Made by a program: the position numbers and the translations under genes
NCBI GenBank assembly: GCA_033485155.1
Contig: JAWQJJ010000003.1
Location: forward strand, 124,001 to 188,000
Source: Methanomassiliicoccus sp.
GTDB taxonomy: Archaea > Thermoplasmatota > Thermoplasmata > Methanomassiliicoccales > Methanomassiliicoccaceae
Length of the DNA: 64,000 bases
Direction: 5' to 3'
The notes under the pieces: generated by a model
Databases searched by the model: none
What the model was told of the DNA's origin: nothing
Seen by the model: the letters and a program-made list of their open reading frames with translations, nothing else
Shown here: in pieces, positions 1-64,000 of the stretch
Position numbering within the stretch: position 1 is the first letter of the stretch
Layout of the letters: every line of letters begins with the position of its first letter

Positions 1-1
1 G

Positions 2-340
2 GCTGTAGACTTCACCTTCATCGTCTACGCCTTCCTGATCGGCTGGAGCATCTTCGTCCTCATGGTCCTGGTCGAGTATCTGCTATATCGTCGGGAGTGG
101 GTAGCTAACGATTACCATCCCGTCACCTCGACCGAGGTGCAAGCGCTCAACAGGGAACAGAGGCTCATAGAGAAGGAGGAAAACAGGGCCAAGCGGGTGC
201 AGGTGGAGGGCCTTACCTACGCCGAGGTGGAAGCAGAGGAAGCGCCTGATGCGGAGGCCGATGTCGAGGAGGAGATCAGGCAGGAAATAGGGGAGGATGC
301 CCTCCGCTCGTCCAAGGCCGCGGTGAGAAAGACACCTTGA
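2..340 (+). CDS. Membrane protein with acidic tail, 5' end outside the window
   Basis: The reading frame is open from the first bases, so the N-terminus is cut off by the window edge. The visible part begins with a strongly hydrophobic stretch rich in F, I, V and L that spans a membrane once. It then runs into a basic RREW boundary and a charged, Glu-rich helical tail of about 70 residues, likely cytoplasmic by the positive-inside rule. I do not recognise the family. It could be a small subunit of a larger membrane complex encoded to the left. Confidence 0.6.
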   Translation, partial: AVDFTFIVYAFLIGWSIFVLMVLVEYLLYRREWVANDYHPVTSTEVQALNREQRLIEKEENRAKRVQVEGLTYAEVEAEEAPDAEADVEEEIRQEIGEDALRSSKAAVRKTP

Positions 341-382
341 ACTTCGAATAGGGAGCGTGGGAGGCCGGTGACGCGCTGATCG

Positions 383-871
383 TCACGGTTCGCTCGTGAT
401 ACGATTCACGAACGCCCCCACCCGCTTCTCCCACCCTTCCACCAGGGGCCCTTTCATGCTCTCCGGGTCGACGAACGCGGCCATCTCCGCCACCTTCACC
501 ATGCCCTTGGCCCGGAGTTGCTCGTCGATCATTGGCAGCGTGCGGCAGAGCTTCTGCAGCTCTTCCTCCGTTGGCATCCTCCCTGTCACCTTGTCCGGCC
601 TGGGCGCGCTCAAGGTGGCGAAGACCGCATACCGCGTCCCGGGAGGCAGGGTCAACCGCTTGAGGAATCGAATGACATTACCGGGCGCCTTCCCGAAGTG
701 AGTGGGCGAACCGAGGATGTATAGCTCGGCGGGTAGCGGATCCTTTGGGCTCGCCTCGCTCATGTGATGCACGCTCACATCGTCGTTCCTAGCCACAAGC
801 AACCGCCTTATCTCCTCGGCCACCCTTGCCCCATTGCCGTACTTCGATCCATGATAGATCTCGACCCTCAT
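383..871 (-). CDS. Flavodoxin-domain protein
   Basis: A 162-residue single-domain protein of the usual flavodoxin length. The N-terminal beta strand (VEIYHGSKYGNGARVAEEI) carries a variant of the FMN phosphate-binding loop that follows strand 1 in flavodoxins, and ILGSPTHFGKAPGNVIRFL matches the second FMN loop. The first loop lacks the usual T/S-x-T-G-x-T spelling (here GSKYGNG), so FMN binding is probable but not certain. Flavodoxins carry one or two electrons between cytoplasmic redox enzymes; the partner is not visible here. It stands alone on the minus strand. Confidence 0.75.
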   Translation of the reverse strand: MRVEIYHGSKYGNGARVAEEIRRLLVARNDDVSVHHMSEASPKDPLPAELYILGSPTHFGKAPGNVIRFLKRLTLPPGTRYAVFATLSAPRPDKVTGRMPTEEELQKLCRTLPMIDEQLRAKGMVKVAEMAAFVDPESMKGPLVEGWEKRVGAFVNRITSEP

Positions 872-1009
872 CCTTGAACCCCGATGATGATTGTCGTCAG
901 CGGTTTATCCAAGTTGGGGCCATCGGTCGAGGGCGTCGACGCGGTGCAGGGACCAGGCGCGGCTTGGTGGTCGCATCCTGCCTTGAAGTAATGTTAAGGC
1001 CGCGGCCCC

Positions 1010-1693
1010 TCAGTCCTCGGCTTCCATCTTTTCTGCCGACTCGATGCACTTCGAGAGGATGGCATAGGCCTGCATCATGTCGTCCTCGCTGACGATGAAA
1101 ATGGTGTCGGTGAACACGCTGACCGACTCGAGAACATTGATGCCCCCGTCCGCGAGGTTATTGGCCAGGAAAGCGAACACGCCGCTGGTCTCGGCGATGC
1201 GCTCCGGGGAGCGGACCGATATCTCCACCAGCCCCATGCGGATCTTGACCACGTTCTCCTGCCCCACCGCGTTGACGACCTCGTTCTTGAGCTTCTCGTC
1301 GGCGATGATGGTTATGGCATGGGTTCCCTGGATGACCTGCATGATGGACTTGTCGTTGAACAGCTTCTTGAGGACCGCCTCAAGACGGTGAAGGACCGTC
1401 CAATCGTTCTTGGCAGTGATGATGGCGATCTTCGTCTTAAGTTCCAAGCGGGAGTTGCGCAGTACCCTGAGGATCTCTTTCTCATGGTCCTGCCTTCCGA
1501 GCTTCACCGCGTAACGGCGACAGGCGATCATTACCGCCTCCTCGTTGGCGATGGAGAGATCCTTCATGATCAGCCTCGCCAGGGAAGAATAGTTGATAAG
1601 ATCCTTGGAAATGCAGTCCTTAATGCTGGGATGAGCATCAATATAGATTCGGGTGCGCTCGGCGATGCTCTCCTTGGGCATTTCCTTTTTCAT
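1010..1693 (-). CDS. ACT-domain regulatory protein
   Basis: A 227-residue cytoplasmic protein. The N-terminal 80 residues are helical and include a pattern (YSSLARLIMKDL, then EEAVMIACRRYA) that could form a DNA-binding or dimerising helical unit. The C-terminal half looks like paired ACT modules: a strand with ISVRSPERIAETSGVFAFL, then the loop LADGGINVLES and a final strand TIFIVSEDD. That order matches the ACT repeats of aspartate kinases and amino-acid-sensing regulators. A ligand-sensing regulator is therefore likely, with amino acids the usual ligands; the closeness to the arginine genes is suggestive only. A TATA-like box lies about 30 bases before the start. Confidence 0.6.
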   Translation of the reverse strand: MKKEMPKESIAERTRIYIDAHPSIKDCISKDLINYSSLARLIMKDLSIANEEAVMIACRRYAVKLGRQDHEKEILRVLRNSRLELKTKIAIITAKNDWTVLHRLEAVLKKLFNDKSIMQVIQGTHAITIIADEKLKNEVVNAVGQENVVKIRMGLVEISVRSPERIAETSGVFAFLANNLADGGINVLESVSVFTDTIFIVSEDDMMQAYAILSKCIESAEKMEAED

Positions 1694-1717
1694 GAAATCG
1701 AGCTGATAGCGGAATAC

Positions 1718-1732
1718 AGTATAATAATTTTG
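1718..1732 (-). promoter_or_regulatory. TATA-like box for the ACT-domain gene
   Basis: On the minus strand this reads as an A/T-only core (AAAATTATTATACT) in otherwise GC-rich DNA. It is centred about 31 bases before the ATG at 1693, so transcription would start a few bases ahead of the gene. Confidence 0.45.
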
Positions 1733-1928
1733 AGCGAAGTATCACTCAACGACCATTGGGGCAGCATGGTCCGACTCTCGGCCTCATGACCAGATGGCCG
1801 GTCGCGAATCTGCCGGTCCAAGCTTGGTCTTCCATGTGCCCGCTGTTTCCTCCTCGCTCGGCCAGGTGAAGGAGGAAGGGTGCCAACGGCCAGCGTTCGT
1901 TATCAGGTTTGAATATCTGCTCACTTAG

Positions 1929-1937
1929 ATATATTAT
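1929..1937 (+). promoter_or_regulatory. TATA box for the receiver gene
   Basis: The core TATATTA is centred about 26 bases before the GTG at 1959. That is the spacing expected for an archaeal transcript that starts at or next to the start codon (leaderless). Confidence 0.5.
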
Positions 1938-1958
1938 GGCAGTGCCCAATGACGGCTC

Positions 1959-2393
1959 GTGAGCGTGCACAGCGTACTGCTGGTCGAGGACGACATCGCC
2001 TTCGCCCGCTTTCTCATCGGGTCGTTCCGGGACGTTGACCCGAAGATCGACGTCTTTCATGTCAACAACGGTTATGCTGCTCTGTCGGTGATCAACAGCG
2101 GCTATCGTCCCGACCTGATCCTGTGCGAGGATCATATGCCTCGAATGAGCTGTGGCGAGCTGATGAGTAATGTGAGGACCAGCCCCTTGTACCAATCAGT
2201 CCCCTTCGTCATGCTTACCTCGTCGTTCACCGACGACTTACCTCCTGTCCCTGGTCGGATGCCCATCGACATGAAGGTCCCTCGCCCCAGCAACTACCGG
2301 GAGGCTTTGGCCCTGGTGAGCCAGGTCCTGGCTCCGCCCCCCCAGGAGGACCACAACGCCAAGGAAGAGCAGACGGTCGCCCCAGCGTGGTGA
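1959..2393 (+). CDS. Orphan degenerate response-regulator receiver
   Basis: A 144-residue CheY-like receiver domain with no output domain and a GTG start. The acidic pair (E10, D11, D12) and the conserved Thr of the VMLTSS strand are present. The phosphoacceptor strand reads PDLILCEDHMP, which puts Glu57 where the Asp is normally found, with an Asp directly after it. The conserved Lys of the K-P motif seems to be Arg in VPRPSN. Glu at this site often mimics the phosphorylated state, so the protein may be constitutively active or signal without a kinase. No histidine kinase lies beside it. A Pro/Ala/Glu-rich tail of about 20 residues follows the domain. Confidence 0.75.
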   Translation: MSVHSVLLVEDDIAFARFLIGSFRDVDPKIDVFHVNNGYAALSVINSGYRPDLILCEDHMPRMSCGELMSNVRTSPLYQSVPFVMLTSSFTDDLPPVPGRMPIDMKVPRPSNYREALALVSQVLAPPPQEDHNAKEEQTVAPAW

Positions 2394-2405
2394 TGGCTCT
2401 AGTGA

Positions 2406-2678
2406 CTATAGGCGGAGAAGGAGGTAGGCGATGATGGCGATGTGGAGCACCGCGAACGCGTAGACTAGATAGAACTTCAGCTTCCTGGTCTTGTGATGGA
2501 AGAGCTTCATCGCCCCCACCGCCCCGAAGGGGGCTATCAGGGCGATGAGAAGCAGGGTGCTCTCCGGTATCCTCCTCAGCCTCCTGATCGCCGCCCTCTT
2601 GTCCAGGTAGTACACGACGAACGAGGCCAGGTTCATCATGAGATAAATCCCCAGGAGCACCGCAGTGGTTGATACCAT
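2406..2678 (-). CDS. DUF1294-type small membrane protein
   Basis: A 90-residue protein with a membrane segment at each end: one before the conserved YYLDKRAA motif and one at the extreme C-terminus (VYAFAVLHIAIIAYLLL). Between them lie RRIPESTLLLIALI, a PFGAVGAMKLFHHKTRK segment and FYLVY. That order of YxxDKxxA, RIPE and HKTRKxxF is the signature of the DUF1294 family. Its function is unknown. It is encoded just downstream of argD's stop on the same strand but upstream in transcription order, so it may be co-transcribed only by chance. Confidence 0.8.
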   Translation of the reverse strand: MVSTTAVLLGIYLMMNLASFVVYYLDKRAAIRRLRRIPESTLLLIALIAPFGAVGAMKLFHHKTRKLKFYLVYAFAVLHIAIIAYLLLRL

Positions 2679-2696
2679 ATCGATCGCCCCCTCCGC

Positions 2697-3875
2697 TCAG
2701 GCTCCCAGGTATCCCCTGAGGGTGTTGTTCAGCTCCTGCACCGAGCCGTCGCTGACGATCAACGGGGGCACCATCCGGACAACCCGCCCACCGCACACGT
2801 TGACCAGAATGCCGGCGTTCAGGGCATATTCCTGGAACTTCCTGGCTTCCTCGCCCATGTCCAGCCCGATCATCAGTCCCTGACCGCGAACCTCGGCAAC
2901 CTTGCTTCCGTGGACAGCGATGGTCCTCAGTTCCTGGGCCCATTTCGCGCCCAGCTCAGCGGAGCGCTCGACCAGCCGGTCGCGCTTCATGACCTCGATG
3001 ACCGTCCTGGCGGTGGCGCAGGAGAGAGGGTTTCCGCCGAAGGTGGTGCCGTGGGTGCCCGGCTTGAAGGTGGCGGCGATTTCCCTGGTGCTCACGCAGG
3101 CCCCGATGGGGACGCCGCTGCCGAGAGCCTTGGCCAGGGTCATGATGTCCGGCACTACGCCATAATGCTGGAATCCGAACCACTTGCCGGTGCGTCCCAT
3201 GCCCGTCTGGACCTCATCCATGATAAGCAGCGCACCCCGCTCGTCGCACAGATCCCTGGCGGTGCGCACGAACTCCTCGCCCGCCGGGATGATCCCTCCC
3301 TCCCCCTGGATGGGCTCGAAAATCACCGCTGCGGTGTCCCTGGTAATCGCAACCTTAAGCTGCTCGACGCTCCCATAATCGATGAAATCGAAGGCCTTGG
3401 ACAGCAGGGGCTCGAACCCCGAATGGTATTTGGGCTGGCCCGTGGCCGATAGGGTCACCGAGGTCCGGCCGTGGAATGAGTTCCTGGTGGACAACACCCG
3501 GCTCCGGCCGGTGGCCTTCACCGCCAGCTTGAGGGCGGCCTCGTTGGCCTCGGCCCCGCTGTTGCAGAACATGGTCGCCCCCAGAGGGGACGGCAGGATG
3601 CTCGCCAGCGCCTCAGCGGCCAAGGCCTGCTCCTTAACCAGGTATAGGTTGGAGACGTGAATAAGGCGGGTGGCTTGCTCGCATATCGTCCTGACGACGT
3701 CAGGGTGAGAGTATCCGAGAGAGTTGACCGCGATCCCGGCCACCAGGTCAATGTACCTCCGCCCCGATAGGTCGTAGAGGTATTCCCTCTCCCCATGGTC
3801 GAAGCATAGATCTTGGCGTCCGTAGTTTTGAAACAGGAACTGGTGGTCCAGCTCCTTCACCTTTTCTTTGTTCAT
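2697..3875 (-). CDS. argD: Acetylornithine aminotransferase
   Basis: A class III PLP-dependent aminotransferase of 392 residues, the normal length. It converts N-acetylglutamate semialdehyde and glutamate to N-acetylornithine and 2-oxoglutarate in the cytoplasm. Visible motifs are [13 protein letters not shown] (about 104-116), FEPIQGEGG (about 187-194), [12 protein letters not shown] (220-231), the PLP-binding Lys249 in TLAKALGSG, and [10 protein letters not shown]. It is the last gene of the leftward argC-argJ-argB-argD cluster and starts 3 bases after argB ends. ArgD homologues in some archaea also act in lysine synthesis (LysJ), but no LysW-type carrier gene is nearby, so arginine is the better call. 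Confidence 0.93.
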
Positions 3876-3878
3876 TGT

Positions 3879-4715
3879 TCATCCCACCGTGATCTTGGTG
3901 CCGGTCTCCTCTTCCCTGATCAGCTTCCTGACCAGGGCGTGGGGATCCTTGCCGTTGAGCATGTATACGATCTTCACCCCGTTCTCGAGGGCGGTCCGGC
4001 AGGCGTCCACCTTGGGGATCATGCCCCCGGTGATGGTGCCTTCGGCGATCAGCATATCTATCTCCCGGAGGGTGATCGAACGGATGACCGACTCCTCCTT
4101 CAGTATGCCTGGCACATCGGTGACCAGCACCATTTCCCGAGCCCCTGCGGCCCGGGCCACGTGAGCGGCCACTGTGTCGGCGTTGACGTTGAACTCGTTA
4201 CCTTCGAGGTCGGCGCAGATGGGGTAGATCACCGGGACAGTATCTGCCGCTATGAGCTCCTCGAGCCGGGCAGGGTCTACGCTGGAAACGTCTCCAACGC
4301 GGTCCAGGTCTACCATGATCGAGCCGCCCAATCCATCGGGAACCTTGGTCGGAGGCATCTTGGAGGCGATGACCGAGGCTTCGCAGCCGGACATACCGGC
4401 AGCCTTGACCCCCGCCCGGGAGAGCGTCCGGACGATCTCCTGATTGATGCGCGCCAACACGTCGGCGGCCACCTTCAGGGCGGCAGCATCGGTCACCCGA
4501 AGGCCACCGATCTTCTGAACCTTGAGCCCCCGCTTCTCCATCTCCTGCGATATCTCGGGTCCGCCTCCGTGGACGATAATCGGGGCGAAGCGGGAGCCGA
4601 TGAGGGAAGCGATGTCCTCTCCGAACCGATAGAGGTCCCCCTCACCGCTGAGCGCATTGCCTCCGAACTTGACCAGTACGCGCCGCCTGGAGCCTTGATG
4701 ATCGCTCATCGCCAT
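3879..4715 (-). CDS. argB: Acetylglutamate kinase
   Basis: An amino-acid-kinase-fold enzyme of 278 residues that phosphorylates N-acetylglutamate with ATP, the second committed step of arginine synthesis. The N-terminal VKFGGNALSG loop and the VHGGGPEISQEMEKRGL segment bind phosphate and substrate. LVTDVPGIL and the ITGGMIPKVDAC segment match the nucleotide-binding half of the family. It lies between argJ and argD with gaps of only 2-3 bases, so the three genes are surely one transcript. Confidence 0.94.
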   Translation of the reverse strand: MAMSDHQGSRRRVLVKFGGNALSGEGDLYRFGEDIASLIGSRFAPIIVHGGGPEISQEMEKRGLKVQKIGGLRVTDAAALKVAADVLARINQEIVRTLSRAGVKAAGMSGCEASVIASKMPPTKVPDGLGGSIMVDLDRVGDVSSVDPARLEELIAADTVPVIYPICADLEGNEFNVNADTVAAHVARAAGAREMVLVTDVPGILKEESVIRSITLREIDMLIAEGTITGGMIPKVDACRTALENGVKIVYMLNGKDPHALVRKLIREEETGTKITVG

Positions 4716-4717
4716 CC

Positions 4718-5944
4718 CTAGGTAGTGTACTCGGCGTTGATCTTCACGTACTCATAAGTGAGGTCGCAACCCCACGCTTCGGCCTGGCCGTTGCCGACCC
4801 CGAGCTCCAGGTGCATGGTGATGTTATGGTCGGAGAGCAGCTTCCGGGCCTTGACCTCGACCTCGGAACAAGGCTTCACCTGAGGTACTCCACCCTCGAA
4901 CAGGACGACCTCGTCGCCCTTGCTTCCGATGGTCAGCCGCAGCTTGTCGATATCGAACTCGCTGCCCGAATTGCCCAGCGCGGCGAGCACACGGCCGAAG
5001 TTGGGGTCCGCTCCGAAGATCGCGGTCTTCACCAGCGAGGAGGAGATGATCCACCGGCCGGTGGTACGGGCCTCGCGGTCGTTCTTGGCTCCGGTGACCT
5101 TAAGCTCAATTAGCTTGGTGGCACCCTCACCATCCAGCACGACCTGCTTGGCGAGGGACTGCAGCACGTACAGCACTCCGCTCCAGAACTCGGGGTTGTC
5201 ATCGACCGGCTTGCCTCCCGCGGCACCGTTGGCCATGAACACCGAGATATCGTTAGTGCTCTGGTCACCGTCGACGTTGATCATGTTAAAGCTCTTGTTA
5301 ATGCATTCCTGCCACTTCCACTCCGGGGCCTTGATCAGCACCGCATCGGAGGTGATGAAGCTGAGGGTGGTGGCGTGCTTGGTCTTCATGGACGGAGAGA
5401 TCATGCCCGAGCCTTTGGCCATCCCAGCGATGGTGACCACGGTGCCATCCTTGAGGGTGATCTGGCAGGCAGCCTCCTTGATCGTCTTGTCCGTGGTCAG
5501 GATGGCCATGTTGGCGCGGTGGTCAAACTCCCGGCCGGAGCCGAGCTGCTTGGCGATGCTCTCAATCCCCGGGATCATGCGGTCCATGGGCAGGAAGCGC
5601 CCGATGACACCAGTGGACGCCACCCCTACGTGCAGTGGGTCGAGGCCCAGCGCCTTGGCCGCGGCCTCGGACATGCTGATGGCATCCCTCATCCCCTGGG
5701 GTCCGGTGATGGCATTGGCGTTGCCGCTGTTCACCACGAACGCCTGCAGCCTGTCGCTGTGGCGCTGGATCATGAGCTCTACCGGAGCGGCGCGCATCTT
5801 GTTCTGCGTATAGGCACAGGTGGCGATGGCCGGCCTGTCAGAGTATATCATCGCCAGGTCCAGCCTTTCCTTCTTGATACCGCAGTGTATGCCTGTCGCC
5901 TTGAAGCCCTTGGGGGTGGTGACCCCGCCATCGATGGTGTTCAT
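4718..5944 (-). CDS. argJ: Bifunctional ornithine acetyltransferase / N-acetylglutamate synthase
   Basis: A 408-residue ArgJ-family protein. It transfers acetyl from N-acetylornithine to glutamate, which recycles the acetyl group, so no separate ArgA or ArgE is needed. The proenzyme cleaves itself before a Thr that becomes the nucleophile. Here the KGSGMI motif (177-182) is followed by an Ala191-Thr192 pair in HATTLSFITSDA that fits this site. Compared with the usual spacing there are about four extra residues (Lys187-His190) between the KGSGMI loop and the cleavage Thr. It sits 3 bases after argC and 2 before argB. Whether it also takes acetyl-CoA (bifunctional form) cannot be told from the sequence. 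Confidence 0.92.
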   Translation of the reverse strand: MNTIDGGVTTPKGFKATGIHCGIKKERLDLAMIYSDRPAIATCAYTQNKMRAAPVELMIQRHSDRLQAFVVNSGNANAITGPQGMRDAISMSEAAAKALGLDPLHVGVASTGVIGRFLPMDRMIPGIESIAKQLGSGREFDHRANMAILTTDKTIKEAACQITLKDGTVVTIAGMAKGSGMISPSMKTKHATTLSFITSDAVLIKAPEWKWQECINKSFNMINVDGDQSTNDISVFMANGAAGGKPVDDNPEFWSGVLYVLQSLAKQVVLDGEGATKLIELKVTGAKNDREARTTGRWIISSSLVKTAIFGADPNFGRVLAALGNSGSEFDIDKLRLTIGSKGDEVVLFEGGVPQVKPCSEVEVKARKLLSDHNITMHLELGVGNGQAEAWGCDLTYEYVKINAEYTT

Positions 5945-5947
5945 CTC

Positions 5948-6967
5948 TTACACTCCTAGTCCGGGGAAATCGAGACCGACGGTCTCGTCCATTTTGAACA
6001 TGATGTTGGCGTTCTGCACAGCCTGGCCGGCCGCTCCCTTCACCAGGTTATCCAGTGCTCCCATGACCACGACCGTATCGGCGTCCGCCGTCTCCACCCC
6101 GACCTCGGCGAAGTTCGAACCCACCGTGGAGGGTATCGACGGCACCGCCACCCGGCGGACGAACCGCCGACCGGCGTAGTACGAATCGTAGATCGCCTGC
6201 AATTCGTTCTTGCTCTTATCCTTTTTCAAAACAACGTAGCTCGTGGTGAGCATGCCGCGCACTATGGGCAGCAGGTGGGGGGTGAAGACTACGCCGTTAC
6301 CAGTGCCCGATACAGCATCAAGAGCCATCTTTATCTCGGGAGTGTGACGATGCCCGACGATCTTATAGGGGGTGATCGACGAGCCGCAGGCAGGATGGTG
6401 GGTCGCCTTGCTCGGCTCTGCGCCCGCTCCCGAGGTCCCGCTCTTGGCATCGATGATCACCCGGTCCTCGACCAGCCCCGCGGCCAACAGGGGCGCGAGG
6501 GAGAGGACCGCACAGGTGGGGTAGCACCCCGGGTTGGCCACGAGGTCGGCACGGGCAATGTCTTCGCGGTACAGCTCCGTCATGCCATACACTGCCTTGG
6601 CCAAGCCGTCGAGGTCCTTGTGGGGATGCCCGTACCACTTCTCGTAAACAGCGGGGTCTCCCAGGCGGTAGTCCCCACTGAGGTCGATGACCTTGATACC
6701 CCTGGAAAGCAAGCTAGGAGCGATGCCCATGGACGCGCCGTGAGGGGTGGCCAGGAACGCCAAGTCCACGTCGGCGTCGGCATCCAGTTGAGCCTCGAAA
6801 GTCAAATCGGTGAACCCATTCAAGGAGGGCAATATCTTGGCCACTGGGGTTCCCGCGTTCTGCCTGGAAGTCATAGCCACCAAATTCATCTCAGGATGGC
6901 GGCACAGAATGCGTGCCAGTTCGCTTCCGGTATAGCCGGACCCTCCAACGATAGCTGCTTTGATCAT
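5948..6967 (-). CDS. argC: N-acetyl-gamma-glutamyl-phosphate reductase
   Basis: ArgC reduces N-acetylglutamyl phosphate to the semialdehyde with NADPH. The chosen ATG at 6967 gives a protein starting MIKAAIVGGSGYTGSEL, the typical N-terminal Rossmann loop, and has a GAGG motif about 10 bases upstream. An earlier in-frame start at 7018 would add 17 unrelated residues. The catalytic Cys is in NPGCYPTCAVLSL, the family signature. The length of 339 residues is normal. It is the first gene of the leftward arginine operon. Confidence 0.93.
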   Translation of the reverse strand: MIKAAIVGGSGYTGSELARILCRHPEMNLVAMTSRQNAGTPVAKILPSLNGFTDLTFEAQLDADADVDLAFLATPHGASMGIAPSLLSRGIKVIDLSGDYRLGDPAVYEKWYGHPHKDLDGLAKAVYGMTELYREDIARADLVANPGCYPTCAVLSLAPLLAAGLVEDRVIIDAKSGTSGAGAEPSKATHHPACGSSITPYKIVGHRHTPEIKMALDAVSGTGNGVVFTPHLLPIVRGMLTTSYVVLKKDKSKNELQAIYDSYYAGRRFVRRVAVPSIPSTVGSNFAEVGVETADADTVVVMGALDNLVKGAAGQAVQNANIMFKMDETVGLDFPGLGV

Positions 6968-6999
6968 CCCAGGGTTCCTCGTTCCACGTTTTAGGGCCG

Positions 7000-7023
7000 T
7001 TGATAAAAAGGTGCGCATATTAA
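7000..7023 (-). promoter_or_regulatory. Promoter region of the argCJBD operon
   Basis: On the minus strand two A/T-rich cores occur here, CTTTTTATC and CTTAATATG, about 38 and 51 bases before the argC ATG. Either could be the TATA box. The 150-base stretch up to argG has no gene and must hold the control of both arginine transcripts. I see no clear repeated operator in it. Confidence 0.35.
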
Positions 7024-7150
7024 GGATGATGACCCAAATGCGACAATCGAGTCCTCACCTGTAACAGAAGGGACTATCTGGCCACTAGCTTTTCCTGCAT
7101 GTCCCGAGAGAGACTACAGGGGGGCTGTTTGTCGGAGTTCGTTCATCAAT

Positions 7151-7160
7151 CCTATATAAT
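7151..7160 (+). promoter_or_regulatory. TATA box of argGH
   Basis: CCTATATAAT is a good archaeal TATA core in a GC-rich setting. Transcription about 25 bases downstream would begin near 7180, just before the ATG at 7188 and after the alternative GTG at 7170. This is why the ATG was chosen. Confidence 0.6.
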
Positions 7161-7187
7161 CAGGGCCTGGTGGACAGCCCGATAGTA

Positions 7188-8489
7188 ATGGTATCCAGCA
7201 AGAAGAAGGACGTCGTCCCCAAACCTGGCAGGAAGAAGGTCGTGCTCGCATACTCCGGCGGCCTGGACACATCGGTGGCCATCCGCTGGCTCCAAGATAA
7301 CTATGACCTTGATGTGGTGGCCGTCTCCATCGACGTGGGACAGCCGGGGGATATGGAGAAGAACATCGGCAGGGCTAAGACCATCGGTGCGGTCGCCGCC
7401 TACGCCGTCGACGCCCGTGAAGAGTTCGCCGAGGGCTATGTCTGGCCTTCCCTCAAGGCCAACGCCCTGTATCAGGGCATCTATCCGCTCTCCACCGCCA
7501 TCGCCAGGCCGCTCATTGCCAAGATCCTGGTCGACGTCGCCCAAAAGGAAGGGGCGGACTACATCGCCCACGGCTGCACCGCCAAGGGGAACGACCAGGT
7601 GCGCTTCGATGTCAGCATCGGAGCGCTGGCACCGAAGATCGGCATCATCGCCCCCATGCGGGAGTGGGTCATGACCCGCGAGGAGGAGATCGACTATGCC
7701 AAGAAGAATGACATCCCCATACCGGTGAAGAAGGCCTGCCCGTACTCCACCGACGAGAACCTGTGGGGCCGCAGCTGTGAGTGCGGGATCATCGAGGACG
7801 CGTCGAAGGAGCCGCCTGAGGATTCCCACGAGTGGACGGTATCCCCGCTCAAGGCCCCGGACAAGCCAGTATATGTGGACATCGCCTTTGAGAAGGGCAT
7901 ACCGGTCTCCGTCGACGGCCGCAAGCTCCCGCCGGTCGAGCTCATCATGAAGCTCAACCAGATGGCCGGGGAGAACGGCGTCGGCCGCATCGATCATGTC
8001 GAGGACCGTCTGGTTGGCATCAAGTCCAGGGAGACCTATGAGTGCCCGGCGGCCATCACCCTCATCAAGGCCCACCAGGCCCTGGAGGGCATGGTGCTTA
8101 CCAGGGACGTCCTCGCTTACAAGAAGGGAGTGGAGCAGCGCTTCTCCGAGCTGGCCTACGATGGCCTGTGGTTCTCTCCGCTGAGGGAGGCACTGGACGC
8201 CTTCGTGGAGAGCACCCAGAAGTATGTCACCGGCATGGTCACGGTAAAGCTCTACAAGGGAAACGTGGATGTCGTCGGGCGGGAGTCCCCCTTCTCGCTG
8301 TACAACGAGGGCCTGGCAACCTATGCCAAGGGCGACGAGTTCGATCACACCTCGGCTAAGGGATTCATCTACGTTTGGGGCCTGCCCCTGAAGACGGTGG
8401 CCTCGGCGCATAAGGCCAAGATGAAGGTAGTCGAGCAGGCGCCTCCCATCAAGGCGGCCAAGAAGGTCCAGCGCAAGAAGGCCACCTGA
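7188..8489 (+). CDS. argG: Argininosuccinate synthase
   Basis: ArgG joins citrulline and aspartate, using ATP, to make argininosuccinate. The N-terminal PP-loop signature AYSGGLDTS and the second signature GCTAKGNDQVRFD are both intact. The protein is about 433 residues, some 30-40 longer than typical archaeal ArgG. The extra length is a short basic leader (SSKKKDVVPKPGRKK) and a Lys/Ala-rich tail. The ATG at 7188 is preferred over the GTG at 7170 because of the TATA position. argH follows 83 bases later on the same strand. Confidence 0.95.
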   Translation: MVSSKKKDVVPKPGRKKVVLAYSGGLDTSVAIRWLQDNYDLDVVAVSIDVGQPGDMEKNIGRAKTIGAVAAYAVDAREEFAEGYVWPSLKANALYQGIYPLSTAIARPLIAKILVDVAQKEGADYIAHGCTAKGNDQVRFDVSIGALAPKIGIIAPMREWVMTREEEIDYAKKNDIPIPVKKACPYSTDENLWGRSCECGIIEDASKEPPEDSHEWTVSPLKAPDKPVYVDIAFEKGIPVSVDGRKLPPVELIMKLNQMAGENGVGRIDHVEDRLVGIKSRETYECPAAITLIKAHQALEGMVLTRDVLAYKKGVEQRFSELAYDGLWFSPLREALDAFVESTQKYVTGMVTVKLYKGNVDVVGRESPFSLYNEGLATYAKGDEFDHTSAKGFIYVWGLPLKTVASAHKAKMKVVEQAPPIKAAKKVQRKKAT

Positions 8490-8572
8490 GCCCAAACCCT
8501 TTCCACCCATTCCTTTTTCTAACGGGGGACGGTTCCAGGTTCGACGATGATGACTTACGAGGAGGAGCTATT

Positions 8573-10024
8573 ATGAGCGGGGAAAGGAAGACGCTGTGGT
8601 CCGGGCGGTTCAGCGAGGGGGCGGCGGAGAGCACGCTGCTATTCACCACCTCCCTTGCCGTCGACCAGCGGTTGGCAAGGTACGATATATTGGGTTCCTT
8701 GGCCCACGCCCGGATGTTGACCCGCCAGGGCATTATATCCGCCCAGGACGGCGAGGCCATCCAGGGCGGGCTGCATTCAATCATGGCGCAGGTCGAAGAG
8801 GGGACCCTGCCGGTGCAGGAGAGCTTGGAGGATATTCACTCCAATATCGAGTTCCTGCTCACGGATATGGTCGGGGACGCCGGGGCCCGGCTGCATACCG
8901 CCCGGAGCCGAAACGACCAGGTGGTCACAGACCTTCGTATGTTCATGCGTGACGCCACCCTCGATACGTTGGAGGCCATCAGCGCGCTGCAGAAGGCCCT
9001 CATGGAGCGGGCCAGCGATAGCCTGGAGATCATCCTCCCCGGTTTCACTCACATCCAGCATGCCCAGCCGGTGACGGTCGGGCACTGGCTGATGGCCCAC
9101 TTCTTCCGCCTGCAGCGGGACGCCGAACGGCTCGTGGACTCCTATAAACGGCTGAACGTCTGTCCCCTCGGCTCTGCCGCCCTGGCCGGCACCACCTACA
9201 AGATCGACCGCCTGAGCACCGCCAGCCTTCTGGGCTTCGACGCTCCCTGCCCCAACTCCATCGACGGGGTGTCGGACCGCGACTTTGTGGCCGAGTACCT
9301 CTTCGCTGCTACCCTCACCGCCGTACACCTCTCCTCGCTGTGCGAGGAGCTGGTGTACTGGTCGTCCTCCGAGTTTGGATTCCTGGAGATGGCCGATTCG
9401 TATTCGACCGGCAGCAGCATCATGCCCCAGAAGAAGAACCCCGACGTTGCAGAGCTGATCCGGGGGCGGACTGGGGCCTCGGTCGGGGATCTGGTCAACA
9501 TCCTGACGACGATGAAGGGGTTGCCGACCGCTTACAACCGAGACCTCCAAGAGGACAAACCGGCGGTCTTCGCCGCCTATGATCGCCTGATCCCCTGCCT
9601 GAGAATGGCCGCGGCGATGGTAGCGACCATGCGCTTGAACGAAGAGAGAATGCTCAACGCGTGCAAGGACGGTTACATCAACGCCACCGATCTTGCTGAC
9701 TACCTGGTCATGAAGGGTCTTCCTTTCCGCCGGGCCCACGAGGTTGTGGGGGCCATCGTGCGCTACGCCATCGACAACAGGAAACGCCTGGAGGACCTCA
9801 ACGTGTACGAACTCAAGGGCTTCTGCGGCATCATAGACCGCGACGTGTTCTCCGTTCTGCCGGTGGATAGGTGCGTAGCCCGTAGGACCTCGATCGGGGG
9901 CACATCGCCGGAGGTCACCCCCATGCAGCTAAGCCAGGCGATGTCCGTCCTGCACCGTCAGAGTGAGTTCGTGGACCGGGAGAGGACGAGAGTTGAGCGG
10001 GCCTTCGCCACCCTGATGAGTTGA
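8573..10024 (+). CDS. argH: Argininosuccinate lyase
   Basis: A 483-residue member of the fumarase/aspartase superfamily that splits argininosuccinate into arginine and fumarate, the last step of arginine synthesis. The superfamily signature GSSIMPQKKNPD lies at 280-291. The segment GFTHIQHAQPVTVGHW (about 157-172) holds the conserved catalytic His, and the HTARSRNDQV segment (108-117) binds substrate. A GAGGAG motif about 8 bases before the ATG supports the start. With argC, J, B, D and G beside it, only ornithine carbamoyltransferase and carbamoyl-phosphate synthase are missing from the pathway here. Confidence 0.95.
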   Translation: MSGERKTLWSGRFSEGAAESTLLFTTSLAVDQRLARYDILGSLAHARMLTRQGIISAQDGEAIQGGLHSIMAQVEEGTLPVQESLEDIHSNIEFLLTDMVGDAGARLHTARSRNDQVVTDLRMFMRDATLDTLEAISALQKALMERASDSLEIILPGFTHIQHAQPVTVGHWLMAHFFRLQRDAERLVDSYKRLNVCPLGSAALAGTTYKIDRLSTASLLGFDAPCPNSIDGVSDRDFVAEYLFAATLTAVHLSSLCEELVYWSSSEFGFLEMADSYSTGSSIMPQKKNPDVAELIRGRTGASVGDLVNILTTMKGLPTAYNRDLQEDKPAVFAAYDRLIPCLRMAAAMVATMRLNEERMLNACKDGYINATDLADYLVMKGLPFRRAHEVVGAIVRYAIDNRKRLEDLNVYELKGFCGIIDRDVFSVLPVDRCVARRTSIGGTSPEVTPMQLSQAMSVLHRQSEFVDRERTRVERAFATLMS

Positions 10025-10121
10025 GGATCCGGACTTCCGGGGCGCCCCCGCCTTGCAGACCTATGCCGAGCGCCGAGCCTCGCTCCGAGGAAACAATGGA
10101 GCACCCCGCTCGGAGCCCGTC

Positions 10122-10493
10122 TCAGTACTGATCCTTGGGCCCGAGGGCGTTCCACTGCAGAGTATGCTTGACCCCGGCCTTGGTGAGCATCTTGCTGACC
10201 TTCTCGCTCAGCCTGACGACCTCGCTACCCGCCACATTGGACTTGATGTAGAACTGATGGCTTCCCAGAGGGAAGACCAAACGCATCCGTCCCTTGCGGT
10301 TGTAGCCCTCCGGTTTCTCGTTCTTTCGCAACGCCTGCTGGTTTAGGAAGATGAACATCTGCAGGACGTCGTCATCGTCAGGCATCTGGTCGGTCTCCTC
10401 CAGAAAGGTGGTGAGTATCTCGGGAAAAGGTTCCGCAAGCTCACTGTATTGGAAGTCATCGTTGAAGATGAAATGCCCGCTGGTCGCCTTCAT
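10122..10493 (-). CDS. Unknown 123-residue soluble protein
   Basis: No family recognised. It has no signal peptide or membrane segment. The first half is acidic, with a TDQMPDDDDVLQMF stretch. The second half has alternating strands and a C-terminal helix (VVRLSEKVSKMLTKAGVKHTLQW). The alternating pattern and length suggest a compact alpha/beta domain. It is divergent from the thiD gene and has its own TATA-like box about 30 bases before the ATG. Confidence 0.65.
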   Translation of the reverse strand: MKATSGHFIFNDDFQYSELAEPFPEILTTFLEETDQMPDDDDVLQMFIFLNQQALRKNEKPEGYNRKGRMRLVFPLGSHQFYIKSNVAGSEVVRLSEKVSKMLTKAGVKHTLQWNALGPKDQY

Positions 10494-10518
10494 CGAACAT
10501 TTTGAAAGGGGGGTGGGT

Positions 10519-10533
10519 ATATATATTTTACCG
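10519..10533 (-). promoter_or_regulatory. TATA box for the 123-residue protein gene
   Basis: The minus strand reads a long TA repeat (TAAAATATATATAC) centred about 32 bases before the ATG at 10493. It stands out sharply from the surrounding GC-rich sequence. Confidence 0.5.
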
Positions 10534-10583
10534 CTCTAGGGCCGGTCTGATGATCGAGCGTCGGTGTGACCCTGAAGCACTAG

Positions 10584-10590
10584 TATATAT
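10584..10590 (+). promoter_or_regulatory. TATA box for thiD-thiN
   Basis: TATATAT is centred 26 bases before the ATG at 10613, consistent with a leaderless transcript. It supports that ATG over the in-frame start at 10502. Confidence 0.55.
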
Positions 10591-10612
10591 CGGGCAAGAG
10601 GGTTTCCAGGGC

Positions 10613-11905
10613 ATGCTCGTCGCGCTGACCATCGCTGGCTCCGATTCGGTGGGAGGGGCGGGTATCGAGGCCGACGTCAAGTCCATGGCCGCTCAGGGGA
10701 TACACGCCGCCGTGGCTGTGACCGCCATCACTGCCCAGAACACCACCCGGGTGGCAGGCATTTTTCCTCTCCCGGCAACAGAGGTGGTGGCCCAGATCGA
10801 CGCTGTGCTCGAGGACGTCCACGTCTCCGCAGCCAAGACCGGGATGCTGTACTCCGCCGGGATAGCCACCGCTATCGCCGACCGGCTGTCCGGAGAGAAT
10901 ATTCCATTGGTGATCGACCCCGTCCTGGTGGCGGGTGTCGGTGATGCTCTGAACCGCGATGATCTCATCGAGGCGCTGAGGGAACACGTTATACCACTGG
11001 CGACTATCGTCACACCCAATGTGCCCGAAGCTGAGGCACTGGTTGGCTATAAGATCGAGGACGACGCCACGGTCCGTAGGGCCTGCCGAGATCTCGCCGG
11101 GATGGGGGCGGAAGCGGTGTTGCTGAAGGGCGGGCACATGAAGACCGCGGAGTGCACCGATACCTTGTTCCACGACGGGAAGTTCCTGCTCCTATCCGGT
11201 CCCCGGGTGGACGTTCGAGGGCACGGCGGCGGGTGCATCCTCTCATCGTACCTCGCGGCCAACCTGGCCAAAGGATCAAGTGTCTGGGAGAGCGCCCTGG
11301 CATCCAGGGCGGCCATCGGCGATGCCATTATCGCTCGCCACGTCATCGGCAGAGGTGTGCCGATAGTGGAGCCGTTAGGAAGACAGCTCCGTGACGCTCA
11401 GCGGTTCCAAGCATTGTCGCGACTGCGCTCCGCGGCGGGGGAGGCGGCAATGGCCGGGCCCTCGGGGTGGTTACTTGGAGAAAATCTCAGCATGGCCTTC
11501 GCCCTCTCCGGGGCGGAGGGCGCCGAGGACGTCTGCGCGGTAGCGGTCCCGTCAGGGCAAGGGATCGCCTGCCCGTGCCCCTCCTTCGGCACGGCTAGGG
11601 GGCTTGGCCTGGCGATCCTGGCCGCCATGAAGGTCGACGGCCGAATGAGAGCTGGGGCAGAGCTCCCGTTCTCTGAGGAACTTGCCAAGGCGGTGAGGAA
11701 GACAAAGCTGTCCTCGCGGACGATCAGGGATGGGCATCGGTCATCCCTGGAATCTGGAATGGGGCCGGAAGATGGATTAATGCTGCTTGATTGTGTCCCT
11801 GACGTGGTCGTCGACCGGGGCGGACCGGGACGAGGGCCGGCGATACGCCTGTTCGCTTCCTCTCCCGAAGAGCTGCTGGGCAAACTGAGAACGATGACGA
11901 GATGA
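10613..11905 (+). CDS. thiD: Hydroxymethylpyrimidine (phosphate) kinase fused to a ThiN domain
   Basis: Residues 1-260 are a ribokinase-fold ThiD. It has the substrate loop LTIAGSDSVGGAGIEAD and, near 203-211, GHGGGCIL with the conserved Cys208 and anion hole. It phosphorylates hydroxymethylpyrimidine for thiamine synthesis. Residues 280-430 are a ThiN domain, which in many archaea is the thiamine-phosphate synthase. Family features are SFGTARGLGLAILAAM, SSLESGMG and PDVVVDRGGPGRGPAIR. The residue at the position of the conserved catalytic His seems to be Gly330, and an upstream conserved Arg also seems absent. The domain may therefore sense rather than synthesise thiamine phosphate. It overlaps the next gene by 4 bases. 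Confidence 0.85.
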   Translation: MLVALTIAGSDSVGGAGIEADVKSMAAQGIHAAVAVTAITAQNTTRVAGIFPLPATEVVAQIDAVLEDVHVSAAKTGMLYSAGIATAIADRLSGENIPLVIDPVLVAGVGDALNRDDLIEALREHVIPLATIVTPNVPEAEALVGYKIEDDATVRRACRDLAGMGAEAVLLKGGHMKTAECTDTLFHDGKFLLLSGPRVDVRGHGGGCILSSYLAANLAKGSSVWESALASRAAIGDAIIARHVIGRGVPIVEPLGRQLRDAQRFQALSRLRSAAGEAAMAGPSGWLLGENLSMAFALSGAEGAEDVCAVAVPSGQGIACPCPSFGTARGLGLAILAAMKVDGRMRAGAELPFSEELAKAVRKTKLSSRTIRDGHRSSLESGMGPEDGLMLLDCVPDVVVDRGGPGRGPAIRLFASSPEELLGKLRTMTR

Positions 11906-13080
11906 GGACTGGTATGCGCGTCGCGATGTTCACTGACAGTTTCCTCCCCGCTCGGGACGGGGTGGTCAACTCGATCCTCACGACCAAGGCCCAGCTGGAA
12001 CGACTGGGCCACGACGTCTACATCTTCGCCCCCGAGCCCTGCAACGGCCATCGCGAGGAAGGGGTGTTCTACTTTCGCTTGCTTAGTTACAAGCGCTGCC
12101 CCGGTTACAGCTTGTCCCCCTTCCCGACGAACAAGTGCGAGATCCTCAATGACCTGGACGTCGATGTGATCCATACCCACGGCCTCCTATTCATGGGTGT
12201 CAGGTCGATGTTTGCCGCGCGAACGATGAAGTTGCCGGTGGTCGTCTCCTTCCACACCATGATCACCGATGCGGCCAAGTACTACGCCCCCATGCCGATC
12301 CCCGAGTGGATGACCAATCGGTTGTTCTGGATATATCTCAAGCAGCTCCTGGAACGGGCCGACTCGGTGGTCGCTCCGACCGCCGCGATCAAGTCCGAGC
12401 TCCTGTCCTACGCTCCGGCCATGCACCGCGTGGACATCATCCCCACGGGGGTCGATTGCGAGCGCTTCAGACCGGACAACGACGGATCGGTCATTCGCCA
12501 TCGGTATGGGTTGGACGGCGAACGGGTTCTGCTCCATGTCGGAAGGATAGCCTTCGAGAAGAACCTGGACCTGGTGATCGAGGGCTACTCCCGCCTAGTG
12601 AAAAAAGACCCCCAGGTCCGGCTGCTCATCGTGGGCGAGGGGCCGGCCAAGAAGCACTACCAGGAGTGCGTGAGGGAGATGGGGTTGGAGGGCAGGATCA
12701 TCTTCACCGGATTCATCCCCGACGAGGAGCTGCCCAGCGTTTATGCGGCCTGTGATGCCTCGGTCATCGCCTCGAAGTTCGAGACCCAGGGATTGGTGGG
12801 CCTCGAAGCCATGGCCAGCGGCAAGCCGGTGGCCGGGATCAACTACCGGGCGGTGAAGGAGATGATCCACAAAGGGGAGAATGGCTTCCTGTTCGAGGAC
12901 AATCCCGACTCCTGCTCTGAGGCCATGGGGAGCGCGCTGGACCATGCTGAGGAGATGCGGTGGAGCGCCCGGCGGTACGCCATGGGCTATTCCGTGGAGC
13001 TTAGCGTGGAGAAGCTGGTGGAGCTTTATAAGTACTCCATAGAACGGAAGAAAATGGTTTTGGACGGAAAGGTATTCTAA
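11902..13080 (+). CDS. GT4-family glycosyltransferase (first)
   Basis: A 392-residue GT-B fold retaining glycosyltransferase. The N-terminal Gly-poor loop FTDSFLPARDGVVNSI is the acceptor side. The C-terminal half has LLHVGRIAFEKNLDLVIEG and the EX7E motif in FETQGLVGLEAMASGKP, which binds the sugar nucleotide. The sequence resembles enzymes that glycosylate membrane lipids or build cell-surface glycans. No membrane segment is seen. It overlaps thiD by 4 bases and heads a cassette with a DedA-like membrane protein and a second GT4 enzyme, so an envelope glycolipid role is likely but inferred. The true start could be the Met at residue 5. Confidence 0.85.
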   Translation: MRTGMRVAMFTDSFLPARDGVVNSILTTKAQLERLGHDVYIFAPEPCNGHREEGVFYFRLLSYKRCPGYSLSPFPTNKCEILNDLDVDVIHTHGLLFMGVRSMFAARTMKLPVVVSFHTMITDAAKYYAPMPIPEWMTNRLFWIYLKQLLERADSVVAPTAAIKSELLSYAPAMHRVDIIPTGVDCERFRPDNDGSVIRHRYGLDGERVLLHVGRIAFEKNLDLVIEGYSRLVKKDPQVRLLIVGEGPAKKHYQECVREMGLEGRIIFTGFIPDEELPSVYAACDASVIASKFETQGLVGLEAMASGKPVAGINYRAVKEMIHKGENGFLFEDNPDSCSEAMGSALDHAEEMRWSARRYAMGYSVELSVEKLVELYKYSIERKKMVLDGKVF

Positions 13081-13102
13081 CCAGGATGCAATATTTGGCC
13101 GA

Positions 13103-13720
13103 ATGACCGATGTGGGATCAGCCTTGTGGGGATTATTCGAACCACTCGGCCTATGGGGGGGCCTGGTTTTCATATTCCTGCTTTTCTACATCGACGCCAT
13201 CATCTTTCCGACCCTTCCAGAGCTTTTCGTCGTGCTGGTCTTTCTATCCCAAGATGGTGCATCGGGCAACTGGCTGCTGGTTTACGGCAGCATGATGTTG
13301 CTGACCATCGTCCTGGCCGAGATCGCCGGTGTGATGACACTCTATCTCATTCTCAAGAAGGCCAAGCTCGGCAACTACCGTGAGAAGGTCTGCAAGGCGG
13401 TGGAGAGGTACCGCTGCTTCCTTCTGGTCCAGGATGAGCGGATGATCCTCCTGAACCGCATCGCCCCCATCCTGCCATTCCTGGGCGGCTTCATCGCCCT
13501 GTCCAGTTGGAACCTCCGGAGATCGATGATGTACGTGGTGATCGGCGGGGTGCTGAAGTATGGGACCATCCTGATGCTCGGGGGGTTCTTCCTAGCCTAT
13601 TTCTCCCAAGGCACGGCCCAGACCGCCAGCATAGTAATGATCGTCACTATCCTGGCCGCCAGCTTCGTGGCCTCCTTCATCCGCAAGAGGAAATGTGAAA
13701 ATGCGAATCGTACAGCTTAA
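13103..13720 (+). CDS. DedA/VTT-like membrane protein
   Basis: A 205-residue integral membrane protein with about five hydrophobic segments. The segment RIAPILPFLGGFIALSSWNL resembles the conserved Arg/Pro/Gly re-entrant loop of DedA (SNARE-associated, VTT) proteins, which are proposed to flip lipid carriers or handle phospholipids. Sequence similarity is limited, so the family call is moderate. It lies between two GT4 glycosyltransferases and overlaps the second by 26 bases. A role in moving a glycosylated lipid across the membrane would suit the setting. Confidence 0.6.
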   Translation: MTDVGSALWGLFEPLGLWGGLVFIFLLFYIDAIIFPTLPELFVVLVFLSQDGASGNWLLVYGSMMLLTIVLAEIAGVMTLYLILKKAKLGNYREKVCKAVERYRCFLLVQDERMILLNRIAPILPFLGGFIALSSWNLRRSMMYVVIGGVLKYGTILMLGGFFLAYFSQGTAQTASIVMIVTILAASFVASFIRKRKCENANRTA

Positions 13721-14765
13721 CCCGTACCACTACCCGTACATGGGGGGGATCGAGTACCGTCTGCATGAGGTGGCCAAGGGACTTTCGAGGAAACATGAGA
13801 TGATCATCCTCACCTCCCAGCTCGCCGGCACCGCACCGGAGGAGGAGCGAGATGGATACCGTATCGTCCGCCTGCCCTCGAAATTCTACGGCCATTACAA
13901 TCCACCGTACGTTGCCACGCCCGGAGTGCTGGAAGCGCTGGACCGACTGGATCCGGACGTGGTCGACTTCCATTATCGGTGGGCTCCCTCGTACACCAAG
14001 GCCATCCGCCGCTACCGGGGAAAATGGATCTTCACCTTCCACAACACCTACGGCGAGGGACAGGGACTCGGCCGGGCGGTAAGTCTGGTCAACGATGCGC
14101 TGTTCTGTCGCCACATCCGCGACCATCGAGTCATCTGCATCACTGAGTTCATCAAAGGGGACCTCCTCAAGCGCGGCTTCCGGCCGGAGATGCTGGAGGT
14201 TATCCCACCGGGGATCGACCTTCAGGGCGGGGAGGGCAGGGAAGGGGACTACATCCTCTTCGTCGGCCGACTGGTGGGCACCAAGGGACTCCCATACCTG
14301 ATAAGGGCGATGAGCGGGGTCGAGGGGAGACTGATCATCGTGGGCGACGGGCCGGAGAAAGAGAAACTGGAGCGACTGGCCCGTTCCCTCGGCGTCACCG
14401 ACAGGGTCGAGTTCACGGGATGGGTCAGCACCGAGCGCAAGCTCGAGCTGCTCTCGAACTGCCGGCTGTTCGTCATGCCCTCGCTGTTCGAGTCCTACGG
14501 TATGGCAGTGGCTGAGGCGATGACCTGGGGGAAGCCAGTGGTGGCGTCCAGGGTCGGCGGCCTGCCCGAGGTGGTAGGGGGCGGCGGCATCCTCGTCCCG
14601 CCCAAGGACGGCCCGGCACTCGCTTCCGCTCTCAATGGCATGCTTCATGACGAGACCAAGCGCCGCTCCTGTGCCGCGGCGGCCAAGAAACACATCACCC
14701 GATATTCCTGGCCCAACATCTTCGAGGAACTCGAGGAGACCTATCGCAAGGTAGCCGAGGAGTGA
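13695..14765 (+). CDS. GT4-family glycosyltransferase (second)
   Basis: A 356-residue GT-B enzyme. The start MRIVQLNPYHYPYMGGIEYRL has the usual Gly-Gly acceptor loop. ILFVGRLVGTKGLPYLIRAM and the EX7E motif in FESYGMAVAEAMTWGKPVV mark the donor-binding half. It shares fold but not close sequence with the first GT4 enzyme of the cassette. Its start lies inside the DedA-like gene, which suggests translational coupling. The substrate cannot be read from sequence. Confidence 0.87.
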   Translation: MKMRIVQLNPYHYPYMGGIEYRLHEVAKGLSRKHEMIILTSQLAGTAPEEERDGYRIVRLPSKFYGHYNPPYVATPGVLEALDRLDPDVVDFHYRWAPSYTKAIRRYRGKWIFTFHNTYGEGQGLGRAVSLVNDALFCRHIRDHRVICITEFIKGDLLKRGFRPEMLEVIPPGIDLQGGEGREGDYILFVGRLVGTKGLPYLIRAMSGVEGRLIIVGDGPEKEKLERLARSLGVTDRVEFTGWVSTERKLELLSNCRLFVMPSLFESYGMAVAEAMTWGKPVVASRVGGLPEVVGGGGILVPPKDGPALASALNGMLHDETKRRSCAAAAKKHITRYSWPNIFEELEETYRKVAEE

Positions 14766-14876
14766 TCGCTCCGATGTGCCCTCGGCCACCCTGTCAGCGA
14801 TTTCCACTGCGGTAGGCGGCCTCGCCCCGCCAGGCCGTTGTCGTTACCGTTCGGAGAAGGAGAAAGAAAAGGGGTT

Positions 14877-15743
14877 TCATCCGATGGAGACCACGGTCAC
14901 GGTGAAGGTCAGGTCCTTGCCGAGGATCTGGTTGTTCTTATCGATGACCGCGGTCCCGGCGGACTCGTCCACACCCGTTACATACAGCGTGGTGGAGCTA
15001 TCGATGCCCTTCACCGTCATCGCGCTGGAGGCGTCGAGATGGTGGTGGATGATGATATTGGTGCCCGTCGAATCGTATTCCGCCGTGATGTTCCACCCAT
15101 AGCTGGGATCGGTCGACGAGTCGAAGGCCTTGTAGGTCGTACCATTCACCGGCTGGTTTTGAAGCACCACGTTCGAGCTGTCAACCATCGTCGTCCACAC
15201 CGTCCATCCGTAATTCGGGTCGGTGTAGAGCGTGAACTTGGTCGGGCTCTCCCCGAAGTATGCCTTGAACTCCGTCACGCTCATGGTCTTCTGGACAGGT
15301 ATGGTCTCGGTGAGGTTCATGGTCGTGATCTTAGATGTGTTGGCATCGCCATAAGCCTCATCGGGGGTGATGACAAAGGTCTTGGTCTCCCCGGCCTTCA
15401 TCCCCATCACGCCATTTTCGAACCCTTCGATCATGGAGTCCTTGCCCACGGTGAAGCTGAGGGTGGTGTAAGTGCTCGAGTTGCCCCGGAAGCTGAAGCA
15501 CAGCGCCTTGGGGTAAGTAGCGTTGTCGGTGGCCACCGAGTAAAGGGAGGTGTCAAAGACCTGTCCGTTCGGCAGCTTGCCGATGTAGTTGACCTTCACG
15601 AGGTCGCCGGACTGGACCGTCCTGTCGCTGCCCATCAGTTCGTACGCCCCGACCGAACCGCCCACCACGAGCAGGACTAGGACGACGACCACCAGCGAGC
15701 TTTTGTATCGAAGCCAACCGGGTTTAGAGGATTTTGAGGCCAT
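14877..15743 (-). CDS. Membrane-anchored FKBP-type peptidyl-prolyl isomerase
   Basis: A 288-residue protein with an N-terminal basic stretch and one membrane segment (LVVVVLVLLVVGGSVGAYEL), so the rest lies outside the cell. The FKBP domain follows: GDLVKVNYIGKLPNGQVFDTS, then GKDSMIEGFENGVMGMKAGE and TFVITPDEAYG, as in archaeal long FKBPs with an inserted flap. A second domain of about 120 residues completes the protein. It should help fold exported proteins, and the window encodes several large secreted proteins. A pyrimidine-rich tract (CCCCTTTTCTTTCTCC) directly after the stop may end transcription. Confidence 0.88.
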   Translation of the reverse strand: MASKSSKPGWLRYKSSLVVVVLVLLVVGGSVGAYELMGSDRTVQSGDLVKVNYIGKLPNGQVFDTSLYSVATDNATYPKALCFSFRGNSSTYTTLSFTVGKDSMIEGFENGVMGMKAGETKTFVITPDEAYGDANTSKITTMNLTETIPVQKTMSVTEFKAYFGESPTKFTLYTDPNYGWTVWTTMVDSSNVVLQNQPVNGTTYKAFDSSTDPSYGWNITAEYDSTGTNIIIHHHLDASSAMTVKGIDSSTTLYVTGVDESAGTAVIDKNNQILGKDLTFTVTVVSIG

Positions 15744-15850
15744 TGGAACCGCTCCATGAACCTGGAGAGGTCATTTAAGCGTTGTGGGCTAATTACACAC
15801 TTCTGGCTCGATGAACTGGTGGATGATGGCGACCAGAGAACAGTAAAATA

Positions 15851-17584
15851 ATGGACAGGTATTACGACAGACCGATGAAGACCCTCTACATTCACTCTGA
15901 CTACCTGGAGTATGCCGTGAAGAAGCGGACCCCCGTGGCAGATCAGATCACCGATCAGGAGAAGCAGGGCCGCTGGGAAGAGGTCCTGATCGATTTCATC
16001 AGCGTGGAGAAGCAGGACGAGGAGGACCTCGAGGGCATCGCTCAGAGGGCTGCCGCCGACGTCCTGGAGGTGGCCAAGAAGGTGGGGGCGGAAAGAATCG
16101 TGCTGTATCCCTACGCCCACCTCTCATCATCGCTGTCATCGCCTGATGCGGGCAAGAAGATGCTCCGGACCATGGAATCCTTGCTGCAGAATGAGGGGGT
16201 GGAGGTCCATCGCGCGCCCTTCGGATGGTACAAGGCGTTCAAGATGAGCTGCAAGGGACACCCGCTCTCCGAGCTCTCGCGGGAGATCCGGGTCACGGCG
16301 AAGAAGCAGGTCGAGGTCGAGGACTTCGACCCCGCCGTACTCCTGAAGCAGGTCTCCAAGTCCAAGCTGAGCAAGGGAGATCTCAAGGAGAACGACCACC
16401 GCATCATCGGGCAGAGGCTGGACCTCTTCTCGTTCTACGACGTCGCGCCGGGCATGGTATTCTGGCACCCTAAGGGCCAAGCGATCAGGAACGCGCTTAT
16501 CGACCTCTCCCGGGAGGAGCACCGTAAGGCCGGTTACCAGGAGATACGAACGCCGCAAGTCATGAGCGATATCCTATGGAAGGTGTCCGGCCATTGGGGG
16601 CACTACAAGGACAACATCTTCCTGACCAACTACGACGACCGGCAGTTCGCGGTAAAGCCAATGAACTGCCCCGGCGGCATTCTGGTGTTCAAGAGCAGGG
16701 AGAGGAGCTACCGCGAACTACCACTGAGGATGCTGGAGTTCGGCGACGTCCACCGCGTCGAGCTCTCCGGCGTGCTGTCTGGCCTGTTCCGGGTCATTCA
16801 GTTCACCCAGGACGATGCGCACATCTATTGCACCGAAGAGTCCCTGGAACCAGAGATCGTAGGAGTGATGGCTCTGGTGGACCGATTCTACAAGCTCTTT
16901 GGCTTCCAGTACCGCATGGAGCTCTCGACCAAGCCGGAGAACGCCATGGGCGACCCCGTTCTGTGGGAGCGAGCAGAAGCGGCGCTGCGTAAGGCGCTCG
17001 AGGACAGGGGGGTGAAGTACGAGGTCAACGAGGGCGACGGTGCCTTCTACGGCCCTAAGATCGACTTCAAGATCAAGGACTCCCTGGGTCGGGAGTGGCA
17101 GACCGCCACCATCCAGCTCGACTTCCAGATGCCAGAGCGGTTCCAGCTAGAGTATGCCGGGGACGACGGCAAGGGCCACCGTCCGATCATGCTACACCGT
17201 ACCGTGTACGGCTCGCTGGAGAGGTTCATGGGCATCCTGCTGGAGCACCTCAATGGCAACCTCCCGGTGTGGCTGGCTCCGGTGCAGCTTCGCATCATCT
17301 CGTTCAAGGACAACAACAAGCAGGCGGCCGAGGCCATCAGCAAGAAGTTCTTCGATCTCGGCTACCGCGTGGAGCTGGACCAGAGCTATGGCACTGTGGA
17401 GGGCAAGATCCGCGACGCCGAGCTGCAGAAGATCCCCTACATCATTGTCATAGGGGACAAGGAGGAGCAGAGCGGCACCCTGGCCATAAGGCGCCACGGG
17501 ACCAAGGCCCCGAAGTACGGGGTGAAGTTCGACGACTTTGTGAAGCAGCTGAGAGATGAGTCGGACCCCCACCACCAGGCATGA
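15851..17584 (+). CDS. thrS: Threonyl-tRNA synthetase, archaeal type
   Basis: A class II synthetase that charges tRNA-Thr. The N-terminal 140 residues match the archaea-specific D-aminoacyl-tRNA-deacylase-like editing domain (TLYIHSDYLEY at its start), not the bacterial TGS/SAD domains. The catalytic core has the zinc ligands in MNCPGG, DDAHIYC and MLHRTVYGSLERF, and motif 2 near FRVIQFTQDD. The C-terminal anticodon-binding domain ends at 577. The length is slightly short of the usual 600-620. The Met at residue 9 (15875) is an equally good start, because editing domains normally begin right before TLYIHSDY. Confidence 0.94.
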   Translation: MDRYYDRPMKTLYIHSDYLEYAVKKRTPVADQITDQEKQGRWEEVLIDFISVEKQDEEDLEGIAQRAAADVLEVAKKVGAERIVLYPYAHLSSSLSSPDAGKKMLRTMESLLQNEGVEVHRAPFGWYKAFKMSCKGHPLSELSREIRVTAKKQVEVEDFDPAVLLKQVSKSKLSKGDLKENDHRIIGQRLDLFSFYDVAPGMVFWHPKGQAIRNALIDLSREEHRKAGYQEIRTPQVMSDILWKVSGHWGHYKDNIFLTNYDDRQFAVKPMNCPGGILVFKSRERSYRELPLRMLEFGDVHRVELSGVLSGLFRVIQFTQDDAHIYCTEESLEPEIVGVMALVDRFYKLFGFQYRMELSTKPENAMGDPVLWERAEAALRKALEDRGVKYEVNEGDGAFYGPKIDFKIKDSLGREWQTATIQLDFQMPERFQLEYAGDDGKGHRPIMLHRTVYGSLERFMGILLEHLNGNLPVWLAPVQLRIISFKDNNKQAAEAISKKFFDLGYRVELDQSYGTVEGKIRDAELQKIPYIIVIGDKEEQSGTLAIRRHGTKAPKYGVKFDDFVKQLRDESDPHHQA

Positions 17585-17626
17585 GCGTTCTTCGGTTTGG
17601 GACCGAAGGACACTAAACGCCTTCCT

Positions 17627-19324
17627 TTATCCATTTCTCCCGGGGGCCTCCATCTCGATGAGGAGGCACGCAGGGTCTTCCTCACTTTTGAGCCTAGCGC
17701 CGGCCAGCTCGAACCGCCGGCGGTGGGACCTCTCCTTCTCCTGATCTAGGACCTGCCCCTTGACATCAGCGGTTATGGTCACGGTCGGCCAGTCACCGCC
17801 GGTCAGCCCTAGGACGATCTCTCTGACCTCCAGCCCTACGTACTCCTCCAGGAGCCCGCACAGCGCGTCGACGAACCGTCTCTCGTCGATGCGGACCGCA
17901 AGATCCGCGTCCCCCTCCTTGCTCACGCTGAAAGTCATCCCATCGTAGATGGGAAGGTGGGCGATTCTCTTCGCCAGCGCTGCCAGGTAGGCGTCGTCGT
18001 CACCCACGGCATCGAGGATTTCCTCCTCGGGAGGCGGGGGCGAGGCGAGGGTGCCGATGGTGAGATCAACCAGGACGTCCAGCTGGGCTGTCGTCATCTC
18101 GATATCGAACTCCAGCCCCTTCACCGCGTTGGTGAAATCGCCCAGCAGCCTCGAGGTGCGCCTAAGGACCGACGCATCCATGAGTTCCTCCAGCTTAGTG
18201 CCTCGAAATAGGTGTTCGATGGATTGTATCGTCTGTATCGCCTTGAGGATGACCTGTAGTTGGACCTTCTGGCCCTGCAGGAACTCCTCTACGAAGTGAT
18301 GGAACTTCGCCAGGAGCTCGTCGATCTTGTCGGACTCGAGGCATTCCCTGCACCGACGGGCCTCCTCCGACTCCTCCAGCTCCTCGAGATAGTAGGAGAG
18401 GTAATACAAGCGGCCGGCGAGGACGGAGAACGCCTCGTTCGCCTCCATGAGGATATCCAGTGCGTAGTCGGACGTGAACCTGATGCGGTCCAGATCGTTC
18501 GTTTGTATCGACCCGAGCTCGCCAGCCCTCTGCAGCATGCCCTCCAGGATGGCCCTGGCCGTCTCGGTGTCCACTGGCCTACCGTGGCCGGGGCAGCATA
18601 GGTCGATCTCCCTGTTCTTCAGCAGCCAGAGGACGTTCCTCACCGAGGTCACCAGGTCGTCCCGGTTCCATCCGACCTGCCCGGCAATGCCGGGGTCAGC
18701 GGCGAACAGGAGGTCCCCAGTGAAGAGCATCCTACCGACCAGATAACACACGCTGTCCGGGCTGTGGCCCGGGGTATGGAACACTTCCATGGCGCCTCCG
18801 TCGAGCGGCACGATCTGCCGCCTCAGCGTTAGACCTTCGCATGTCGGCATGGCGTCCATCTTCGTTCCCAGGGAGACCTCTCCGGTCAATTCTCCTCCAT
18901 CCAGCAGGGAGGAGCAGCTTATCTGGAGGGAAGACGGCGGGAAAGCCCAGCCCATCACCTTGGCCTGCGTCAGGTCAGGATCGAGGGATCTCAACGCCTC
19001 AGCCCCCGCCTCCTGGACTGCCAGCTTCATCGACCCTTTTCCCTCGCTGTGGTACGCCGACACGATCTGGAAGCAGTGATCAACGTGGCAATGAGTAAGG
19101 TAGAAAGTCGCGTCGAGGCCGGCGGCGACCCCCTGCTGCACTATCTCCAGTATGCGAGCCATCTGCTCGGCATCGGCACCCGGGTCGATGACGATAAGCT
19201 CGCAGGGGGTTCGCAGGACATAGGAGTTGCAGGACACGATGTCCGGCTTCCTTATGAACGGGTATAGCTCGACACACTCGAAGCCAGGTACAGGCTGCCA
19301 TTTTACGCTCTCCAAGGCAGTCAT
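17627..19324 (-). CDS. Metallo-beta-lactamase-fold protein with a histidine-kinase-like C-terminal half
   Basis: Residues 1-270 are a metallo-beta-lactamase (MBL) fold with the metal motif THCHVDH (77-83), HTPGHSPDSV, FTGDLLF and a final CPGHGRPVD. The remaining 300 residues are mostly long helices (for example LAKFHHFVEEFLQ) followed by a domain that resembles a degenerate HATPase: ERRFVDALCGLLEEYV is placed like an N-box, but the G boxes are missing. The ATG at 19324 shares one base with the stop of the STAS gene (TGATG), which fixes the start; an earlier in-frame Met would add 33 unlikely residues. It is the last gene of the four-gene partner-switching operon and may be its input or output. 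Confidence 0.75.
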   Translation of the reverse strand: MTALESVKWQPVPGFECVELYPFIRKPDIVSCNSYVLRTPCELIVIDPGADAEQMARILEIVQQGVAAGLDATFYLTHCHVDHCFQIVSAYHSEGKGSMKLAVQEAGAEALRSLDPDLTQAKVMGWAFPPSSLQISCSSLLDGGELTGEVSLGTKMDAMPTCEGLTLRRQIVPLDGGAMEVFHTPGHSPDSVCYLVGRMLFTGDLLFAADPGIAGQVGWNRDDLVTSVRNVLWLLKNREIDLCCPGHGRPVDTETARAILEGMLQRAGELGSIQTNDLDRIRFTSDYALDILMEANEAFSVLAGRLYYLSYYLEELEESEEARRCRECLESDKIDELLAKFHHFVEEFLQGQKVQLQVILKAIQTIQSIEHLFRGTKLEELMDASVLRRTSRLLGDFTNAVKGLEFDIEMTTAQLDVLVDLTIGTLASPPPPEEEILDAVGDDDAYLAALAKRIAHLPIYDGMTFSVSKEGDADLAVRIDERRFVDALCGLLEEYVGLEVREIVLGLTGGDWPTVTITADVKGQVLDQEKERSHRRRFELAGARLKSEEDPACLLIEMEAPGRNG

Positions 19325-19662
19325 CAGCTTCCCAGCGCTTCCTGTTCGCTCGCGAATATGCTGAAGATGCTCGTGAAGCCCGCCAGCTTGAATATCTTGA
19401 GGACAGCGGGAGTGAGGCAGCACAGCTTGAGCGAGCCTCCATTCTTACGCAGCTCCTTCAAAGTGGCGAGGAAGACCCTAAGCCCGCCGCTGCTGATGTA
19501 ATCGGTATCCTTCAGGTCCACCAGTATGTTCTGGTGGCCCTCGCCCATCGCCTTCTTGAGGCAGTCCTCGAGGGTCTTGGCCGAGTACGCGTCTATCCGG
19601 CCTATGGTGTCTATGATCCGTATCCCGTTGCTGTCACTTTCCTTTATCTCCATTTCGGTCAA
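19324..19662 (-). CDS. STAS-domain anti-sigma-factor-antagonist-like protein
   Basis: A 112-residue single STAS domain, like bacterial SpoIIAA and RsbV. The phosphorylation loop is intact in DTDYISSGGLRVFLATL, with Ser57 at the position phosphorylated by the partner kinase in bacteria. The central helix LEDCLKKAMGEG and the strand NILVDLKD match the family. It follows the kinase gene by 16 bases and overlaps the MBL gene by one base. In bacteria the unphosphorylated antagonist binds the kinase and frees its target. Archaea lack sigma factors, so the target here must be different. Confidence 0.88.
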   Translation of the reverse strand: MTEMEIKESDSNGIRIIDTIGRIDAYSAKTLEDCLKKAMGEGHQNILVDLKDTDYISSGGLRVFLATLKELRKNGGSLKLCCLTPAVLKIFKLAGFTSIFSIFASEQEALGS

Positions 19663-19678
19663 CTCGCTGCTTCTTTGC

Positions 19679-20104
19679 TCATGAAATGTTATTGTTCGCG
19701 GTGCCCATCACCATGACAAGCACGTTCGTACCCGCTTCCCTACAGTATCGGACATCGTCGACTAGACTCCTCATCAGATGTATGCCCAGCCCGCCGACGA
19801 CACGGCCTTCCGGCGCCTCGTTGAGGTTCGGCGGCGGGACGTTAAGAGGGTCGAAAGGCTTCCCATGGTCCCTGAACGTAAGGTAGATCGCCATCCCCTC
19901 GACCTCGACGCTGACCTCGACGCTCCCCGGACCGTCGTAGGCATGCTCGGCCACGTTGGTGAACGCCTCCTCGGCGGCTACCAGAAGGTCCGTCATTCTC
20001 TCCTCGCTCCGCAGAGCCTCGGAAATTAAAGGGCCAATGAAAGCAAGGACCTCCTCCAGTCGCTCCAGGCTGGCCTCGAAGACCTTGCTTCCGATCAAGC
20101 TCAT
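19679..20104 (-). CDS. RsbW/SpoIIAB-like serine kinase
   Basis: A 141-residue GHKL ATPase domain of the anti-sigma-factor kinase group. The N box is AAEEAFTNVAEHAY (43-56) with the Mg-binding Asn50, the G1 box is FRDHGKPFDP (77-86), and the G2 box is GGLGIHLMRSL (104-114). There is no His phosphorylation site or sensor, which separates it from histidine kinases. It should phosphorylate the STAS protein encoded next. It overlaps the phosphatase gene by 4 bases (ATGA). Confidence 0.87.
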   Translation of the reverse strand: MSLIGSKVFEASLERLEEVLAFIGPLISEALRSEERMTDLLVAAEEAFTNVAEHAYDGPGSVEVSVEVEGMAIYLTFRDHGKPFDPLNVPPPNLNEAPEGRVVGGLGIHLMRSLVDDVRYCREAGTNVLVMVMGTANNNIS

Positions 20105-21474
20105 CCATCCACCCCGACCTTCAGCGCCATGAGGGTGATGTCATCATATTGGACAACACCCTTGGAGAACTCCAGAACATCATTCTTGATCCCCTCGACG
20201 ACGTCTGTAGCCGATGCGGACCCGAGCCTCCTGATGGCAAGCTTCAGCCTGTCCTCGCCATATAGCTCCCCGGATGGTGCGTTGGCCTCGGTGACACCGT
20301 CGGTGTAGAACAGCACCAGGTCTCCTTCCTGCAGCTGCAGCTCCCTCTCCTCCGGCACGGCGCCCTCCATCGCACCCAGCGCGATTCCTTCGCCTGCAAG
20401 CTCGGTGAAAGCGTCTGACCTTAGAAGCAACGGCGGATTGTGCCCGGCGTTGGAATAGGTCAGCTTCCTGGCCGAACGGTCCAGGACGGCATAGAACAGC
20501 GTCACGAACATGCCTGATGACTCGGAGGTCTCGGCGATCAGACGGTTCGCCTCGGCCAGGGCGGCCGACGGCCCCGGTGCCTTCAAGGAGGTTGCCCGCA
20601 GGACTGTTCTCGACAGAGCCATGTATATAGCCCCAGGCACGCCCTTGCCGGAGACATCGGCTATGACCAGACCGGACCGCTCGCCACCGAGGTCGATGAA
20701 GTCGTAGAAGTCACCGCCCACCTCCTTGGCCGAGAGGTTGAGCGCGTGTACATCGTATCTCTCGACCGACGGCCCGCTCTTGGGCAGGAAGCTCTGCTGT
20801 ATGTCCCTGGCAACCTCCATTTCGAACTTCTCCTTCTCGATGGCATCGTGCAGCCGGTCGCGCTCTTCCTGCGTTCTCCGCTCCTTCATCAGATTGTTGA
20901 TTATGTAGGCGAACAAGAGCATGCCCAGAGCATTGACCACTATCATCGGCGGACCTACCCGCTCGACCACATTCACGGCGTAATCGTATGGCGTGACGAG
21001 CAGGATGACCAGAGCCATGTGGAACACCTCCTGCATGATGGCGAAGGCCACCGCCACCAATACTCCGGGGAACCTCTTCCCGGCGATGTACCATATAATG
21101 CTGCCGAATACCCCGGCGAAGATGGTCGCGAGCGAGCAGGAGAGCGTGGTTTCCCCGCCCACGAACAGCAGGCGGTGTATCCCACCGATCAGGCCAGCAC
21201 CGATGCCCATCAACGGCCCTCCCACAAGGCCGGCGATCATGGGGCCGAGGTCACGCACGTTGACCTTGACTCCCATGATATCTATGCCCGCGTAGGTGCC
21301 GAAGATGGACAGGAGACCGAAGGCCAGCATGAGAATTATCTGGCTCTTCCATGGGATCTTACCTCCGAGGGACTCCGAGAAAATCTTGGTGCGAGTTATG
21401 ACATAGGCGGCCACTATGATGACGCACATGATCTCGGTCAGCGAGATCAGCAGGTCAGCGGTCACGGCGTCCAT
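20101..21474 (-). CDS. Membrane-bound SpoIIE/PP2C phosphatase with 5TM-LytS sensor
   Basis: A 457-residue protein. Residues 1-195 hold about five or six membrane segments of the 5TMR-LYT type (as in LytS) with the conserved VNVRDLGPMIAGLVGGPLMG and GIGAGLIGGIHR. A short coiled coil (200-225) leads to a complete SpoIIE-type PP2C domain with metal-binding Asps in GGDFYDF (253-259) and ADVSGKG (272-278), and TDGVTEA near the end. It should dephosphorylate the STAS protein in response to an envelope or small-molecule signal, like RsbU or SpoIIE. It is the first gene of the operon and has its own TATA box. Confidence 0.9.
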   Translation of the reverse strand: MDAVTADLLISLTEIMCVIIVAAYVITRTKIFSESLGGKIPWKSQIILMLAFGLLSIFGTYAGIDIMGVKVNVRDLGPMIAGLVGGPLMGIGAGLIGGIHRLLFVGGETTLSCSLATIFAGVFGSIIWYIAGKRFPGVLVAVAFAIMQEVFHMALVILLVTPYDYAVNVVERVGPPMIVVNALGMLLFAYIINNLMKERRTQEERDRLHDAIEKEKFEMEVARDIQQSFLPKSGPSVERYDVHALNLSAKEVGGDFYDFIDLGGERSGLVIADVSGKGVPGAIYMALSRTVLRATSLKAPGPSAALAEANRLIAETSESSGMFVTLFYAVLDRSARKLTYSNAGHNPPLLLRSDAFTELAGEGIALGAMEGAVPEERELQLQEGDLVLFYTDGVTEANAPSGELYGEDRLKLAIRRLGSASATDVVEGIKNDVLEFSKGVVQYDDITLMALKVGVDG

Positions 21475-21494
21475 GCTAGCCCTCCGCGGTCATC

Positions 21495-21511
21495 AATAAA
21501 AATATATTAAT
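21495..21511 (-). promoter_or_regulatory. Promoter of the partner-switching operon
   Basis: The minus strand reads ATTAATATATTTTTATT, centred about 30 bases before the ATG at 21474. A GGAGGG motif lies 7 bases before the same ATG. Both signals agree on the start. Confidence 0.6.
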
Positions 21512-21563
21512 GGGGAGGCCGCGACCGAAGCCTCGAGGAGGACATGGGAAGGTGCTCATGCGA

Positions 21564-22415
21564 TTACCCCAGTTCGTAACTGGTGATCCCGAACATCTTG
21601 TTGAAGAACGTCGCAGGGATGTACTTGGTGTAGATCCTGGCGGTCCTGAACGACTCCGTCAGACCGATATCCCTCGCCAGCGCCATCCCGACGGCGTTGA
21701 GCTCAGGAACGTCAAGGAAGTACCTCTGCCCGGGGATCGTGGATATGAGCCCGTGAAGTATGCTCTCTGCAGTCGTGCGGTCCTCGGCGAACAGCGGGCC
21801 GACCCTGTGACCTGTTCGACAGGGCCTGATCGCCCCGTAACCTTGCAGTTCACCGTTGTGGATGCAGGCAAGAGCTGTCGTACCCTCCTGCGTCAGGAAC
21901 GACCGGAGGAACTCACGACGTGATGCCTGGAAGACATGAGCATCATAGCGGATCAGATCATCGAACGGTACCTCGCTGACAGGCACAAGGTCTGCGAAAA
22001 TATTCTGTTCGCCCAGGCCCTCAAAGCGGTGGTTCCAGTGCGAGAAGGAAAACCCCTTGTCCAGATATGTCGGGACCATCGCAGGGACGCCGTCTCCCAT
22101 AACGTTGCGGTCAGCGCCATGATCCATCAAGAAACGGAGCATCTGCCTCCCCAGCCCGTGGCCGCGAAGGTCGGGGCGGACGATCAGGAAGCCGGCGAAG
22201 CTCATGTCCCCTGGGTAGCTGACCAGCGACCCCATTGCCGCGGCCTCGCCGTTCACCTCACCGATGAAGAAGCCGCGAGGATCGGCCCGGAAGAACGGCT
22301 CCGCGTCGCGGATGCCAGGATTCCACCCCTCCTTTGCGGCCCATTCGAGCGCGAGGTCCACCTCGCTCCTCTTCATGTTCCTGATGGCCATGCTCCCCGG
22401 GACGATCATAGCCAT
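21564..22415 (-). CDS. GNAT acetyltransferase with second C-terminal domain
   Basis: The N-terminal half is a GNAT fold: the acetyl-CoA loop is RPDLRGHGLGRQML, preceded by the strand FAGFLIV. A second domain of about 120 residues (from about 150) resembles the Acetyltransf_18 unit found after GNAT domains in two-domain transferases. The total of 283 residues fits that group. The acceptor substrate is not known. It is upstream of the partner-switching operon on the same strand, but the 89-base gap holds that operon's own promoter. Confidence 0.8.
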   Translation of the reverse strand: MAMIVPGSMAIRNMKRSEVDLALEWAAKEGWNPGIRDAEPFFRADPRGFFIGEVNGEAAAMGSLVSYPGDMSFAGFLIVRPDLRGHGLGRQMLRFLMDHGADRNVMGDGVPAMVPTYLDKGFSFSHWNHRFEGLGEQNIFADLVPVSEVPFDDLIRYDAHVFQASRREFLRSFLTQEGTTALACIHNGELQGYGAIRPCRTGHRVGPLFAEDRTTAESILHGLISTIPGQRYFLDVPELNAVGMALARDIGLTESFRTARIYTKYIPATFFNKMFGITSYELG

Positions 22416-22432
22416 GTCGCATCGTCACTTCT

Positions 22433-22442
22433 TAATATAATT
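22433..22442 (-). promoter_or_regulatory. TATA box of the GNAT gene
   Basis: The minus strand reads ATTATATTAA about 23 bases before the ATG at 22415, which suggests a leaderless mRNA. The rest of the 240-base gap up to the next stop codon has no gene. Confidence 0.5.
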
Positions 22443-22617
22443 ACACCATCATAATTATTAGTCCAGGTTCCTAGAATCCATTAAACTGGCCATTTGAACA
22501 GATGATATCGGGAGAGCGGCCGGAAAAGAGGTGAAGGGAGCGCTCGCGCCATGAGGGCTGCTGCCGACGCCACCTATCCGAATCTTGAGTTGGACAATCC
22601 AGTGCCTAGTTGAATAT

Positions 22618-22650
22618 GGAGAAAAAGAGAAAGGGAGGCCGCGAGGCCTC
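22618..22650 (-). terminator. Terminator after the beta-helix gene
   Basis: Read on the minus strand, a perfect 6-bp stem (GAGGCC/GGCCTC) with a 4-base loop begins 5 bases after the stop codon and is followed by CCTTTCTCTTTTTCTCC. A hairpin followed by a T-rich tract is a strong terminator candidate. Confidence 0.7.
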
Positions 22651-22655
22651 GTTGC

Positions 22656-25600
22656 TCACTTCTTCTCGTTCTTCCTCCGGTAGAGAAGGAAGCCGATGAC
22701 CAAGAGCGCAGCGACCAGGACGGCGAAGATGCCAGCGGTCCACAGGATGCTGCCGTTATCACCGTTCACGGGCGCAGTCTTCGCGATGCTCAGCGTCGCC
22801 AGGTCGGTGGTCTCGCCGGCCGATGTGCTCACCGTCTGAGTGATCGTCTGGAAGCCATCCTTGGTTATCGTGAGCGTATACGAACCGGACGGCACCCCAG
22901 TGAACTCGAAGTAACCGTTCACGTCGGTTATCGTGGTCATTCCGTTGCTCAGCGTGACCGTGGCGTTGGCGACCACGTTGCCGTCGGCGCCCTTGATCGA
23001 TCCGCATATCACTCCCTTGTCCGAGAGCGTGGTAAAGGTGCTCTCCGAAGTCATCTCGTTCCCGGCCAGGTCCTTGCCTGATATGGTGATTGAGTACTCG
23101 GTGCCGTAAGCGAGCGAGGTGGACGGAGTCAACGTTGCTACGTTGCCGTTCCAAGTGATCGTTCCGGCAACACCGTTCACCACGATGTTCACCGACGAGA
23201 TGTTCATCGCTTCGGAGAACTCGACCATGATAACCGAGCTGATCGCTACGTTACTGCCGCTGGGAGATATGGTCGCGGTCGGCGCCACATCGTCGACGAT
23301 CTCGAACTCTACTTCGGTCGAGTTCCAGTTGCCGGCGTAGTCGCGTGCTTTGACGATCACGATGTGTTGCCCGTTAGCTAACGAGAGGAGGTGCGAGGTG
23401 TTATGCCCAACATCCACGAACGAACCTCCATCCACACTGATCCAGTACCGGCCGATTCCCGAGGCCGAGGAACCGCTCCAAGAAACATGGACGTCGGTAG
23501 AGCCAACGTTCGAGTCGTTCATCGGCTCGGTGATGACGATCGATGGCAGCTCGATCTCGATGTTGAAGACCTTGCTCGCCACCTGGAAATTGCCGGCATG
23601 GTCGTAGGCGCGGACGGAAACGGTGTGCTGCCCGTCGGCGAGCGCCGTGAACTCGTAGTAGTAGTTCGTCACGTCGATGAACGCTCCACCGTCCAGGGAA
23701 ACGGACATGTTGGCGATGCCGCTCGCGTCCGACGCGGTCCAGGTGACGTTCATTACCGTGATGTTGTACCACGCGCCGACCGCCGGGCTGGTTATGGTCA
23801 CTTCAGGAGCATCGGAGTCTACGATGTAGAACGGCAGCTCATCGGCCATGCTTCCGCCGTCGATGAGGTAGCGCTCGTTCGACTGCCAGTCGACCCAGAA
23901 GTTGCCGCGTATGGTAGAATTCCAGGTGTTGGTGCCGTCGTCGTAAGCCTGGACATGGCTCGAACTGTACTCAGACGTAGCTCCCCTGTTGTCGATGAGC
24001 GCATTATCGTAGATCAAATTAGAGCTACTGCTCATGACGTAGATGCCGTAGTCAGCGGAATCGACGATCGTGTTGCCGACGAGGGTGTTGTTGCTCGAGG
24101 CGGTCAATAAGATGCCATGGCTGGTCGAGCCGACCATCGAATTGTCAATGGCGGTGATGTTGTTCGAACTGTCTAGATAGATACCATTCCCATTGCCGTT
24201 GCAGGTGTTGTTCGAAACGATTATGTTGCTCGAGCTCCCCACGAAGATCCCTTCCCACGGTGCGTTGATGAACACATTGTCATCGATTATGCAGTGGTTC
24301 GACAGGAACATGCAGACCGGGTTGGTGGCGTTATCGATCTTATTATCCTCGATGACTAGGTACGAAGATATGCCGATGACCACACCGCCATAGTTCATGG
24401 AAAGCCCGCTGATGTCAGCATCGGTCACGTTGAGCAGAATGATCTCGCCGATACCAGAAGAGGGAACGGATGCGCCATCCAGGTCTGCGTTCTTCAGGAA
24501 GTAGACCGGTAGGCCGTTGACTGTGTTGGTTGAGGTTATCTTCATCACATCGACATACTCTTGAACATCCAGGGGGTCTGCCCAGAGATCGAACGAGCAG
24601 TTGACGAGGGTGTTGCCATCCATGTACCCGGTGCAATTATTCAGGTAGATCCCTACACCGCTCACGTCTGTGCAGGTGTTGTTCGACACGGTGCAACGGC
24701 TCGATGAGCCCACCATGATGCCACTATCGCCGCCGATGCAGGTGTTGTTCGACACCAGACTGTCGTTTGAAATGCCCAGAAGGATAGCTCCCCCGGAGAT
24801 GTCACGGTAAGTGTTGTTGATGATGATGCTATTACCCGAGAATTCTATGAAAATGCCGTAGTAATCGTTACTACCAGTGTTGTTCGAGAAGGTGCTGTTG
24901 TCAGAGTATGATAACCGGATTCCGGCGAAAGTGCTGTTACAGCAGTTGTTGGTTAGGGTGCTGTTGCTCGAAAATTCCAGAAAGATCCCTTGGAACATGT
25001 TGCCATTGCAGGTGTTGTGCGACAGAACGGACCTGCTAGATTCATCCAGCCATATGCCGTCCTGATCATTGCCATTGCAGGTGTTGTTCAAGAAATCGTT
25101 ATTGGTTGACCAGATCGACCGGATGCCGAAACTATTGTCGCTGCAGTTGTTGTCCAGGACATCATTGTTGTTCGAGGAATACAGATAGATGCCGATCTCG
25201 ATGATGCCGCTGCAGTTGTTGTTCGATATGATGTTGTTGTTCGATGAGGATAGATACATCCCACGATAACCACTGCAGTTGTTGTTCGATATGGTGTTGT
25301 TGTTCGATGAGCCTAGGAGGATATCGACGCCACTGGACAAGCCATTGATTGCGTTGCCTACGATTGTCACGTTGCTCGATCTATAGATGTTGATGCCGTG
25401 GTAAGAGGTAGTGATGGTACAGCTCCTTATGGTCACGAACAGGCTGGTTTCGGATATCGATATCGCCGTGCCACTTCCTGCGTCGAAGCTCAGGTTAGCG
25501 ATCGTGTACGGGTTCTCGGCCGAGCCGTCGCCAGTCCACCCCTTTGTTGAGGCTTGACTGACGAGATCTGAATTTCCGTATATGACGATCGGGTCTGACG

Positions 25601-25703
25601 GGGTGAGCGAGGCGCTCGCCATCGGTGACGCCAGAACCATCAGTTCGGTCATTAACAAGGCAGCTACTGTGATAGCAGACAAAATCTTTCGTCCGATGAT
25701 CAT
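22656..25703 (-). CDS. Secreted right-handed beta-helix (NosD-like) surface protein with Ig-like domains
   Basis: A 1015-residue exported protein. Residues 1-32 form a signal peptide. About 85-360 and 430-590 are PbH1/NosD coils with repeated N-N-x-C and I-x-x-N-x-[TC] motifs. Ig-like modules follow (about 640-820), each closing with a VRAYDHAGN-type strand. A bacterial Ig-like (Big_5) module with VEFSEAMNISS comes next, then a carboxypeptidase-regulatory-like fold (GSIKGADGNVVANATVTL). Finally there is one membrane segment and a basic tail (RRKNEKK), which anchors it to the cell with the bulk outside. Such proteins bind or cleave polysaccharides; no catalytic residues can be assigned. It ends at a strong terminator. 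Confidence 0.85.
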   Translation of the reverse strand: MIIGRKILSAITVAALLMTELMVLASPMASASLTPSDPIVIYGNSDLVSQASTKGWTGDGSAENPYTIANLSFDAGSGTAISISETSLFVTIRSCTITTSYHGINIYRSSNVTIVGNAINGLSSGVDILLGSSNNNTISNNNCSGYRGMYLSSSNNNIISNNNCSGIIEIGIYLYSSNNNDVLDNNCSDNSFGIRSIWSTNNDFLNNTCNGNDQDGIWLDESSRSVLSHNTCNGNMFQGIFLEFSSNSTLTNNCCNSTFAGIRLSYSDNSTFSNNTGSNDYYGIFIEFSGNSIIINNTYRDISGGAILLGISNDSLVSNNTCIGGDSGIMVGSSSRCTVSNNTCTDVSGVGIYLNNCTGYMDGNTLVNCSFDLWADPLDVQEYVDVMKITSTNTVNGLPVYFLKNADLDGASVPSSGIGEIILLNVTDADISGLSMNYGGVVIGISSYLVIEDNKIDNATNPVCMFLSNHCIIDDNVFINAPWEGIFVGSSSNIIVSNNTCNGNGNGIYLDSSNNITAIDNSMVGSTSHGILLTASSNNTLVGNTIVDSADYGIYVMSSSSNLIYDNALIDNRGATSEYSSSHVQAYDDGTNTWNSTIRGNFWVDWQSNERYLIDGGSMADELPFYIVDSDAPEVTITSPAVGAWYNITVMNVTWTASDASGIANMSVSLDGGAFIDVTNYYYEFTALADGQHTVSVRAYDHAGNFQVASKVFNIEIELPSIVITEPMNDSNVGSTDVHVSWSGSSASGIGRYWISVDGGSFVDVGHNTSHLLSLANGQHIVIVKARDYAGNWNSTEVEFEIVDDVAPTATISPSGSNVAISSVIMVEFSEAMNISSVNIVVNGVAGTITWNGNVATLTPSTSLAYGTEYSITISGKDLAGNEMTSESTFTTLSDKGVICGSIKGADGNVVANATVTLSNGMTTITDVNGYFEFTGVPSGSYTLTITKDGFQTITQTVSTSAGETTDLATLSIAKTAPVNGDNGSILWTAGIFAVLVAALLVIGFLLYRRKNEKK
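24640..25320 (-). repeat. Tandem PbH1 coils with a regular Asn/Cys pattern
   Basis: Within the beta-helix gene, the coding DNA repeats short blocks on a 22-26 codon period. The motif GTTGTTCGA (plus-strand spelling) recurs many times. Each coil carries N-N-x-C or close to it (for example SNNNCSG, DNNCSD, LNNTCNG, SHNTCNG, SNNTCIG), which would stack Asn and Cys residues in ladders. Confidence 0.7.
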
Positions 25704-25981
25704 CCCTTCTACTGTAGTACGGGCGCCGGAGGTTTCCCCAACCTCGTTGGTGACGTTTCTACTAGCCGTGTCACTTCCAATACTGATATTTAATATTATA
25801 TAAGTTTATATTATTAGATGATAACCAGTGATCTTCAAGGAACATGGGGCGTCCATAAGCAACCTTTCTATCCATGCGACGTTAGAACCACCCGTTAGAT
25901 GTTATCGTGGTGCTAATTAGCTTCAGGCGGAGGAGCGTGGAATTGGGAATAAGAAAAAGATCGACGGAGTATCAAGAATAA
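25704..25981. other. Intergenic region with A/T-rich promoter
   Basis: Between the beta-helix gene and leuB there is no gene. The segment 25780-25818 is almost pure A/T on both strands and probably carries the beta-helix gene promoter, which leaves a leader of roughly 60-80 bases. I see no repeat or RNA gene in the rest. Confidence 0.4.
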
Positions 25982-26015
25982 AGAGCGCCGCTCTGGGGCA
26001 CATGCTCAGCCCCAG
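25982..26015 (-). terminator. Double-hairpin terminator of the leu operon
   Basis: On the minus strand, after the leuB stop, a perfect 7-bp stem CTGGGGC/GCCCCAG with a 9-base loop is followed by a second short palindrome (AGAGCGCCGCTCT) and then TTTATTCTTG. The T-rich run after two hairpins fits termination. Confidence 0.55.
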
Positions 26016-26030
26016 GGCGAATTAAGAGGT

Positions 26031-27146
26031 TTATCCGGACTGGCGGACCAGTTCGGCGATGGCATCCCCGGCCTGGGTGGTGTTCAACGTTCCGCCCATG
26101 TCCGCGGTGACCTTCTTCTGCTTCATGGCCATCTTGACCGCCCATTCGATCATTTTGCCGAGGTCCGGGCGGCCTAGGGTGTCGATCATAATCTTCCCGG
26201 CCAGGATGGCGGCGATGGGGTTGGCCTTTCCCTTTCCGGCAATATCCGGCGCGGAGCCGTGCACCGGCTCGAACATTGATACGCCACCGGGGCAAATGTT
26301 GCCCGAGGCGGCTACGCCTAGCCCGCCCATGATCTCCGCCCCGAGGTCGGTCAGGATATCTCCGAACATGTTGGGGCAGGCGACAACGCCAAAACGCTCC
26401 GGTGCACGGACCAGCGCCATGGCCATGGCGTCGACGAACATGTACTCCACGGGAATGCCGTGCTGCTTGGACTTGGCGTCGAACACGTTGCGCCACAGGC
26501 CGTACAGCTCGGTACAGACATTGGCCTTGTCCACTGCCGTGACCTTAGGCCGGTTGAGGCGCTTGGCCGTCTCGAAGCAATAATCGGCGAAGCGCTCGAT
26601 GCCCCGGCGGGACATCATGCCAATCTCAAAGGCGAACTCCTCGTCCGAGGAGACCTTCGAGCGGAGATCGAGGTCCACGGAGTACAGCTCTCGCTTGAGG
26701 CTCATCCGCGCCTCGGCCTGACGCCCCTTGAGCACTCCTCCGGCGCCCATGTACAGGTCCTCGGTGTTCTCCCGGAGGAACATGATGTCGAAATCCTTCT
26801 CCCCCTTGAGCGGGGTGTAGGGATGCCAGGCCTTGGACGGCCGCATGTTGATGTACTGGTCGAAGGTGGTCCGCATCTTGATGAGAATGCCCTTCTCGAG
26901 CACGCCGGGCGCCACGCGGGGATCGCCGATGGCACCGAAGTACACTGCCTGATGCTGCCGCATGAAGGCGATGTCCTCGTCGGTCAGGAGTTCCCCGGTC
27001 CTCAGGTAGCGGTCGGAGCCGAGGTCCATGTGGTCAAGCTGGAGCTTGACGCCCTCGGTATCGGCCGCCGCCTGCAGGACCTTCACGCCCTCGGCGATGA
27101 CTTCCTTGCCGATGCCGTCACCAGGGGCCACGGCTATCTTGAACAT
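26031..27146 (-). CDS. leuB: 3-isopropylmalate dehydrogenase
   Basis: A 371-residue beta-decarboxylating dehydrogenase. It oxidises 3-isopropylmalate with NAD to 2-ketoisocaproate precursors in leucine synthesis. It has the N-terminal GDGIGKEV loop, FLRENTEDLYMG near the substrate site, the conserved KANV-type Lys in DKANVCTELYG, and the NAD/metal part NMFGDILTDLGAEIMGGLGVAASGN followed by FEPVHGSAPDIAGKGKANP. Being next to leuA, C and D supports leucine rather than isocitrate or homoisocitrate metabolism. It overlaps leuD by 13 bases. A wider role on methylmalate for isoleucine is possible in archaea. Confidence 0.88.
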   Translation of the reverse strand: MFKIAVAPGDGIGKEVIAEGVKVLQAAADTEGVKLQLDHMDLGSDRYLRTGELLTDEDIAFMRQHQAVYFGAIGDPRVAPGVLEKGILIKMRTTFDQYINMRPSKAWHPYTPLKGEKDFDIMFLRENTEDLYMGAGGVLKGRQAEARMSLKRELYSVDLDLRSKVSSDEEFAFEIGMMSRRGIERFADYCFETAKRLNRPKVTAVDKANVCTELYGLWRNVFDAKSKQHGIPVEYMFVDAMAMALVRAPERFGVVACPNMFGDILTDLGAEIMGGLGVAASGNICPGGVSMFEPVHGSAPDIAGKGKANPIAAILAGKIMIDTLGRPDLGKMIEWAVKMAMKQKKVTADMGGTLNTTQAGDAIAELVRQSG

Positions 27147-27628
27147 CGCTTGGCCTCCTTGATGCGGGCCATCAGGCCACCGGAACTGATGAGGTCCTTG
27201 ACATACTGGGGGTACTCAGGGAACGACCATTCCTTCCCAGTGGTCTCATTGCGCACTTTTCCCCTATCGACATCGACGGAAATCGTATCGCCCTCGCTGG
27301 CCTCGATCTTGCACTCCACGAGGACGAGGCCTATGTTGATCGAGTTGCGGTAGAAGATACGAGCGAAGCTCTCGGCGATCACGCAGTCCACCCCAGCCTG
27401 CCTGATGGAGCGAGGGGCATGCTCCCTCGAGGAACCACATCCGAAGTTCTTTCCCGCCACAATGATGTCGCCCCTCTTGACCCCCTTGGTCATGTCCGGG
27501 CGGACCCGCTCGAACAGGAAATCTCCGAGGTGGCTGTTGTTCTCGCTGATAAGACGGTCCGCCGGTATGATCTGGTCGGTATCCACATGGTCCCCGAAGC
27601 GCCATGCCTTTCCCTTGAACTGTTCCAT
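27134..27628 (-). CDS. leuD: Isopropylmalate isomerase small subunit
   Basis: A 164-residue swivel domain of the aconitase superfamily, paired with LeuC. Motifs are the N-terminal GDHVDTDQIIPADRL and, further on, GKNFGCGSSREHAPRSIRQAGVDCVIAESFARIFYRNSINIGL, which carries the substrate-binding Ser-Ser-Arg triad. It starts 9 bases after leuC. The short length is typical of archaeal small subunits, where the loop sequence sets substrate choice (isopropylmalate, methylmalate or homoaconitate). Confidence 0.93.
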   Translation of the reverse strand: MEQFKGKAWRFGDHVDTDQIIPADRLISENNSHLGDFLFERVRPDMTKGVKRGDIIVAGKNFGCGSSREHAPRSIRQAGVDCVIAESFARIFYRNSINIGLVLVECKIEASEGDTISVDVDRGKVRNETTGKEWSFPEYPQYVKDLISSGGLMARIKEAKRCSR

Positions 27629-27637
27629 GATATCACC

Positions 27638-28891
27638 TCACTCCGGCGCCACGATGCGCCCGGCAATCGCGCTCGCCGCCACCACCGCCGGCCCGGCGAG
27701 GTACACGTACGAGTCCTTGTGCCCCATGCGGCCGATGAAGTTACGGTTGGTGCTGGAGACGCACTTCTCGCCCTTAGCCAGCACGCCCATGTGACCTCCC
27801 AGGCAGGCCGCGCAGGTCGGCCCGGAGACGAACGCTCCAGCCCTCACGAACTCGGCGAGGAGACCTTCCTCCATCGCCTGCTGGTACACCTCGGTGGAGG
27901 CCGGCACCACGACCATCCGCACGTCCCTGTGCACTCTCTTGCCGTGCAGCACCTTGGCCGCGACGCGCAGGTCTTCGATACGACCATTGGTGCACGAACC
28001 GAGGAAGGCTTGGTCGATTGTCACGTCCACCTCGCTAGCCACTTTGCCGTTGCTGGGCAGGTGGGGCAGGGCGACCATGTAATCTAGGTCTCCCAGGTCA
28101 TACATCAGCTCCTTCCAGTAGCGAGCTTCAGGATCGGCGGCCACCGGCGTATAGGTGCCCCGCACCCGGCCCCGAAGATGCTCCTCGGTGCGTTGGTCGC
28201 AGGGGAAGATGCCCGCCTTCCCCCCGGCCTCGATGGCCATGTTGCTGACCGTGAGGCGATCGGAAACCGGGACCGCGGCGATCCCGGGACCGGAGAACTC
28301 GAAAGCCTTGTAGTTGGCACCGTCCACCCCGATGTCGGTGATTATCTTTATGATCAGATCCTTGCCGGACACCATCTTGCGGAAGCTGCCCGTCAGCTTG
28401 ACATTGATGGCCTCGGGGACCTTGAACCACAGACGGCCCTCGGCGAAGCATGCCGCAGCCTCGGTGCTGCCGATACCGGTGGAGAACGCATTGATGCCTC
28501 CATAGGTGCAGGTGTGCGAGTCGGCACCGACGATCAGCCGACCGGGGGCGGCGAAGCCCTCGTCGACCATCACCTGATGGCAAACCCCTCCACGCCCGAC
28601 CTCGAAGTAATGGGGCAGGGAGTATTTTTGAACGAAACGGCGCATCTCCGCGGCCTGCTCGGCCGAGGCGACGTCCTTGTTGGGTACAAAGTGATCGGGG
28701 ATGAGGACGATCTTGTCCTTGACGGGAGGGCACTCCAGCGCCTCGAACTCTTGGAAGGCCAGCGGCGCAGTGACGTCGTTGGCCATGACATAGTCTATCT
28801 CCGCTTCCACGATCTGCCCGGCGTGGGCGTCCGTCCCGGAGTGGGCGGACATGATCTTCTCTGAGATGGTCTTCTCGCCTTTCATCGTCAT
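27638..28891 (-). CDS. leuC: Isopropylmalate isomerase large subunit
   Basis: A 417-residue aconitase-family large subunit, the archaeal length. It should bind one [4Fe-4S] cluster by Cys residues in SCTNGRIEDL and GPTCAACLGGHMGVLAKGEKC. GADSHTCTYGGINAFSTGIGSTEAA and NRNFIGRMGH are conserved substrate segments. With LeuD it isomerises 2- and 3-isopropylmalate through a dehydrated intermediate. Its ATG overlaps the leuA stop by 4 bases. Confidence 0.94.
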   Translation of the reverse strand: MTMKGEKTISEKIMSAHSGTDAHAGQIVEAEIDYVMANDVTAPLAFQEFEALECPPVKDKIVLIPDHFVPNKDVASAEQAAEMRRFVQKYSLPHYFEVGRGGVCHQVMVDEGFAAPGRLIVGADSHTCTYGGINAFSTGIGSTEAAACFAEGRLWFKVPEAINVKLTGSFRKMVSGKDLIIKIITDIGVDGANYKAFEFSGPGIAAVPVSDRLTVSNMAIEAGGKAGIFPCDQRTEEHLRGRVRGTYTPVAADPEARYWKELMYDLGDLDYMVALPHLPSNGKVASEVDVTIDQAFLGSCTNGRIEDLRVAAKVLHGKRVHRDVRMVVVPASTEVYQQAMEEGLLAEFVRAGAFVSGPTCAACLGGHMGVLAKGEKCVSSTNRNFIGRMGHKDSYVYLAGPAVVAASAIAGRIVAPE

Positions 28892-30486
28892 AGCTCCTTC
28901 TTGCGGCAGTAGAGGCGGTCCAGCGCCTCCATGGTGGCGTCCACGCTCGTGTTCACGATATCGCTTCCCACCGCCTTACCAATGGACATCTTCTTCTTGC
29001 CGCCGTTCCTGGCCACGCGGACGGTGACCTCGCACAGCGAGTCGCTGCCGCCGGTGATGGCGCTGAGGCGATATTCCTCCAGGGATATGTCATTACCCAT
29101 CACCGACTTGATGGCGTTGATGGCCGCATCCACCGGCCCGATGCCTATAGAAGTGCCCGTCTTCTTCTCGCCGTTTACCTCGATGGATACCACCGCCGTG
29201 GGCGTGGTGTTGATGCCTGTGAACACCGCGAACTCCTTGAGGCGGACGTTCTGCGCCTCCCTCTGTCCAAGGATGTGGGAGGCGAGCGCGACGAGCTCCG
29301 CGTCGTCCACATCCTTGCCGCTGTCGGCGAGCTTCTTGACTTTGTCGACAACCTGGGAGACCTGTTCGTCAGTTAGGTCCACGCCGTACTCCCCCAGCTT
29401 CTCTTTCACCGAATGGGCTCCGGTGTGCTTTCCGATCACGATGCTCCTCTGCACCCCGACCAGCTCCGGGCCGAAGGCCTCGTAGGTGCTGGGATCTCCC
29501 AGTACTCCGTGCACATGGATGCCCGACTCGTGGGCGAAGGCATTGTTGCCTGTGATAGCCTTGTTCGCGGGGATGGGGTAACCAGTTAATCGACTGACCA
29601 GCTTGGAGATCGGTCCGATCTTGCGGGTATCGATCGAAGTCTCGGTGCCGTAGAAGGCCATGAGCGAGAGTACCGTCTCCTCCAGGGCGGCGTTGCCGGC
29701 TCTCTCCCCTAGCCCGTTGACGGTAACATGCACCTGCTGGGCCCCTTGCCTCACCGCGGCCATGGAATTGGCTACCGCCAGGCCGAAGTCGTCGTGGCAG
29801 TGAATGGATATAGGGACCCTGGTCACGGCCATGAGCTCCTTTATGAGGTACTCCATCGCCGGGGGCGAGATCGTGCCTACAGTGTCCGGTACGTTGATCT
29901 TGTCCACCCCTGCCCCCTGCACCGCGATGTGCATTTCCTTGAGGAAGTCAAGATCGGTGCGGGTGGCGTCCTCGCAGGAGAACTCCACGGTTAGGCCGTG
30001 GGCCTTGGCGTACTCGATCGAGTCGACCGCCCTAGCCTTGACCTGCTCCCGGTCCATCTTGAGCTTGTACTTCAGATGTATGTCCGAGGTAGCGATGAAG
30101 GTGTGCACATAATCGATCCCACAGCTCAGCAGGACATCGATGTCTCTGCGGTTGCATCGAGCGAGTCCACAGATGCGGGCCCGGGATACGCTGGACCGTA
30201 CCATGCGCACCGCCTTCTGCTCCCCCACCGATGCCGCCGGGAAGCCCGCCTCGATAACGTCCACCCCCAGTTCGTCCAGGGCCTGGGCTATGCGCACCTT
30301 GTCCTCGGCGGATAGTGCGATGCCGGGGGTCTGCTCTCCGTCGCGGAGGGTGGTGTCGAGGACCATCACCCGGGAGGGAAGGGAATCGATGCGGGCCATG
30401 GTGTTGAATTGGCTAGTGTACACTCTCTTTCGGTCCAGAGCGGGACGCGGGGACCGGGATTGCTCTGTAGCTCTTAGGTCGACCAT
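28888..30486 (-). CDS. leuA: 2-isopropylmalate synthase (or citramalate synthase)
   Basis: The DRE-TIM barrel begins with [20 protein letters not shown] and includes [29 protein letters not shown] and the metal-binding [17 protein letters not shown]. The C-terminal 130 residues form the leucine-feedback (LeuA dimer) domain. The ATG at 30486 has GAGG 8 bases upstream and is preferred over the TTG at 30519; the Met at 30399 is also possible. It begins the leuA-C-D-B operon. Methanogens carry close paralogues that make citramalate for isoleucine, which sequence alone does not exclude, but the leucine context favours LeuA. Confidence 0.85.
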
Positions 30487-30649
30487 AGGAATCGCCTCAA
30501 GTAGCCCGGGATAAAGCAATGCGCCTAATACTCACGCAAAATCAATGCCACTTCGTTGGCAATGACGCAGCTTATCCGGGACTCGTTCACGGCAAAAGGG
30601 CATAGAATGAAGGGCGCTTATAAATCCTTCCTTCACGTCGATAGCAAAC

Positions 30650-31110
30650 TCATCGAGCCTGGAAGGCGGCCTGGCAATAGGTCACGCTCCAAAGGCCAGA
30701 CGCTGGGATGGCGACGAAGCGCTTTCCGTCGAACGAGACGGCGATATCGATGCGCTCACCCCTCTCCACGAGCTGTTCGCTCCCCCGCCAATCCACGCTC
30801 GAACTGCCATCACCCAGTGTCAGGACCCTGGGACTGGACGCAAGAGAGACGATGGAATAGGTTGTTCGAGCTGTCGACACCAAAGTACATGGATATGGAC
30901 GACACGAGGTGGCGGGTGCGATCGTCGACCCGAACTAGCGATCCCCTTCGCAGTGTCCGCTGCTGGGAGTCCCCTCACCTGACGCGGCCGGGGGAGGTGA
31001 GCACCGATGCGATTACTACAATTGCTGCGGCGATCGCGACGACCGCCGAGCACCCGGACCTCCGCCGAACCCATCGTCATGGATGGGATATCGATGTCAC
31101 CGACCTTACT
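30650..31110 (-). pseudogene. Frameshifted remnant of a secreted or pilin-like protein
   Basis: No single frame is open, but three minus-strand frames hold protein-like pieces in colinear order. First comes a charged start with Met near 31080. Next is a hydrophobic membrane-like piece (VVAIAAAIVVIASVLTS) ending at a stop. Then a second stretch TLRRGSLVRVDDRTRHLVSS is followed by SISMYFGVDSSNNLFHRLS. A last frame gives SSSVDWRGSEQLVERGERID and ends IPASGLWSVTYCQAAFQAR. An N-terminal membrane helix with a beta-rich extracellular domain suggests a pilin or archaellin-like secreted protein broken by at least two frameshifts. The family is a guess; the decay is clearer than the identity. Confidence 0.4.
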
Positions 31111-31134
31111 GGTGCACCGATCCCACAGGTCGGT

Positions 31135-31764
31135 TCACACACCCCGCTTCTCTCCCCAGATGATCTTGTGTAGCTGGGGCATGACCCGAACCATCAGCCG
31201 GTCGGCCAGCACCCACTCTGCCAGCGGCTTGAGGGTCGTGCCCCCCACCGGGGTGAAGATCGCCGGAGCGTTGACCTCATGCTCTCTCAGCACCTTGCGG
31301 GCGAACAGATAGTCCACCCGGTCGGCGATGACGAATTTGGCCTGGTCATGGGGAGAGAGGAACTCTAGGTTGTCCATCAGGGTGCGATCGGCCATCCCTG
31401 AGCTGGGGCACTTGACGTCCATAGAGATCATTATGTCCTCGGAGTTAGGCAGGCTCTCCAGCGGGAGCGAGCCGTTGGTCTCGAGGGTCACGTGGTACTC
31501 ATTGTCGATGAGGAGGTTGATGAGGCGATAGATGTCCTCCTGCAGGAGGGGCTCCCCCCCGGTAAGGCTGACGAAGGGCACGCCCTTGCGCTCTACCCTT
31601 TCGAAGACCTCGTCAACCGTCATCTCCTCCCCGCCCTGCCGGGCATACTTCGTATCGCACCACGAGCAATCAAGGTTGCAGCCGACTGTACGCACGAAGG
31701 TGGTGGGCGTACCCATGAGCACCCCCTCCCCTTGCAGGGAATAGAAGATCTCGCAGATCCTCAT
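31135..31764 (-). CDS. queE: 7-carboxy-7-deazaguanine synthase
   Basis: A 209-residue radical SAM enzyme with a shortened barrel, normal for QueE. The cluster motif CX3CX2C is in GCNLDCSWCDTKY, with the N-terminal EIFYSLQGEG that precedes it in this family and the SLTGGEPLLQ loop that binds SAM. It converts carboxytetrahydropterin to CDG on the way to preQ0, which archaea use to make archaeosine in tRNA. It overlaps queC by 4 bases and is the last gene of queD-queC-queE. Confidence 0.93.
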   Translation of the reverse strand: MRICEIFYSLQGEGVLMGTPTTFVRTVGCNLDCSWCDTKYARQGGEEMTVDEVFERVERKGVPFVSLTGGEPLLQEDIYRLINLLIDNEYHVTLETNGSLPLESLPNSEDIMISMDVKCPSSGMADRTLMDNLEFLSPHDQAKFVIADRVDYLFARKVLREHEVNAPAIFTPVGGTTLKPLAEWVLADRLMVRVMPQLHKIIWGEKRGV

Positions 31765-32447
31765 TCCGAGGCCTCGTACGATATAGGATCCTTGACCCCC
31801 GCTTCCTCGAACCCCTTTAAGCGTAGGAGGCAGGAGTCACAGTGCCCGCAAGCCTTCTCTCCCCCTTGGTAGCACGACCAGGTCAGGTGCAGGGGAGCAT
31901 CCAGCTTCTTGGCCAGGGCGACTATCTGCCCCTTGCTCATACTGAGGATGGGAGCCTCGATGCGGATCGGGCGGCCTTCCACGCCGGCCTTGGTCCCGAC
32001 CCCCAGCACGTGCTGGAAGGCTTGCATGAACTCCGGGCGGCAGTCTGGATAGCCAGAGTAGTCGACAGCGTTCGCGCCGATGAAGATAGCTTCCGCGCCC
32101 TCCGTCTCGGCCAGGCCAGCGGCCAAGCTGAGCATGATAATATTTCTCGCCGGCACATAGGTCACCGGGATGTCATCAGGGACGCCTTCCAGGGAGGCTC
32201 GTCGAGGAACGTCGACGGTCTTCGAGGTCAGCGCGCTGGTGGTCAGGAAGCTGAGGTCCAACTGGGTCATGACATGCCTCTTGACCCTATAATGTTCGGA
32301 CACCGCCCGGGCCGAGTTCAGCTCCCGGGAGTGCCGCTGACCGTAGCTGATGGTCAGAGGAACGACCTCGTAGCCCTTGGAGATGGCGTAGGCCATGGTG
32401 GTGGTGGAGTCAAGACCTCCGGACAGCAGAACGACGGCTTTGCTCAA
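31761..32447 (-). CDS. queC: 7-cyano-7-deazaguanine synthase
   Basis: An ATP pyrophosphatase with the PP-loop SGGLDSTTTMAY and the C-terminal zinc-binding Cys cluster in WSCYQGGEKACGHCDSCLLR. It makes preQ0 from CDG and ammonia. The TTG at 32447 overlaps the queD stop (TTGA) and has a GGTGGGAG motif just upstream. The earlier GTG at 32471 would add eight residues (GQARGGR plus one) not seen in the family. Confidence 0.93.
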   Translation of the reverse strand: MSKAVVLLSGGLDSTTTMAYAISKGYEVVPLTISYGQRHSRELNSARAVSEHYRVKRHVMTQLDLSFLTTSALTSKTVDVPRRASLEGVPDDIPVTYVPARNIIMLSLAAGLAETEGAEAIFIGANAVDYSGYPDCRPEFMQAFQHVLGVGTKAGVEGRPIRIEAPILSMSKGQIVALAKKLDAPLHLTWSCYQGGEKACGHCDSCLLRLKGFEEAGVKDPISYEASE

Positions 32448-32920
32448 TCTCCCACCTCTCGCTTGACCCACGCAGTCTGCCCCCTCTCCTCGTCCAGGCC
32501 GATCTCTACGATCGAGACATTCGGGGGCAGGTCCAGCAGCTTGATGAGGCGATTCACGATGAGCTCGGCCAGCTCCTCGGCGCTGGTCTGGGAGAGGTCC
32601 AGGATAGCCACGTCCTCATTGGGGAACACATATCGCTTGGGCCCCACCATCACCTCGACCTCACGGCCCCGCTTGATCGATACGCTCTTGGAGCGTGACG
32701 GCAGCAGAACACGGTGGTCAAGCTCGTCCACGATCTTCTTCAGCGCCTTCTTCAGGTCCACGAAGTCCATGACCATGCCGTCATCGGCCTTCTCGCCGTA
32801 GAGTACGAGGTGCAGAGTATAGCTGTGCCCGTGGAGCCTTCCGCACTTGTCGTGGCCAGGTATAAAATGGGAAGCAGAGAACTTGATGCCCGAGTACTCG
32901 CCGTCGATCTCGATTCTCAT
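32444..32920 (-). CDS. queD: 6-carboxytetrahydropterin synthase
   Basis: A PTPS-family enzyme of 158 residues that turns dihydroneopterin triphosphate into 6-carboxytetrahydropterin, the first dedicated step to preQ0. The zinc-binding His residues are in FSASHFIPGHDKCGRLHGHSYTL-type segments (HF, HGH), and the catalytic Cys is in that same GHDKCGRLHG stretch. A second motif is MVMDFVDLKKALKKIVDELDH. It is the first gene of the operon, and the other two genes follow with overlaps. Confidence 0.92.
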   Translation of the reverse strand: MRIEIDGEYSGIKFSASHFIPGHDKCGRLHGHSYTLHLVLYGEKADDGMVMDFVDLKKALKKIVDELDHRVLLPSRSKSVSIKRGREVEVMVGPKRYVFPNEDVAILDLSQTSAEELAELIVNRLIKLLDLPPNVSIVEIGLDEERGQTAWVKREVGD

Positions 32921-33536
32921 ATGTATCGGACAGGTATCTCGCTTTTTAGCATTTACACCTTCCCCTTATCTCTGGCCGTCGTCCCGAAGCGAGGGATCGT
33001 TTTCATCGAGAACGTACGTTCGCCGATCGGGGGCCAGTAAGTCACAGATCGCTCCGGACGATAAAGGGCTCAAGGGACGAGATTGCATGCCGGGCACTTG
33101 CCTACCTTGGACATTAGTGGCGGCCTCCCTGAGCTCTTCGGTTATAGACGGTAACGCTTCTCATACTATGGGCGTGGCGGTCGAGCGGCCGCCCGTTCGT
33201 TGGATGAGAGCAGCGGACGAGACCCGCGCCGTTGTGGATCTCTGCGCCCTTTGACAGCATCCCGCAGCCGTCAGGTCGGTGATGAACGCGCATTCCGATG
33301 CATACGGGAGGAGCGTCCAGAGGACGACGGTCACGGCGGACATGAGCGTCCCTTAATAGCAGCGGACTGGTTCGTCCGTCCATCAATAGCCGGCGACGTT
33401 CGGATACAGGGGAGTTATCGATGACCGGGTTGGCAGAAAATAGGCGGGCCCATGATGAACCGGTTGCGCACGATGATCGCCGAAGTTACGGAGCTTAGCG
33501 CAGGTGAACCTAAAAACCCGTGCATCACCGTCCGGC
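32921..33536. other. Gene-poor interval
   Basis: No convincing gene. Short frames exist on both strands (for example 33161-33343 minus, 33200-33424 plus), but they have shadow-like composition, no SD motif and overlap each other. I see no tRNA, no clear hairpin series and no repeat. It may be an old decayed gene or a spacer with the queD promoter at its left end. Confidence 0.35.
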
Positions 33537-34307
33537 CTAGGTTCGGTGCATGTTCCTCGAGGCCAGGACCGATGCCAGGGCGATGGAGTCCGCATAGCTC
33601 GCCTTAGCTCTGGAGGTATCGATGTACGGCTGGTCGATGTTGAGCACAGGTGCGCCCAGGGCCTTCCCTCCGCCCAGGAAGTGCAGCGTGCGGAAGATCA
33701 GGTTGCCGGAGATGCCATCCGGAGCGACAATCACATCGCACACCCGGGCGGCGTCCTCGATGAGGATCTGAACGTCACGGGCGTCTATACCCTCGCGGAC
33801 CAGCGCATCGATCGCCCCGGCGGCGGCATCGATGGTGCGGTCCACTGCGGCCATGCGCCCTCGATCGGAGCTCCGGCCGCCGGACATGATGCCGACCACC
33901 GGGCGGGGGACAATGGGCATTATCGTTCTAACCGAGAGCCTGGCCATCTCGACCTTCTCCTCTACCGTCCATCCCTCGTCGATGCCCACCGGGGCGAGGA
34001 GGAACATCCTACCTCCGACCGGCTCGAGGAAGGCGGCCCGCAGGACCTTGGGAACGTCGAAGACCGAGCGGACCGCAGCCATGGCCTCATTCGAACCCAT
34101 GTCCCCTCGCACCGCCGCGTCAATACGGCCGGCAGATAGGTCTCTCGCCATCTCCATGGGATCGCGATAGAGCGTCACCTCGCCCAGGCCCAACCTGAGC
34201 GCCTCCTCCCGGCTCTTAATTACCTTGGCCTCGTCCTTGCCAGCCCCGATGCCGATGTGCATCCTGAGGTCTCTGGCCCGGGACAGCACGAGGTCTGAGG
34301 TGATCAT
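33537..34307 (-). CDS. mtxX: MtxX-like methanogen marker protein 4
   Basis: A 256-residue protein of the phosphate acetyl/butyryltransferase superfamily. It has the N-terminal IGIGAGKDEAKVIKS, then RGDMGSNEAMAAV, MSGGRSSDRGRMAAVD and the C-terminal VAPDGISGNLIFRTLHFLGGGKALG, which match the MtxX/methanogen-marker-4 group. The group is described from methanogens; its reaction is unknown. This is one of the best clues that the organism is a methanogen. A TATA box about 27 bases before the ATG suggests a leaderless mRNA. Confidence 0.8.
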   Translation of the reverse strand: MITSDLVLSRARDLRMHIGIGAGKDEAKVIKSREEALRLGLGEVTLYRDPMEMARDLSAGRIDAAVRGDMGSNEAMAAVRSVFDVPKVLRAAFLEPVGGRMFLLAPVGIDEGWTVEEKVEMARLSVRTIMPIVPRPVVGIMSGGRSSDRGRMAAVDRTIDAAAGAIDALVREGIDARDVQILIEDAARVCDVIVAPDGISGNLIFRTLHFLGGGKALGAPVLNIDQPYIDTSRAKASYADSIALASVLASRNMHRT

Positions 34308-34329
34308 CCGCCGGTCATCACCCGGAGCA

Positions 34330-34341
34330 GATTAATATTTC
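34330..34341 (-). promoter_or_regulatory. TATA box of the MtxX-like gene
   Basis: The minus strand reads AAATATTAATCT, centred about 28 bases before the ATG at 34307. The rest of the 154-base gap down to the dph2 stop has only a short imperfect hairpin (GTGGG/CCCAC) after dph2. Confidence 0.5.
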
Positions 34342-34461
34342 TCCCCCTCAACTGCTCGGCTGATATCGTCGGAGAGCGGGGGCGGGACCGGGGATGAGAT
34401 AAGTGTTATGGAATAACCACGCCGCATTGGGATGTCAGGGTGGGCATCACCCACTCTGTGA

Positions 34462-35448
34462 TCAGCCCAGGATCATGTCTGTGCGGTAGTCCGACCACTG
34501 TCTCTCGCCCAGGGCGATCTCGAACTCCACGGGCGTAAGGATGGGCCTGCTGTAGCGGAGGTAATCATCGATGGCTATGCGGGGGCAGGCCGTGGATACG
34601 TATGCATCGGCGTGATATGGGAGAAGACGATCGGGATGGAACTCCTCGAGCAGCACGATCTCCGCTGCCTTCCCATGGGCCTCGGCCTTGCGCTTCAGTT
34701 CCTGGGCCCGCTCCATCCTGATCTGCCCGACCTTGGTAGACACAAGAATGAGGAACCGGTTGGCCTCGGTCGCCCGGGTAATGGCGGCGAACCGTTGCCG
34801 CATGATGCGATCCTTGAGGTCGCCGATCTCCCGCACCTCGTTCATAAGGGGGTCGATGATCAATACCGGACGGTCGGACTCGATGGCCACGCTGAGAGGA
34901 TGGAAATTGCCGCTGCCGAGGTACATGAACTGGTCCACCCCGTCCATGATCGAGGACACGGAGGTTATGTTGCAGCCGAGGACCTGGCCTTCGAACTTGA
35001 TGCGAGCGTCCCCCCGGCCGATGCGCACCTCCTTGCCATGCGCCTCCAGCCATTCCCTGACTCCAGATAGCATGCCCACATGTTGGACCGTGGTCAGGAG
35101 GCCGATGCGACCCTTGAGCTTCGGAAGGGCCTGTTCAAGCAGGCCAGTGATGTCGATATTCACAAAGATCTCGACGAAAAGCACGCGGTCGTCCTTAGGC
35201 ATCGACGGTATCTCGGAATGCCCGAACTGGACAAGGGCGTCGGCGTAGTCGCGGAACCGGACGGTGTAATCGCAAGCGCCGTAGCAAGGATCGCCCACGA
35301 TGAGGATGGATGCTCCGGTCGTGGCCTCTAGCTCGCGAGCGATGGATTGAGCGTGGACCTTCAATCCCTCTGGCATCTGCAGGGCGATCGTGCGCGCGCC
35401 GACCGCCCTGATCCAGGCGGCGACCTCTTCCAGCCTGAAGTCGTACAG
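34462..35448 (-). CDS. dph2: Diphthamide synthase (3-amino-3-carboxypropyl transferase)
   Basis: The archaeal Dph2 homodimer uses SAM and a [4Fe-4S] cluster to modify a His of elongation factor 2. The three cluster Cys are visible in DPCYGACDYTV, VLGCNITSVSS and STACPRIAIDD. The frame is open to a GTG at 35517 inside rpl10e, but the family normally starts M-x-Y-[DN]-F followed by a helix and GAKR. That point is a CTG at 35448 (next residues YDFRLEEVAAWI), with GGAGG 7 bases before it. I place the start at that CTG, which gives 328 residues, a normal length. The 23 codons upstream do not look like Dph2. Confidence 0.88.
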   Translation of the reverse strand: MYDFRLEEVAAWIRAVGARTIALQMPEGLKVHAQSIARELEATTGASILIVGDPCYGACDYTVRFRDYADALVQFGHSEIPSMPKDDRVLFVEIFVNIDITGLLEQALPKLKGRIGLLTTVQHVGMLSGVREWLEAHGKEVRIGRGDARIKFEGQVLGCNITSVSSIMDGVDQFMYLGSGNFHPLSVAIESDRPVLIIDPLMNEVREIGDLKDRIMRQRFAAITRATEANRFLILVSTKVGQIRMERAQELKRKAEAHGKAAEIVLLEEFHPDRLLPYHADAYVSTACPRIAIDDYLRYSRPILTPVEFEIALGERQWSDYRTDMILG

Positions 35449-35497
35449 ACGCTTTCCTCCGTTGGGGTAAAAACAGGAAAAGGTTAGGTTAAATCGT

Positions 35498-36016
35498 TTA
35501 GGACACCAACTCGGCACCCTTCTCGATGTCGAGGTAGCAGGGGGAGGGGAGCTTCATGGACGCCTTCCACATGGCCTCCTTGGCCACGTTGAACGCCTGC
35601 TGGGTGACTCGGATGGTCATGACGGTGGTGCCGCCCTGGACCCGGGCGGCGGTGCCGACAGCCTTACCGAAGGCCGCCCTCATCCCACCGGACACACGGT
35701 CCGCACCGGCGCCGGTCGCCATCTTGTGCTCCCGGAGCACGATGTGCGGATAGAGCCTGATCTTGAGGTGGAAGGACGCCGTGGTGGTGCCCTTAGACAG
35801 GGCACGGTTGGCCGCGATACGGGCCGCCTCAAGAGAAGTATGCCTTACCTGGCAGGGCTCCTTGAACTTGAGATTCATGACGATGGGGAAGTCCCCGTTG
35901 GTGGTGCCAAGATCGAAGGTGTTGATGCGTGGGGCTGGTACTCCGCCCATATACTCCCTGCGAGTGTAGGCCTGGCCCCTTATCTGACGGTACATTCTTC
36001 CGGGCTTGCGCGACAT
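35498..36016 (-). CDS. rpl10e: Large-subunit ribosomal protein L10e (uL16)
   Basis: A 172-residue protein starting MSRKPGRMYRQIRGQAYTRR and continuing with the INTFDLGTTNGDFP core and LRLYPHIVLREHKMATGAGADRV-like segments. The length and motifs are those of archaeal L10e, which helps bind tRNA in the 50S subunit. An AGGTGA SD lies 7 bases before the ATG. dph2 follows on the same strand with no room for another promoter, so the two genes are likely co-transcribed. Confidence 0.96.
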   Translation of the reverse strand: MSRKPGRMYRQIRGQAYTRREYMGGVPAPRINTFDLGTTNGDFPIVMNLKFKEPCQVRHTSLEAARIAANRALSKGTTTASFHLKIRLYPHIVLREHKMATGAGADRVSGGMRAAFGKAVGTAARVQGGTTVMTIRVTQQAFNVAKEAMWKASMKLPSPCYLDIEKGAELVS

Positions 36017-36066
36017 AAAGGTTCACCTGTGAGATACGATTTGAAGGTTGGGTTCATTATTGTTTT

Positions 36067-36079
36067 TGTATTTATAACT
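36067..36079 (-). promoter_or_regulatory. Promoter of rpl10e-dph2
   Basis: The minus strand reads GTTATAAATACAA, centred about 57 bases before the rpl10e ATG. The leader would hold the AGGTGA ribosome-binding site. Confidence 0.5.
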
Positions 36080-36124
36080 GGTGGCCCACCCCAGGCCACC
36101 AGGAAGAAAAAGGAAACCTTCTGG

Positions 36125-36478
36125 CTAACTCTTGGTGATCATTGGCTTCTCGCTGACGAGGGACAAATCCTCGACCTTTCCGTCGATCAGCTCGAGCTTG
36201 ACCCTGACCTCGCCTCTTTCCATAAATATCGACGCCTTGCGCAGCATGGACTGATAAACGGCGATGCGCTTACCGGACGCGGACAGCTTCATGTCCGCGC
36301 ACCGGAGCAGGCCAAGGTTCTCGAGCATCCGGATCCTATTATAGCAAGCGGAGATCGGAATCCCCAGGTTCTCGCTCATATCCGACGCCGTCCTCGGCTT
36401 ATCGATCGACCAGACCAGAATTCGCGCCGCATACTCGTCGTTCATCACACCTGAAGCTGTGAGTGCATCCATTTCCAT
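36125..36478 (-). CDS. Winged-helix (ArsR-like) transcription regulator
   Basis: A 117-residue protein with one winged-helix domain at 10-75: helices around DEYAARILVWSI and PRTASDMSENLGIPISACYNRIRMLENLG (the second holds the recognition helix), then the wing. A beta-rich tail of 40 residues may bind a ligand or dimerise. The target is unknown. The nearest divergent gene is the CMD-family protein 86 bases away, a possible target. Confidence 0.78.
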   Translation of the reverse strand: MEMDALTASGVMNDEYAARILVWSIDKPRTASDMSENLGIPISACYNRIRMLENLGLLRCADMKLSASGKRIAVYQSMLRKASIFMERGEVRVKLELIDGKVEDLSLVSEKPMITKS

Positions 36479-36605
36479 CCCTGGTGCGCCGAATCGCTAT
36501 CTAACGATATAATTCATTGCATTGTTATCTATCGCGATTCTTGTAATTCTTGAACAATGAAAAATGGGATGTTCGCTCTTTATTTCGAACAACCATATCG
36601 CCCTC

Positions 36606-36986
36606 ATGTCAGGGCCGGAGGGATGCAGTCCAGAGGTCGAAGCGGAGATAAAAAGGCGGTTGAAGAGGATGGCTGAGGTATATGGAGAGGTGCCGCTGGT
36701 GTCGGAGGTTCTCGCGGCAAGCCCGGACCTGTTCCTGCCGTTCACCGACCTATCTAAAAGGCTCCTGCTGGAACCACAGTACCTGAGCTCCAAGGAGATG
36801 GAGATCGCCGCGGTGGCGGCAAGCGTGGCCCTAGGAAGCGAGTTCTGCCTGAACGTCCACCTTCCCCGAGCCCTGAAGACAGGCGCCACTAGGGAGGAGC
36901 TCATCGAGGTCATCATGATCGCCTCCTTCATGTCCATGACCAAGGCGCAGTCGGTGGCGTTCAGGAAGCTCGACGAACAGAGCTAA
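36606..36986 (+). CDS. Carboxymuconolactone decarboxylase (AhpD-like) family protein
   Basis: A 126-residue all-helical protein of the CMD/AhpD fold, with KEMEIAAVAASVALGSEFCLNVHLPRALKTGATREELIEVIM as its core. In peroxidase-type members this site holds C-x-x-C and a His; here the first Cys is Ser (GSEFCLNVH) and one Cys and the His remain. The ATG at 36606 has a TTTATTT box about 25 bases before it; an upstream ATG at 36564 is possible. It is divergent from the winged-helix regulator and may answer to it. Confidence 0.75.
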   Translation: MSGPEGCSPEVEAEIKRRLKRMAEVYGEVPLVSEVLAASPDLFLPFTDLSKRLLLEPQYLSSKEMEIAAVAASVALGSEFCLNVHLPRALKTGATREELIEVIMIASFMSMTKAQSVAFRKLDEQS

Positions 36987-37041
36987 AAGCCGGCACGGGC
37001 AAGCGAGGTTTTTTCTACCCCCTGCTCGAAAACCTGCATCG

Positions 37042-37395
37042 ATGGGACCGGTGGACATCCAACGGATGATCAGGTCGAGGGTGGCGATGCTCACCAACGC
37101 CAATCCCGATCTGTCGATAGAGGACGACCTCATAGACGGGGTTTGGGGACTGCTGACGCTTAGGGAACGAGGACATCTGGTGGGCTTCGAGTTCCTGGAG
37201 ACCGAGGAGAGCTGGAGGAGGCCGGATGCTGTGATTCAGTATTTCGAGGCCTCTGACGACGGTTACTACGTCGGCGTAGTGGTGCCTGAAGATGATTACG
37301 ACGAGATCACCGAGCGAGTTTACACCATGGGCGAGCTTCCAGTGATGATCTTAACCTACGAGGGCCTGGGAGTCGCTCCGATGCAGCTCGGCTGA
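37042..37395 (+). CDS. Unknown 117-residue soluble protein
   Basis: No family recognised. Secondary structure alternates helix and strand: a helical start (IQRMIRSRVAML), an acidic middle with EDDLIDGVWGLLTLRERGHL, and a C-terminal part with a Tyr-rich strand (DDGYYVGVVVPEDDYDEITERVY). There is no signal peptide or membrane segment. The stop is 145 bases before the RNase P gene. Confidence 0.6.
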   Translation: MGPVDIQRMIRSRVAMLTNANPDLSIEDDLIDGVWGLLTLRERGHLVGFEFLETEESWRRPDAVIQYFEASDDGYYVGVVVPEDDYDEITERVYTMGELPVMILTYEGLGVAPMQLG

Positions 37396-37540
37396 GGGCC
37401 GACCTCGATGTCGATGCTCAGGCATCGGTCTAAGGCAACCTCTATGGCCCGATGATGGGCGAAGACTACCAGCTTCCTCAAGGGGGCGAAACCTATTTCA
37501 TGGCCATCCCCCTCTCCTGCTCTGTCGGCAAGGTCGGTCA

Positions 37541-38119
37541 ATGGTCAAGAAGAGGATATCTAACAGGGAGGCCAGGGGCATAGCCCGGCGCCGGATGGCC
37601 CGGCTCATGGACCTTGCTGCCCTTGAGGCCAAGGAAGGTCATCAGGAGCGCAGCCGGAGGTATGTTTCCCTGGCCTGCTCCATAGGCATGCGGACCAACA
37701 CCCGCATGCTCAAGGAACGACTGTACTGCCATGAGTGCATGATCGCCCTGGTGCCCGGACACAACTGCCGGGTCCGCTTGCGATCGTGCCGGATCAGCGT
37801 GCATTGCCTGGCCTGTGGCTATGTCCGACGGGTGCCGTACCTGAGCGAGAAGAGAGGTGTCGAGCGTGCCAACGAAGAAGACGAAGAAAGAACTGGTAAA
37901 GATGGGGTCGGAGATCGATCCGACGGTACACGTGGGAAAGGAGGGCCTCACCGAGGGAATAGTGGAGGAGGTCAAGGTCCAGCTGAAAAGGGCCAAACTG
38001 ATCAAGGTCAGGGTCCTTCCCGCGGCAGACCAGAACAAGGACGAGGTGGCCGAGGAGCTAGCGGCGAGAACAGGGGCCAAGGTCGTGGAGACCAGGGGTT
38101 TCACCGTCCTGCTCAGTGA
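37541..38119 (+). CDS. rnp4: RNase P protein subunit 4 (Rpr2/RNP4), with long overlapping tail
   Basis: Residues 1-100 match archaeal Rpr2/Rpp21: a basic helical start (ISNREARGIARRRMARLM) then a zinc ribbon with Cys63, Cys66, Cys89 and Cys92 (LYCHECM and HCLACGYVRR). With RNP1-3 and L7Ae it helps RNase P cut tRNA leaders. The family normally ends soon after the ribbon, but here no stop appears until 38119, so 90 more residues rich in Gly, Arg and Gln run over the next gene in another frame. That tail may be a real overprinted RGG-like extension or a chance open frame or sequencing error. Confidence 0.85.
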   Translation: MVKKRISNREARGIARRRMARLMDLAALEAKEGHQERSRRYVSLACSIGMRTNTRMLKERLYCHECMIALVPGHNCRVRLRSCRISVHCLACGYVRRVPYLSEKRGVERANEEDEERTGKDGVGDRSDGTRGKGGPHRGNSGGGQGPAEKGQTDQGQGPSRGRPEQGRGGRGASGENRGQGRGDQGFHRPAQ

Positions 38120-38150
38120 GGCAAGTCTTTTTGATGACAAAGCGCATTGA
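37866..38150 (+). CDS. CRM-domain (YhbY-like) RNA-binding protein
   Basis: A 94-residue protein with a CRM fold: LVKMGSEIDPTVHVGKEGL and the C-terminal strand KVVETRGFTVLLSEAS match the YhbY/CRM family, including the GxxG-like KEGL loop. Bacterial YhbY binds ribosome precursors. The GTG at 37866 has GAGGTG 6 bases before it and is preferred over the GTG at 37857. It is read in a different frame from rnp4, with which it overlaps by 254 bases. Confidence 0.85.
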   Translation: MPTKKTKKELVKMGSEIDPTVHVGKEGLTEGIVEEVKVQLKRAKLIKVRVLPAADQNKDEVAEELAARTGAKVVETRGFTVLLSEASLFDDKAH

Positions 38151-38170
38151 CGCCATAAAGATGACTGGCC

Positions 38171-39433
38171 ATGCTAGATATCGATCTCATTCGCAATGAC
38201 CCGGAAAGGGTGCGCGCGTCCCTGCGGAACCGTAACTATTCAGAGCAGCTTTTGGACGAATTCCTGCGCATCGACGGGGAATGGCGAAAGCTCATTGACG
38301 AAGGCAACCGCCTGAAGTACGAGCGGAACCGGGCCTCCGAGGCGGTGCCCAAGTTAAAGGGGGAGGAGAAGCAGAAGATCATCGCCGAGATGCGCCAGGT
38401 ATCGGAGAGGATCAAACAGATCGACGCTTCCGTGCTGGAACTGGAAGCCGCACGGGCGGAGGTCGTTCTGAACATTCCCAACGTCCCTGACGTCACCGTG
38501 CCGGTGGGTAAGGACTCCGCCGACAATGTGATCATGAGGACCTGGGGAAGGGACCGCAACTTCGACTTCACCCCCAAGAAGCACTTCGAGCTCGGGGAGG
38601 AGCTGGACATTATCGATTTCGTCCGAGGCGCTAAGATTACCGGCAGCGGGTTCTTCGTTCTCAAGGGGGACGGCGCTAGGTTGGACCGTGCGCTCACCCA
38701 GTTCATGCTGGACCTCCACCACGGGCAGGGCTATACCGAGATCTTCCCGCCCGCCATCGTCAACAAGGGTGCGGTCATCGGTACAGGCCAATACCCCAAG
38801 ATGAAGGAGGACATGTATTGGTGTGAACGTGACGACCTGTGGCTGAACCCCACCGCCGAGGTGCCGGTCACCAATCTGCACCAGGACGAGATCTTCGAGA
38901 AGAACCAGTTGCCCATCGCATACACTGCCTACCTGCCTTCGTTCCGCCGAGAGGCGGGCAGGAACGCCGATACCCGGGGCATCATCCGTGTTCACCAGTT
39001 CAACAAGGTCGAGCTGGTCAAGTTCGTGTTCCCGGAGACCTCGTTCCAGGACCTTGAAGTCCTGAGGAACGACGCTGAGGCGGTGCTGCAGGGCCTGGAG
39101 CTACCGTACCGCGTCCTGCTGCTGTGCACTGGAGACATGGGCTTCGCCAGCGCCAAGACATACGACCTGGAGGCGTACGCACCCGGTCAGGGGCAGTGGC
39201 TGGAGGTGTCCTCGTGCTCCTGCTTCACCGACTTCCAGGCTCGGCGGGCCCGCATTAAGTATCGGCCGGAACCGCATTTGAAGAGCGAGTTTGTGCACAC
39301 CCTGAACGGTTCGGGGGTGGCACTCCCGAGGACTATGGTGGCGGTCATGGAGAATTATCAGAACAAGGACGGCACCATTACTATCCCCAAGGTCCTGCGC
39401 CCATATATGCAGGGGCAGGAACTGATCGAGTAG
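38171..39433 (+). CDS. serS: Seryl-tRNA synthetase, canonical type
   Basis: A 420-residue class II synthetase. The first 100 residues are the long coiled-coil arm that touches the extra arm of tRNA-Ser. The core has TAEVPVTNLHQDEI, the motif 2 loop FRREAGRNADTRGIIRVHQFNK-type, and motif 3 in GSGVALPRTMVAVMEN. It is the common SerRS, not the rare form with an N-terminal zinc-binding domain found in some methanogens. It follows the CRM gene by 20 bases. Confidence 0.96.
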   Translation: MLDIDLIRNDPERVRASLRNRNYSEQLLDEFLRIDGEWRKLIDEGNRLKYERNRASEAVPKLKGEEKQKIIAEMRQVSERIKQIDASVLELEAARAEVVLNIPNVPDVTVPVGKDSADNVIMRTWGRDRNFDFTPKKHFELGEELDIIDFVRGAKITGSGFFVLKGDGARLDRALTQFMLDLHHGQGYTEIFPPAIVNKGAVIGTGQYPKMKEDMYWCERDDLWLNPTAEVPVTNLHQDEIFEKNQLPIAYTAYLPSFRREAGRNADTRGIIRVHQFNKVELVKFVFPETSFQDLEVLRNDAEAVLQGLELPYRVLLLCTGDMGFASAKTYDLEAYAPGQGQWLEVSSCSCFTDFQARRARIKYRPEPHLKSEFVHTLNGSGVALPRTMVAVMENYQNKDGTITIPKVLRPYMQGQELIE

Positions 39434-39446
39434 ATGCCTTTGTATT

Positions 39447-39480
39447 GGCGGGCCATCACCCGCCTGCTTTTTCATTTTCC
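39447..39480 (+). terminator. Terminator after serS
   Basis: A perfect 6-bp stem GGCGGG/CCCGCC with a 6-base loop lies 13 bases after the serS stop and is followed by TGCTTTTTCATTTT, the arrangement of a hairpin plus T-run terminator. Confidence 0.65.
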
Positions 39481-39544
39481 CTTAGCCGACTATCCCGGCC
39501 ATACTCATTAAATAAGCTCCTATCGTTCCGCAAGGGGACGCATT

Positions 39545-40813
39545 ATGGACGGCATGTCGATGGGGACGGTCCTGCTGCAGATCCTTGTGCTGTTCGCTCT
39601 GGCCAAGGTCGGCGGGCTAATATGTGAGAGGTTCGGGATCTCCTCGGTCATCGGCGAGATAGCGGCGGGGATCATCGTGGCAAATACCGTCCTGTTCCAA
39701 TGGTTGAGTTTGGACCTAGATATGTCCCTGTTCGAGATCCTCAGCGAACTGGGAGTCATCTTCCTGCTGTTCGCGGTGGGCCTGGAAACGCCGTTCTCGG
39801 AGCTTCGGAAGGTCGGGCGGACAGCCACCTTGGTCGCCGTTCTGGGCGTGATAATACCATTCTTCGCCGGTTTCGCCCTGATCCTCGGCCTCGGTCATCT
39901 GCAAACCGAGGCCATGTTCATCGGCGCGGCCATGGTCGCCACGAGCGTCGGCATCACCGCCCGGGTGATCAAGGATATGGACCTCACCCGCTCCATCGAG
40001 TCCCGCGTGATCATTGGAGCGGCAGTCATAGACGATGTTCTGGGCATGATCGTCCTGGCCATCGTCGTAGGCATCGCCAACGGGGGTTCCAACGGCATAT
40101 TGGACATCGTATTGGTGTCGGCCACGGGAATCGCCTTCGTCCTGCTGGTGATCTTCTTCGGCTCCATAGTGCTGCCCAATGCCAGGAAGCGTGTCAACGG
40201 CAAGAGTGTCCCGGTGACAGACGACAGCACGGTGTGCGTCAAGAAGCGGAAGTTTACCATTACCGCCCTGCCCCTGGCCATCATTATTTGTCTCGTATTG
40301 TCCTATGCCGCTTCCCTTGTCGGCCTGGCTGCCATCATCGGCGCGTTCCTGGCGGGCATGGCCTTCGCCGAGTTCAAGGACAAGTGGCCGTGCGACGAGG
40401 ACTTCAAGCCCATCAATGCCTTCCTGGTCCCATTCTTCTTCCTCTTCGTCGGCATGTCGGTGAGCCTATCCTCCTTCAGCGATGTTCTTCTGATCGCGGT
40501 GGCCATCACCCTGCTGGCGATCGTCACCAAGTACATCGGCTGTAGTCTCGGCTCGTTAAAGCTGGGCCGGGGATCAGCCAACATCATCGGCGTGGGCATG
40601 GTCCCCCGGGGAGAGGTGGGCATAATCGTGGCGACCATCGGACTGGGCATGGGTGTCGTAAGCCAGAACCTGTTCTCCGTCGTGGTGTTCATGTCCATGG
40701 CCACAACCATCGTCGCACCCTTCCTCCTCACCTGGGCGTTCCGCAGGAAGTACGGGGAGTGCCCGAACGGTGAGCCCGCCGAGGTAGAGCGGGTCGGGGC
40801 CCAGCACCAATGA
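39545..40813 (+). CDS. Kef-type cation:proton antiporter
   Basis: A 422-residue membrane protein of the CPA2 group with about 12 hydrophobic segments. Typical features are FGISSVIGEIAAGIIVANT, LSELGVIFLLFAVGLET, the GAAVIDDVLGMIVLAIV segment with the acidic transport site in a discontinuous helix, and FLAGMAFAEFKDK. No C-terminal RCK/TrkA-N regulatory domain follows. It should exchange Na+ or K+ for H+. Confidence 0.9.
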   Translation: MDGMSMGTVLLQILVLFALAKVGGLICERFGISSVIGEIAAGIIVANTVLFQWLSLDLDMSLFEILSELGVIFLLFAVGLETPFSELRKVGRTATLVAVLGVIIPFFAGFALILGLGHLQTEAMFIGAAMVATSVGITARVIKDMDLTRSIESRVIIGAAVIDDVLGMIVLAIVVGIANGGSNGILDIVLVSATGIAFVLLVIFFGSIVLPNARKRVNGKSVPVTDDSTVCVKKRKFTITALPLAIIICLVLSYAASLVGLAAIIGAFLAGMAFAEFKDKWPCDEDFKPINAFLVPFFFLFVGMSVSLSSFSDVLLIAVAITLLAIVTKYIGCSLGSLKLGRGSANIIGVGMVPRGEVGIIVATIGLGMGVVSQNLFSVVVFMSMATTIVAPFLLTWAFRRKYGECPNGEPAEVERVGAQHQ

Positions 40814-40852
40814 AGGAGGAGAGCGCCTCGCCCTGGCCCAAGTGCCATTTAC

Positions 40853-42190
40853 CTAGCTCAGGATGACCTTGTGTCCCTCGGTCTGGAACACCTCTTGGAC
40901 CCTGGTGATTATCTGGGAGCGCACGGTGGGGTCCTTCTCCACGTCCTTGGTGTAGACGATGATGTCATAAAGGATGTTGGGACCCTGGATCTCCTCAGCC
41001 CGGATGGTGGGCTTGGGCTCCTTGACTATGCCTTCGATGTCGGAGATCGCCTCCTTGATGAAGCTCTCCACCTTCTCATGGGGAACCTCGAAGGACACCC
41101 TGATGGGCACGTTAATAGCATGGTTCGGCGCCCTCGAGTAGTTGTAGATCCTTCCCTGCAGGATCTCGTTGTTGGGCACGTCCACTATCTCCCCGTCCAT
41201 CGTCTTGACCTTGGTGAAGACGAGACCTTTCTCGATGACGTCACACATCATCCCCTCGACGATGCGGATGCGGTCGCCGACCTCGAACGGACTGGTATCC
41301 ATCAAGGCGATGCCGGACACGACATTCTGTATCGTAGAGTAGGAAAGGGCGATCCCCAGGCAGATGAATATGAGGGTGACCACTACCAGGAGGACCCCCA
41401 CGGTCTCCATCCCGAGGATCAGAAAGATGTTGAAGAGAACGATGAGGAAGCCGATGATGATGAGTGAGTACCGAATCGCCGAGCTCATGAGATCGACGAC
41501 GTGGGGATTGAACTTCTTGGAGCGGAACTTGACGTCCTCGAGGATCGTCTCCTCGACCTTGATGGCCAGATAGATGCCGACGATTATGGCTACGGTGACG
41601 ATGATGTTGGACTCGTTAGCGCTGAGGAACTGAGCAAGGTCGCTGAACAGCTTGTCCAGACTCATGAACATGGATATGGCGATCAGAAGGACCAGGACGA
41701 TCGAGCCAATGTATATGATGTAGCTGAGAAGAAGGGTAGTGAACTCCATGGCCGAGGGCATGGCCTTGTGGCTCCCGGCGTTGGCCCGGCTGCGGCGAGC
41801 AATCCGGCTGAGCACCAACACCAAGAGCTGGGCTACGAGGAAGATGATGACAATAGCGAAGGCCTTGAAGACATTGGTGGTGATGCCGGGCCAGTCGGGG
41901 TTCTCCGTCCATTTAAGCACCAGGGAGACGACGGCATATGTGGAGATGGCCAGCAAAGATATGATAAAGATAAGGGCCATCCGCCGGGAGGAGTCCAGGA
42001 CTTCAGAGTCAAAGTATCGGCCCTCGTGAGCCTTCCAAATCTCGAAATGCTTGCTTAGGTACGACCACAGGTACAGCGACAGGGTGATCACTCCGATCAG
42101 AGCCAGGATGGGCCACCCGTAGCTGTTCATCCACTGCACATCCCCTACTTCCCCTACCTCGAACGGCAGGAAGGCTGGCGCAAGGACCAT
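40853..42190 (-). CDS. Mechanosensitive channel, MscS family
   Basis: A 445-residue channel. About five or six membrane segments come first, two of them at the N-terminus and longer than in E. coli MscS. The pore-lining and beta domain follow with LGIALSYSTIQNVVSGIALM, SPFEVGDRIRI and VDVPNNEILQGRIYNYSR, and the cytoplasmic cage at the end. It opens under membrane tension to release solutes in osmotic downshock. A TATA box 23 bases before the ATG points to a leaderless mRNA. It converges with the antiporter gene 39 bases away. Confidence 0.92.
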   Translation of the reverse strand: MVLAPAFLPFEVGEVGDVQWMNSYGWPILALIGVITLSLYLWSYLSKHFEIWKAHEGRYFDSEVLDSSRRMALIFIISLLAISTYAVVSLVLKWTENPDWPGITTNVFKAFAIVIIFLVAQLLVLVLSRIARRSRANAGSHKAMPSAMEFTTLLLSYIIYIGSIVLVLLIAISMFMSLDKLFSDLAQFLSANESNIIVTVAIIVGIYLAIKVEETILEDVKFRSKKFNPHVVDLMSSAIRYSLIIIGFLIVLFNIFLILGMETVGVLLVVVTLIFICLGIALSYSTIQNVVSGIALMDTSPFEVGDRIRIVEGMMCDVIEKGLVFTKVKTMDGEIVDVPNNEILQGRIYNYSRAPNHAINVPIRVSFEVPHEKVESFIKEAISDIEGIVKEPKPTIRAEEIQGPNILYDIIVYTKDVEKDPTVRSQIITRVQEVFQTEGHKVILS

Positions 42191-42204
42191 GAGCCCGCAT
42201 ATCC

Positions 42205-42218
42205 ACAGGTAATATTAA
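42205..42218 (-). promoter_or_regulatory. TATA box of the MscS gene
   Basis: The minus strand reads CATTAATATTACCT, centred about 22 bases before the ATG at 42190, which suggests transcription starts at the start codon. Confidence 0.5.
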
Positions 42219-42491
42219 TGAACTTTCGTTCAGTCGTCAATTATTCTGGACGCGGGCATTGGTGCTTGGATCGTGGAGGATCGGCCCGCTCTCCAAGTTA
42301 TTGTATGCCGTCCAGATGCGAGCATGTTGGGAGGGTTTAGGGCCCCATTGGTCGTCCTTTCTCTTTTTTCACCAGAAGCTCAAATCGTTCCTTGTCATCA
42401 TTCGAGCGAATCCCGTGACGCCCGATGCCACCAAGATCGAAAACATGATCTAACACCTATCGTTGAAAAGATGACCCATAAATAAATAGAA

Positions 42492-42501
42492 TAATATATA
42501 T
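42492..42501 (+). promoter_or_regulatory. TATA box ahead of the RNA candidate
   Basis: TAATATATAT stands in a 60-base A/T-rich island. The expected start about 25 bases downstream is near 42523, where the first base of a predicted closing stem lies. A second A/T core (CTAAATATA) follows at 42512-42520. Confidence 0.45.
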
Positions 42502-42522
42502 ACAAGCTACTCTAAATATAAT

Positions 42523-42614
42523 GGTCGCCGGTCCTCGGTGCAACATGGCTGAGCACCAAAGAGCATCCCATCCCTGGTGACAGAATTATCATCGAGCTCC
42601 CTGTGGCCGGCACC
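42523..42614 (+). ncRNA. Structured RNA candidate, three-way junction
   Basis: No protein frame fits this 92-base segment. By eye it folds as an outer stem, 42523-42531 with 42607-42614 (8 bp, one bulged C). Inside it are hairpin 1, GGTGC 42537-42541 with GCACC 42553-42557, and hairpin 2, GAGC 42561-42564 with GCTC 42596-42599. Hairpin 2 is topped by GGTGA 42576-42580 paired to TCATC 42589-42593 with one G-U pair. The start coincides with the transcription start expected from the TATA box. It is not a tRNA or a known RNA I recognise. Chance pairing is possible. Confidence 0.3.
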
Positions 42615-42964
42615 CTTCTATGATACTTCTCGGGCTGAACCCATCTTCATCAGCCTCGAAGTAAAGCGTTACAAACATGAACGCATATCCGCCGATCTGG
42701 CCATATAGAAAAACGTTAAATGCAATGGATCTGAATTAACCTGGCCTCTCTGTGCAGCCCGAATGCATTAGTACTTCTATCCCAGAGCGTAAACCTTCCA
42801 TTGCTGAACGGAGAGGCATCCCCGTTATCGACCGTGTTCCTTTTTCATCCTTTCATCATTTATACGGCCTCATTTTATTTCCTGGCCGAGAGATACATTC
42901 TGCTCAGAGCATACGTCCATCCAGGCCGTCCCGTCATGGTGATTGCGTGCTGGCTCTCCGCGCC
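42615..42964. other. Long intergenic region, no gene seen
   Basis: Together with 42191-42522 this makes a 770-base gap between the MscS promoter and the end of the surface-protein gene, very long for this genome. The frames here lack SD motifs and protein-like composition. Apart from the RNA candidate and the TATA boxes, I see only A/T-rich islands. Confidence 0.4.
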
Positions 42965-45900
42965 CTACTCCGCCCGCAGAGAGCCTTTCAGCAACCACAC
43001 ATCATAGCACACTCCCGCCGACTGATCTACTCCCAGGCTGACCTTCTCCCCGGCCATACCTGAAGCCACCAGGCCGAAGTTGATGGCGATGCTTCCTCCT
43101 TCCACCAGACCCACGGTTCCTAAGCTGACCTTGATCGTGCCCAACACAGTGACCTTGGCGTCCATGATTCCCTTGATTAGGTCGGGGGTGCCGATTTTCA
43201 TGTATGCTCCCATCTGCACAAAGGCGTGGTCGGCGAGGGTGCTAACCGGCACCGGGGCCCGGGCTCCTGCCGCCAATGGGTTGAGCGGATCGTCCATGAC
43301 CTCACCGATGGCGCAAATGAACCATTCCAAGCAGTCCCGGACCGCCCTGCCGTCGTATTCCAGTCCCATAGTCAGTCCCCCGCCCGCAGTCCCCGTCAGA
43401 TCGTCGAGACCGAGATCTATGTAGAAGCGTAGGGTGGATATCGTCTTCTCCACTGAGTCCATCAAGAGGCCCTCCAAGCGCAGGAGCGCCCCGGCGATGA
43501 TATCCCGCAGAACATTCATGTCCAACGATGTGGACATATGCTCCTCGAAGCTTTCCTGGAAGCATTTAACTGCCATCGTCAGGAGGCCGTCGAGGTTCTG
43601 CTCGCCCAACAGGGCGAAGCCATTGGAGCTACCCCTGGAACCTTCCCTCAGCTCCCATTGCGAGGCCCCATCGCAGACTCGCTGCCAGGTTCTTCCGTCA
43701 TCGTCGAGGTCCTTCAGCCATGGGGCTGCATCGACCCTCTTGCCATTCCGGTCCAGCAAGGTCACTGACTCCTGCAGAGGGAAACCTTTGACGTCCCCGT
43801 TATCCAGGGCCTGCCCGGTGAACTGATGGACGAAGTGACCGTAGGCGGCGACGATTCCGCTGAGGACCTCGCGGTGCGGCTCGCCGCGGGAGGTCACCAG
43901 GGCGTATCCAGAGAGGTCGATGGCCTGCCCGGAGGGGTTGTACAGCTCCACCCACTCCCTCGACCGGTCCACTCCCCGGGGGTTCAGTTCCACCTCGTTG
44001 ATGATCAGGGTGTCCCGGCCCAGTATGTTGAAGCTCATCTCCATCCCGGCGTCGACGTGCCACTTGGTGCCTGGTACAGGGGAGGGGATGCTCCTGAGCG
44101 CCTCACCCAGACCGGGGATGTCGCTGAGGGAGAGTGAGACTTTCTGGACCCTCTCCACCACTGGGGCGTACAGCTCTAGGGTGTAGGTCCCCATGTATCC
44201 CCTGAGCTCAACCTGATGCTCGTACACCTTGGTCAGGGGGTCGATGGTCAGGTCCACCGACCAGTCTTTCGCCTCCAGGTCCATGGAAACGGCTATGGTA
44301 TGCTCACCGCTGGGCAGGCGGAGGACGCGCAGGGAGGAGCTCACGCTCGCCCCGGCAAAGGAGTGGGAAAGATCGATCCGCATCCGGTCCTCGGTCCCGG
44401 CGAGGGCCGAGTCCTGAGGGGCGAATACGACAGTCAGACTTAGACCGAGGACGTGAAGAGCGATCGACGTTCCACCCACGATCGTCGAAGCCCCATCGGC
44501 AAGTAGTCCGATAGCCCTGCCGATGTGCCCGGTGATGATGTCCTCCAGGGAGGCCGTTCCCGAAGACAGGATGTCATTCAAGGTTCCAATGGCGCCGGTG
44601 GAGCAGGAGAGCAGATCGCTCATCAGCCGGTAGAGAAAGAGGAACATGTCCTCCGACAGGTGACCGATCGCCTCTGCGGTCGACGCCAGCATATCATACA
44701 GCCCGGCCAGGAGGTGCTGTACATCGGACCTTAGGGTGGCCGTGGAGGTGTACTCCACTCCCTCCAGAGACCATCCGCTGAACGCTACCACGGTAAAGCT
44801 TCCTTCCAGGGGAATGACCGCCGAGCATGGCAGGTCGACGGCGGTCAGGGCCGAGCGCGCCTCCACTTCTACCTCGCCCAGGTAACGGACCTCCCATTGA
44901 GTGAGGTAGGGGGTGGCAGTGTCGGTGCCCAGGTCAGTAACGTGGTGGTTGGGGTAGGAGGTGTTGGAGCGATCGTACTGCCATGGCATCTTGACCGCCA
45001 CCTGAAGGGATCCGACCCGGCCATTATCGGACAGTTCCAATGACGGAGAGCACACGGACAGGCGTTCCACCCTCCTCTGTCCGTCGGCCAGATCCAGGAT
45101 CGTCCCGCCTTCGGCGACGGGGATCTCCATTGCCCCGCCCTGGGCAGCGATACTGTGCCCGAAACGGCCCATGGTGTCCTTGACCAGGAGAGCGGTCATC
45201 AGACCGAGCCCGGTCGTAGAGGTCATGGCCTCAGTTACCAGGGGGACCAGCCAGCCGGGGTCAACAGTCTTCTGCGAGAGGCCCCGGTCGAACTTGGCCA
45301 GAAGGGGGTCGATCCTGCTCTCCATCAGGGCGGCTCGGAAGGCGTCCAGTGCACCCCAGGCCTCCCCGGTGAGGGACATGAAGGTCATGTTGCGAGCCGT
45401 CCTGAGCCGCTCCTCGGAAAAGTTGGGCAGCTCCCGAAGCTCCTCCACCAAGACCCCGCTGAGGTCCCACGCCCCCATGGTCAGCGACCGGTTGACCTCC
45501 AGGAGGTCCATCCACCGATGCTCGATGAAATCCATAGCCGCCTGGGCCAGGCCCTCCCGCACGTCCCTGACCTCGTTAGCCTTGTCTATGGCTGGCCGTA
45601 TCCAACCCGAACCGTCCTTGAAAGCGACCGACAGCTGGGCGTCGATTTCCTCCAGATACGTCCTTCCGTCGGCGGGGTCTAGATTGAGTGTGAGCGACGG
45701 AAGATGACAGTGGGAAGCGACGCCGTAGGCGACGGTCTCGATGTAGGACCTCATCGCCTGGGCCATTGAGTATGTTTCCGAGCGGTAATCCTCCCGCAGC
45801 TCTCCCCACACTGGTGAGGCCAGAACGTCAACCCCCGGCAGGTCGATGGCATACTGCCCCTGGAAGGTATGCCTAACCCTGTTCCCCAGGTCATCGTGGA

Positions 45901-47110
45901 ACTCGATAGTGAAGCTGGGTAGCCTGACCACGATATCCCCTCCTCCGTAACAGTACCACCGATAGTCGTACTCCTGTATGCCCGCTTCGGCCATGGCTGC
46001 GGAGATGTACTCGACCATAGCTGCCTGGTCATGGTCCCCGCCGGTGAGGGCGTCCAGAACTCCGAATAGGTTGTCCTCCCCCATCTCCAGGGCGCCCTCG
46101 CCGATATTGACAAGGTCGATTAGACCGAGGTAATCCATCCATCTGAGGACGATGACATCGGCGCGGGCGTAGAGAGCCTGGCCGACGATAGCTGCCAGGT
46201 CGATGCCGCCCTCCTGATATGACCGGAGGAACAGGTCGGCAGGATCGATCGCACCCTCCGCTGAGGAGAGCAGGGGCTCTAGGATAGCGAGATCCTTGTC
46301 GACCGCTCCCATGTCCTGGAAGTACCTCAGCTCCTCGAGCAGCACGGCCAGGTTGACTGCTCGGGCCACATCCTCATGGGTGATTATCACCTCCGTGCTC
46401 CTGGCCCCAGTTTTGGCCTCGGAACCGTAGCCTCTCAGCACCCGGTCCTGGGCCAGGGTGGCGAGCTCATATTGCACGACGCTCTCGATCTCCCCCAGAG
46501 GGGCTGCCGCGGCGGTCATCCGAGCAAGCCTATAGGCGAGCAAAGGAAGGGGCACGAAAACGTCCTGATCCAGCTCTACCGTTCGAGTTAGGTTCCCTTC
46601 TGGGCAGGCGACTACCAGGGAGTAATTCCCGGTGATGACGAAGTAAGCGGGCACGCTCGACCCCTGCCAGGTTAGATCCTTCTCCTGGGCCACGGCCTCC
46701 TGTAAGCTGGCCATGAGGAAGGTTAAGGCTAGGCGGTGGGTGACCGACGACCGTATATCGCCGGAGACCGACGGGTAGGCACGGGCCAGGGATTCGTCCA
46801 GAGAATTGAGGAAACGCTCCTGCAGAGCAGTGCGGTTGAACTGCTCGGCGCCGCGGACGGCATCCACTGCACTGGCGTAGGCGAGGCGAACGACATTCTC
46901 GACCGCATCATCCATGGCCGCCTTGAGCTCCTCCAGCCGCTCCTGGGGGATCCTCGTCGAGCCCTTCTGGGCATCCAACCCATAGAGGAGAGCGATGCTG
47001 GCCGAAGATACTACCAAGAGGAGGACAGCAATTACGGAGAAGGGCATCTGGCCCCTACGGTCGCCCCTCGTCTTCGCGAACCTGCTCGTGCCCGTCTTGT
47101 TTGGCGTCAT
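42965..47110 (-). CDS. Giant surface protein with pilin-like start and lamin-tail domain
   Basis: A 1381-residue protein. Near the start, a charged stretch followed by RRGQMPFSVIAVLLLVVSSA resembles class III (pilin-type) signal peptides, so it is likely processed and assembled or anchored with the rest outside. The long middle is mixed helix and strand with no recognised domain. At about 1033-1150 is a lamin-tail (LTD) domain: LIINEVELNPRGVDRSREWV, ELYNPSGQAIDLSGYALV, SVTLLDRNGKRVDAAPWLKD and TWQRVCDG. LTD domains on secreted prokaryotic proteins are thought to bind nucleic acid or surface partners. The C-terminal 200 residues are repetitive and Gly-rich. It has no catalytic motif that I can see. 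Confidence 0.8.
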   Translation of the reverse strand: MTPNKTGTSRFAKTRGDRRGQMPFSVIAVLLLVVSSASIALLYGLDAQKGSTRIPQERLEELKAAMDDAVENVVRLAYASAVDAVRGAEQFNRTALQERFLNSLDESLARAYPSVSGDIRSSVTHRLALTFLMASLQEAVAQEKDLTWQGSSVPAYFVITGNYSLVVACPEGNLTRTVELDQDVFVPLPLLAYRLARMTAAAAPLGEIESVVQYELATLAQDRVLRGYGSEAKTGARSTEVIITHEDVARAVNLAVLLEELRYFQDMGAVDKDLAILEPLLSSAEGAIDPADLFLRSYQEGGIDLAAIVGQALYARADVIVLRWMDYLGLIDLVNIGEGALEMGEDNLFGVLDALTGGDHDQAAMVEYISAAMAEAGIQEYDYRWYCYGGGDIVVRLPSFTIEFHDDLGNRVRHTFQGQYAIDLPGVDVLASPVWGELREDYRSETYSMAQAMRSYIETVAYGVASHCHLPSLTLNLDPADGRTYLEEIDAQLSVAFKDGSGWIRPAIDKANEVRDVREGLAQAAMDFIEHRWMDLLEVNRSLTMGAWDLSGVLVEELRELPNFSEERLRTARNMTFMSLTGEAWGALDAFRAALMESRIDPLLAKFDRGLSQKTVDPGWLVPLVTEAMTSTTGLGLMTALLVKDTMGRFGHSIAAQGGAMEIPVAEGGTILDLADGQRRVERLSVCSPSLELSDNGRVGSLQVAVKMPWQYDRSNTSYPNHHVTDLGTDTATPYLTQWEVRYLGEVEVEARSALTAVDLPCSAVIPLEGSFTVVAFSGWSLEGVEYTSTATLRSDVQHLLAGLYDMLASTAEAIGHLSEDMFLFLYRLMSDLLSCSTGAIGTLNDILSSGTASLEDIITGHIGRAIGLLADGASTIVGGTSIALHVLGLSLTVVFAPQDSALAGTEDRMRIDLSHSFAGASVSSSLRVLRLPSGEHTIAVSMDLEAKDWSVDLTIDPLTKVYEHQVELRGYMGTYTLELYAPVVERVQKVSLSLSDIPGLGEALRSIPSPVPGTKWHVDAGMEMSFNILGRDTLIINEVELNPRGVDRSREWVELYNPSGQAIDLSGYALVTSRGEPHREVLSGIVAAYGHFVHQFTGQALDNGDVKGFPLQESVTLLDRNGKRVDAAPWLKDLDDDGRTWQRVCDGASQWELREGSRGSSNGFALLGEQNLDGLLTMAVKCFQESFEEHMSTSLDMNVLRDIIAGALLRLEGLLMDSVEKTISTLRFYIDLGLDDLTGTAGGGLTMGLEYDGRAVRDCLEWFICAIGEVMDDPLNPLAAGARAPVPVSTLADHAFVQMGAYMKIGTPDLIKGIMDAKVTVLGTIKVSLGTVGLVEGGSIAINFGLVASGMAGEKVSLGVDQSAGVCYDVWLLKGSLRAE

Positions 47111-47174
47111 CGCTGGGAGCCACGACGGCGGGGCTAAAAAGGGGGAGAGTTAATTGCATGCTACACCGGACCGA

Positions 47175-47882
47175 TTATTTCCGCCCTTCCGGCCGGTCCA
47201 GAGATATCTGGAAGAAATTATCGAGGTGGGCCGCCAGGAAGGGGTTATCGGTGAAACCGCAAATGCTCAGGTCAGGGGTGGCCATCAGTGCGACATCGTA
47301 ATCCATGATAACGTCGGTGGCCAGCAGGTCCGCTTTCCTGATTACTTCGGTAGCCTCAGGTACCTTGACCGAGGGCTCCGCGACCACTGTAACGTGGATC
47401 CCTCGCTTAACGGCATGGGCGAACCGGGCGGCAAAGTAGTTGTTGAACTCGGTGAGGTCTGGGGAGGACAAGAAGAAGCGTTCCTTGGCCATATCGATCA
47501 TCTCGCCGATCTTAGCCATCACACTCTCCTTGCCCAAGATGGTGTAGACCAGTTGCGGGCTGCCCTTCTCGGTCTGAGACCCTCTCAGGGAATCGAGTAA
47601 CGTGAAGCCACGCTCCAGCTCGGCAGCCAGGCGGTCGCGTATCTCCAGAGGAGGCACAGGTTGAAACACCACCGGGCGGCCCCCCCGGGAGTTCACATAG
47701 CCCTTGGTCTTCAGCGCCTCGAGCACCTTATACGCCGACGTTCTCGGGATGTCCGCAGTGTCGGCGACGTCCTCGGCGGTACCACGGGAGCGCAGGACCA
47801 AAGCAAGATACACCTTGGCCTCGTAGTCTGAGAGGCCAGTCCGTCTCAGCAGTGACAGAATGTCTTCTCGTTCCAAGGCCAT
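47175..47882 (-). CDS. TrmB-family transcription regulator
   Basis: A 235-residue protein with an N-terminal winged helix (LSDYEAKVYLALVLRSRGTAEDVADTADIPRTSAYKVLEAL-type segment), as in TrmB, and a C-terminal ligand-binding domain (RFFLSSPDLTEFNNYFAARF). TrmB proteins usually sense sugars; the ligand here is unknown. The ATG at 47882 is preferred over 47915 because the TATA box sits about 35 bases before it. It is divergent from the tetraether-lipid operon and is the obvious candidate to control it. Confidence 0.88.
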   Translation of the reverse strand: MALEREDILSLLRRTGLSDYEAKVYLALVLRSRGTAEDVADTADIPRTSAYKVLEALKTKGYVNSRGGRPVVFQPVPPLEIRDRLAAELERGFTLLDSLRGSQTEKGSPQLVYTILGKESVMAKIGEMIDMAKERFFLSSPDLTEFNNYFAARFAHAVKRGIHVTVVAEPSVKVPEATEVIRKADLLATDVIMDYDVALMATPDLSICGFTDNPFLAAHLDNFFQISLDRPEGRK

Positions 47883-47915
47883 TTGAGTGCTGTCCGGCCG
47901 CCTAGGTGAAATCAT

Positions 47916-47960
47916 AAATACGTCCCCGGTTGTCGCTTTATGCGCTACAATAGTATTAAA
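47916..47960. promoter_or_regulatory. Divergent promoters of the TrmB gene and the lipid operon
   Basis: On the minus strand TATTTATG (47916-47923) serves the TrmB gene. On the plus strand AGTATTAAATT (about 47950-47960) serves the radical SAM gene. The two cores lie within 45 bases, so a TrmB dimer bound between them could repress both directions. Confidence 0.45.
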
Positions 47961-48003
47961 TTATCCCATGTTGAATCGTGGAGCAAAGCGGGATGACACT
48001 CGT

Positions 48004-49557
48004 ATGATTGCCAAGGAGAGTGCTTTGAAGAAGGGATTGCCCAAGGACACACTGTCGCTGTGCCCTGAGTGCAAGAAGGTCGTGCCGGCGAGGGTCTTCG
48101 AGTCCGAGGGCAAGGTCCTCATGGAGAAGAACTGCCCCGAGCACGGAAAGGTCACCGATGTGTATTGGTCCAACGTCGACCTCTACCTGAAGGCGGAGAG
48201 GTTCGCCTACGACGGGATCGGGGTCAGCAACGCCCTTATACAAAACGCCAAGACCTGCCCGGATAACTGCGGCCTGTGCAACTTGCACACCAGCCACACC
48301 GCTCTGGCCAACCTTGACCTGACCAACCGGTGCAATCTCAGATGTCCGATCTGCTTCGCCAACGCCAATCAGGCCGGCTATGTCTACGAGCCTTCGTATG
48401 AAGAGGTCGTCAAGATGCTGGAGACCTTGAGGGCAGAGAGGCCGGTCCCCTGTACAGCGGTCCAGTTCTCCGGCGGGGAGCCGACCATCTATCCCCGCTT
48501 CTTCGATGTCATCAGGAAGGCCAAAGAGCTTGATTTCGCCCAGATCCAGGTCGCCACCAATGGTATCAAACTGGCCGAGGACCCAGAGTTCGCCAAGAAG
48601 TGCGCCGAGGCCGGGCTCAACACCATCTACCTGCAGTTCGACGGAGTCACCGATGATATTTACATGAGGACCCGGGCGAAGCCAATGATGGATGTGAAGG
48701 TGAAAGCAATCGAGAACGTCCGAAAGCTGAAGGACCATCGTCCGTCCATTGTGCTAGTTCCCACCTTGGTCAAGGGGTTCAACGACCACCAGATCGGGGA
48801 CATAATCCATTTCGCCATCAAGAACAGCGATGTCGTCAGGGGCGTGAACTTCCAACCCGTGGCTTTCACTGGCCGCATCGATCAGAAGGAACGCGAGGAA
48901 GGCCGCTACACAATCCCAGATCTGATCAAAGACATCAAGGAGCAGACCGGGTATGCCAAAGAGGAAGACTGGTACCCAGTGCCCACCGTGGTACCCATCT
49001 CCACCTATGCGTCTGCACTGCTAGGGGAGCAAAAGGTCACCTTCACTCCGCACCCCCATTGCGGGATGGCTACCTACTGGTTCGTCAAGGATGAGAAGAC
49101 CGTCATGCCTCTCACCCAGTTCGTGGATGTTGAGGGCCTCTTCCGCGAGCTATATGATCTCTCCGTGAAGACCGAAGATGCCACGTTCCCCAAGCTCTCC
49201 CTGCTGAAGGCAAGGAAGATCCTCAAGGATCATCTGGACGAGAGCAAGATGCCGGAAGGACTGACCACCTCTCAGTTCCTGGACGTCCTGACCAACGTCT
49301 TCAACAACAATACAAAGGAAGGCCTGGCCAAGTTCTCCTGGGGCATGATGCTCATCTCCTCGATGCACTTCCAGGACGACTACAATTACGATATCGAGCG
49401 GGTGAAAAGGTGCGTGATCCACTATGTGGTGCCAGACGGAAGGATCATACCGTTCTGTGCTTACAACGGTGGGCCGACCTATCGTACCGAGGTGGAGAAG
49501 AAGTTCTCCGTGCCTCTAGCGGAGTGGAGAAAGACCAAGGGAAACGAGTACACCTGA
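48004..49557 (+). CDS. tes: Radical SAM tetraether lipid synthase (Tes-like)
   Basis: A 517-residue radical SAM enzyme resembling the synthase that couples archaeol lipids into tetraethers. The N-terminal part has two Cys clusters: Cys20-Cys23-Cys44 (SLCPECKK, NCPEHG) and Cys85-Cys89-Cys92 (TCPDNCGLCNLH). The radical SAM motif CNLRCPICF holds Cys110, Cys114 and Cys117. FSGGEPTIYPRF and LQFDGVTDDIYMRTR follow. The substrate is two tails of membrane lipids, joined by C-C bonds. The ATG at 48004 has a good position after the TATA box; the frame also offers ATGs at 47968 and 47887. It begins an operon with a ferredoxin and geranylgeranyl reductase. Confidence 0.85.
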   Translation: MIAKESALKKGLPKDTLSLCPECKKVVPARVFESEGKVLMEKNCPEHGKVTDVYWSNVDLYLKAERFAYDGIGVSNALIQNAKTCPDNCGLCNLHTSHTALANLDLTNRCNLRCPICFANANQAGYVYEPSYEEVVKMLETLRAERPVPCTAVQFSGGEPTIYPRFFDVIRKAKELDFAQIQVATNGIKLAEDPEFAKKCAEAGLNTIYLQFDGVTDDIYMRTRAKPMMDVKVKAIENVRKLKDHRPSIVLVPTLVKGFNDHQIGDIIHFAIKNSDVVRGVNFQPVAFTGRIDQKEREEGRYTIPDLIKDIKEQTGYAKEEDWYPVPTVVPISTYASALLGEQKVTFTPHPHCGMATYWFVKDEKTVMPLTQFVDVEGLFRELYDLSVKTEDATFPKLSLLKARKILKDHLDESKMPEGLTTSQFLDVLTNVFNNNTKEGLAKFSWGMMLISSMHFQDDYNYDIERVKRCVIHYVVPDGRIIPFCAYNGGPTYRTEVEKKFSVPLAEWRKTKGNEYT

Positions 49558-49566
49558 GGAATTCAG

Positions 49567-49740
49567 ATGCTAGTATCTATCGAGAAGTGTCATCATTGCG
49601 GAGCCTGCGTTGGCTCCTGCCCCAAGAACGCGATCTTCCTTAACGACCTGGTGTTGGTGTTCGGAGAGGAGTGCAACCGCTGCGGCCGCTGCGTCAAGGT
49701 CTGTCCTGTCGGCGCGATCACCATGGAGGCGAAGAGATGA
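49567..49740 (+). CDS. Small 2[4Fe-4S] ferredoxin
   Basis: A 57-residue protein, so short it could be missed. It has two CX2CX2CX3CP motifs: Cys8-Cys11-Cys14-Cys18 in KCHHCGACVGSCP and Cys36-Cys39-Cys42-Cys46 in ECNRCGRCVKVCP. This is the layout of bacterial-type 2[4Fe-4S] ferredoxins, the low-potential electron carriers. It starts 9 bases after the radical SAM gene and overlaps the reductase gene by 4 bases (ATGA), so it is very likely the electron donor to both of its neighbours. Confidence 0.93.
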   Translation: MLVSIEKCHHCGACVGSCPKNAIFLNDLVLVFGEECNRCGRCVKVCPVGAITMEAKR

Positions 49741-50927
49741 GAAAGATAGAGACCGACATTGTTGTTGTCGGGGCTGGACCGGCAGGAAGCATGACTGCCA
49801 AGTGGGCCGCCCAGGGCGGGGCGGACGTGCTGATGATCGAGAAGCGCCAGGAGATCGGTTCCCCGGTCCGCTGCGCCGAAGGAATATCCAAGCACTGGAT
49901 CGACGAGGTTGGCATCACCGTGGACCCCAAGTGGATCGCCCGCGAGGTCCGCGGAGCGAAGATCGTGTCCCCCTCGGGGCATACCTTCCTGGTGGACGAG
50001 AAGAACGCCGGCAATGAGGTCGGCTGGGTCGTGGACCGGGTCTTCTTCGACAAAGCGCTCGCGGCCGATGCCGCCCGTGCCGGTACCGAGATACTGCTGA
50101 AGACCTCTGCCACCTCTCTGATAAAGGAGGACGGTAAGATCGTCGGCATCATGGCTCAATCCTACGGTGAACCGCTGGAGATCAGGGCGAAGTGCGTGGT
50201 CGGCGCAGACGGCTACGAGTCGCAGGTCGGCCGCTGGGCGGGCATAGACACCAGCCTGAAGACCGATGATATCGATACCTGCTACCAGTACCGCCTCACC
50301 GGGATCGACTACGATCCGGATTATTGCGAGTTTACCCTCGGGTCCGCGGCTCCCGGTGGATATGTCTGGGTGTTCCCCAAGAATGAGGACACCGCCAACG
50401 TCGGGATCGGGGTGCAGCTATCCAAGGTCAAGCACCCCGCCGATCCCAAGATGTACCTCGACAAGTTCATCGCCAAGAACCCTGGACTGAAGAAGGGGCA
50501 GCCATTGGAGGCGGTGGCTGGTGCAGTATCTATCTGCGCCCCCTTGGACTCCGTGTCGGTCGATAACCTCATCCTCGTCGGCGATGCCGCCAGGATGATT
50601 GACCCCATCACCGGCGGTGGCATCTCCATCAGCTGCATCGCCGGCATGTGCGCCGGAAAGGTCCTGGCCAAGGGTGTGGAGGCGAACGATCTCTCCATGA
50701 ACACCCTTCAGGAGTACGAGACGGCATGGAGGAACCGGCTGGAGAACAAGCAGTGGCGCAACTGGATGGCCAAGGAGAAGCTCACCACTCTCTCGGACGA
50801 AACGCTGGACAAGGTCGTCCATACCTTCTCCAAGTATGGCGTGGACAAGCTGTCCGTCCAAGGATTGCTGGCGGTCATCAAGGAGCACCACCCCGAGCTG
50901 GTCAAGGAGTTCGAGGAGTTCATCTGA
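49737..50927 (+). CDS. Geranylgeranyl reductase
   Basis: A 396-residue FAD-dependent enzyme that saturates the geranylgeranyl tails of archaeal membrane lipids. It has the Rossmann motif VVVGAGPAGSMTAKWAA, IEKRQEIGSPVRCAEGIS with the conserved Cys-containing loop, and LVGDAARMIDPITGGGIS that binds FAD. The ATG at 49737 overlaps the ferredoxin stop, which fixes the start. Together the operon makes fully saturated tetraether lipids. A T-rich tract follows the stop. Confidence 0.93.
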   Translation: MRKIETDIVVVGAGPAGSMTAKWAAQGGADVLMIEKRQEIGSPVRCAEGISKHWIDEVGITVDPKWIAREVRGAKIVSPSGHTFLVDEKNAGNEVGWVVDRVFFDKALAADAARAGTEILLKTSATSLIKEDGKIVGIMAQSYGEPLEIRAKCVVGADGYESQVGRWAGIDTSLKTDDIDTCYQYRLTGIDYDPDYCEFTLGSAAPGGYVWVFPKNEDTANVGIGVQLSKVKHPADPKMYLDKFIAKNPGLKKGQPLEAVAGAVSICAPLDSVSVDNLILVGDAARMIDPITGGGISISCIAGMCAGKVLAKGVEANDLSMNTLQEYETAWRNRLENKQWRNWMAKEKLTTLSDETLDKVVHTFSKYGVDKLSVQGLLAVIKEHHPELVKEFEEFI

Positions 50928-50943
50928 GCTCCTCAACTCCTCT

Positions 50944-50956
50944 CTTTCTTTTTTAC
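50944..50956 (+). terminator. T-rich tract after geranylgeranyl reductase
   Basis: TCTTTCTTTTTTAC lies about 20 bases after the stop with no stable hairpin. Archaeal RNA polymerase can stop at such T-runs. Confidence 0.45.
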
Positions 50957-51059
50957 AAAGAAATTTCTGCTATCTTAAAAAAGTAAAGGAATAACCGATC
51001 AACTTGATCCATTTATTGTTGCAAGAGGAACGCATCGATAGTCTAGCCATCTGTCAGAT

Positions 51060-51986
51060 CTATTCCTCGGCCCGCACGCCGTCCACGCCAGTGCGTACGA
51101 TGAACGGAGTGCCCCCGCGAGATCTTATCGCCTCGGCGACCTTCTCCGGCTCGTCAGTCAATGCGATCATGCTTCCCCCACCCCCCGCCCCGGTGAGCTT
51201 GGCGCCATACGAAAAGGGCAGGGATGCGTCCACCAGCTTCTGCAAAGCTGGTGTAGAAACACCCAGGATGGTCAGGAGGTTGTGGTCCTTGGTCATTAGT
51301 CTGCCGAGGGCCTCGACATCGCCGACCCTCATGCGACCCAGACCCTCCATGGTTAGCATGCCGATCTCGTCGATGATTTCCCGGGCGAAACCGCTCCTCT
51401 CAGCGTAACGTCGGACCTTCGCCACCAGCGGACCGGTCGGCGCTTTGTTCCCGGTGAACCCGACCACAAGGGTCATCTTTGGCACTTCACAGTCGTGAAT
51501 GAACCATCGGCGGGTATCGCGGGCTATCTCCCACAGCAGGCTCTCGTCCTTACTTGCGCTTATAAATATGCCGCCCCCGTGCGATGAGATGGAGGTATCG
51601 ATGGGACTGGCCCTTCCCTGCACAATGGACTCGATGTCGAAAGCGTGCCGGGCGATGTCCTCTGGGACGATGCCGTTCCTCCGAGCGTTGATCGCTCCCA
51701 GGGTGGCCACGGTGACCGCGGCGGACGAACCGAGACCCGAGCCGGACGGCAGATCCGAAGCGATATCGATGGCCGCATGGCCTTCAGTCCAGTGCTGCCG
51801 GAGGACAGCAGCGATATATGGCCCCGCCCGCTCATCCATGGGCTGACCGTTCAAGGTAGATTCCTGGGACGGGCGAATGGAGCACCGTAGCCTGAGATTG
51901 ATGGCCAGGGCAATGGCCGGGCGGCCGAACACAACGGCATGTTCGCCCAGCAAGATCACTTTTCCTGGGGCTGAGGCGACGGACAT
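51060..51986 (-). CDS. mvk: Mevalonate kinase
   Basis: A 308-residue GHMP kinase that phosphorylates mevalonate in isoprenoid synthesis, which feeds archaeal lipids. The N-terminal SAPGKVILLGEHAVVFGRPA and the ATP loop LPSGSGLGSSAAVTVA are clear, and GAGGGGSMIAL is the C-terminal motif 3. The ATG at 51986 makes the protein begin MSVASAPGKV; the ATG 12 bases upstream would add only four residues. It converges with the lipid operon and supplies precursors to the same membrane, though it is a separate transcript. Confidence 0.93.
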   Translation of the reverse strand: MSVASAPGKVILLGEHAVVFGRPAIALAINLRLRCSIRPSQESTLNGQPMDERAGPYIAAVLRQHWTEGHAAIDIASDLPSGSGLGSSAAVTVATLGAINARRNGIVPEDIARHAFDIESIVQGRASPIDTSISSHGGGIFISASKDESLLWEIARDTRRWFIHDCEVPKMTLVVGFTGNKAPTGPLVAKVRRYAERSGFAREIIDEIGMLTMEGLGRMRVGDVEALGRLMTKDHNLLTILGVSTPALQKLVDASLPFSYGAKLTGAGGGGSMIALTDEPEKVAEAIRSRGGTPFIVRTGVDGVRAEE

Positions 51987-52100
51987 GCTCGCTCTCATCC
52001 CATTTCACCCATTAAACCGTTTCTCATGGCCCGATCACCGCTTTTTTCTCAATAACAATGGCCCTTCGGTCCGTAATCTGGAGAATCAGCGGAGAACCTT

Positions 52101-52110
52101 CATATATGCA
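52101..52110 (+). promoter_or_regulatory. TATA box for the 129-residue protein gene
   Basis: CATATATGCA lies about 50 bases before the ATG at 52154, and an AAGGAGAG motif lies about 10 bases before it, so this transcript has a short leader with an SD motif. Confidence 0.5.
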
Positions 52111-52153
52111 CATCCACAGATAGGAAGGGGAACAAGAGAAGGAGAGATATGGG

Positions 52154-52543
52154 ATGTCAGAAAGATGTGCAGTTATGACCACCCTCAACGGCGAGATGGT
52201 GGAGTGGAGAGTATTCGAGACCCAAGCCCAGGCCCTGCAGCATTATAACCAGGGAGTCGACAAAGTCCAGAAGATGGTGAACCACACCGACGATGAGGGA
52301 GTGTGGGAGATCATGCTGTGCGATGTGAAGCAGTATGCACTATCGCGTCAGAAAGCTGAGCAGTTGAGCACGGAGAAGAGTACCGATTGGTACTCTAAGT
52401 ACCTGGAGATCATGTCTCGCCGCAGTCATAGGTCGACCAGGGTCAGGCACAGCTCCAACCTGAATCTATGGAAGAAGTTGAGGACCAATATCGTCGATAG
52501 CATTTTCACTGACGACGAAGAGCCGACGGTCAGGGGCGCCTGA
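52154..52543 (+). CDS. Unknown 129-residue soluble protein
   Basis: No family recognised. It has a strand-rich start (SERCAVMTTLNGEMVEWRVF), a helical middle (HYNQGVDKVQKMVNHT), a second helical segment with LSRQKAEQLSTEKS, and a basic stretch (RRSHRSTRVRHSS). There is no membrane segment. The stop codon and that of the convergent gene are adjacent (TGATCA). Confidence 0.7.
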   Translation: MSERCAVMTTLNGEMVEWRVFETQAQALQHYNQGVDKVQKMVNHTDDEGVWEIMLCDVKQYALSRQKAEQLSTEKSTDWYSKYLEIMSRRSHRSTRVRHSSNLNLWKKLRTNIVDSIFTDDEEPTVRGA

Positions 52544-52870
52544 TCACCTCTGACACAAAAGGCCGATCATGCGGCCCATGTCCAGCTTAGTGTCCTGGTA
52601 GTCCACTAGGACCCTTTCGACGTTGCGGCTCCCGACGTGCTGAAAGAGCCATGCGGAAACGGAGCTGGCGCCCACCTCGCTGAGTAGCACGACTTCGAAA
52701 TGGAGGATGTACGGGAAGTGCTTCACCCGGCCGGAGAAAGTCCGAACGTAGATGAGGCAGGCATCGCTACCCAGCTCCAGCACCTCCCCTTCCAGCACAG
52801 GCTGTTTGCCCATGAGGGCGTTGATCAGTTCAGGATCGAAGGTGTGGATCTCCAGCTTCATCCGGTTCAC
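52544..52870 (-). CDS. Unknown 108-residue soluble protein
   Basis: No family recognised. It is a compact alpha/beta protein with a hydrophobic core strand (LEGEVLELGSDACLIYVRTF), a middle HFPYILHFEVVLLSE strand and a C-terminal helix (DTKLDMGRMIGLLCQR). It begins 25 bases before the MFS gene ends on the same strand, so they may be one transcript. Confidence 0.68.
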   Translation of the reverse strand: MNRMKLEIHTFDPELINALMGKQPVLEGEVLELGSDACLIYVRTFSGRVKHFPYILHFEVVLLSEVGASSVSAWLFQHVGSRNVERVLVDYQDTKLDMGRMIGLLCQR

Positions 52871-52894
52871 GTCGATATAGAACTGATGATGTAG

Positions 52895-54079
52895 TCAATC
52901 TTTACGGCGAGCGGCTGCGGGGTCCCTGGCCCTTAGCAGGGGCAGGGATAGCAACAGTATCGCACCCCCTGCCAGGAGGAAGGGGGCGAAACCTACGCTC
53001 TCCCCCGCGCTCCCGGCCAGGGAAGCCAGGGCGACCGGAGCTATAACGAAACCCAGGTCCCCCACCGTCCTGAACAGACCCATCGCCGCCCCCAGATCTC
53101 GAGGTTCGGTCACGTCCGCAACCCAAGCCGCGATGGGGCCGGAGAGGCCAACCGAGAGACCCATGGCCATCAGTACAGCGGTGAAACCGACAGGGTCGTG
53201 GGTGAATGGAAGGGCGAGGATCAACACGGCCAAGAGGAGGAGGGCACCCATAAGGAAGGGTTTCCGACCATACCGGTCGGTCATCCGACCGGCGACGACC
53301 ATCATGACCAGGTTACAGATCGCGCTGAGGGTCAGGACCAGGCCCAGAAATCCCTCGTCCATGCCCAAGTTATATTGAGCATAGAGCGGGACTATGGTGT
53401 TGAGGATCCCCTGGCGGTTGATGAAGATGGCAAAGGTGGCCAGGTTGATGGCAAGAAGATCGAACCGGGTCATCAGTCGGCCCAGCTGGCGAAGGGAGAT
53501 TTTTTCCACCCTCGCGAGCTCCGGCCGCACTTCCCGGATCATGCCGAGGACGAGGAAGAATGACGCTGCAGCGCAAATGCCGTACACGATGAACGGGGCG
53601 CTGAGGCCGTAGCGGATGGATACGAAACCTCCCACTGCCGGGCCGAACGAAGTGCCAAGAAGGAACATCGAAAGATAGAATGAGAGGTGCGCCCCCCGTG
53701 ACGCAGGGGGCGCCAGCCGACTTACCGCGGTGATCGAGGTGGTGGTATACAGTGCGGAGCCGACTCCCTCGAATATACGGGCGCATAGGAGCATCGGGTA
53801 GTTGACGGCCACCCCTGCCAGCAATGAGGATACTGCGATTGTGGCCAGCCCTAGGAGCATGAGGCGCTTCATGCCGTAGCGGGCGCTGAGCAACCCTGCT
53901 GGGATGTCCAGGAGGACCCTGGCCACCGCAAAGGCGGAGATCAGCAGGCCAACCAGAGCCAGGGACACCCCGAAGCTGAGGCCGTAGGACGGCAGCACCG
54001 GAGCGATGATGGATACTCCCATCATCACGAAGAAGGCGACCACTGACAGTACCAGTGTCGACCTGAACTCGGGGCGCAG
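52895..54079 (-). CDS. Major facilitator superfamily transporter
   Basis: A 12-helix MFS permease of 394 residues. The loop between helices 2 and 3 reads AGLLSARYGMKRLML (the MFS A-motif variant) and the mirror loop in the second half is GRMTDRYGRKPFLMG. No ATG is present near the start. A GTG at 54043 gives a protein that begins within helix 1. A CTG at 54079, with GAGGTG 5 bases before it, gives a more natural start (RPEFRSTLVLSVVAFFVMMG), and the stop just upstream excludes anything longer. The substrate is unknown; the family includes drug exporters and sugar carriers. Confidence 0.85.
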   Translation of the reverse strand: MRPEFRSTLVLSVVAFFVMMGVSIIAPVLPSYGLSFGVSLALVGLLISAFAVARVLLDIPAGLLSARYGMKRLMLLGLATIAVSSLLAGVAVNYPMLLCARIFEGVGSALYTTTSITAVSRLAPPASRGAHLSFYLSMFLLGTSFGPAVGGFVSIRYGLSAPFIVYGICAAASFFLVLGMIREVRPELARVEKISLRQLGRLMTRFDLLAINLATFAIFINRQGILNTIVPLYAQYNLGMDEGFLGLVLTLSAICNLVMMVVAGRMTDRYGRKPFLMGALLLLAVLILALPFTHDPVGFTAVLMAMGLSVGLSGPIAAWVADVTEPRDLGAAMGLFRTVGDLGFVIAPVALASLAGSAGESVGFAPFLLAGGAILLLSLPLLRARDPAAARRKD

Positions 54080-54101
54080 GGGCCCACCTCACCTAAGGAG
54101 A

Positions 54102-54683
54102 TCAGAGGCCGTATTTCTCGGCCATCTCTTCGAGGGCATCGTTGGGAGTCTTGCCGTCGAGATCATCGCGGGGCGTGGACCACCATTCCTCCTCGAACTT
54201 GCTGAGGGCGGCGACCAGCTTCTCCTCGGAGGCGAAGTTCTCACCCTCCTTCTCCTTGAAGTCCTCGCGGAAGGTCTTCAGCAGGTCAACCCCATATTTG
54301 CTGTTAACGATGGTGACGGTGATGTAATCGTCCAGGTTACGGGCGTAGGCCAAGGCCATGTCCTCCGGGACGACGTCCATGGTCATGTCCAAGAGCGCGT
54401 TGGTCAGGGTCAGGAAGAGCATCTCCTCCCTCGACTCGCGGGGGACCGACTTATCGTTGATGACCTCCATCAGGCTGGGGAACCAGACATCCCGCAGCGC
54501 ATAGGTGCGGTTCTGGTTCTTGCCGAAGATAACGCCTTCGGCCAGGGTGTCCAGGTCTTCCACTAACTCCTCGGACGAGGGTAGATCCTCTTCCTCTTTC
54601 TTGATCGGCTTTGCCTTGACGGGCTTCTCGCCCCTGGCAGGCATCTTCCTATTGGGTTTAGCCTTCTTGGACTCGGATTTCAA
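54102..54683 (-). CDS. Unknown protein with charged N-terminal tail
   Basis: A 193-residue soluble protein. The first 45 residues are Lys/Pro/Glu-rich and probably disordered. The rest is helical, with acidic runs and a LTLTNALLDMTMDVVPEDMALAY-like core, and no membrane segment. I do not recognise it. It is probably a lineage-specific conserved protein. It lies upstream of the MFS transporter on the same strand. Confidence 0.7.
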   Translation of the reverse strand: MKSESKKAKPNRKMPARGEKPVKAKPIKKEEEDLPSSEELVEDLDTLAEGVIFGKNQNRTYALRDVWFPSLMEVINDKSVPRESREEMLFLTLTNALLDMTMDVVPEDMALAYARNLDDYITVTIVNSKYGVDLLKTFREDFKEKEGENFASEEKLVAALSKFEEEWWSTPRDDLDGKTPNDALEEMAEKYGL

Positions 54684-54807
54684 ATGGGATCCTCCCTATG
54701 CCAAGCGAGCATTCAGAGGTGCATGGGCGCATCCCATGTCCCCTGTGGCCGGCATTTCGAATAAAGGACATGCCCGTATATATTTCCTCTTTACGCCCAG
54801 ACCGGCC

Positions 54808-55932
54808 TTACAGGCCCTCGACAACCTTCTTGACGATCGCTAGCCCGTTGGTGATGTTTTCCTCGGAGGCGGCGTAGGAGAACCTCAGATGGTTCTCTCC
54901 CATCTCCCCGAAGGCGGTCCCCGGTGCACATATGACCCCTTTGGCCACGAGCTTGTGGGCGAGGTCCCGGGAGGGGATCTTTTGCTTGTATCCAGGGAAA
55001 GCATAGAACGCTCCCTGGGGTAGATGGCAATGGAAGCCCTCGATTTCGTTGAGGCCGTCGATCATCGTCTTCCGGCGGCGCTTGAAGATGGGGACCACAG
55101 TCTTGACGAACGCCTCTTGTGCCCCGAAGGCCTTGGCCAGGGCGATCTGAGGCGGAGTCGGTGGGCAGGCTACCAGGTGATACTGCATGTTGGCGATGTG
55201 GTTCACCACCTCCAGCGGAGCGGTCAGGAACCCGATCCTCCAGCCAGGTACAGCAAAGGACTTGGAGAACGAGTTAAGCACCACGGCGCGCTCGATGACC
55301 TCGCTGAATGAATGGTGCATGCCGTGGTAGATATAGTCCTCATAGACCTCGTCGGAGATGATCCAGAGGTCGTGATCACTGGCGAGGTCTTTGATGGCTT
55401 TGAAGCTCTCCAGATTCAGCACCGAGCCGGTGGGGTTGGAAGGTGAGTTGACGACAATGCCCTTGGTCCGTGGAGTGATGCGCTCCTTGATGGCCTCGAT
55501 GTCCGGCTGGAAATGTTCCTCGTGTCGGAGCGGATAGGGCACCGGCACAGCCTCGGCCAAAGTGCTGTCCGGCTCATATAGCACGAAACCAGGCTCAGGG
55601 ATGAGGACCTCATCTCCCTTATCGAACAGTGTTTGGAAGGTGGCCATGGTGCCCTGGGTACCCGAAGCGGTGATGACCACATTGTCCATGGTGATATCCT
55701 TTCTATACTTCTGGACCTTGCCTGCGACCAGCTTTCGCAGAGGGTCGATGCCTTTGGTCGGGCCGTAGTGGTTGCCGTCCTGGTCCAGGGCTTCCTTATA
55801 CGCGTCCCTGGCCTCCTGGGGAGGCTCGAAATCCAGTTCTCCCAGCCCCAGGTTGATGGCCCCGTTGGTGGCCATCTCGAAAATCTCTCGTATGCCCGAT
55901 GGCTTTATCGCTAGAACGCGCTTGGAGACCAT
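54808..55932 (-). CDS. Class I/II PLP aminotransferase
   Basis: A 374-residue fold-type I enzyme. It has the N-terminal NLGLGELDFEPPQEA, a YGPTKGIDPLRKLVA segment, the PNPTG-equivalent SPSNPTGSVLNLES, and the PLP Lys in VLNSFSKSFAVPGWRIGFLT. This is the AspC/AlaT-like group found in archaea. The amino-acid preference cannot be read; aspartate or aromatic substrates are common. It is a single gene on the minus strand. Confidence 0.9.
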   Translation of the reverse strand: MVSKRVLAIKPSGIREIFEMATNGAINLGLGELDFEPPQEARDAYKEALDQDGNHYGPTKGIDPLRKLVAGKVQKYRKDITMDNVVITASGTQGTMATFQTLFDKGDEVLIPEPGFVLYEPDSTLAEAVPVPYPLRHEEHFQPDIEAIKERITPRTKGIVVNSPSNPTGSVLNLESFKAIKDLASDHDLWIISDEVYEDYIYHGMHHSFSEVIERAVVLNSFSKSFAVPGWRIGFLTAPLEVVNHIANMQYHLVACPPTPPQIALAKAFGAQEAFVKTVVPIFKRRRKTMIDGLNEIEGFHCHLPQGAFYAFPGYKQKIPSRDLAHKLVAKGVICAPGTAFGEMGENHLRFSYAASEENITNGLAIVKKVVEGL

Positions 55933-56026
55933 GAGGGCGTAGGAACCGTTCTCGCCATTTTATCCTTTTGGTCCAGTCATCCATAACAACAGATAAGTCG
56001 ACGACGGCCATTCCCCATCGGAAAGG

Positions 56027-57481
56027 ATGGCGGCAGAGGGTACGAGCGCCGAGGAGAAAATCAGAACCTGCACCGAGTCCTATCTCTGCCTGGACCGGTT
56101 ACCCAGACCAGCCGTATCGTTCATCACCATCGTCCTCCCGTTCGTGGCCATGGCCGCGATAGCACTCGCCCCCATCGGCCTGGAGTCGGGGATCAAGTAC
56201 ACCCTCGCCGTTTTCGTCTGCGTCAGCTTGCTGTGGACCTTCGGGGCCCTGCCCCTGGCAGTGACCGCCCTTCTAGTCCCGGTCCTGCTGGTCTTCTTTG
56301 GTATCTTCACGCCCACTGGAGCGCTGGCCTCGTTCGCTGACCCCGTGGTCTTCCTGCTGATAGGAGGTCTGATCATCGCCGAGGCCTTCCGGGTCAACGG
56401 CTTGGATAAACGGTTAGCGTACACCCTGGTGACCATGGTCGGTGGGGACCTCCGGCGGACCTTCGTGGCTCTCATGGCGATCTCCGCCGCCCTATCCATG
56501 TGGATCTCGAATACCGCCACGGTGGCCCTCCTCCTGCCCGTGGTTTTAAACATCGCCAACCGAGCTAGGGGGAACGACCGCAAGGTGGCCACCCTGTTCC
56601 TCCTCGGGATATGCATGTCTACCGCGTTCGGCAGCATGAGCACCATCGTGGGGTCCCCGGTGAACGCGATCGCCTTTGGGATGCTCAATCAGGTCGCCCT
56701 CTGGACCTTTCTCGACTGGATTGCAGTTGGGGGAGCGGTAAGCCTCGCTCTCCTCCTGCTGACCTACCTCTTGCTCCCCAGAATCATCCCTCCGTCCGCT
56801 GACAACATCGACCTCGGGCCGATAGCCAAAGAGCTAAAGGGGATGGGGCCGGTCAGCAAGAGGGAGGCCATCACCCTGGCCATATTCATGCCAACGGTGG
56901 GCCTGTGGATCGGCGGAGGGTGGACGACCCAGCTCCTGGGGCTCACCCCTGGCTTCCTCAGCGCGGCGATGGTGTCCTTGATGGCCGCCTTCCTCCTCTT
57001 CGCGTCCCGAGCCATCGCCTGGAGCGATGCCCGCCGCATTTCCTGGGAAGTTTTCCTCATCATCGGGGCCGGCCTGGCCATCGGCCATGCCCTGGATGCC
57101 ACCGGCACCGCGGCGTGGTTCGCCCAACTGCTGTTCGAGCTGACGGGCGGGCAAAGCCTCATCGTCATGATGCTGTTGGTCGGTTTCATCACCATCCTTA
57201 TGGGCACCATGCTCAGCAACAGTGCTACCGTATCCATCATGGTGCCCATCGTCATCAGCCTGTCCACGGCCATCGGGGCGGATCCCAGGTACCTCGTACT
57301 CGTAGCGGCGTTATGCGCCTCCATATCGTTCATCACTCCTGTGGGCACCCCTCCCGTTACTCTTGCCTATTCCACCGGCTTTTTCACCCGTCGAGAACTG
57401 GCAAGGGCGGGACTGATCGTGACCATACCTGCAGTCTTTCTGGTCGTGCTCATCGTGTTCGCCCTTGTCTCCCTGGGTTGA
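56027..57481 (+). CDS. SLC13/DASS-type carboxylate or sulfate carrier
   Basis: A 484-residue membrane protein with about 11-12 hydrophobic segments. Two mirror signatures bind Na+ and substrate in this family: ISNTATVALLLPVVLNIA in the first half and LSNSATVSIMVPIVISL in the second. The PVGTPPVTLAY motif after the second copy is also typical. The substrate could be dicarboxylates, sulfate or citrate. No partner gene is adjacent. Confidence 0.9.
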   Translation: MAAEGTSAEEKIRTCTESYLCLDRLPRPAVSFITIVLPFVAMAAIALAPIGLESGIKYTLAVFVCVSLLWTFGALPLAVTALLVPVLLVFFGIFTPTGALASFADPVVFLLIGGLIIAEAFRVNGLDKRLAYTLVTMVGGDLRRTFVALMAISAALSMWISNTATVALLLPVVLNIANRARGNDRKVATLFLLGICMSTAFGSMSTIVGSPVNAIAFGMLNQVALWTFLDWIAVGGAVSLALLLLTYLLLPRIIPPSADNIDLGPIAKELKGMGPVSKREAITLAIFMPTVGLWIGGGWTTQLLGLTPGFLSAAMVSLMAAFLLFASRAIAWSDARRISWEVFLIIGAGLAIGHALDATGTAAWFAQLLFELTGGQSLIVMMLLVGFITILMGTMLSNSATVSIMVPIVISLSTAIGADPRYLVLVAALCASISFITPVGTPPVTLAYSTGFFTRRELARAGLIVTIPAVFLVVLIVFALVSLG

Positions 57482-57573
57482 GGACCATGGACCTGGCAGA
57501 ACGATAACGGGGGCGCAGGAGGCGATATGAACAAAAAAAGGAGAAGAGTGGTTGGGTCGAAGAAACAACGCTA

Positions 57574-57723
57574 TTACTTCTTCAACTTACCTTTTACCTT
57601 GGAACCGAACTCTCCGAGGTCCTTCTTTACTTCGCTGCCGGTCTCCTTCAGCTCGGCTCCGACCTTCTTCGCTCCATCCTTCAACTTGTCGTCGAACTCA
57701 AACTTTCCCTTTTTCTCGACCAT
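57574..57723 (-). CDS. Small charged amphipathic protein, 49 residues
   Basis: A 49-residue minus-strand protein rich in Lys, Glu and Asp, with repeating hydrophobic positions (KLKDGAKKVGAELKETGSEV, then KKDLGEFGSKVKGKL). The 11-residue-like periodicity resembles LEA or YtxH-like helices that lie on membranes or protect proteins. The SD motif AGGTGGA sits 4 bases before the ATG and a TATA-like box is about 35 bases further up. Composition and signals make it a real gene, though no family is assigned. Confidence 0.8.
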   Translation of the reverse strand: MVEKKGKFEFDDKLKDGAKKVGAELKETGSEVKKDLGEFGSKVKGKLKK

Positions 57724-57754
57724 TTATCCACCTGTCCGATTATTGCTTATTCTC

Positions 57755-57768
57755 GTTAATAAATATTT
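57755..57768 (-). promoter_or_regulatory. TATA box for the 49-residue protein gene
   Basis: The minus strand reads AAATATTTATTAA, about 35 bases before the ATG. The flanking 57724-57945 is A/T-rich and carries no gene. Confidence 0.5.
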
Positions 57769-57914
57769 AGAGTGAATATTAACATTGGTGGAATTACCAT
57801 GAGAAGAATCTAAATAACAGGGGATACGAGCGCTCTCTCGCTTGAGGATGGCAACCACCCATCGTCAAACGCAGCTTTCCTCCTCCCGCTTGTAGGATTG
57901 CCATCCGAAAGTTA

Positions 57915-57923
57915 TTAGATATA
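57915..57923 (+). promoter_or_regulatory. TATA box for the Ig-like secreted protein gene
   Basis: TAGATATAC is centred about 27 bases before the ATG at 57946, consistent with a leaderless transcript, and supports that ATG over the TTG three bases upstream. Confidence 0.5.
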
Positions 57924-57945
57924 CGATTGTTAATATAATCGGTTG

Positions 57946-59718
57946 ATGCGCGAACAGGTGGGGATTTTCTTGGCCTTGGCATTGTGCCTGCTGATGATCA
58001 TGACCGTGCTGCCGACAGCCAGGTCGGACGATGTGACCCCGGCGTCTCAGACCTTCATCACCGAGGACGCCGAGGAGGCGACCTATGATGAATGGGATGC
58101 TCACTGGGAACGCTGGGACGCTAACGACGATAACGTCTCCGGCCAGGACTGGTGGTGTCGCCAGATGCACGAGGTCCATTCCGGCCAACGGGCCGTATTC
58201 TGCGCCAGGAACGGCATCAATTCGCATTATCTGGACTCCACGGGGCACCAGCCGTGGAACGTCAACCTCACCAGTCTGCCAGAGTCGGCCTCCCAGTCCA
58301 GTTATGTGCTCAGGTACGATACCAACCAGGATGCCATCATGCGCAGGCCCATAACCGGGGCCCAGTACTACAGGACGATTACGGTCACCTTCTGGTTCTA
58401 CTCCGACACGGGGGCCTCCGACGCCAAGCAACCGGGGACCAATGCCTCGGTCGGCTACGACTTCCTTAATGTCATTTACTACACGGGAATGGGCGAGGAG
58501 AAGGTGAAGCGGGTGGCGTGGACCGACTCCGAGTCCCAGGCGACGTCCAGGACTTGGACCCAGGTCTCCATCGCCATCCCCAACAACGCCACCATGGTCG
58601 GCTTCGAGTTCGTGTCCGGCACGGTGCCCCCGGCCGGCGGGGATGCCAGCGACACTTTCTCAACCTCTGATATTCGGACCGTTCCCTCGGGCTCGGCGGG
58701 AATGAGGGAGGGGGTCTTCCTTGACGACATCAGCGTGGTGGGGACCGATCCAGCGCCGGACTTCCCCCTGGTGACCTCGGTCGATAACCTCCCGGCCTAC
58801 GAAACCGGCCTTTCGTTCCCGGTAAGCATCGTGGATAACGGTCCCAAGGTGGGGATGAGATACGCTAACCTTTACTATCGTCCAGCTGGAGAGGTCGATT
58901 GGACCAAGTACACCACGTCCGATAACCCCGCCGGAGAGTTCTCCTCCGGCTCCACCGTTTTCGTCGCCCCTGAGGATGGCAAGTATGAGTTCCTCTCGGT
59001 GGGAGTGGACCAGAACGGCACGGTCGAGGCGATGCGCACTGGGGCGGACGAGTCCACAATCGTCGACACGACGGCCCCGGTCTCGAACATCACCGTGAAC
59101 GGCATGGTCGTCGACGGCCATCATACGGGCGCGGCCTCTTTTACCATCTCATCCCAGGACCGGACCTCGGGGGTCGATGCAGTGACCTATCGGGTCGATG
59201 GAGGAGGGTGGGAGCCATACTCTACAAGCGTCGGTCTGGCCACCAGCGGGAACCACGTGGTCGATTACTACGCGACTGATAAGGCGGGCAATATCGAGGG
59301 AACAAGGAGCGAGAGCATCTTGATCGTCGACGGTTCCTCGGGCATTGTGTTCGATAGTAAGGACGACGCATTCCCAGACGGCAACGTGACCGTCCACTTC
59401 ACCGTCGTGTCGCTCACCTCCATTACCAAGCTCGAATACGCGCTAGACGGAGGTTCGTTCACCGAGGCCTCGACGAGCTCCACCTCGTTCTCCTTCACTG
59501 GGCTGAGCGACGGGGAGCATAGTCTATCGGTAAGGGCAGTGGATATGAACGGCAGCACCCTCCAGGGGAAGTTGGAATTCACCGTGGGGGAGACCACGGC
59601 CAACCGGGGTGGAACGGTCGGGTCCCTTGACCAGTCAATGATCTTAATCGGCTTGGGGGTAGCTGCGGCGGTAGCGCTCGTGGGCGTGACCTGGCATCTG
59701 AGGAAGAGAAAAGACTGA
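57946..59718 (+). CDS. Secreted, membrane-anchored protein with Ig-like repeats
   Basis: A 590-residue envelope protein. A signal peptide (FLALALCLLMIMTVLP) ends near residue 25. The first 260 residues resemble a jelly-roll, carbohydrate- or peptide-binding domain with a RAVFCARNGINSHYLD region and an ITVTFWFYSDTG strand. Three Ig-like modules follow, with closing strands of the type YYATDKAGNIEG and VRAVDMNGS. A membrane segment (ILIGLGVAAAVALVGVTW) and RKRKD end the protein. The Ig modules resemble those in the beta-helix and GH5-like proteins of this window, so these proteins may share a surface. Confidence 0.82.
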   Translation: MREQVGIFLALALCLLMIMTVLPTARSDDVTPASQTFITEDAEEATYDEWDAHWERWDANDDNVSGQDWWCRQMHEVHSGQRAVFCARNGINSHYLDSTGHQPWNVNLTSLPESASQSSYVLRYDTNQDAIMRRPITGAQYYRTITVTFWFYSDTGASDAKQPGTNASVGYDFLNVIYYTGMGEEKVKRVAWTDSESQATSRTWTQVSIAIPNNATMVGFEFVSGTVPPAGGDASDTFSTSDIRTVPSGSAGMREGVFLDDISVVGTDPAPDFPLVTSVDNLPAYETGLSFPVSIVDNGPKVGMRYANLYYRPAGEVDWTKYTTSDNPAGEFSSGSTVFVAPEDGKYEFLSVGVDQNGTVEAMRTGADESTIVDTTAPVSNITVNGMVVDGHHTGAASFTISSQDRTSGVDAVTYRVDGGGWEPYSTSVGLATSGNHVVDYYATDKAGNIEGTRSESILIVDGSSGIVFDSKDDAFPDGNVTVHFTVVSLTSITKLEYALDGGSFTEASTSSTSFSFTGLSDGEHSLSVRAVDMNGSTLQGKLEFTVGETTANRGGTVGSLDQSMILIGLGVAAAVALVGVTWHLRKRKD

Positions 59719-59813
59719 GGATGGCGGGTTGGTCCATAGGTCCGCCTCTCCGAACGATACTGCATCAGGGGTCATCCAGCCACGTGCTCCACGCTCAGAC
59801 AGACCACCTGAGA

Positions 59814-60089
59814 TCAGACTGAGGTAGCAATTAGGACGATAGCGACCACGGCGATCAAGAGCACGGCCGATGCTATCAGCAGGATAGCCGGCACGGACAG
59901 GCCAGTTTTAGCCTGCGGCTGAGGGACAGCAGGCTGATAGGACGGATGGCCGACAGGGGGCGGAAGGTACTCCCCACAACCCAGACAATAGCTGGCCGTC
60001 AGAGTGTTAAGGGAGCCACACTTCGGGCACGCCCTAAGCTGCGATTGGTCCGTCGGCCTTTGATACAGAGGGACACTTCCGGCCATCAT
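59814..60089 (-). CDS. Zinc-ribbon protein with C-terminal membrane anchor
   Basis: A 91-residue protein: a zinc ribbon with CPKCGS and CLGCGEY (four Cys), then a Pro/Gln linker (PSYQPAVPQPQAKTG) and one hydrophobic helix at the C-terminus. Proteins of this type place a cytoplasmic zinc ribbon at the membrane. The ATG at 60089 has GGTGG 7 bases upstream; an ATG at 60167 would add 26 residues. The function is unknown. Confidence 0.7.
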   Translation of the reverse strand: MMAGSVPLYQRPTDQSQLRACPKCGSLNTLTASYCLGCGEYLPPPVGHPSYQPAVPQPQAKTGLSVPAILLIASAVLLIAVVAIVLIATSV

Positions 60090-60250
60090 CTCATTTCCAC
60101 CTGATGGACAGAGGACAGCGTCCACGCGCTCATTTATGTTTCGATTCTTGCAGAATATGTGTTCCATCCACGCTGACCGGGCGGAGTAATTAGCATCTCT
60201 CGGAAAGTTGATAAAACACTCGTCGGGTGGCCGTTCAGGGAGCCACTATA

Positions 60251-60937
60251 TCACCAACCTGCCAGGAAGGCTAGGGAGAAGAGGCTGGTGCACAGCGTCC
60301 CCAGGAACAGGGCAGCAACCCATCGACGACGGTTCATGTTTTTCGCATAGGCTGCCCCGATGATGGCAAAGAGCAATGTCGAGATCATTCGTGACACGTA
60401 GAGCGCGACCGAGGTCTGGGAGAATATCAGGAACGGAAAGACCAGAGGAATGACCAGCAGAAAGTCTATGCTCAGTATCCCCAGAGCGTAGGTCCAATCC
60501 TCCTTACAAGGCCGATACCGCTTGGTGTAAGGATTATCTTTGAGGGGCGCGGACCCTGAGATCAGGTCTAGCACCTTCCCTCGTTCATCGGTGCTCAGGG
60601 TCGAAGTGATCCCCTCCGAAAGCGCGTCCATCCCCGCATCTCTGGAACCGGCATCGCCCTTCGTTTGCAGGTCGAAGATCGCCTTGTCGCTCTTCGACCT
60701 CTCGATGATGTTCGTGTGCATCACCGTCAGACCGTCGATCAAGCCCCAGGCCGTGTTTACGGCGAAGGCGATGAAGACGACATAGGCGATAGCTCCTCCC
60801 TCGAACCCCGTGCCACCCAGGATTCCCAGGGAAACAACGACCATCCATACTGCGTAGAACATCTCTCCCAGATAGTCGCCGATCGGAAGATTTCGCTTAT
60901 AGAACTCTCTGATCCTGACAAAGGCTCTGGAGGCCAT
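60251..60937 (-). CDS. VIT1/CCC1-like membrane protein
   Basis: A 228-residue membrane protein with five hydrophobic segments. FAVNTAWGLIDGLTVMHTN near residue 60-75 and a short cytoplasmic helical insert between segments resemble the VIT family of iron and manganese transporters, but metal-binding Glu residues are not obvious. The family call is moderate. The last two segments are LYVSRMISTLLFAIIGAAY and WVAALFLGTLCTSLFSLAF. Confidence 0.5.
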   Translation of the reverse strand: MASRAFVRIREFYKRNLPIGDYLGEMFYAVWMVVVSLGILGGTGFEGGAIAYVVFIAFAVNTAWGLIDGLTVMHTNIIERSKSDKAIFDLQTKGDAGSRDAGMDALSEGITSTLSTDERGKVLDLISGSAPLKDNPYTKRYRPCKEDWTYALGILSIDFLLVIPLVFPFLIFSQTSVALYVSRMISTLLFAIIGAAYAKNMNRRRWVAALFLGTLCTSLFSLAFLAGW

Positions 60938-61103
60938 GTTAGCACTGGTGATTTTATTGGTGGACCCCAGTAATATCTTTGACTCTAGGTGGCCCTCTCA
61001 GACTGGTCGGGCGATTGAAAAAAGTGGAGATCTGATGGACGGGGGCGTCCACCAGTCTAAGTACTGACCTCAGGGCCGGGATAGGCGATGGGAAGGGGTT
61101 TAC

Positions 61104-63323
61104 TTACTTCACGGTGAACGTCACCGTCTTGGTCATGGCATTGCCGGCATTGTCCACCGCCTTAACCGTAACGGTATGGCTGCCTACCCCTAACGCGTTC
61201 ACCGTGGTGTAGCTGGTCTGCGAAGAGGACAACTGAACCCACGAGCCTCCGTCCCTCACGATCTGGAAGTAGGCGATGCCGGAGGCATCGCTCGCCGTCC
61301 ACGAGATCGTGGGGTGCGTGGCGGTCGTGGTCGCGCCGTTGGATGGCGAGACGATCGTCAACGACGGTGCAGTGGTGTCCGCGGAAGCGGTCGAGACCGA
61401 GAAGACTACGGTGGCGTCCTTGTAGTTGCCGGCGTTGTCCATAGCTCTAACGGTGACGGTGTGCGAGCCGCTGGCCAGCGAGTTCACCGTGGTGTAACTG
61501 GTCTGCCCTGATGACAGCTGAACCCACGAGCCTCCGTCCCTCACGATCTGGAAGTAGGCGATGCCGGAAGCATCGCTCGCCGTCCACGAGATCGTGGGAT
61601 GATCCACGGTTATCGTCGATCCGGTTACCGGCGACGTGATGGTTAGGGAAGGAGGAGTGTAATCGGTAGCGATGATAGACGTCGTGAACGTTGCAGTTGC
61701 GTCCTTGTAGTTGCCGGCGTTGTCCACCGCCCTGACCGTCACCACATGCCCGCCCTGAGATAGGCTGCCGATCGTGAGGTTCGTTGAGCTAGAGGACACC
61801 ATGGTCCACTGGCCACCCTCTGTCCTGACCAGGTAGGCCGCAATGCCTGAACCGCTATCGGCTCCGGACCACCTCACGTCTACCGAAGTGGACTTAATCG
61901 ATGAACCGCTGGTGGGAGATACAATAGCTACCTGAGGACCATCCGCATCCACGGTGACAGCTTTAGACATGGAGGCTGTCGACCCGGCGCTGTTCATGAC
62001 CTGCATGCCGATAACATAGGAACCGCTCTGAGAGTAGCTATGACTGGCGACCTTGGCGGTCGTCCATGCCGTATCATATGTTCCGTCATTGTTCCAGTCC
62101 CATCGAACTTGTAATTTGGATGAGACGTCCTGCGAGTCCGAGCAAGCCGACGCATCGACTGAGAAGGCGGTGCTGCCGTTGCCCAGGGTCGGCGTTACAG
62201 TGAACGATGCGCTAGGGCCAGCGCTCCCGGTGTAGGGATAGCCGGCGGTGCCGGTCAGTACCATCGAGGTGATTATCTGCCCCCCGTTGGAAAAGATGGC
62301 CTGTTCGCCATAGCTGTAGCGGACCAGGGGATACGCTTTGTTATTCCCCAGCTCGCCCCAGTACAGAGGTTTGCCATCGGCCTGAGCCCATTGCTCAGGT
62401 GTTGCGAAATTGCTCACATCGGTGTTCGAAGCATAGTAATGCCTGGAGGCGATCTCGAACGGCACCGTTCCGGTGCAGAGGTCGAAATCGCTCTTCCCCC
62501 ATCCGAACATCAATCCCAACCCGGCCACACCCATGGTTCGCGGGTGCGAGGATGCATCGGCGGTGTCTTCGGCGACCGAACAGGCCCAGGTGTGGAAAGC
62601 GGTCTTGCCGCCATTGCCACTCCAATATTTCGCCCAGCAGTAGTCGTGGTCCGGTTCGTTAAATAGGTCAAATATCGCGATCCCCTTTAGACCATCTAGT
62701 GCCGCCATTACATTGTTACAGTAACGGACATAGGCCTGGTAAGCGGAACTGGAGGCTGAGAACACCGACCCAGAACCGCCGAATTGGTAGGCTGGATAGT
62801 CCTGAGTTCCGGCGAGGACGAGGACTATCCATATATTGTGGGCCTCGGCCGCGGCCTCCATGGTCTTGAGCAACGATATGAAAGCGTCGTGATGGTTGGC
62901 CCATGCATCGTATTGTATGCTTGTACCCCAGGTATCACCGGCCCCGATGCGCACTGTGTTGCAGTGGTAGTAGGCGAGAAGAGCGAAGTACCGATCGAAG
63001 AAGTGGGCCGCGGTATCGGAGGGCGAGACCGCGCTGTAGCTGCCGGTGTCCGGTCCGTTGAACACCGAGCTCTTGCCCGCGTACTGGGTCTGGCCTTCGA
63101 TGTAGGCGAGGATGGCGTACTGCAGAGCTGTGGTGTCTACCACGCCAAAAAAGTCGTTGGACGGGGCCTGACCATCGACCAAAATATTGGAACCTTGGAC
63201 CGAGACCATGCCATAGCTCGATGAAGCAGAGGCGATTGGAAAAGTTACTGTAAGTAAGGTACTTGACAGCAGCAGCACTAGCACAAACAAGGTGGCTGTC
63301 ATTTTTTGTTTTATCTTTACCAT
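61104..63323 (-). CDS. Secreted GH5-like glycoside hydrolase with PKD and Ig-like domains
   Basis: A 739-residue exported enzyme. A signal peptide occupies 1-33. Residues 50-350 look like a TIM-barrel cellulase-superfamily domain: the acid/base Glu223 is in FDLFNEPDH and the nucleophile candidate Glu324 is in LYWGELGNN. A PKD domain follows (WDWNNDGTYDTAWTTA), then three Ig-like modules of 90-95 residues, the last two nearly identical. There is no C-terminal anchor, so it is released or bound by its repeats. It would cut beta-linked glycans; the substrate is unknown. A TATA-like box lies about 25 bases before the ATG. Confidence 0.82.
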   Translation of the reverse strand: MVKIKQKMTATLFVLVLLLSSTLLTVTFPIASASSSYGMVSVQGSNILVDGQAPSNDFFGVVDTTALQYAILAYIEGQTQYAGKSSVFNGPDTGSYSAVSPSDTAAHFFDRYFALLAYYHCNTVRIGAGDTWGTSIQYDAWANHHDAFISLLKTMEAAAEAHNIWIVLVLAGTQDYPAYQFGGSGSVFSASSSAYQAYVRYCNNVMAALDGLKGIAIFDLFNEPDHDYCWAKYWSGNGGKTAFHTWACSVAEDTADASSHPRTMGVAGLGLMFGWGKSDFDLCTGTVPFEIASRHYYASNTDVSNFATPEQWAQADGKPLYWGELGNNKAYPLVRYSYGEQAIFSNGGQIITSMVLTGTAGYPYTGSAGPSASFTVTPTLGNGSTAFSVDASACSDSQDVSSKLQVRWDWNNDGTYDTAWTTAKVASHSYSQSGSYVIGMQVMNSAGSTASMSKAVTVDADGPQVAIVSPTSGSSIKSTSVDVRWSGADSGSGIAAYLVRTEGGQWTMVSSSSTNLTIGSLSQGGHVVTVRAVDNAGNYKDATATFTTSIIATDYTPPSLTITSPVTGSTITVDHPTISWTASDASGIAYFQIVRDGGSWVQLSSGQTSYTTVNSLASGSHTVTVRAMDNAGNYKDATVVFSVSTASADTTAPSLTIVSPSNGATTTATHPTISWTASDASGIAYFQIVRDGGSWVQLSSSQTSYTTVNALGVGSHTVTVKAVDNAGNAMTKTVTFTVK
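61233..61313 (-). repeat. Direct repeat, copy 1 (third Ig module)
   Basis: This 81-base stretch matches 61518-61598 with one difference, 285 bases (95 codons) away. It encodes the central strands of an Ig-like module, including IVRDGGSWVQLSS. Such near-identity points to a recent duplication. Confidence 0.85.
61518..61598 (-). repeat. Direct repeat, copy 2 (second Ig module)
   Basis: The partner of 61233-61313, with one G/A change at the middle. Outside this core the two modules differ by synonymous and conservative changes. Confidence 0.85.
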
Positions 63324-63343
63324 GTTCTGGTCCCTCTATTACT

Positions 63344-63356
63344 ATGCATATTTGGG
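63344..63356 (-). promoter_or_regulatory. TATA box for the GH5-like gene
   Basis: The minus strand reads AAATATGCATA, about 25 bases before the ATG at 63323. A GAGGG motif lies 9 bases before the same ATG. Confidence 0.45.
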
Positions 63357-63533
63357 AAAGGACAGAGCTTGATCGCGTCAGGAATGATCTCTGAGCTCAG
63401 GTCGGATGTTCGGGCGCTCTCGTCAAGATCAGTCGGCCAAACCTGGATCAGGTGGCCTTCGAGCACTATGCTTTTTGAGACGGGGCGGAACCTTTCACGA
63501 AAACATCGACATTTCTCATTCTAGCCTATCCCA

Positions 63534-63776
63534 TTACTCGCTAAACGTGACAAAATCACAATTATTAAAGTTAGTGTTAATATTATAAGAAACAAAATTA
63601 AATTGATTGATCGGTCGACGTTCAAGCATTGATCCTCTTGCAGGGTTCGAAGAGAACCCGCCTTCCATCCTGATTATGCTCGAAAGTGCCGCCTGCCACC
63701 AAGCTGGATGTTGCCATTCCTCCGTACTCAGGTCAGCGAGCGGTCCAAGACAATTGAGTACGTTTCCGTTACTCAT
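63534..63776 (-). CDS. Possible small protein with strong ribosome-binding site
   Basis: An 80-residue frame with GGGAGG 6 bases before its ATG, the best SD motif in this end of the window. Residues 1-50 look protein-like (LADLSTEEWQHPAWWQAALS), but the last 25 are N/F-rich and read into an A/T-rich zone. It may be a truncated gene that lost its end, or a chance frame. No family recognised. Confidence 0.3.
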   Translation of the reverse strand: MSNGNVLNCLGPLADLSTEEWQHPAWWQAALSSIIRMEGGFSSNPARGSMLERRPINQFNFVSYNINTNFNNCDFVTFSE

Positions 63777-63936
63777 AGCAGTCCTCCCTCTGGAATGTTC
63801 TAGCCGATCTTACCCATCACCTGCTAAAATGCCCCAGAGGATAAGATGGATATGTCGAGCATTATGCCAGCCACCCATACGGCCTGCTGAGATCATTACT
63901 AGACATGAAGTAATAAGTGGCGTTTCCCGGTATCAA

Positions 63937-64000
63937 ATGATTCACGTTATCGAGAAGGCCAACCCTGATGTGGCCCAAGTAATGGATCCATATCCTTTGT
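63937..64000 (+). CDS. Possible gene start at the window edge
   Basis: An ATG at 63937 opens a frame (MIHVIEKANPDVAQVMDPYP) that runs to the window end without a stop. A TAATAAG core lies about 25 bases upstream, which would suit a leaderless transcript. Too little is visible to name it. The rest of 63324-63936 holds no other gene. Confidence 0.3.
   Translation, partial: MIHVIEKANPDVAQVMDPYPL

Follow-up and report, generated by a model that had tools for sequence, protein, structure and literature searches.

Among the closest described relatives of the locus presented here are the partner switches of Bacillus, SpoIIE-SpoIIAB-SpoIIAA and RsbU-RsbW-RsbV, each made up of a phosphatase, a serine kinase and a STAS protein. 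Partner switches that do not act on sigma factors are also known in bacteria, and some archaea carry anti-sigma and anti-anti-sigma proteins; archaea themselves, to our knowledge, have no sigma factors. Archaeal trios of SpoIIE, RsbW and STAS proteins, with the sigma factor missing and the target left open, were published in 2009, among them the SpoII-type regulators of Methanomicrobiales (Memar_2467-2469 and Mlab_1450-1452; PMC2686161), and further archaeal cases followed from Methanobrevibacter in 2010 (PMC2812497). In the SiaABCD system of Pseudomonas aeruginosa, which likewise has a PP2C phosphatase, a SpoIIAB-like kinase and no sigma factor, the STAS-like protein SiaC activates SiaD by binding to its stalk helices (PMC8457831, PMC7647112).

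The locus analysed here lies in a window of 64,000 nucleotides (the whole stretch of DNA studied), part of a 316-kb contig in the 2.8-Mb genome of a Methanomassiliicoccus species. It shares with the Bacillus switches the three protein families, their intact catalytic motifs and the position of the phosphorylatable serine, but differs from them in a genome without a sigma factor, in a fourth gene encoding an MBL-fold protein joined to a putative pseudokinase (hereafter the MBL-pseudokinase) and in the 5TM-LYT sensor of its phosphatase. With the regulators of Methanomicrobiales it has in common an archaeal STAS/SpoIIE/kinase trio without a sigma factor, and the trio of M. sediminis contains the same 5TM-LYT-SpoIIE protein as the window; the 2009 report, however, holds no link to an MBL protein, whereas the window belongs to Methanomassiliicoccales and carries a candidate target within the operon (PMC2686161). 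A preliminary description of this DNA had proposed an undescribed system, which goes too far for the trio, published in archaea since 2009 and 2010 (PMC2686161, PMC2812497); what appears to be new is the linkage of the trio to the MBL-pseudokinase. In the open-licence papers searched we found no description of the MBL-pseudokinase, of its linkage in two orders or of its fusions, nor any link of an MBL protein to archaeal switches.

A partner-switch operon and its sensor

The four genes on the minus strand between 17627 and 21474 are real and intact open reading frames (Table 1), and run from the 5TM-LYT/SpoIIE membrane phosphatase through the RsbW-type kinase and the RsbV-type STAS protein to the MBL protein. 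Phosphatase and kinase genes overlap by ATGA, the kinase and STAS genes are 16 nt apart with TTG as the STAS start codon, and the STAS stop overlaps the MBL start in TGATG, the start of the MBL gene having been corrected to the ATG at 19324 within this overlap. The tight operon put forward in the preliminary description is thus borne out. Next door lies a threonyl-tRNA synthetase with the archaeal editing domain, which marks the host as an archaeon.

Table 1. Coordinates of the operon and its parts within the window, with the evidence for each assignment
Feature	Coordinates	Strand	Evidence
Likely operon promoter and ribosome site	21481..21510	-	TATA-like TTAATATATTTTT; GGAGG directly 5' of the SpoIIE ATG; read from the sequence
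Membrane phosphatase, 457 aa	20101..21474	-	5TM-5TMR_LYT, residues 30-194 (PF07694, E=1.6e-42); SpoIIE/PPM, residues 264-453 (PF07228, E=9.5e-49)
RsbW/SpoIIAB-like serine kinase, 141 aa	19679..20104	-	PF13581 (HATPase_c_2), E=6e-26; best PDB match RsbW 6m36_A
RsbV/SpoIIAA-like STAS protein, 112 aa	19324..19662	-	PF01740, E=4.3e-22; TIGR00377 above cut-off; predicted phospho-Ser58 (YISSGGLR)
Proposed output, MBL-fold metallo-hydrolase with histidine-kinase-like DHp-CA core, 565 aa	17627..19324	-	PF00753 (Lactamase_B), E=1.1e-12; AlphaFold pLDDT 84
MBL domain, GloB-like	18521..19324	-	HxHxDH and further H, D, H ligands, 44/44; Foldseek
Histidine-kinase-like DHp + CA region	17630..18520	-	Separate model, pLDDT 85; Foldseek; no Pfam family

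The catalytic motifs of the first three proteins, described earlier as intact, were confirmed. The phosphatase carries GGDFYD, ADVSGKG, NAGHNP, YTDGVTE and DDITL, and its metal-binding aspartate motifs, together with the PF07228 match, place it among the SpoIIE/RsbU PPM phosphatases. EEAFTN, DHGKPFDP and GGLGIHLM are present in the kinase, a stand-alone GHKL protein with N, G1 and G2 boxes that is closest to RsbW, with a score under the NCBIfam RsbW equivalog cut-offs. The third protein has the STAS fold with a phosphorylatable serine at the start of helix 2; the preliminary description had placed this site at Ser57, but alignment with RsbV and SpoIIAA rules that residue out, since Ser57 occupies the position of the bacterial aspartate and the phosphorylatable serine is its neighbour, Ser58.

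SpoIIE and STAS each occur once in the host genome, and the RsbW-type kinase has one strong match there, the remaining matches falling within open frames of a length usual for histidine kinases. A search for sigma-70 region 2 (PF04542) found no match in the host genome and was positive in 10 of 14 control genomes, which rules out a sigma-factor target and sets the module apart from the switches that act on a member of the sigma-70 family. A complete partner-switch module, as had been proposed, is therefore present in a genome without this sigma-factor region.

The sensor of the phosphatase offers a hint as to the signal. Its residues R74, R101 and C113 repeat the spacing of the pyruvate site of BtsS (Arg72, Arg99 and Cys110; PMC10653868), with one residue more in the last interval. 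The same pattern, two arginines 27 residues apart and a cysteine 11-12 residues further, is found in all 14 linked phosphatases that have a 5TM-LYT sensor; the position of the serine in the Arg/Arg/Cys/Ser pocket of BtsS is variable among them. A 5TM-LYT sensor is also kept in eight of nine further linked SpoIIE proteins from both orders, the exception carrying a dCache-HAMP sensor. From these residues, a small carboxylate is a reasonable prediction for the ligand. The likeness to the LytS/BtsS sensors extends to the 5TM-5TMR_LYT domain and the arginine and cysteine spacing, but the sensor is coupled to a histidine kinase there and to SpoIIE here, and a pyruvate-type ligand is putative for the present protein (PMC10653868).

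An MBL domain joined to a predicted histidine-kinase-like core

The fourth protein had been described as an MBL-fold protein, which holds for its N-terminal part and overlooks a second, histidine-kinase-like half. The MBL half finds GloB, persulfide dioxygenase and other MBL proteins as its top Foldseek matches, and its glyoxalase II-like set of seven metal ligands is invariant across the alignment of 44 homologues, so that an active metalloenzyme is likely. An MBL of the diiron oxygen-sensor kind was considered and set aside, the sequence matching the GloB and persulfide-dioxygenase types instead. Glyoxalase II and the GloB-type hydrolases share with it the fold and all seven ligands; the protein of the window differs from them in an extra half of 300 residues, and its role as a hydrolase is predicted.

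From about residue 270 onward there is no Pfam family and no HATPase_c match, and a PDB sequence search with the C-terminal half returned nothing significant. AlphaFold models of the whole protein and of this part by itself (Table 1) place an alpha/beta domain after long helices in this region. All 50 listed Foldseek matches of the C-terminal half in the PDB are DHp-CA histidine kinases or histidine-kinase-like phytochrome modules, HK853, CpxA, DivL and RetS among them (best E=5e-6). Over the region as a whole its TM-scores against histidine kinases are modest (0.3-0.4), as would follow from a different angle between the two subdomains, so that the DHp-CA assignment of the predicted model is made at the level of the fold.

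While the predicted fold is that of HK853, DivL, RetS and CpxA, this half differs from these kinases in its lack of a Pfam match, of a conserved phosphohistidine and of an N box. No conserved column of either the phospho-accepting histidine or the N-box asparagine was found in the homologue alignment, and for this reason the C-terminal half, which falls outside the histidine kinases as defined by a phospho-accepting histidine and ATP-binding N and G boxes, is read as a pseudokinase. An ordinary stand-alone hydrolase is ruled out, given that half of the protein is a separate conserved fold.

Distribution and linkage in archaea and bacteria

A profile of the pseudokinase half served as the probe for counting, because searches with the full-length protein gave mostly unrelated MBL matches. 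It finds the MBL-pseudokinase in 4 of 147 Methanomassiliicoccales genomes, all four keeping the SpoIIE-kinase-STAS-MBL order amid differing flanking genes; the MBL proteins of the other three carriers are 69, 48 and 39% identical to that of the window. SpoIIE and the MBL-pseudokinase are both absent from the remaining genomes of the host genus that were searched. The constant presence of a sigma factor in homologous operons, named in the preliminary description as speaking against the switch, does not occur. Across the order, SpoIIE is found in 37 of 147 genomes, often fused to or convergent with a kinase domain; partner switches are therefore common in Methanomassiliicoccales, with the MBL-pseudokinase as output only in some, and no other output candidate linked to a switch was found in this order.

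Among 150 Methanomicrobiales genomes, 65 are matched by this profile, one of them through a short and probably spurious hit. SpoIIE is present in 62 of 64 carriers as against 39 of 86 non-carriers (Fisher p=2e-12, kinship not corrected), and lies within 5 kb of the MBL gene at 19, and within 25 kb at 37, of the 65 tabulated places, the two genes, where near each other, standing in divergent, convergent or tandem layouts. In Methanoculleus a stretch of about 15 kb holds the MBL gene, an operon of STAS, SpoIIE and kinase genes, and another STAS gene, the MBL gene being some 12-15 kb away from the SpoIIE-kinase operon, and at six Methanomicrobiales loci the flanks retrieved hold no switch genes. 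Multiple SpoIIE and STAS genes are frequent in this order, where a conserved STAS protein of 435 residues, which adjoins the kinase, is a second candidate for a STAS effector.

The two-part MBL protein is also found in Desulfoluna, Geobacter, Smithella, Verrucomicrobia and other bacteria, mostly away from switch genes and with a STAS neighbour once, in Opitutia. Its bacterial neighbours are aldehyde:ferredoxin oxidoreductase (AFOR), acyl-CoA enzymes or a pair of a histidine kinase and a sigma-54 regulator. The distance in Methanoculleus, the six switch-free loci and these bacterial homologues together show that the MBL-pseudokinase can exist without an adjacent switch; they count against the reading favoured below, as do the multiple SpoIIE and STAS genes and the second effector candidate of Methanomicrobiales and the modest TM-scores behind the histidine-kinase-like assignment. 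In a tree, the Methanomassiliicoccales sequences group together as a single clade (99/97), with bacterial and Methanomicrobiales branches around it, a placement which, with the bacterial gene neighbourhoods, suggests that the MBL-pseudokinase may predate its association with the switch or may have left it.

The proposed output of the switch

The reading that we favour, and hold to be fairly probable, takes the co-encoded MBL-pseudokinase as the output of the partner-switch module and the STAS protein as its direct contact; the MBL protein, raised only in passing in the preliminary description, is indeed the best output candidate. At the membrane, the 5TM-LYT domain would respond to a small ligand, perhaps pyruvate or another 2-oxo acid, and thereby set the SpoIIE phosphatase, which would reverse the phosphorylation of STAS Ser58 by the RsbW-like kinase. 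Unphosphorylated STAS (or, less likely, the phosphorylated form) could then bind the fourth protein at its helical DHp-like region and, through a changed dimer state or conformation, activate or inactivate the metallo-hydrolase; the pseudokinase half would act as a docking and conformational module and not as an ATP-using kinase. We infer all of the interactions, the direction of control, the ligand and the substrate in this model.

Evidence on the partner of the MBL protein comes from a comparison of 36 archaeal loci (the four of Methanomassiliicoccales, L058 and L205-L235, with Methanoculleus left out), in which neighbours were counted on author-selected open reading frames with HMM labels. 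At 24 of them STAS directly adjoins the MBL gene or is fused to it (19 same-strand neighbours, two divergent neighbours and three fusions), and the kinase does so at none of the 36. The fusions, from three genomes (L220, L224 and L225), join MBL, pseudokinase and a C-terminal STAS domain, and the one that was read out keeps the phospho-site as SSAG. Since the gene that accompanies the MBL gene, and that in three genomes has fused with it, is STAS and not the kinase, a logic like that of SiaC and SiaD, in which STAS binds and sets the MBL-pseudokinase, is by analogy more likely than a kinase that holds its target back, the arrangement advanced in the preliminary description. In SiaABCD a STAS-like protein acts on a co-encoded enzyme through a helical stalk, for which a counterpart is proposed in the window (PMC8457831, PMC7647112). 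The two systems differ in their effectors, a diguanylate cyclase (SiaD) as against the candidate MBL-pseudokinase of the window, and in their STAS components, since SiaC belongs to a divergent family phosphorylated on Thr68 whereas the window has a canonical STAS protein with Ser58; the effector candidate here combines an MBL with a histidine-kinase-like fold and is no GGDEF diguanylate cyclase.

The same neighbour counts weigh against a classical switch, in which the kinase keeps the MBL-pseudokinase sequestered, as SpoIIAB does with sigma F, until STAS in its dephosphorylated form displaces it. The intact kinase and STAS protein do resemble RsbW/SpoIIAB and RsbV/SpoIIAA, the kinase and MBL genes share an operon, and the GHKL-like fold of the target could dimerise with a GHKL kinase; a covalent fusion of STAS to the target is nevertheless hard to reconcile with a STAS protein that merely displaces it, and we regard this arrangement as unlikely. 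It is also quite unlikely that the MBL-pseudokinase is an input, its MBL domain sensing a metabolite or the redox state and modulating STAS, with a transcription factor or the 435-residue STAS protein as output. An N-terminal MBL domain followed by a histidine-kinase-like core has the usual polarity of a sensor kinase, and the 435-residue protein does adjoin the Methanomicrobiales kinase, but an input already exists in the 5TM-LYT phosphatase, the full set of hydrolase ligands has been retained, even those dispensable for a pure sensor, and Methanomassiliicoccales have no other linked output candidate. That the MBL protein is metabolically unrelated and hitch-hikes in the operon of a switch acting in trans on another archaeal target, as bacterial homologues away from switch genes (Opitutia excepted) might suggest, is highly improbable given three gene fusions and a linkage repeated in two archaeal orders with differing gene orders and orientations.

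On the favoured reading, with STAS as the direct partner of the MBL-pseudokinase, the locus could represent an undescribed class of partner switch in two methanogen-related orders, leading from 5TM-LYT/SpoIIE through STAS to a metallo-hydrolase by way of a phosphotransfer-dead histidine-kinase core as dock, a proposal whose chances we judge to be about even. If true, it would answer the question of the target of archaeal 'anti-sigma factors' that has stood open since 2009. From this locus and those related to it a concrete candidate target can be named, with a putative binding partner, a predicted phospho-site and natural fusions, which brings the question within direct experimental reach by way of four proteins of small to medium size. 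The proposal, if true, would also mean that a histidine-kinase core has been reused as a regulatory dock for signalling by serine phosphorylation.

Genes around the operon and a differing layout

The family to which the host belongs also contains, in a different genus, an archaeal partner-switch layout that differs from the four-gene operon: SpoIIE and an RsbW-type kinase domain are fused there, and genes for STAS and kinase-like proteins come next. Directly upstream of that operon in the L040 genome lies a gene for a 209-aa protein that resembles only the phosphatase's 5TM portion. A large protein, predicted to lie at the cell surface, is also encoded in the window; it combines NosD/beta-helix and Ig-like domains with a membrane anchor at its C-terminal end.

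Coordinates of the features (L, loci from other genomes, numbered within each locus)
Feature	Locus	Positions
Bacterial MBL-pseudokinase homologue with adjoining genes	L047	3730-7749
Bacterial MBL-pseudokinase homologue with adjoining genes	L045	4299-7455
MBL-pseudokinase-STAS fusion	L220	3008-5098
MBL-pseudokinase-STAS fusion	L224	2866-4950
MBL-pseudokinase-STAS fusion	L225	2442-4526
~435 aa STAS protein beside switch kinase	L205	3846-5153
~435 aa STAS protein beside switch kinase	L208	3653-4918
~435 aa STAS protein beside switch kinase	L209	3851-5152
~435 aa STAS protein beside switch kinase	L211	6446-7753
~435 aa STAS protein beside switch kinase	L212	6324-7631
~435 aa STAS protein beside switch kinase	L215	6647-7951
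~435 aa STAS protein beside switch kinase	L221	5899-7209
Predicted surface protein	window	22656-25703
209-aa protein	L040	3197-3826
SpoIIE-kinase fusion arrangement	L161	6993-9234

Putative outputs of the switch

Bacterial homologues of the MBL-pseudokinase, the proposed output, adjoin genes for aldehyde:ferredoxin oxidoreductase and acyl-CoA or 3-hydroxyacyl-CoA dehydrogenases, which hints at an acyl- or aldehyde-related substrate. Natural MBL-pseudokinase-STAS fusion proteins occur in three Methanomicrobiales genomes. Moreover, a conserved STAS protein adjoins the switch kinase in Methanomicrobiales; its 320-residue C-terminal part, carrying the motif LHNHGVVFRN..DGEFVDMRHLLDTT, has no Pfam family. 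This protein could possibly constitute a second output of the same partner switch in Methanomicrobiales.
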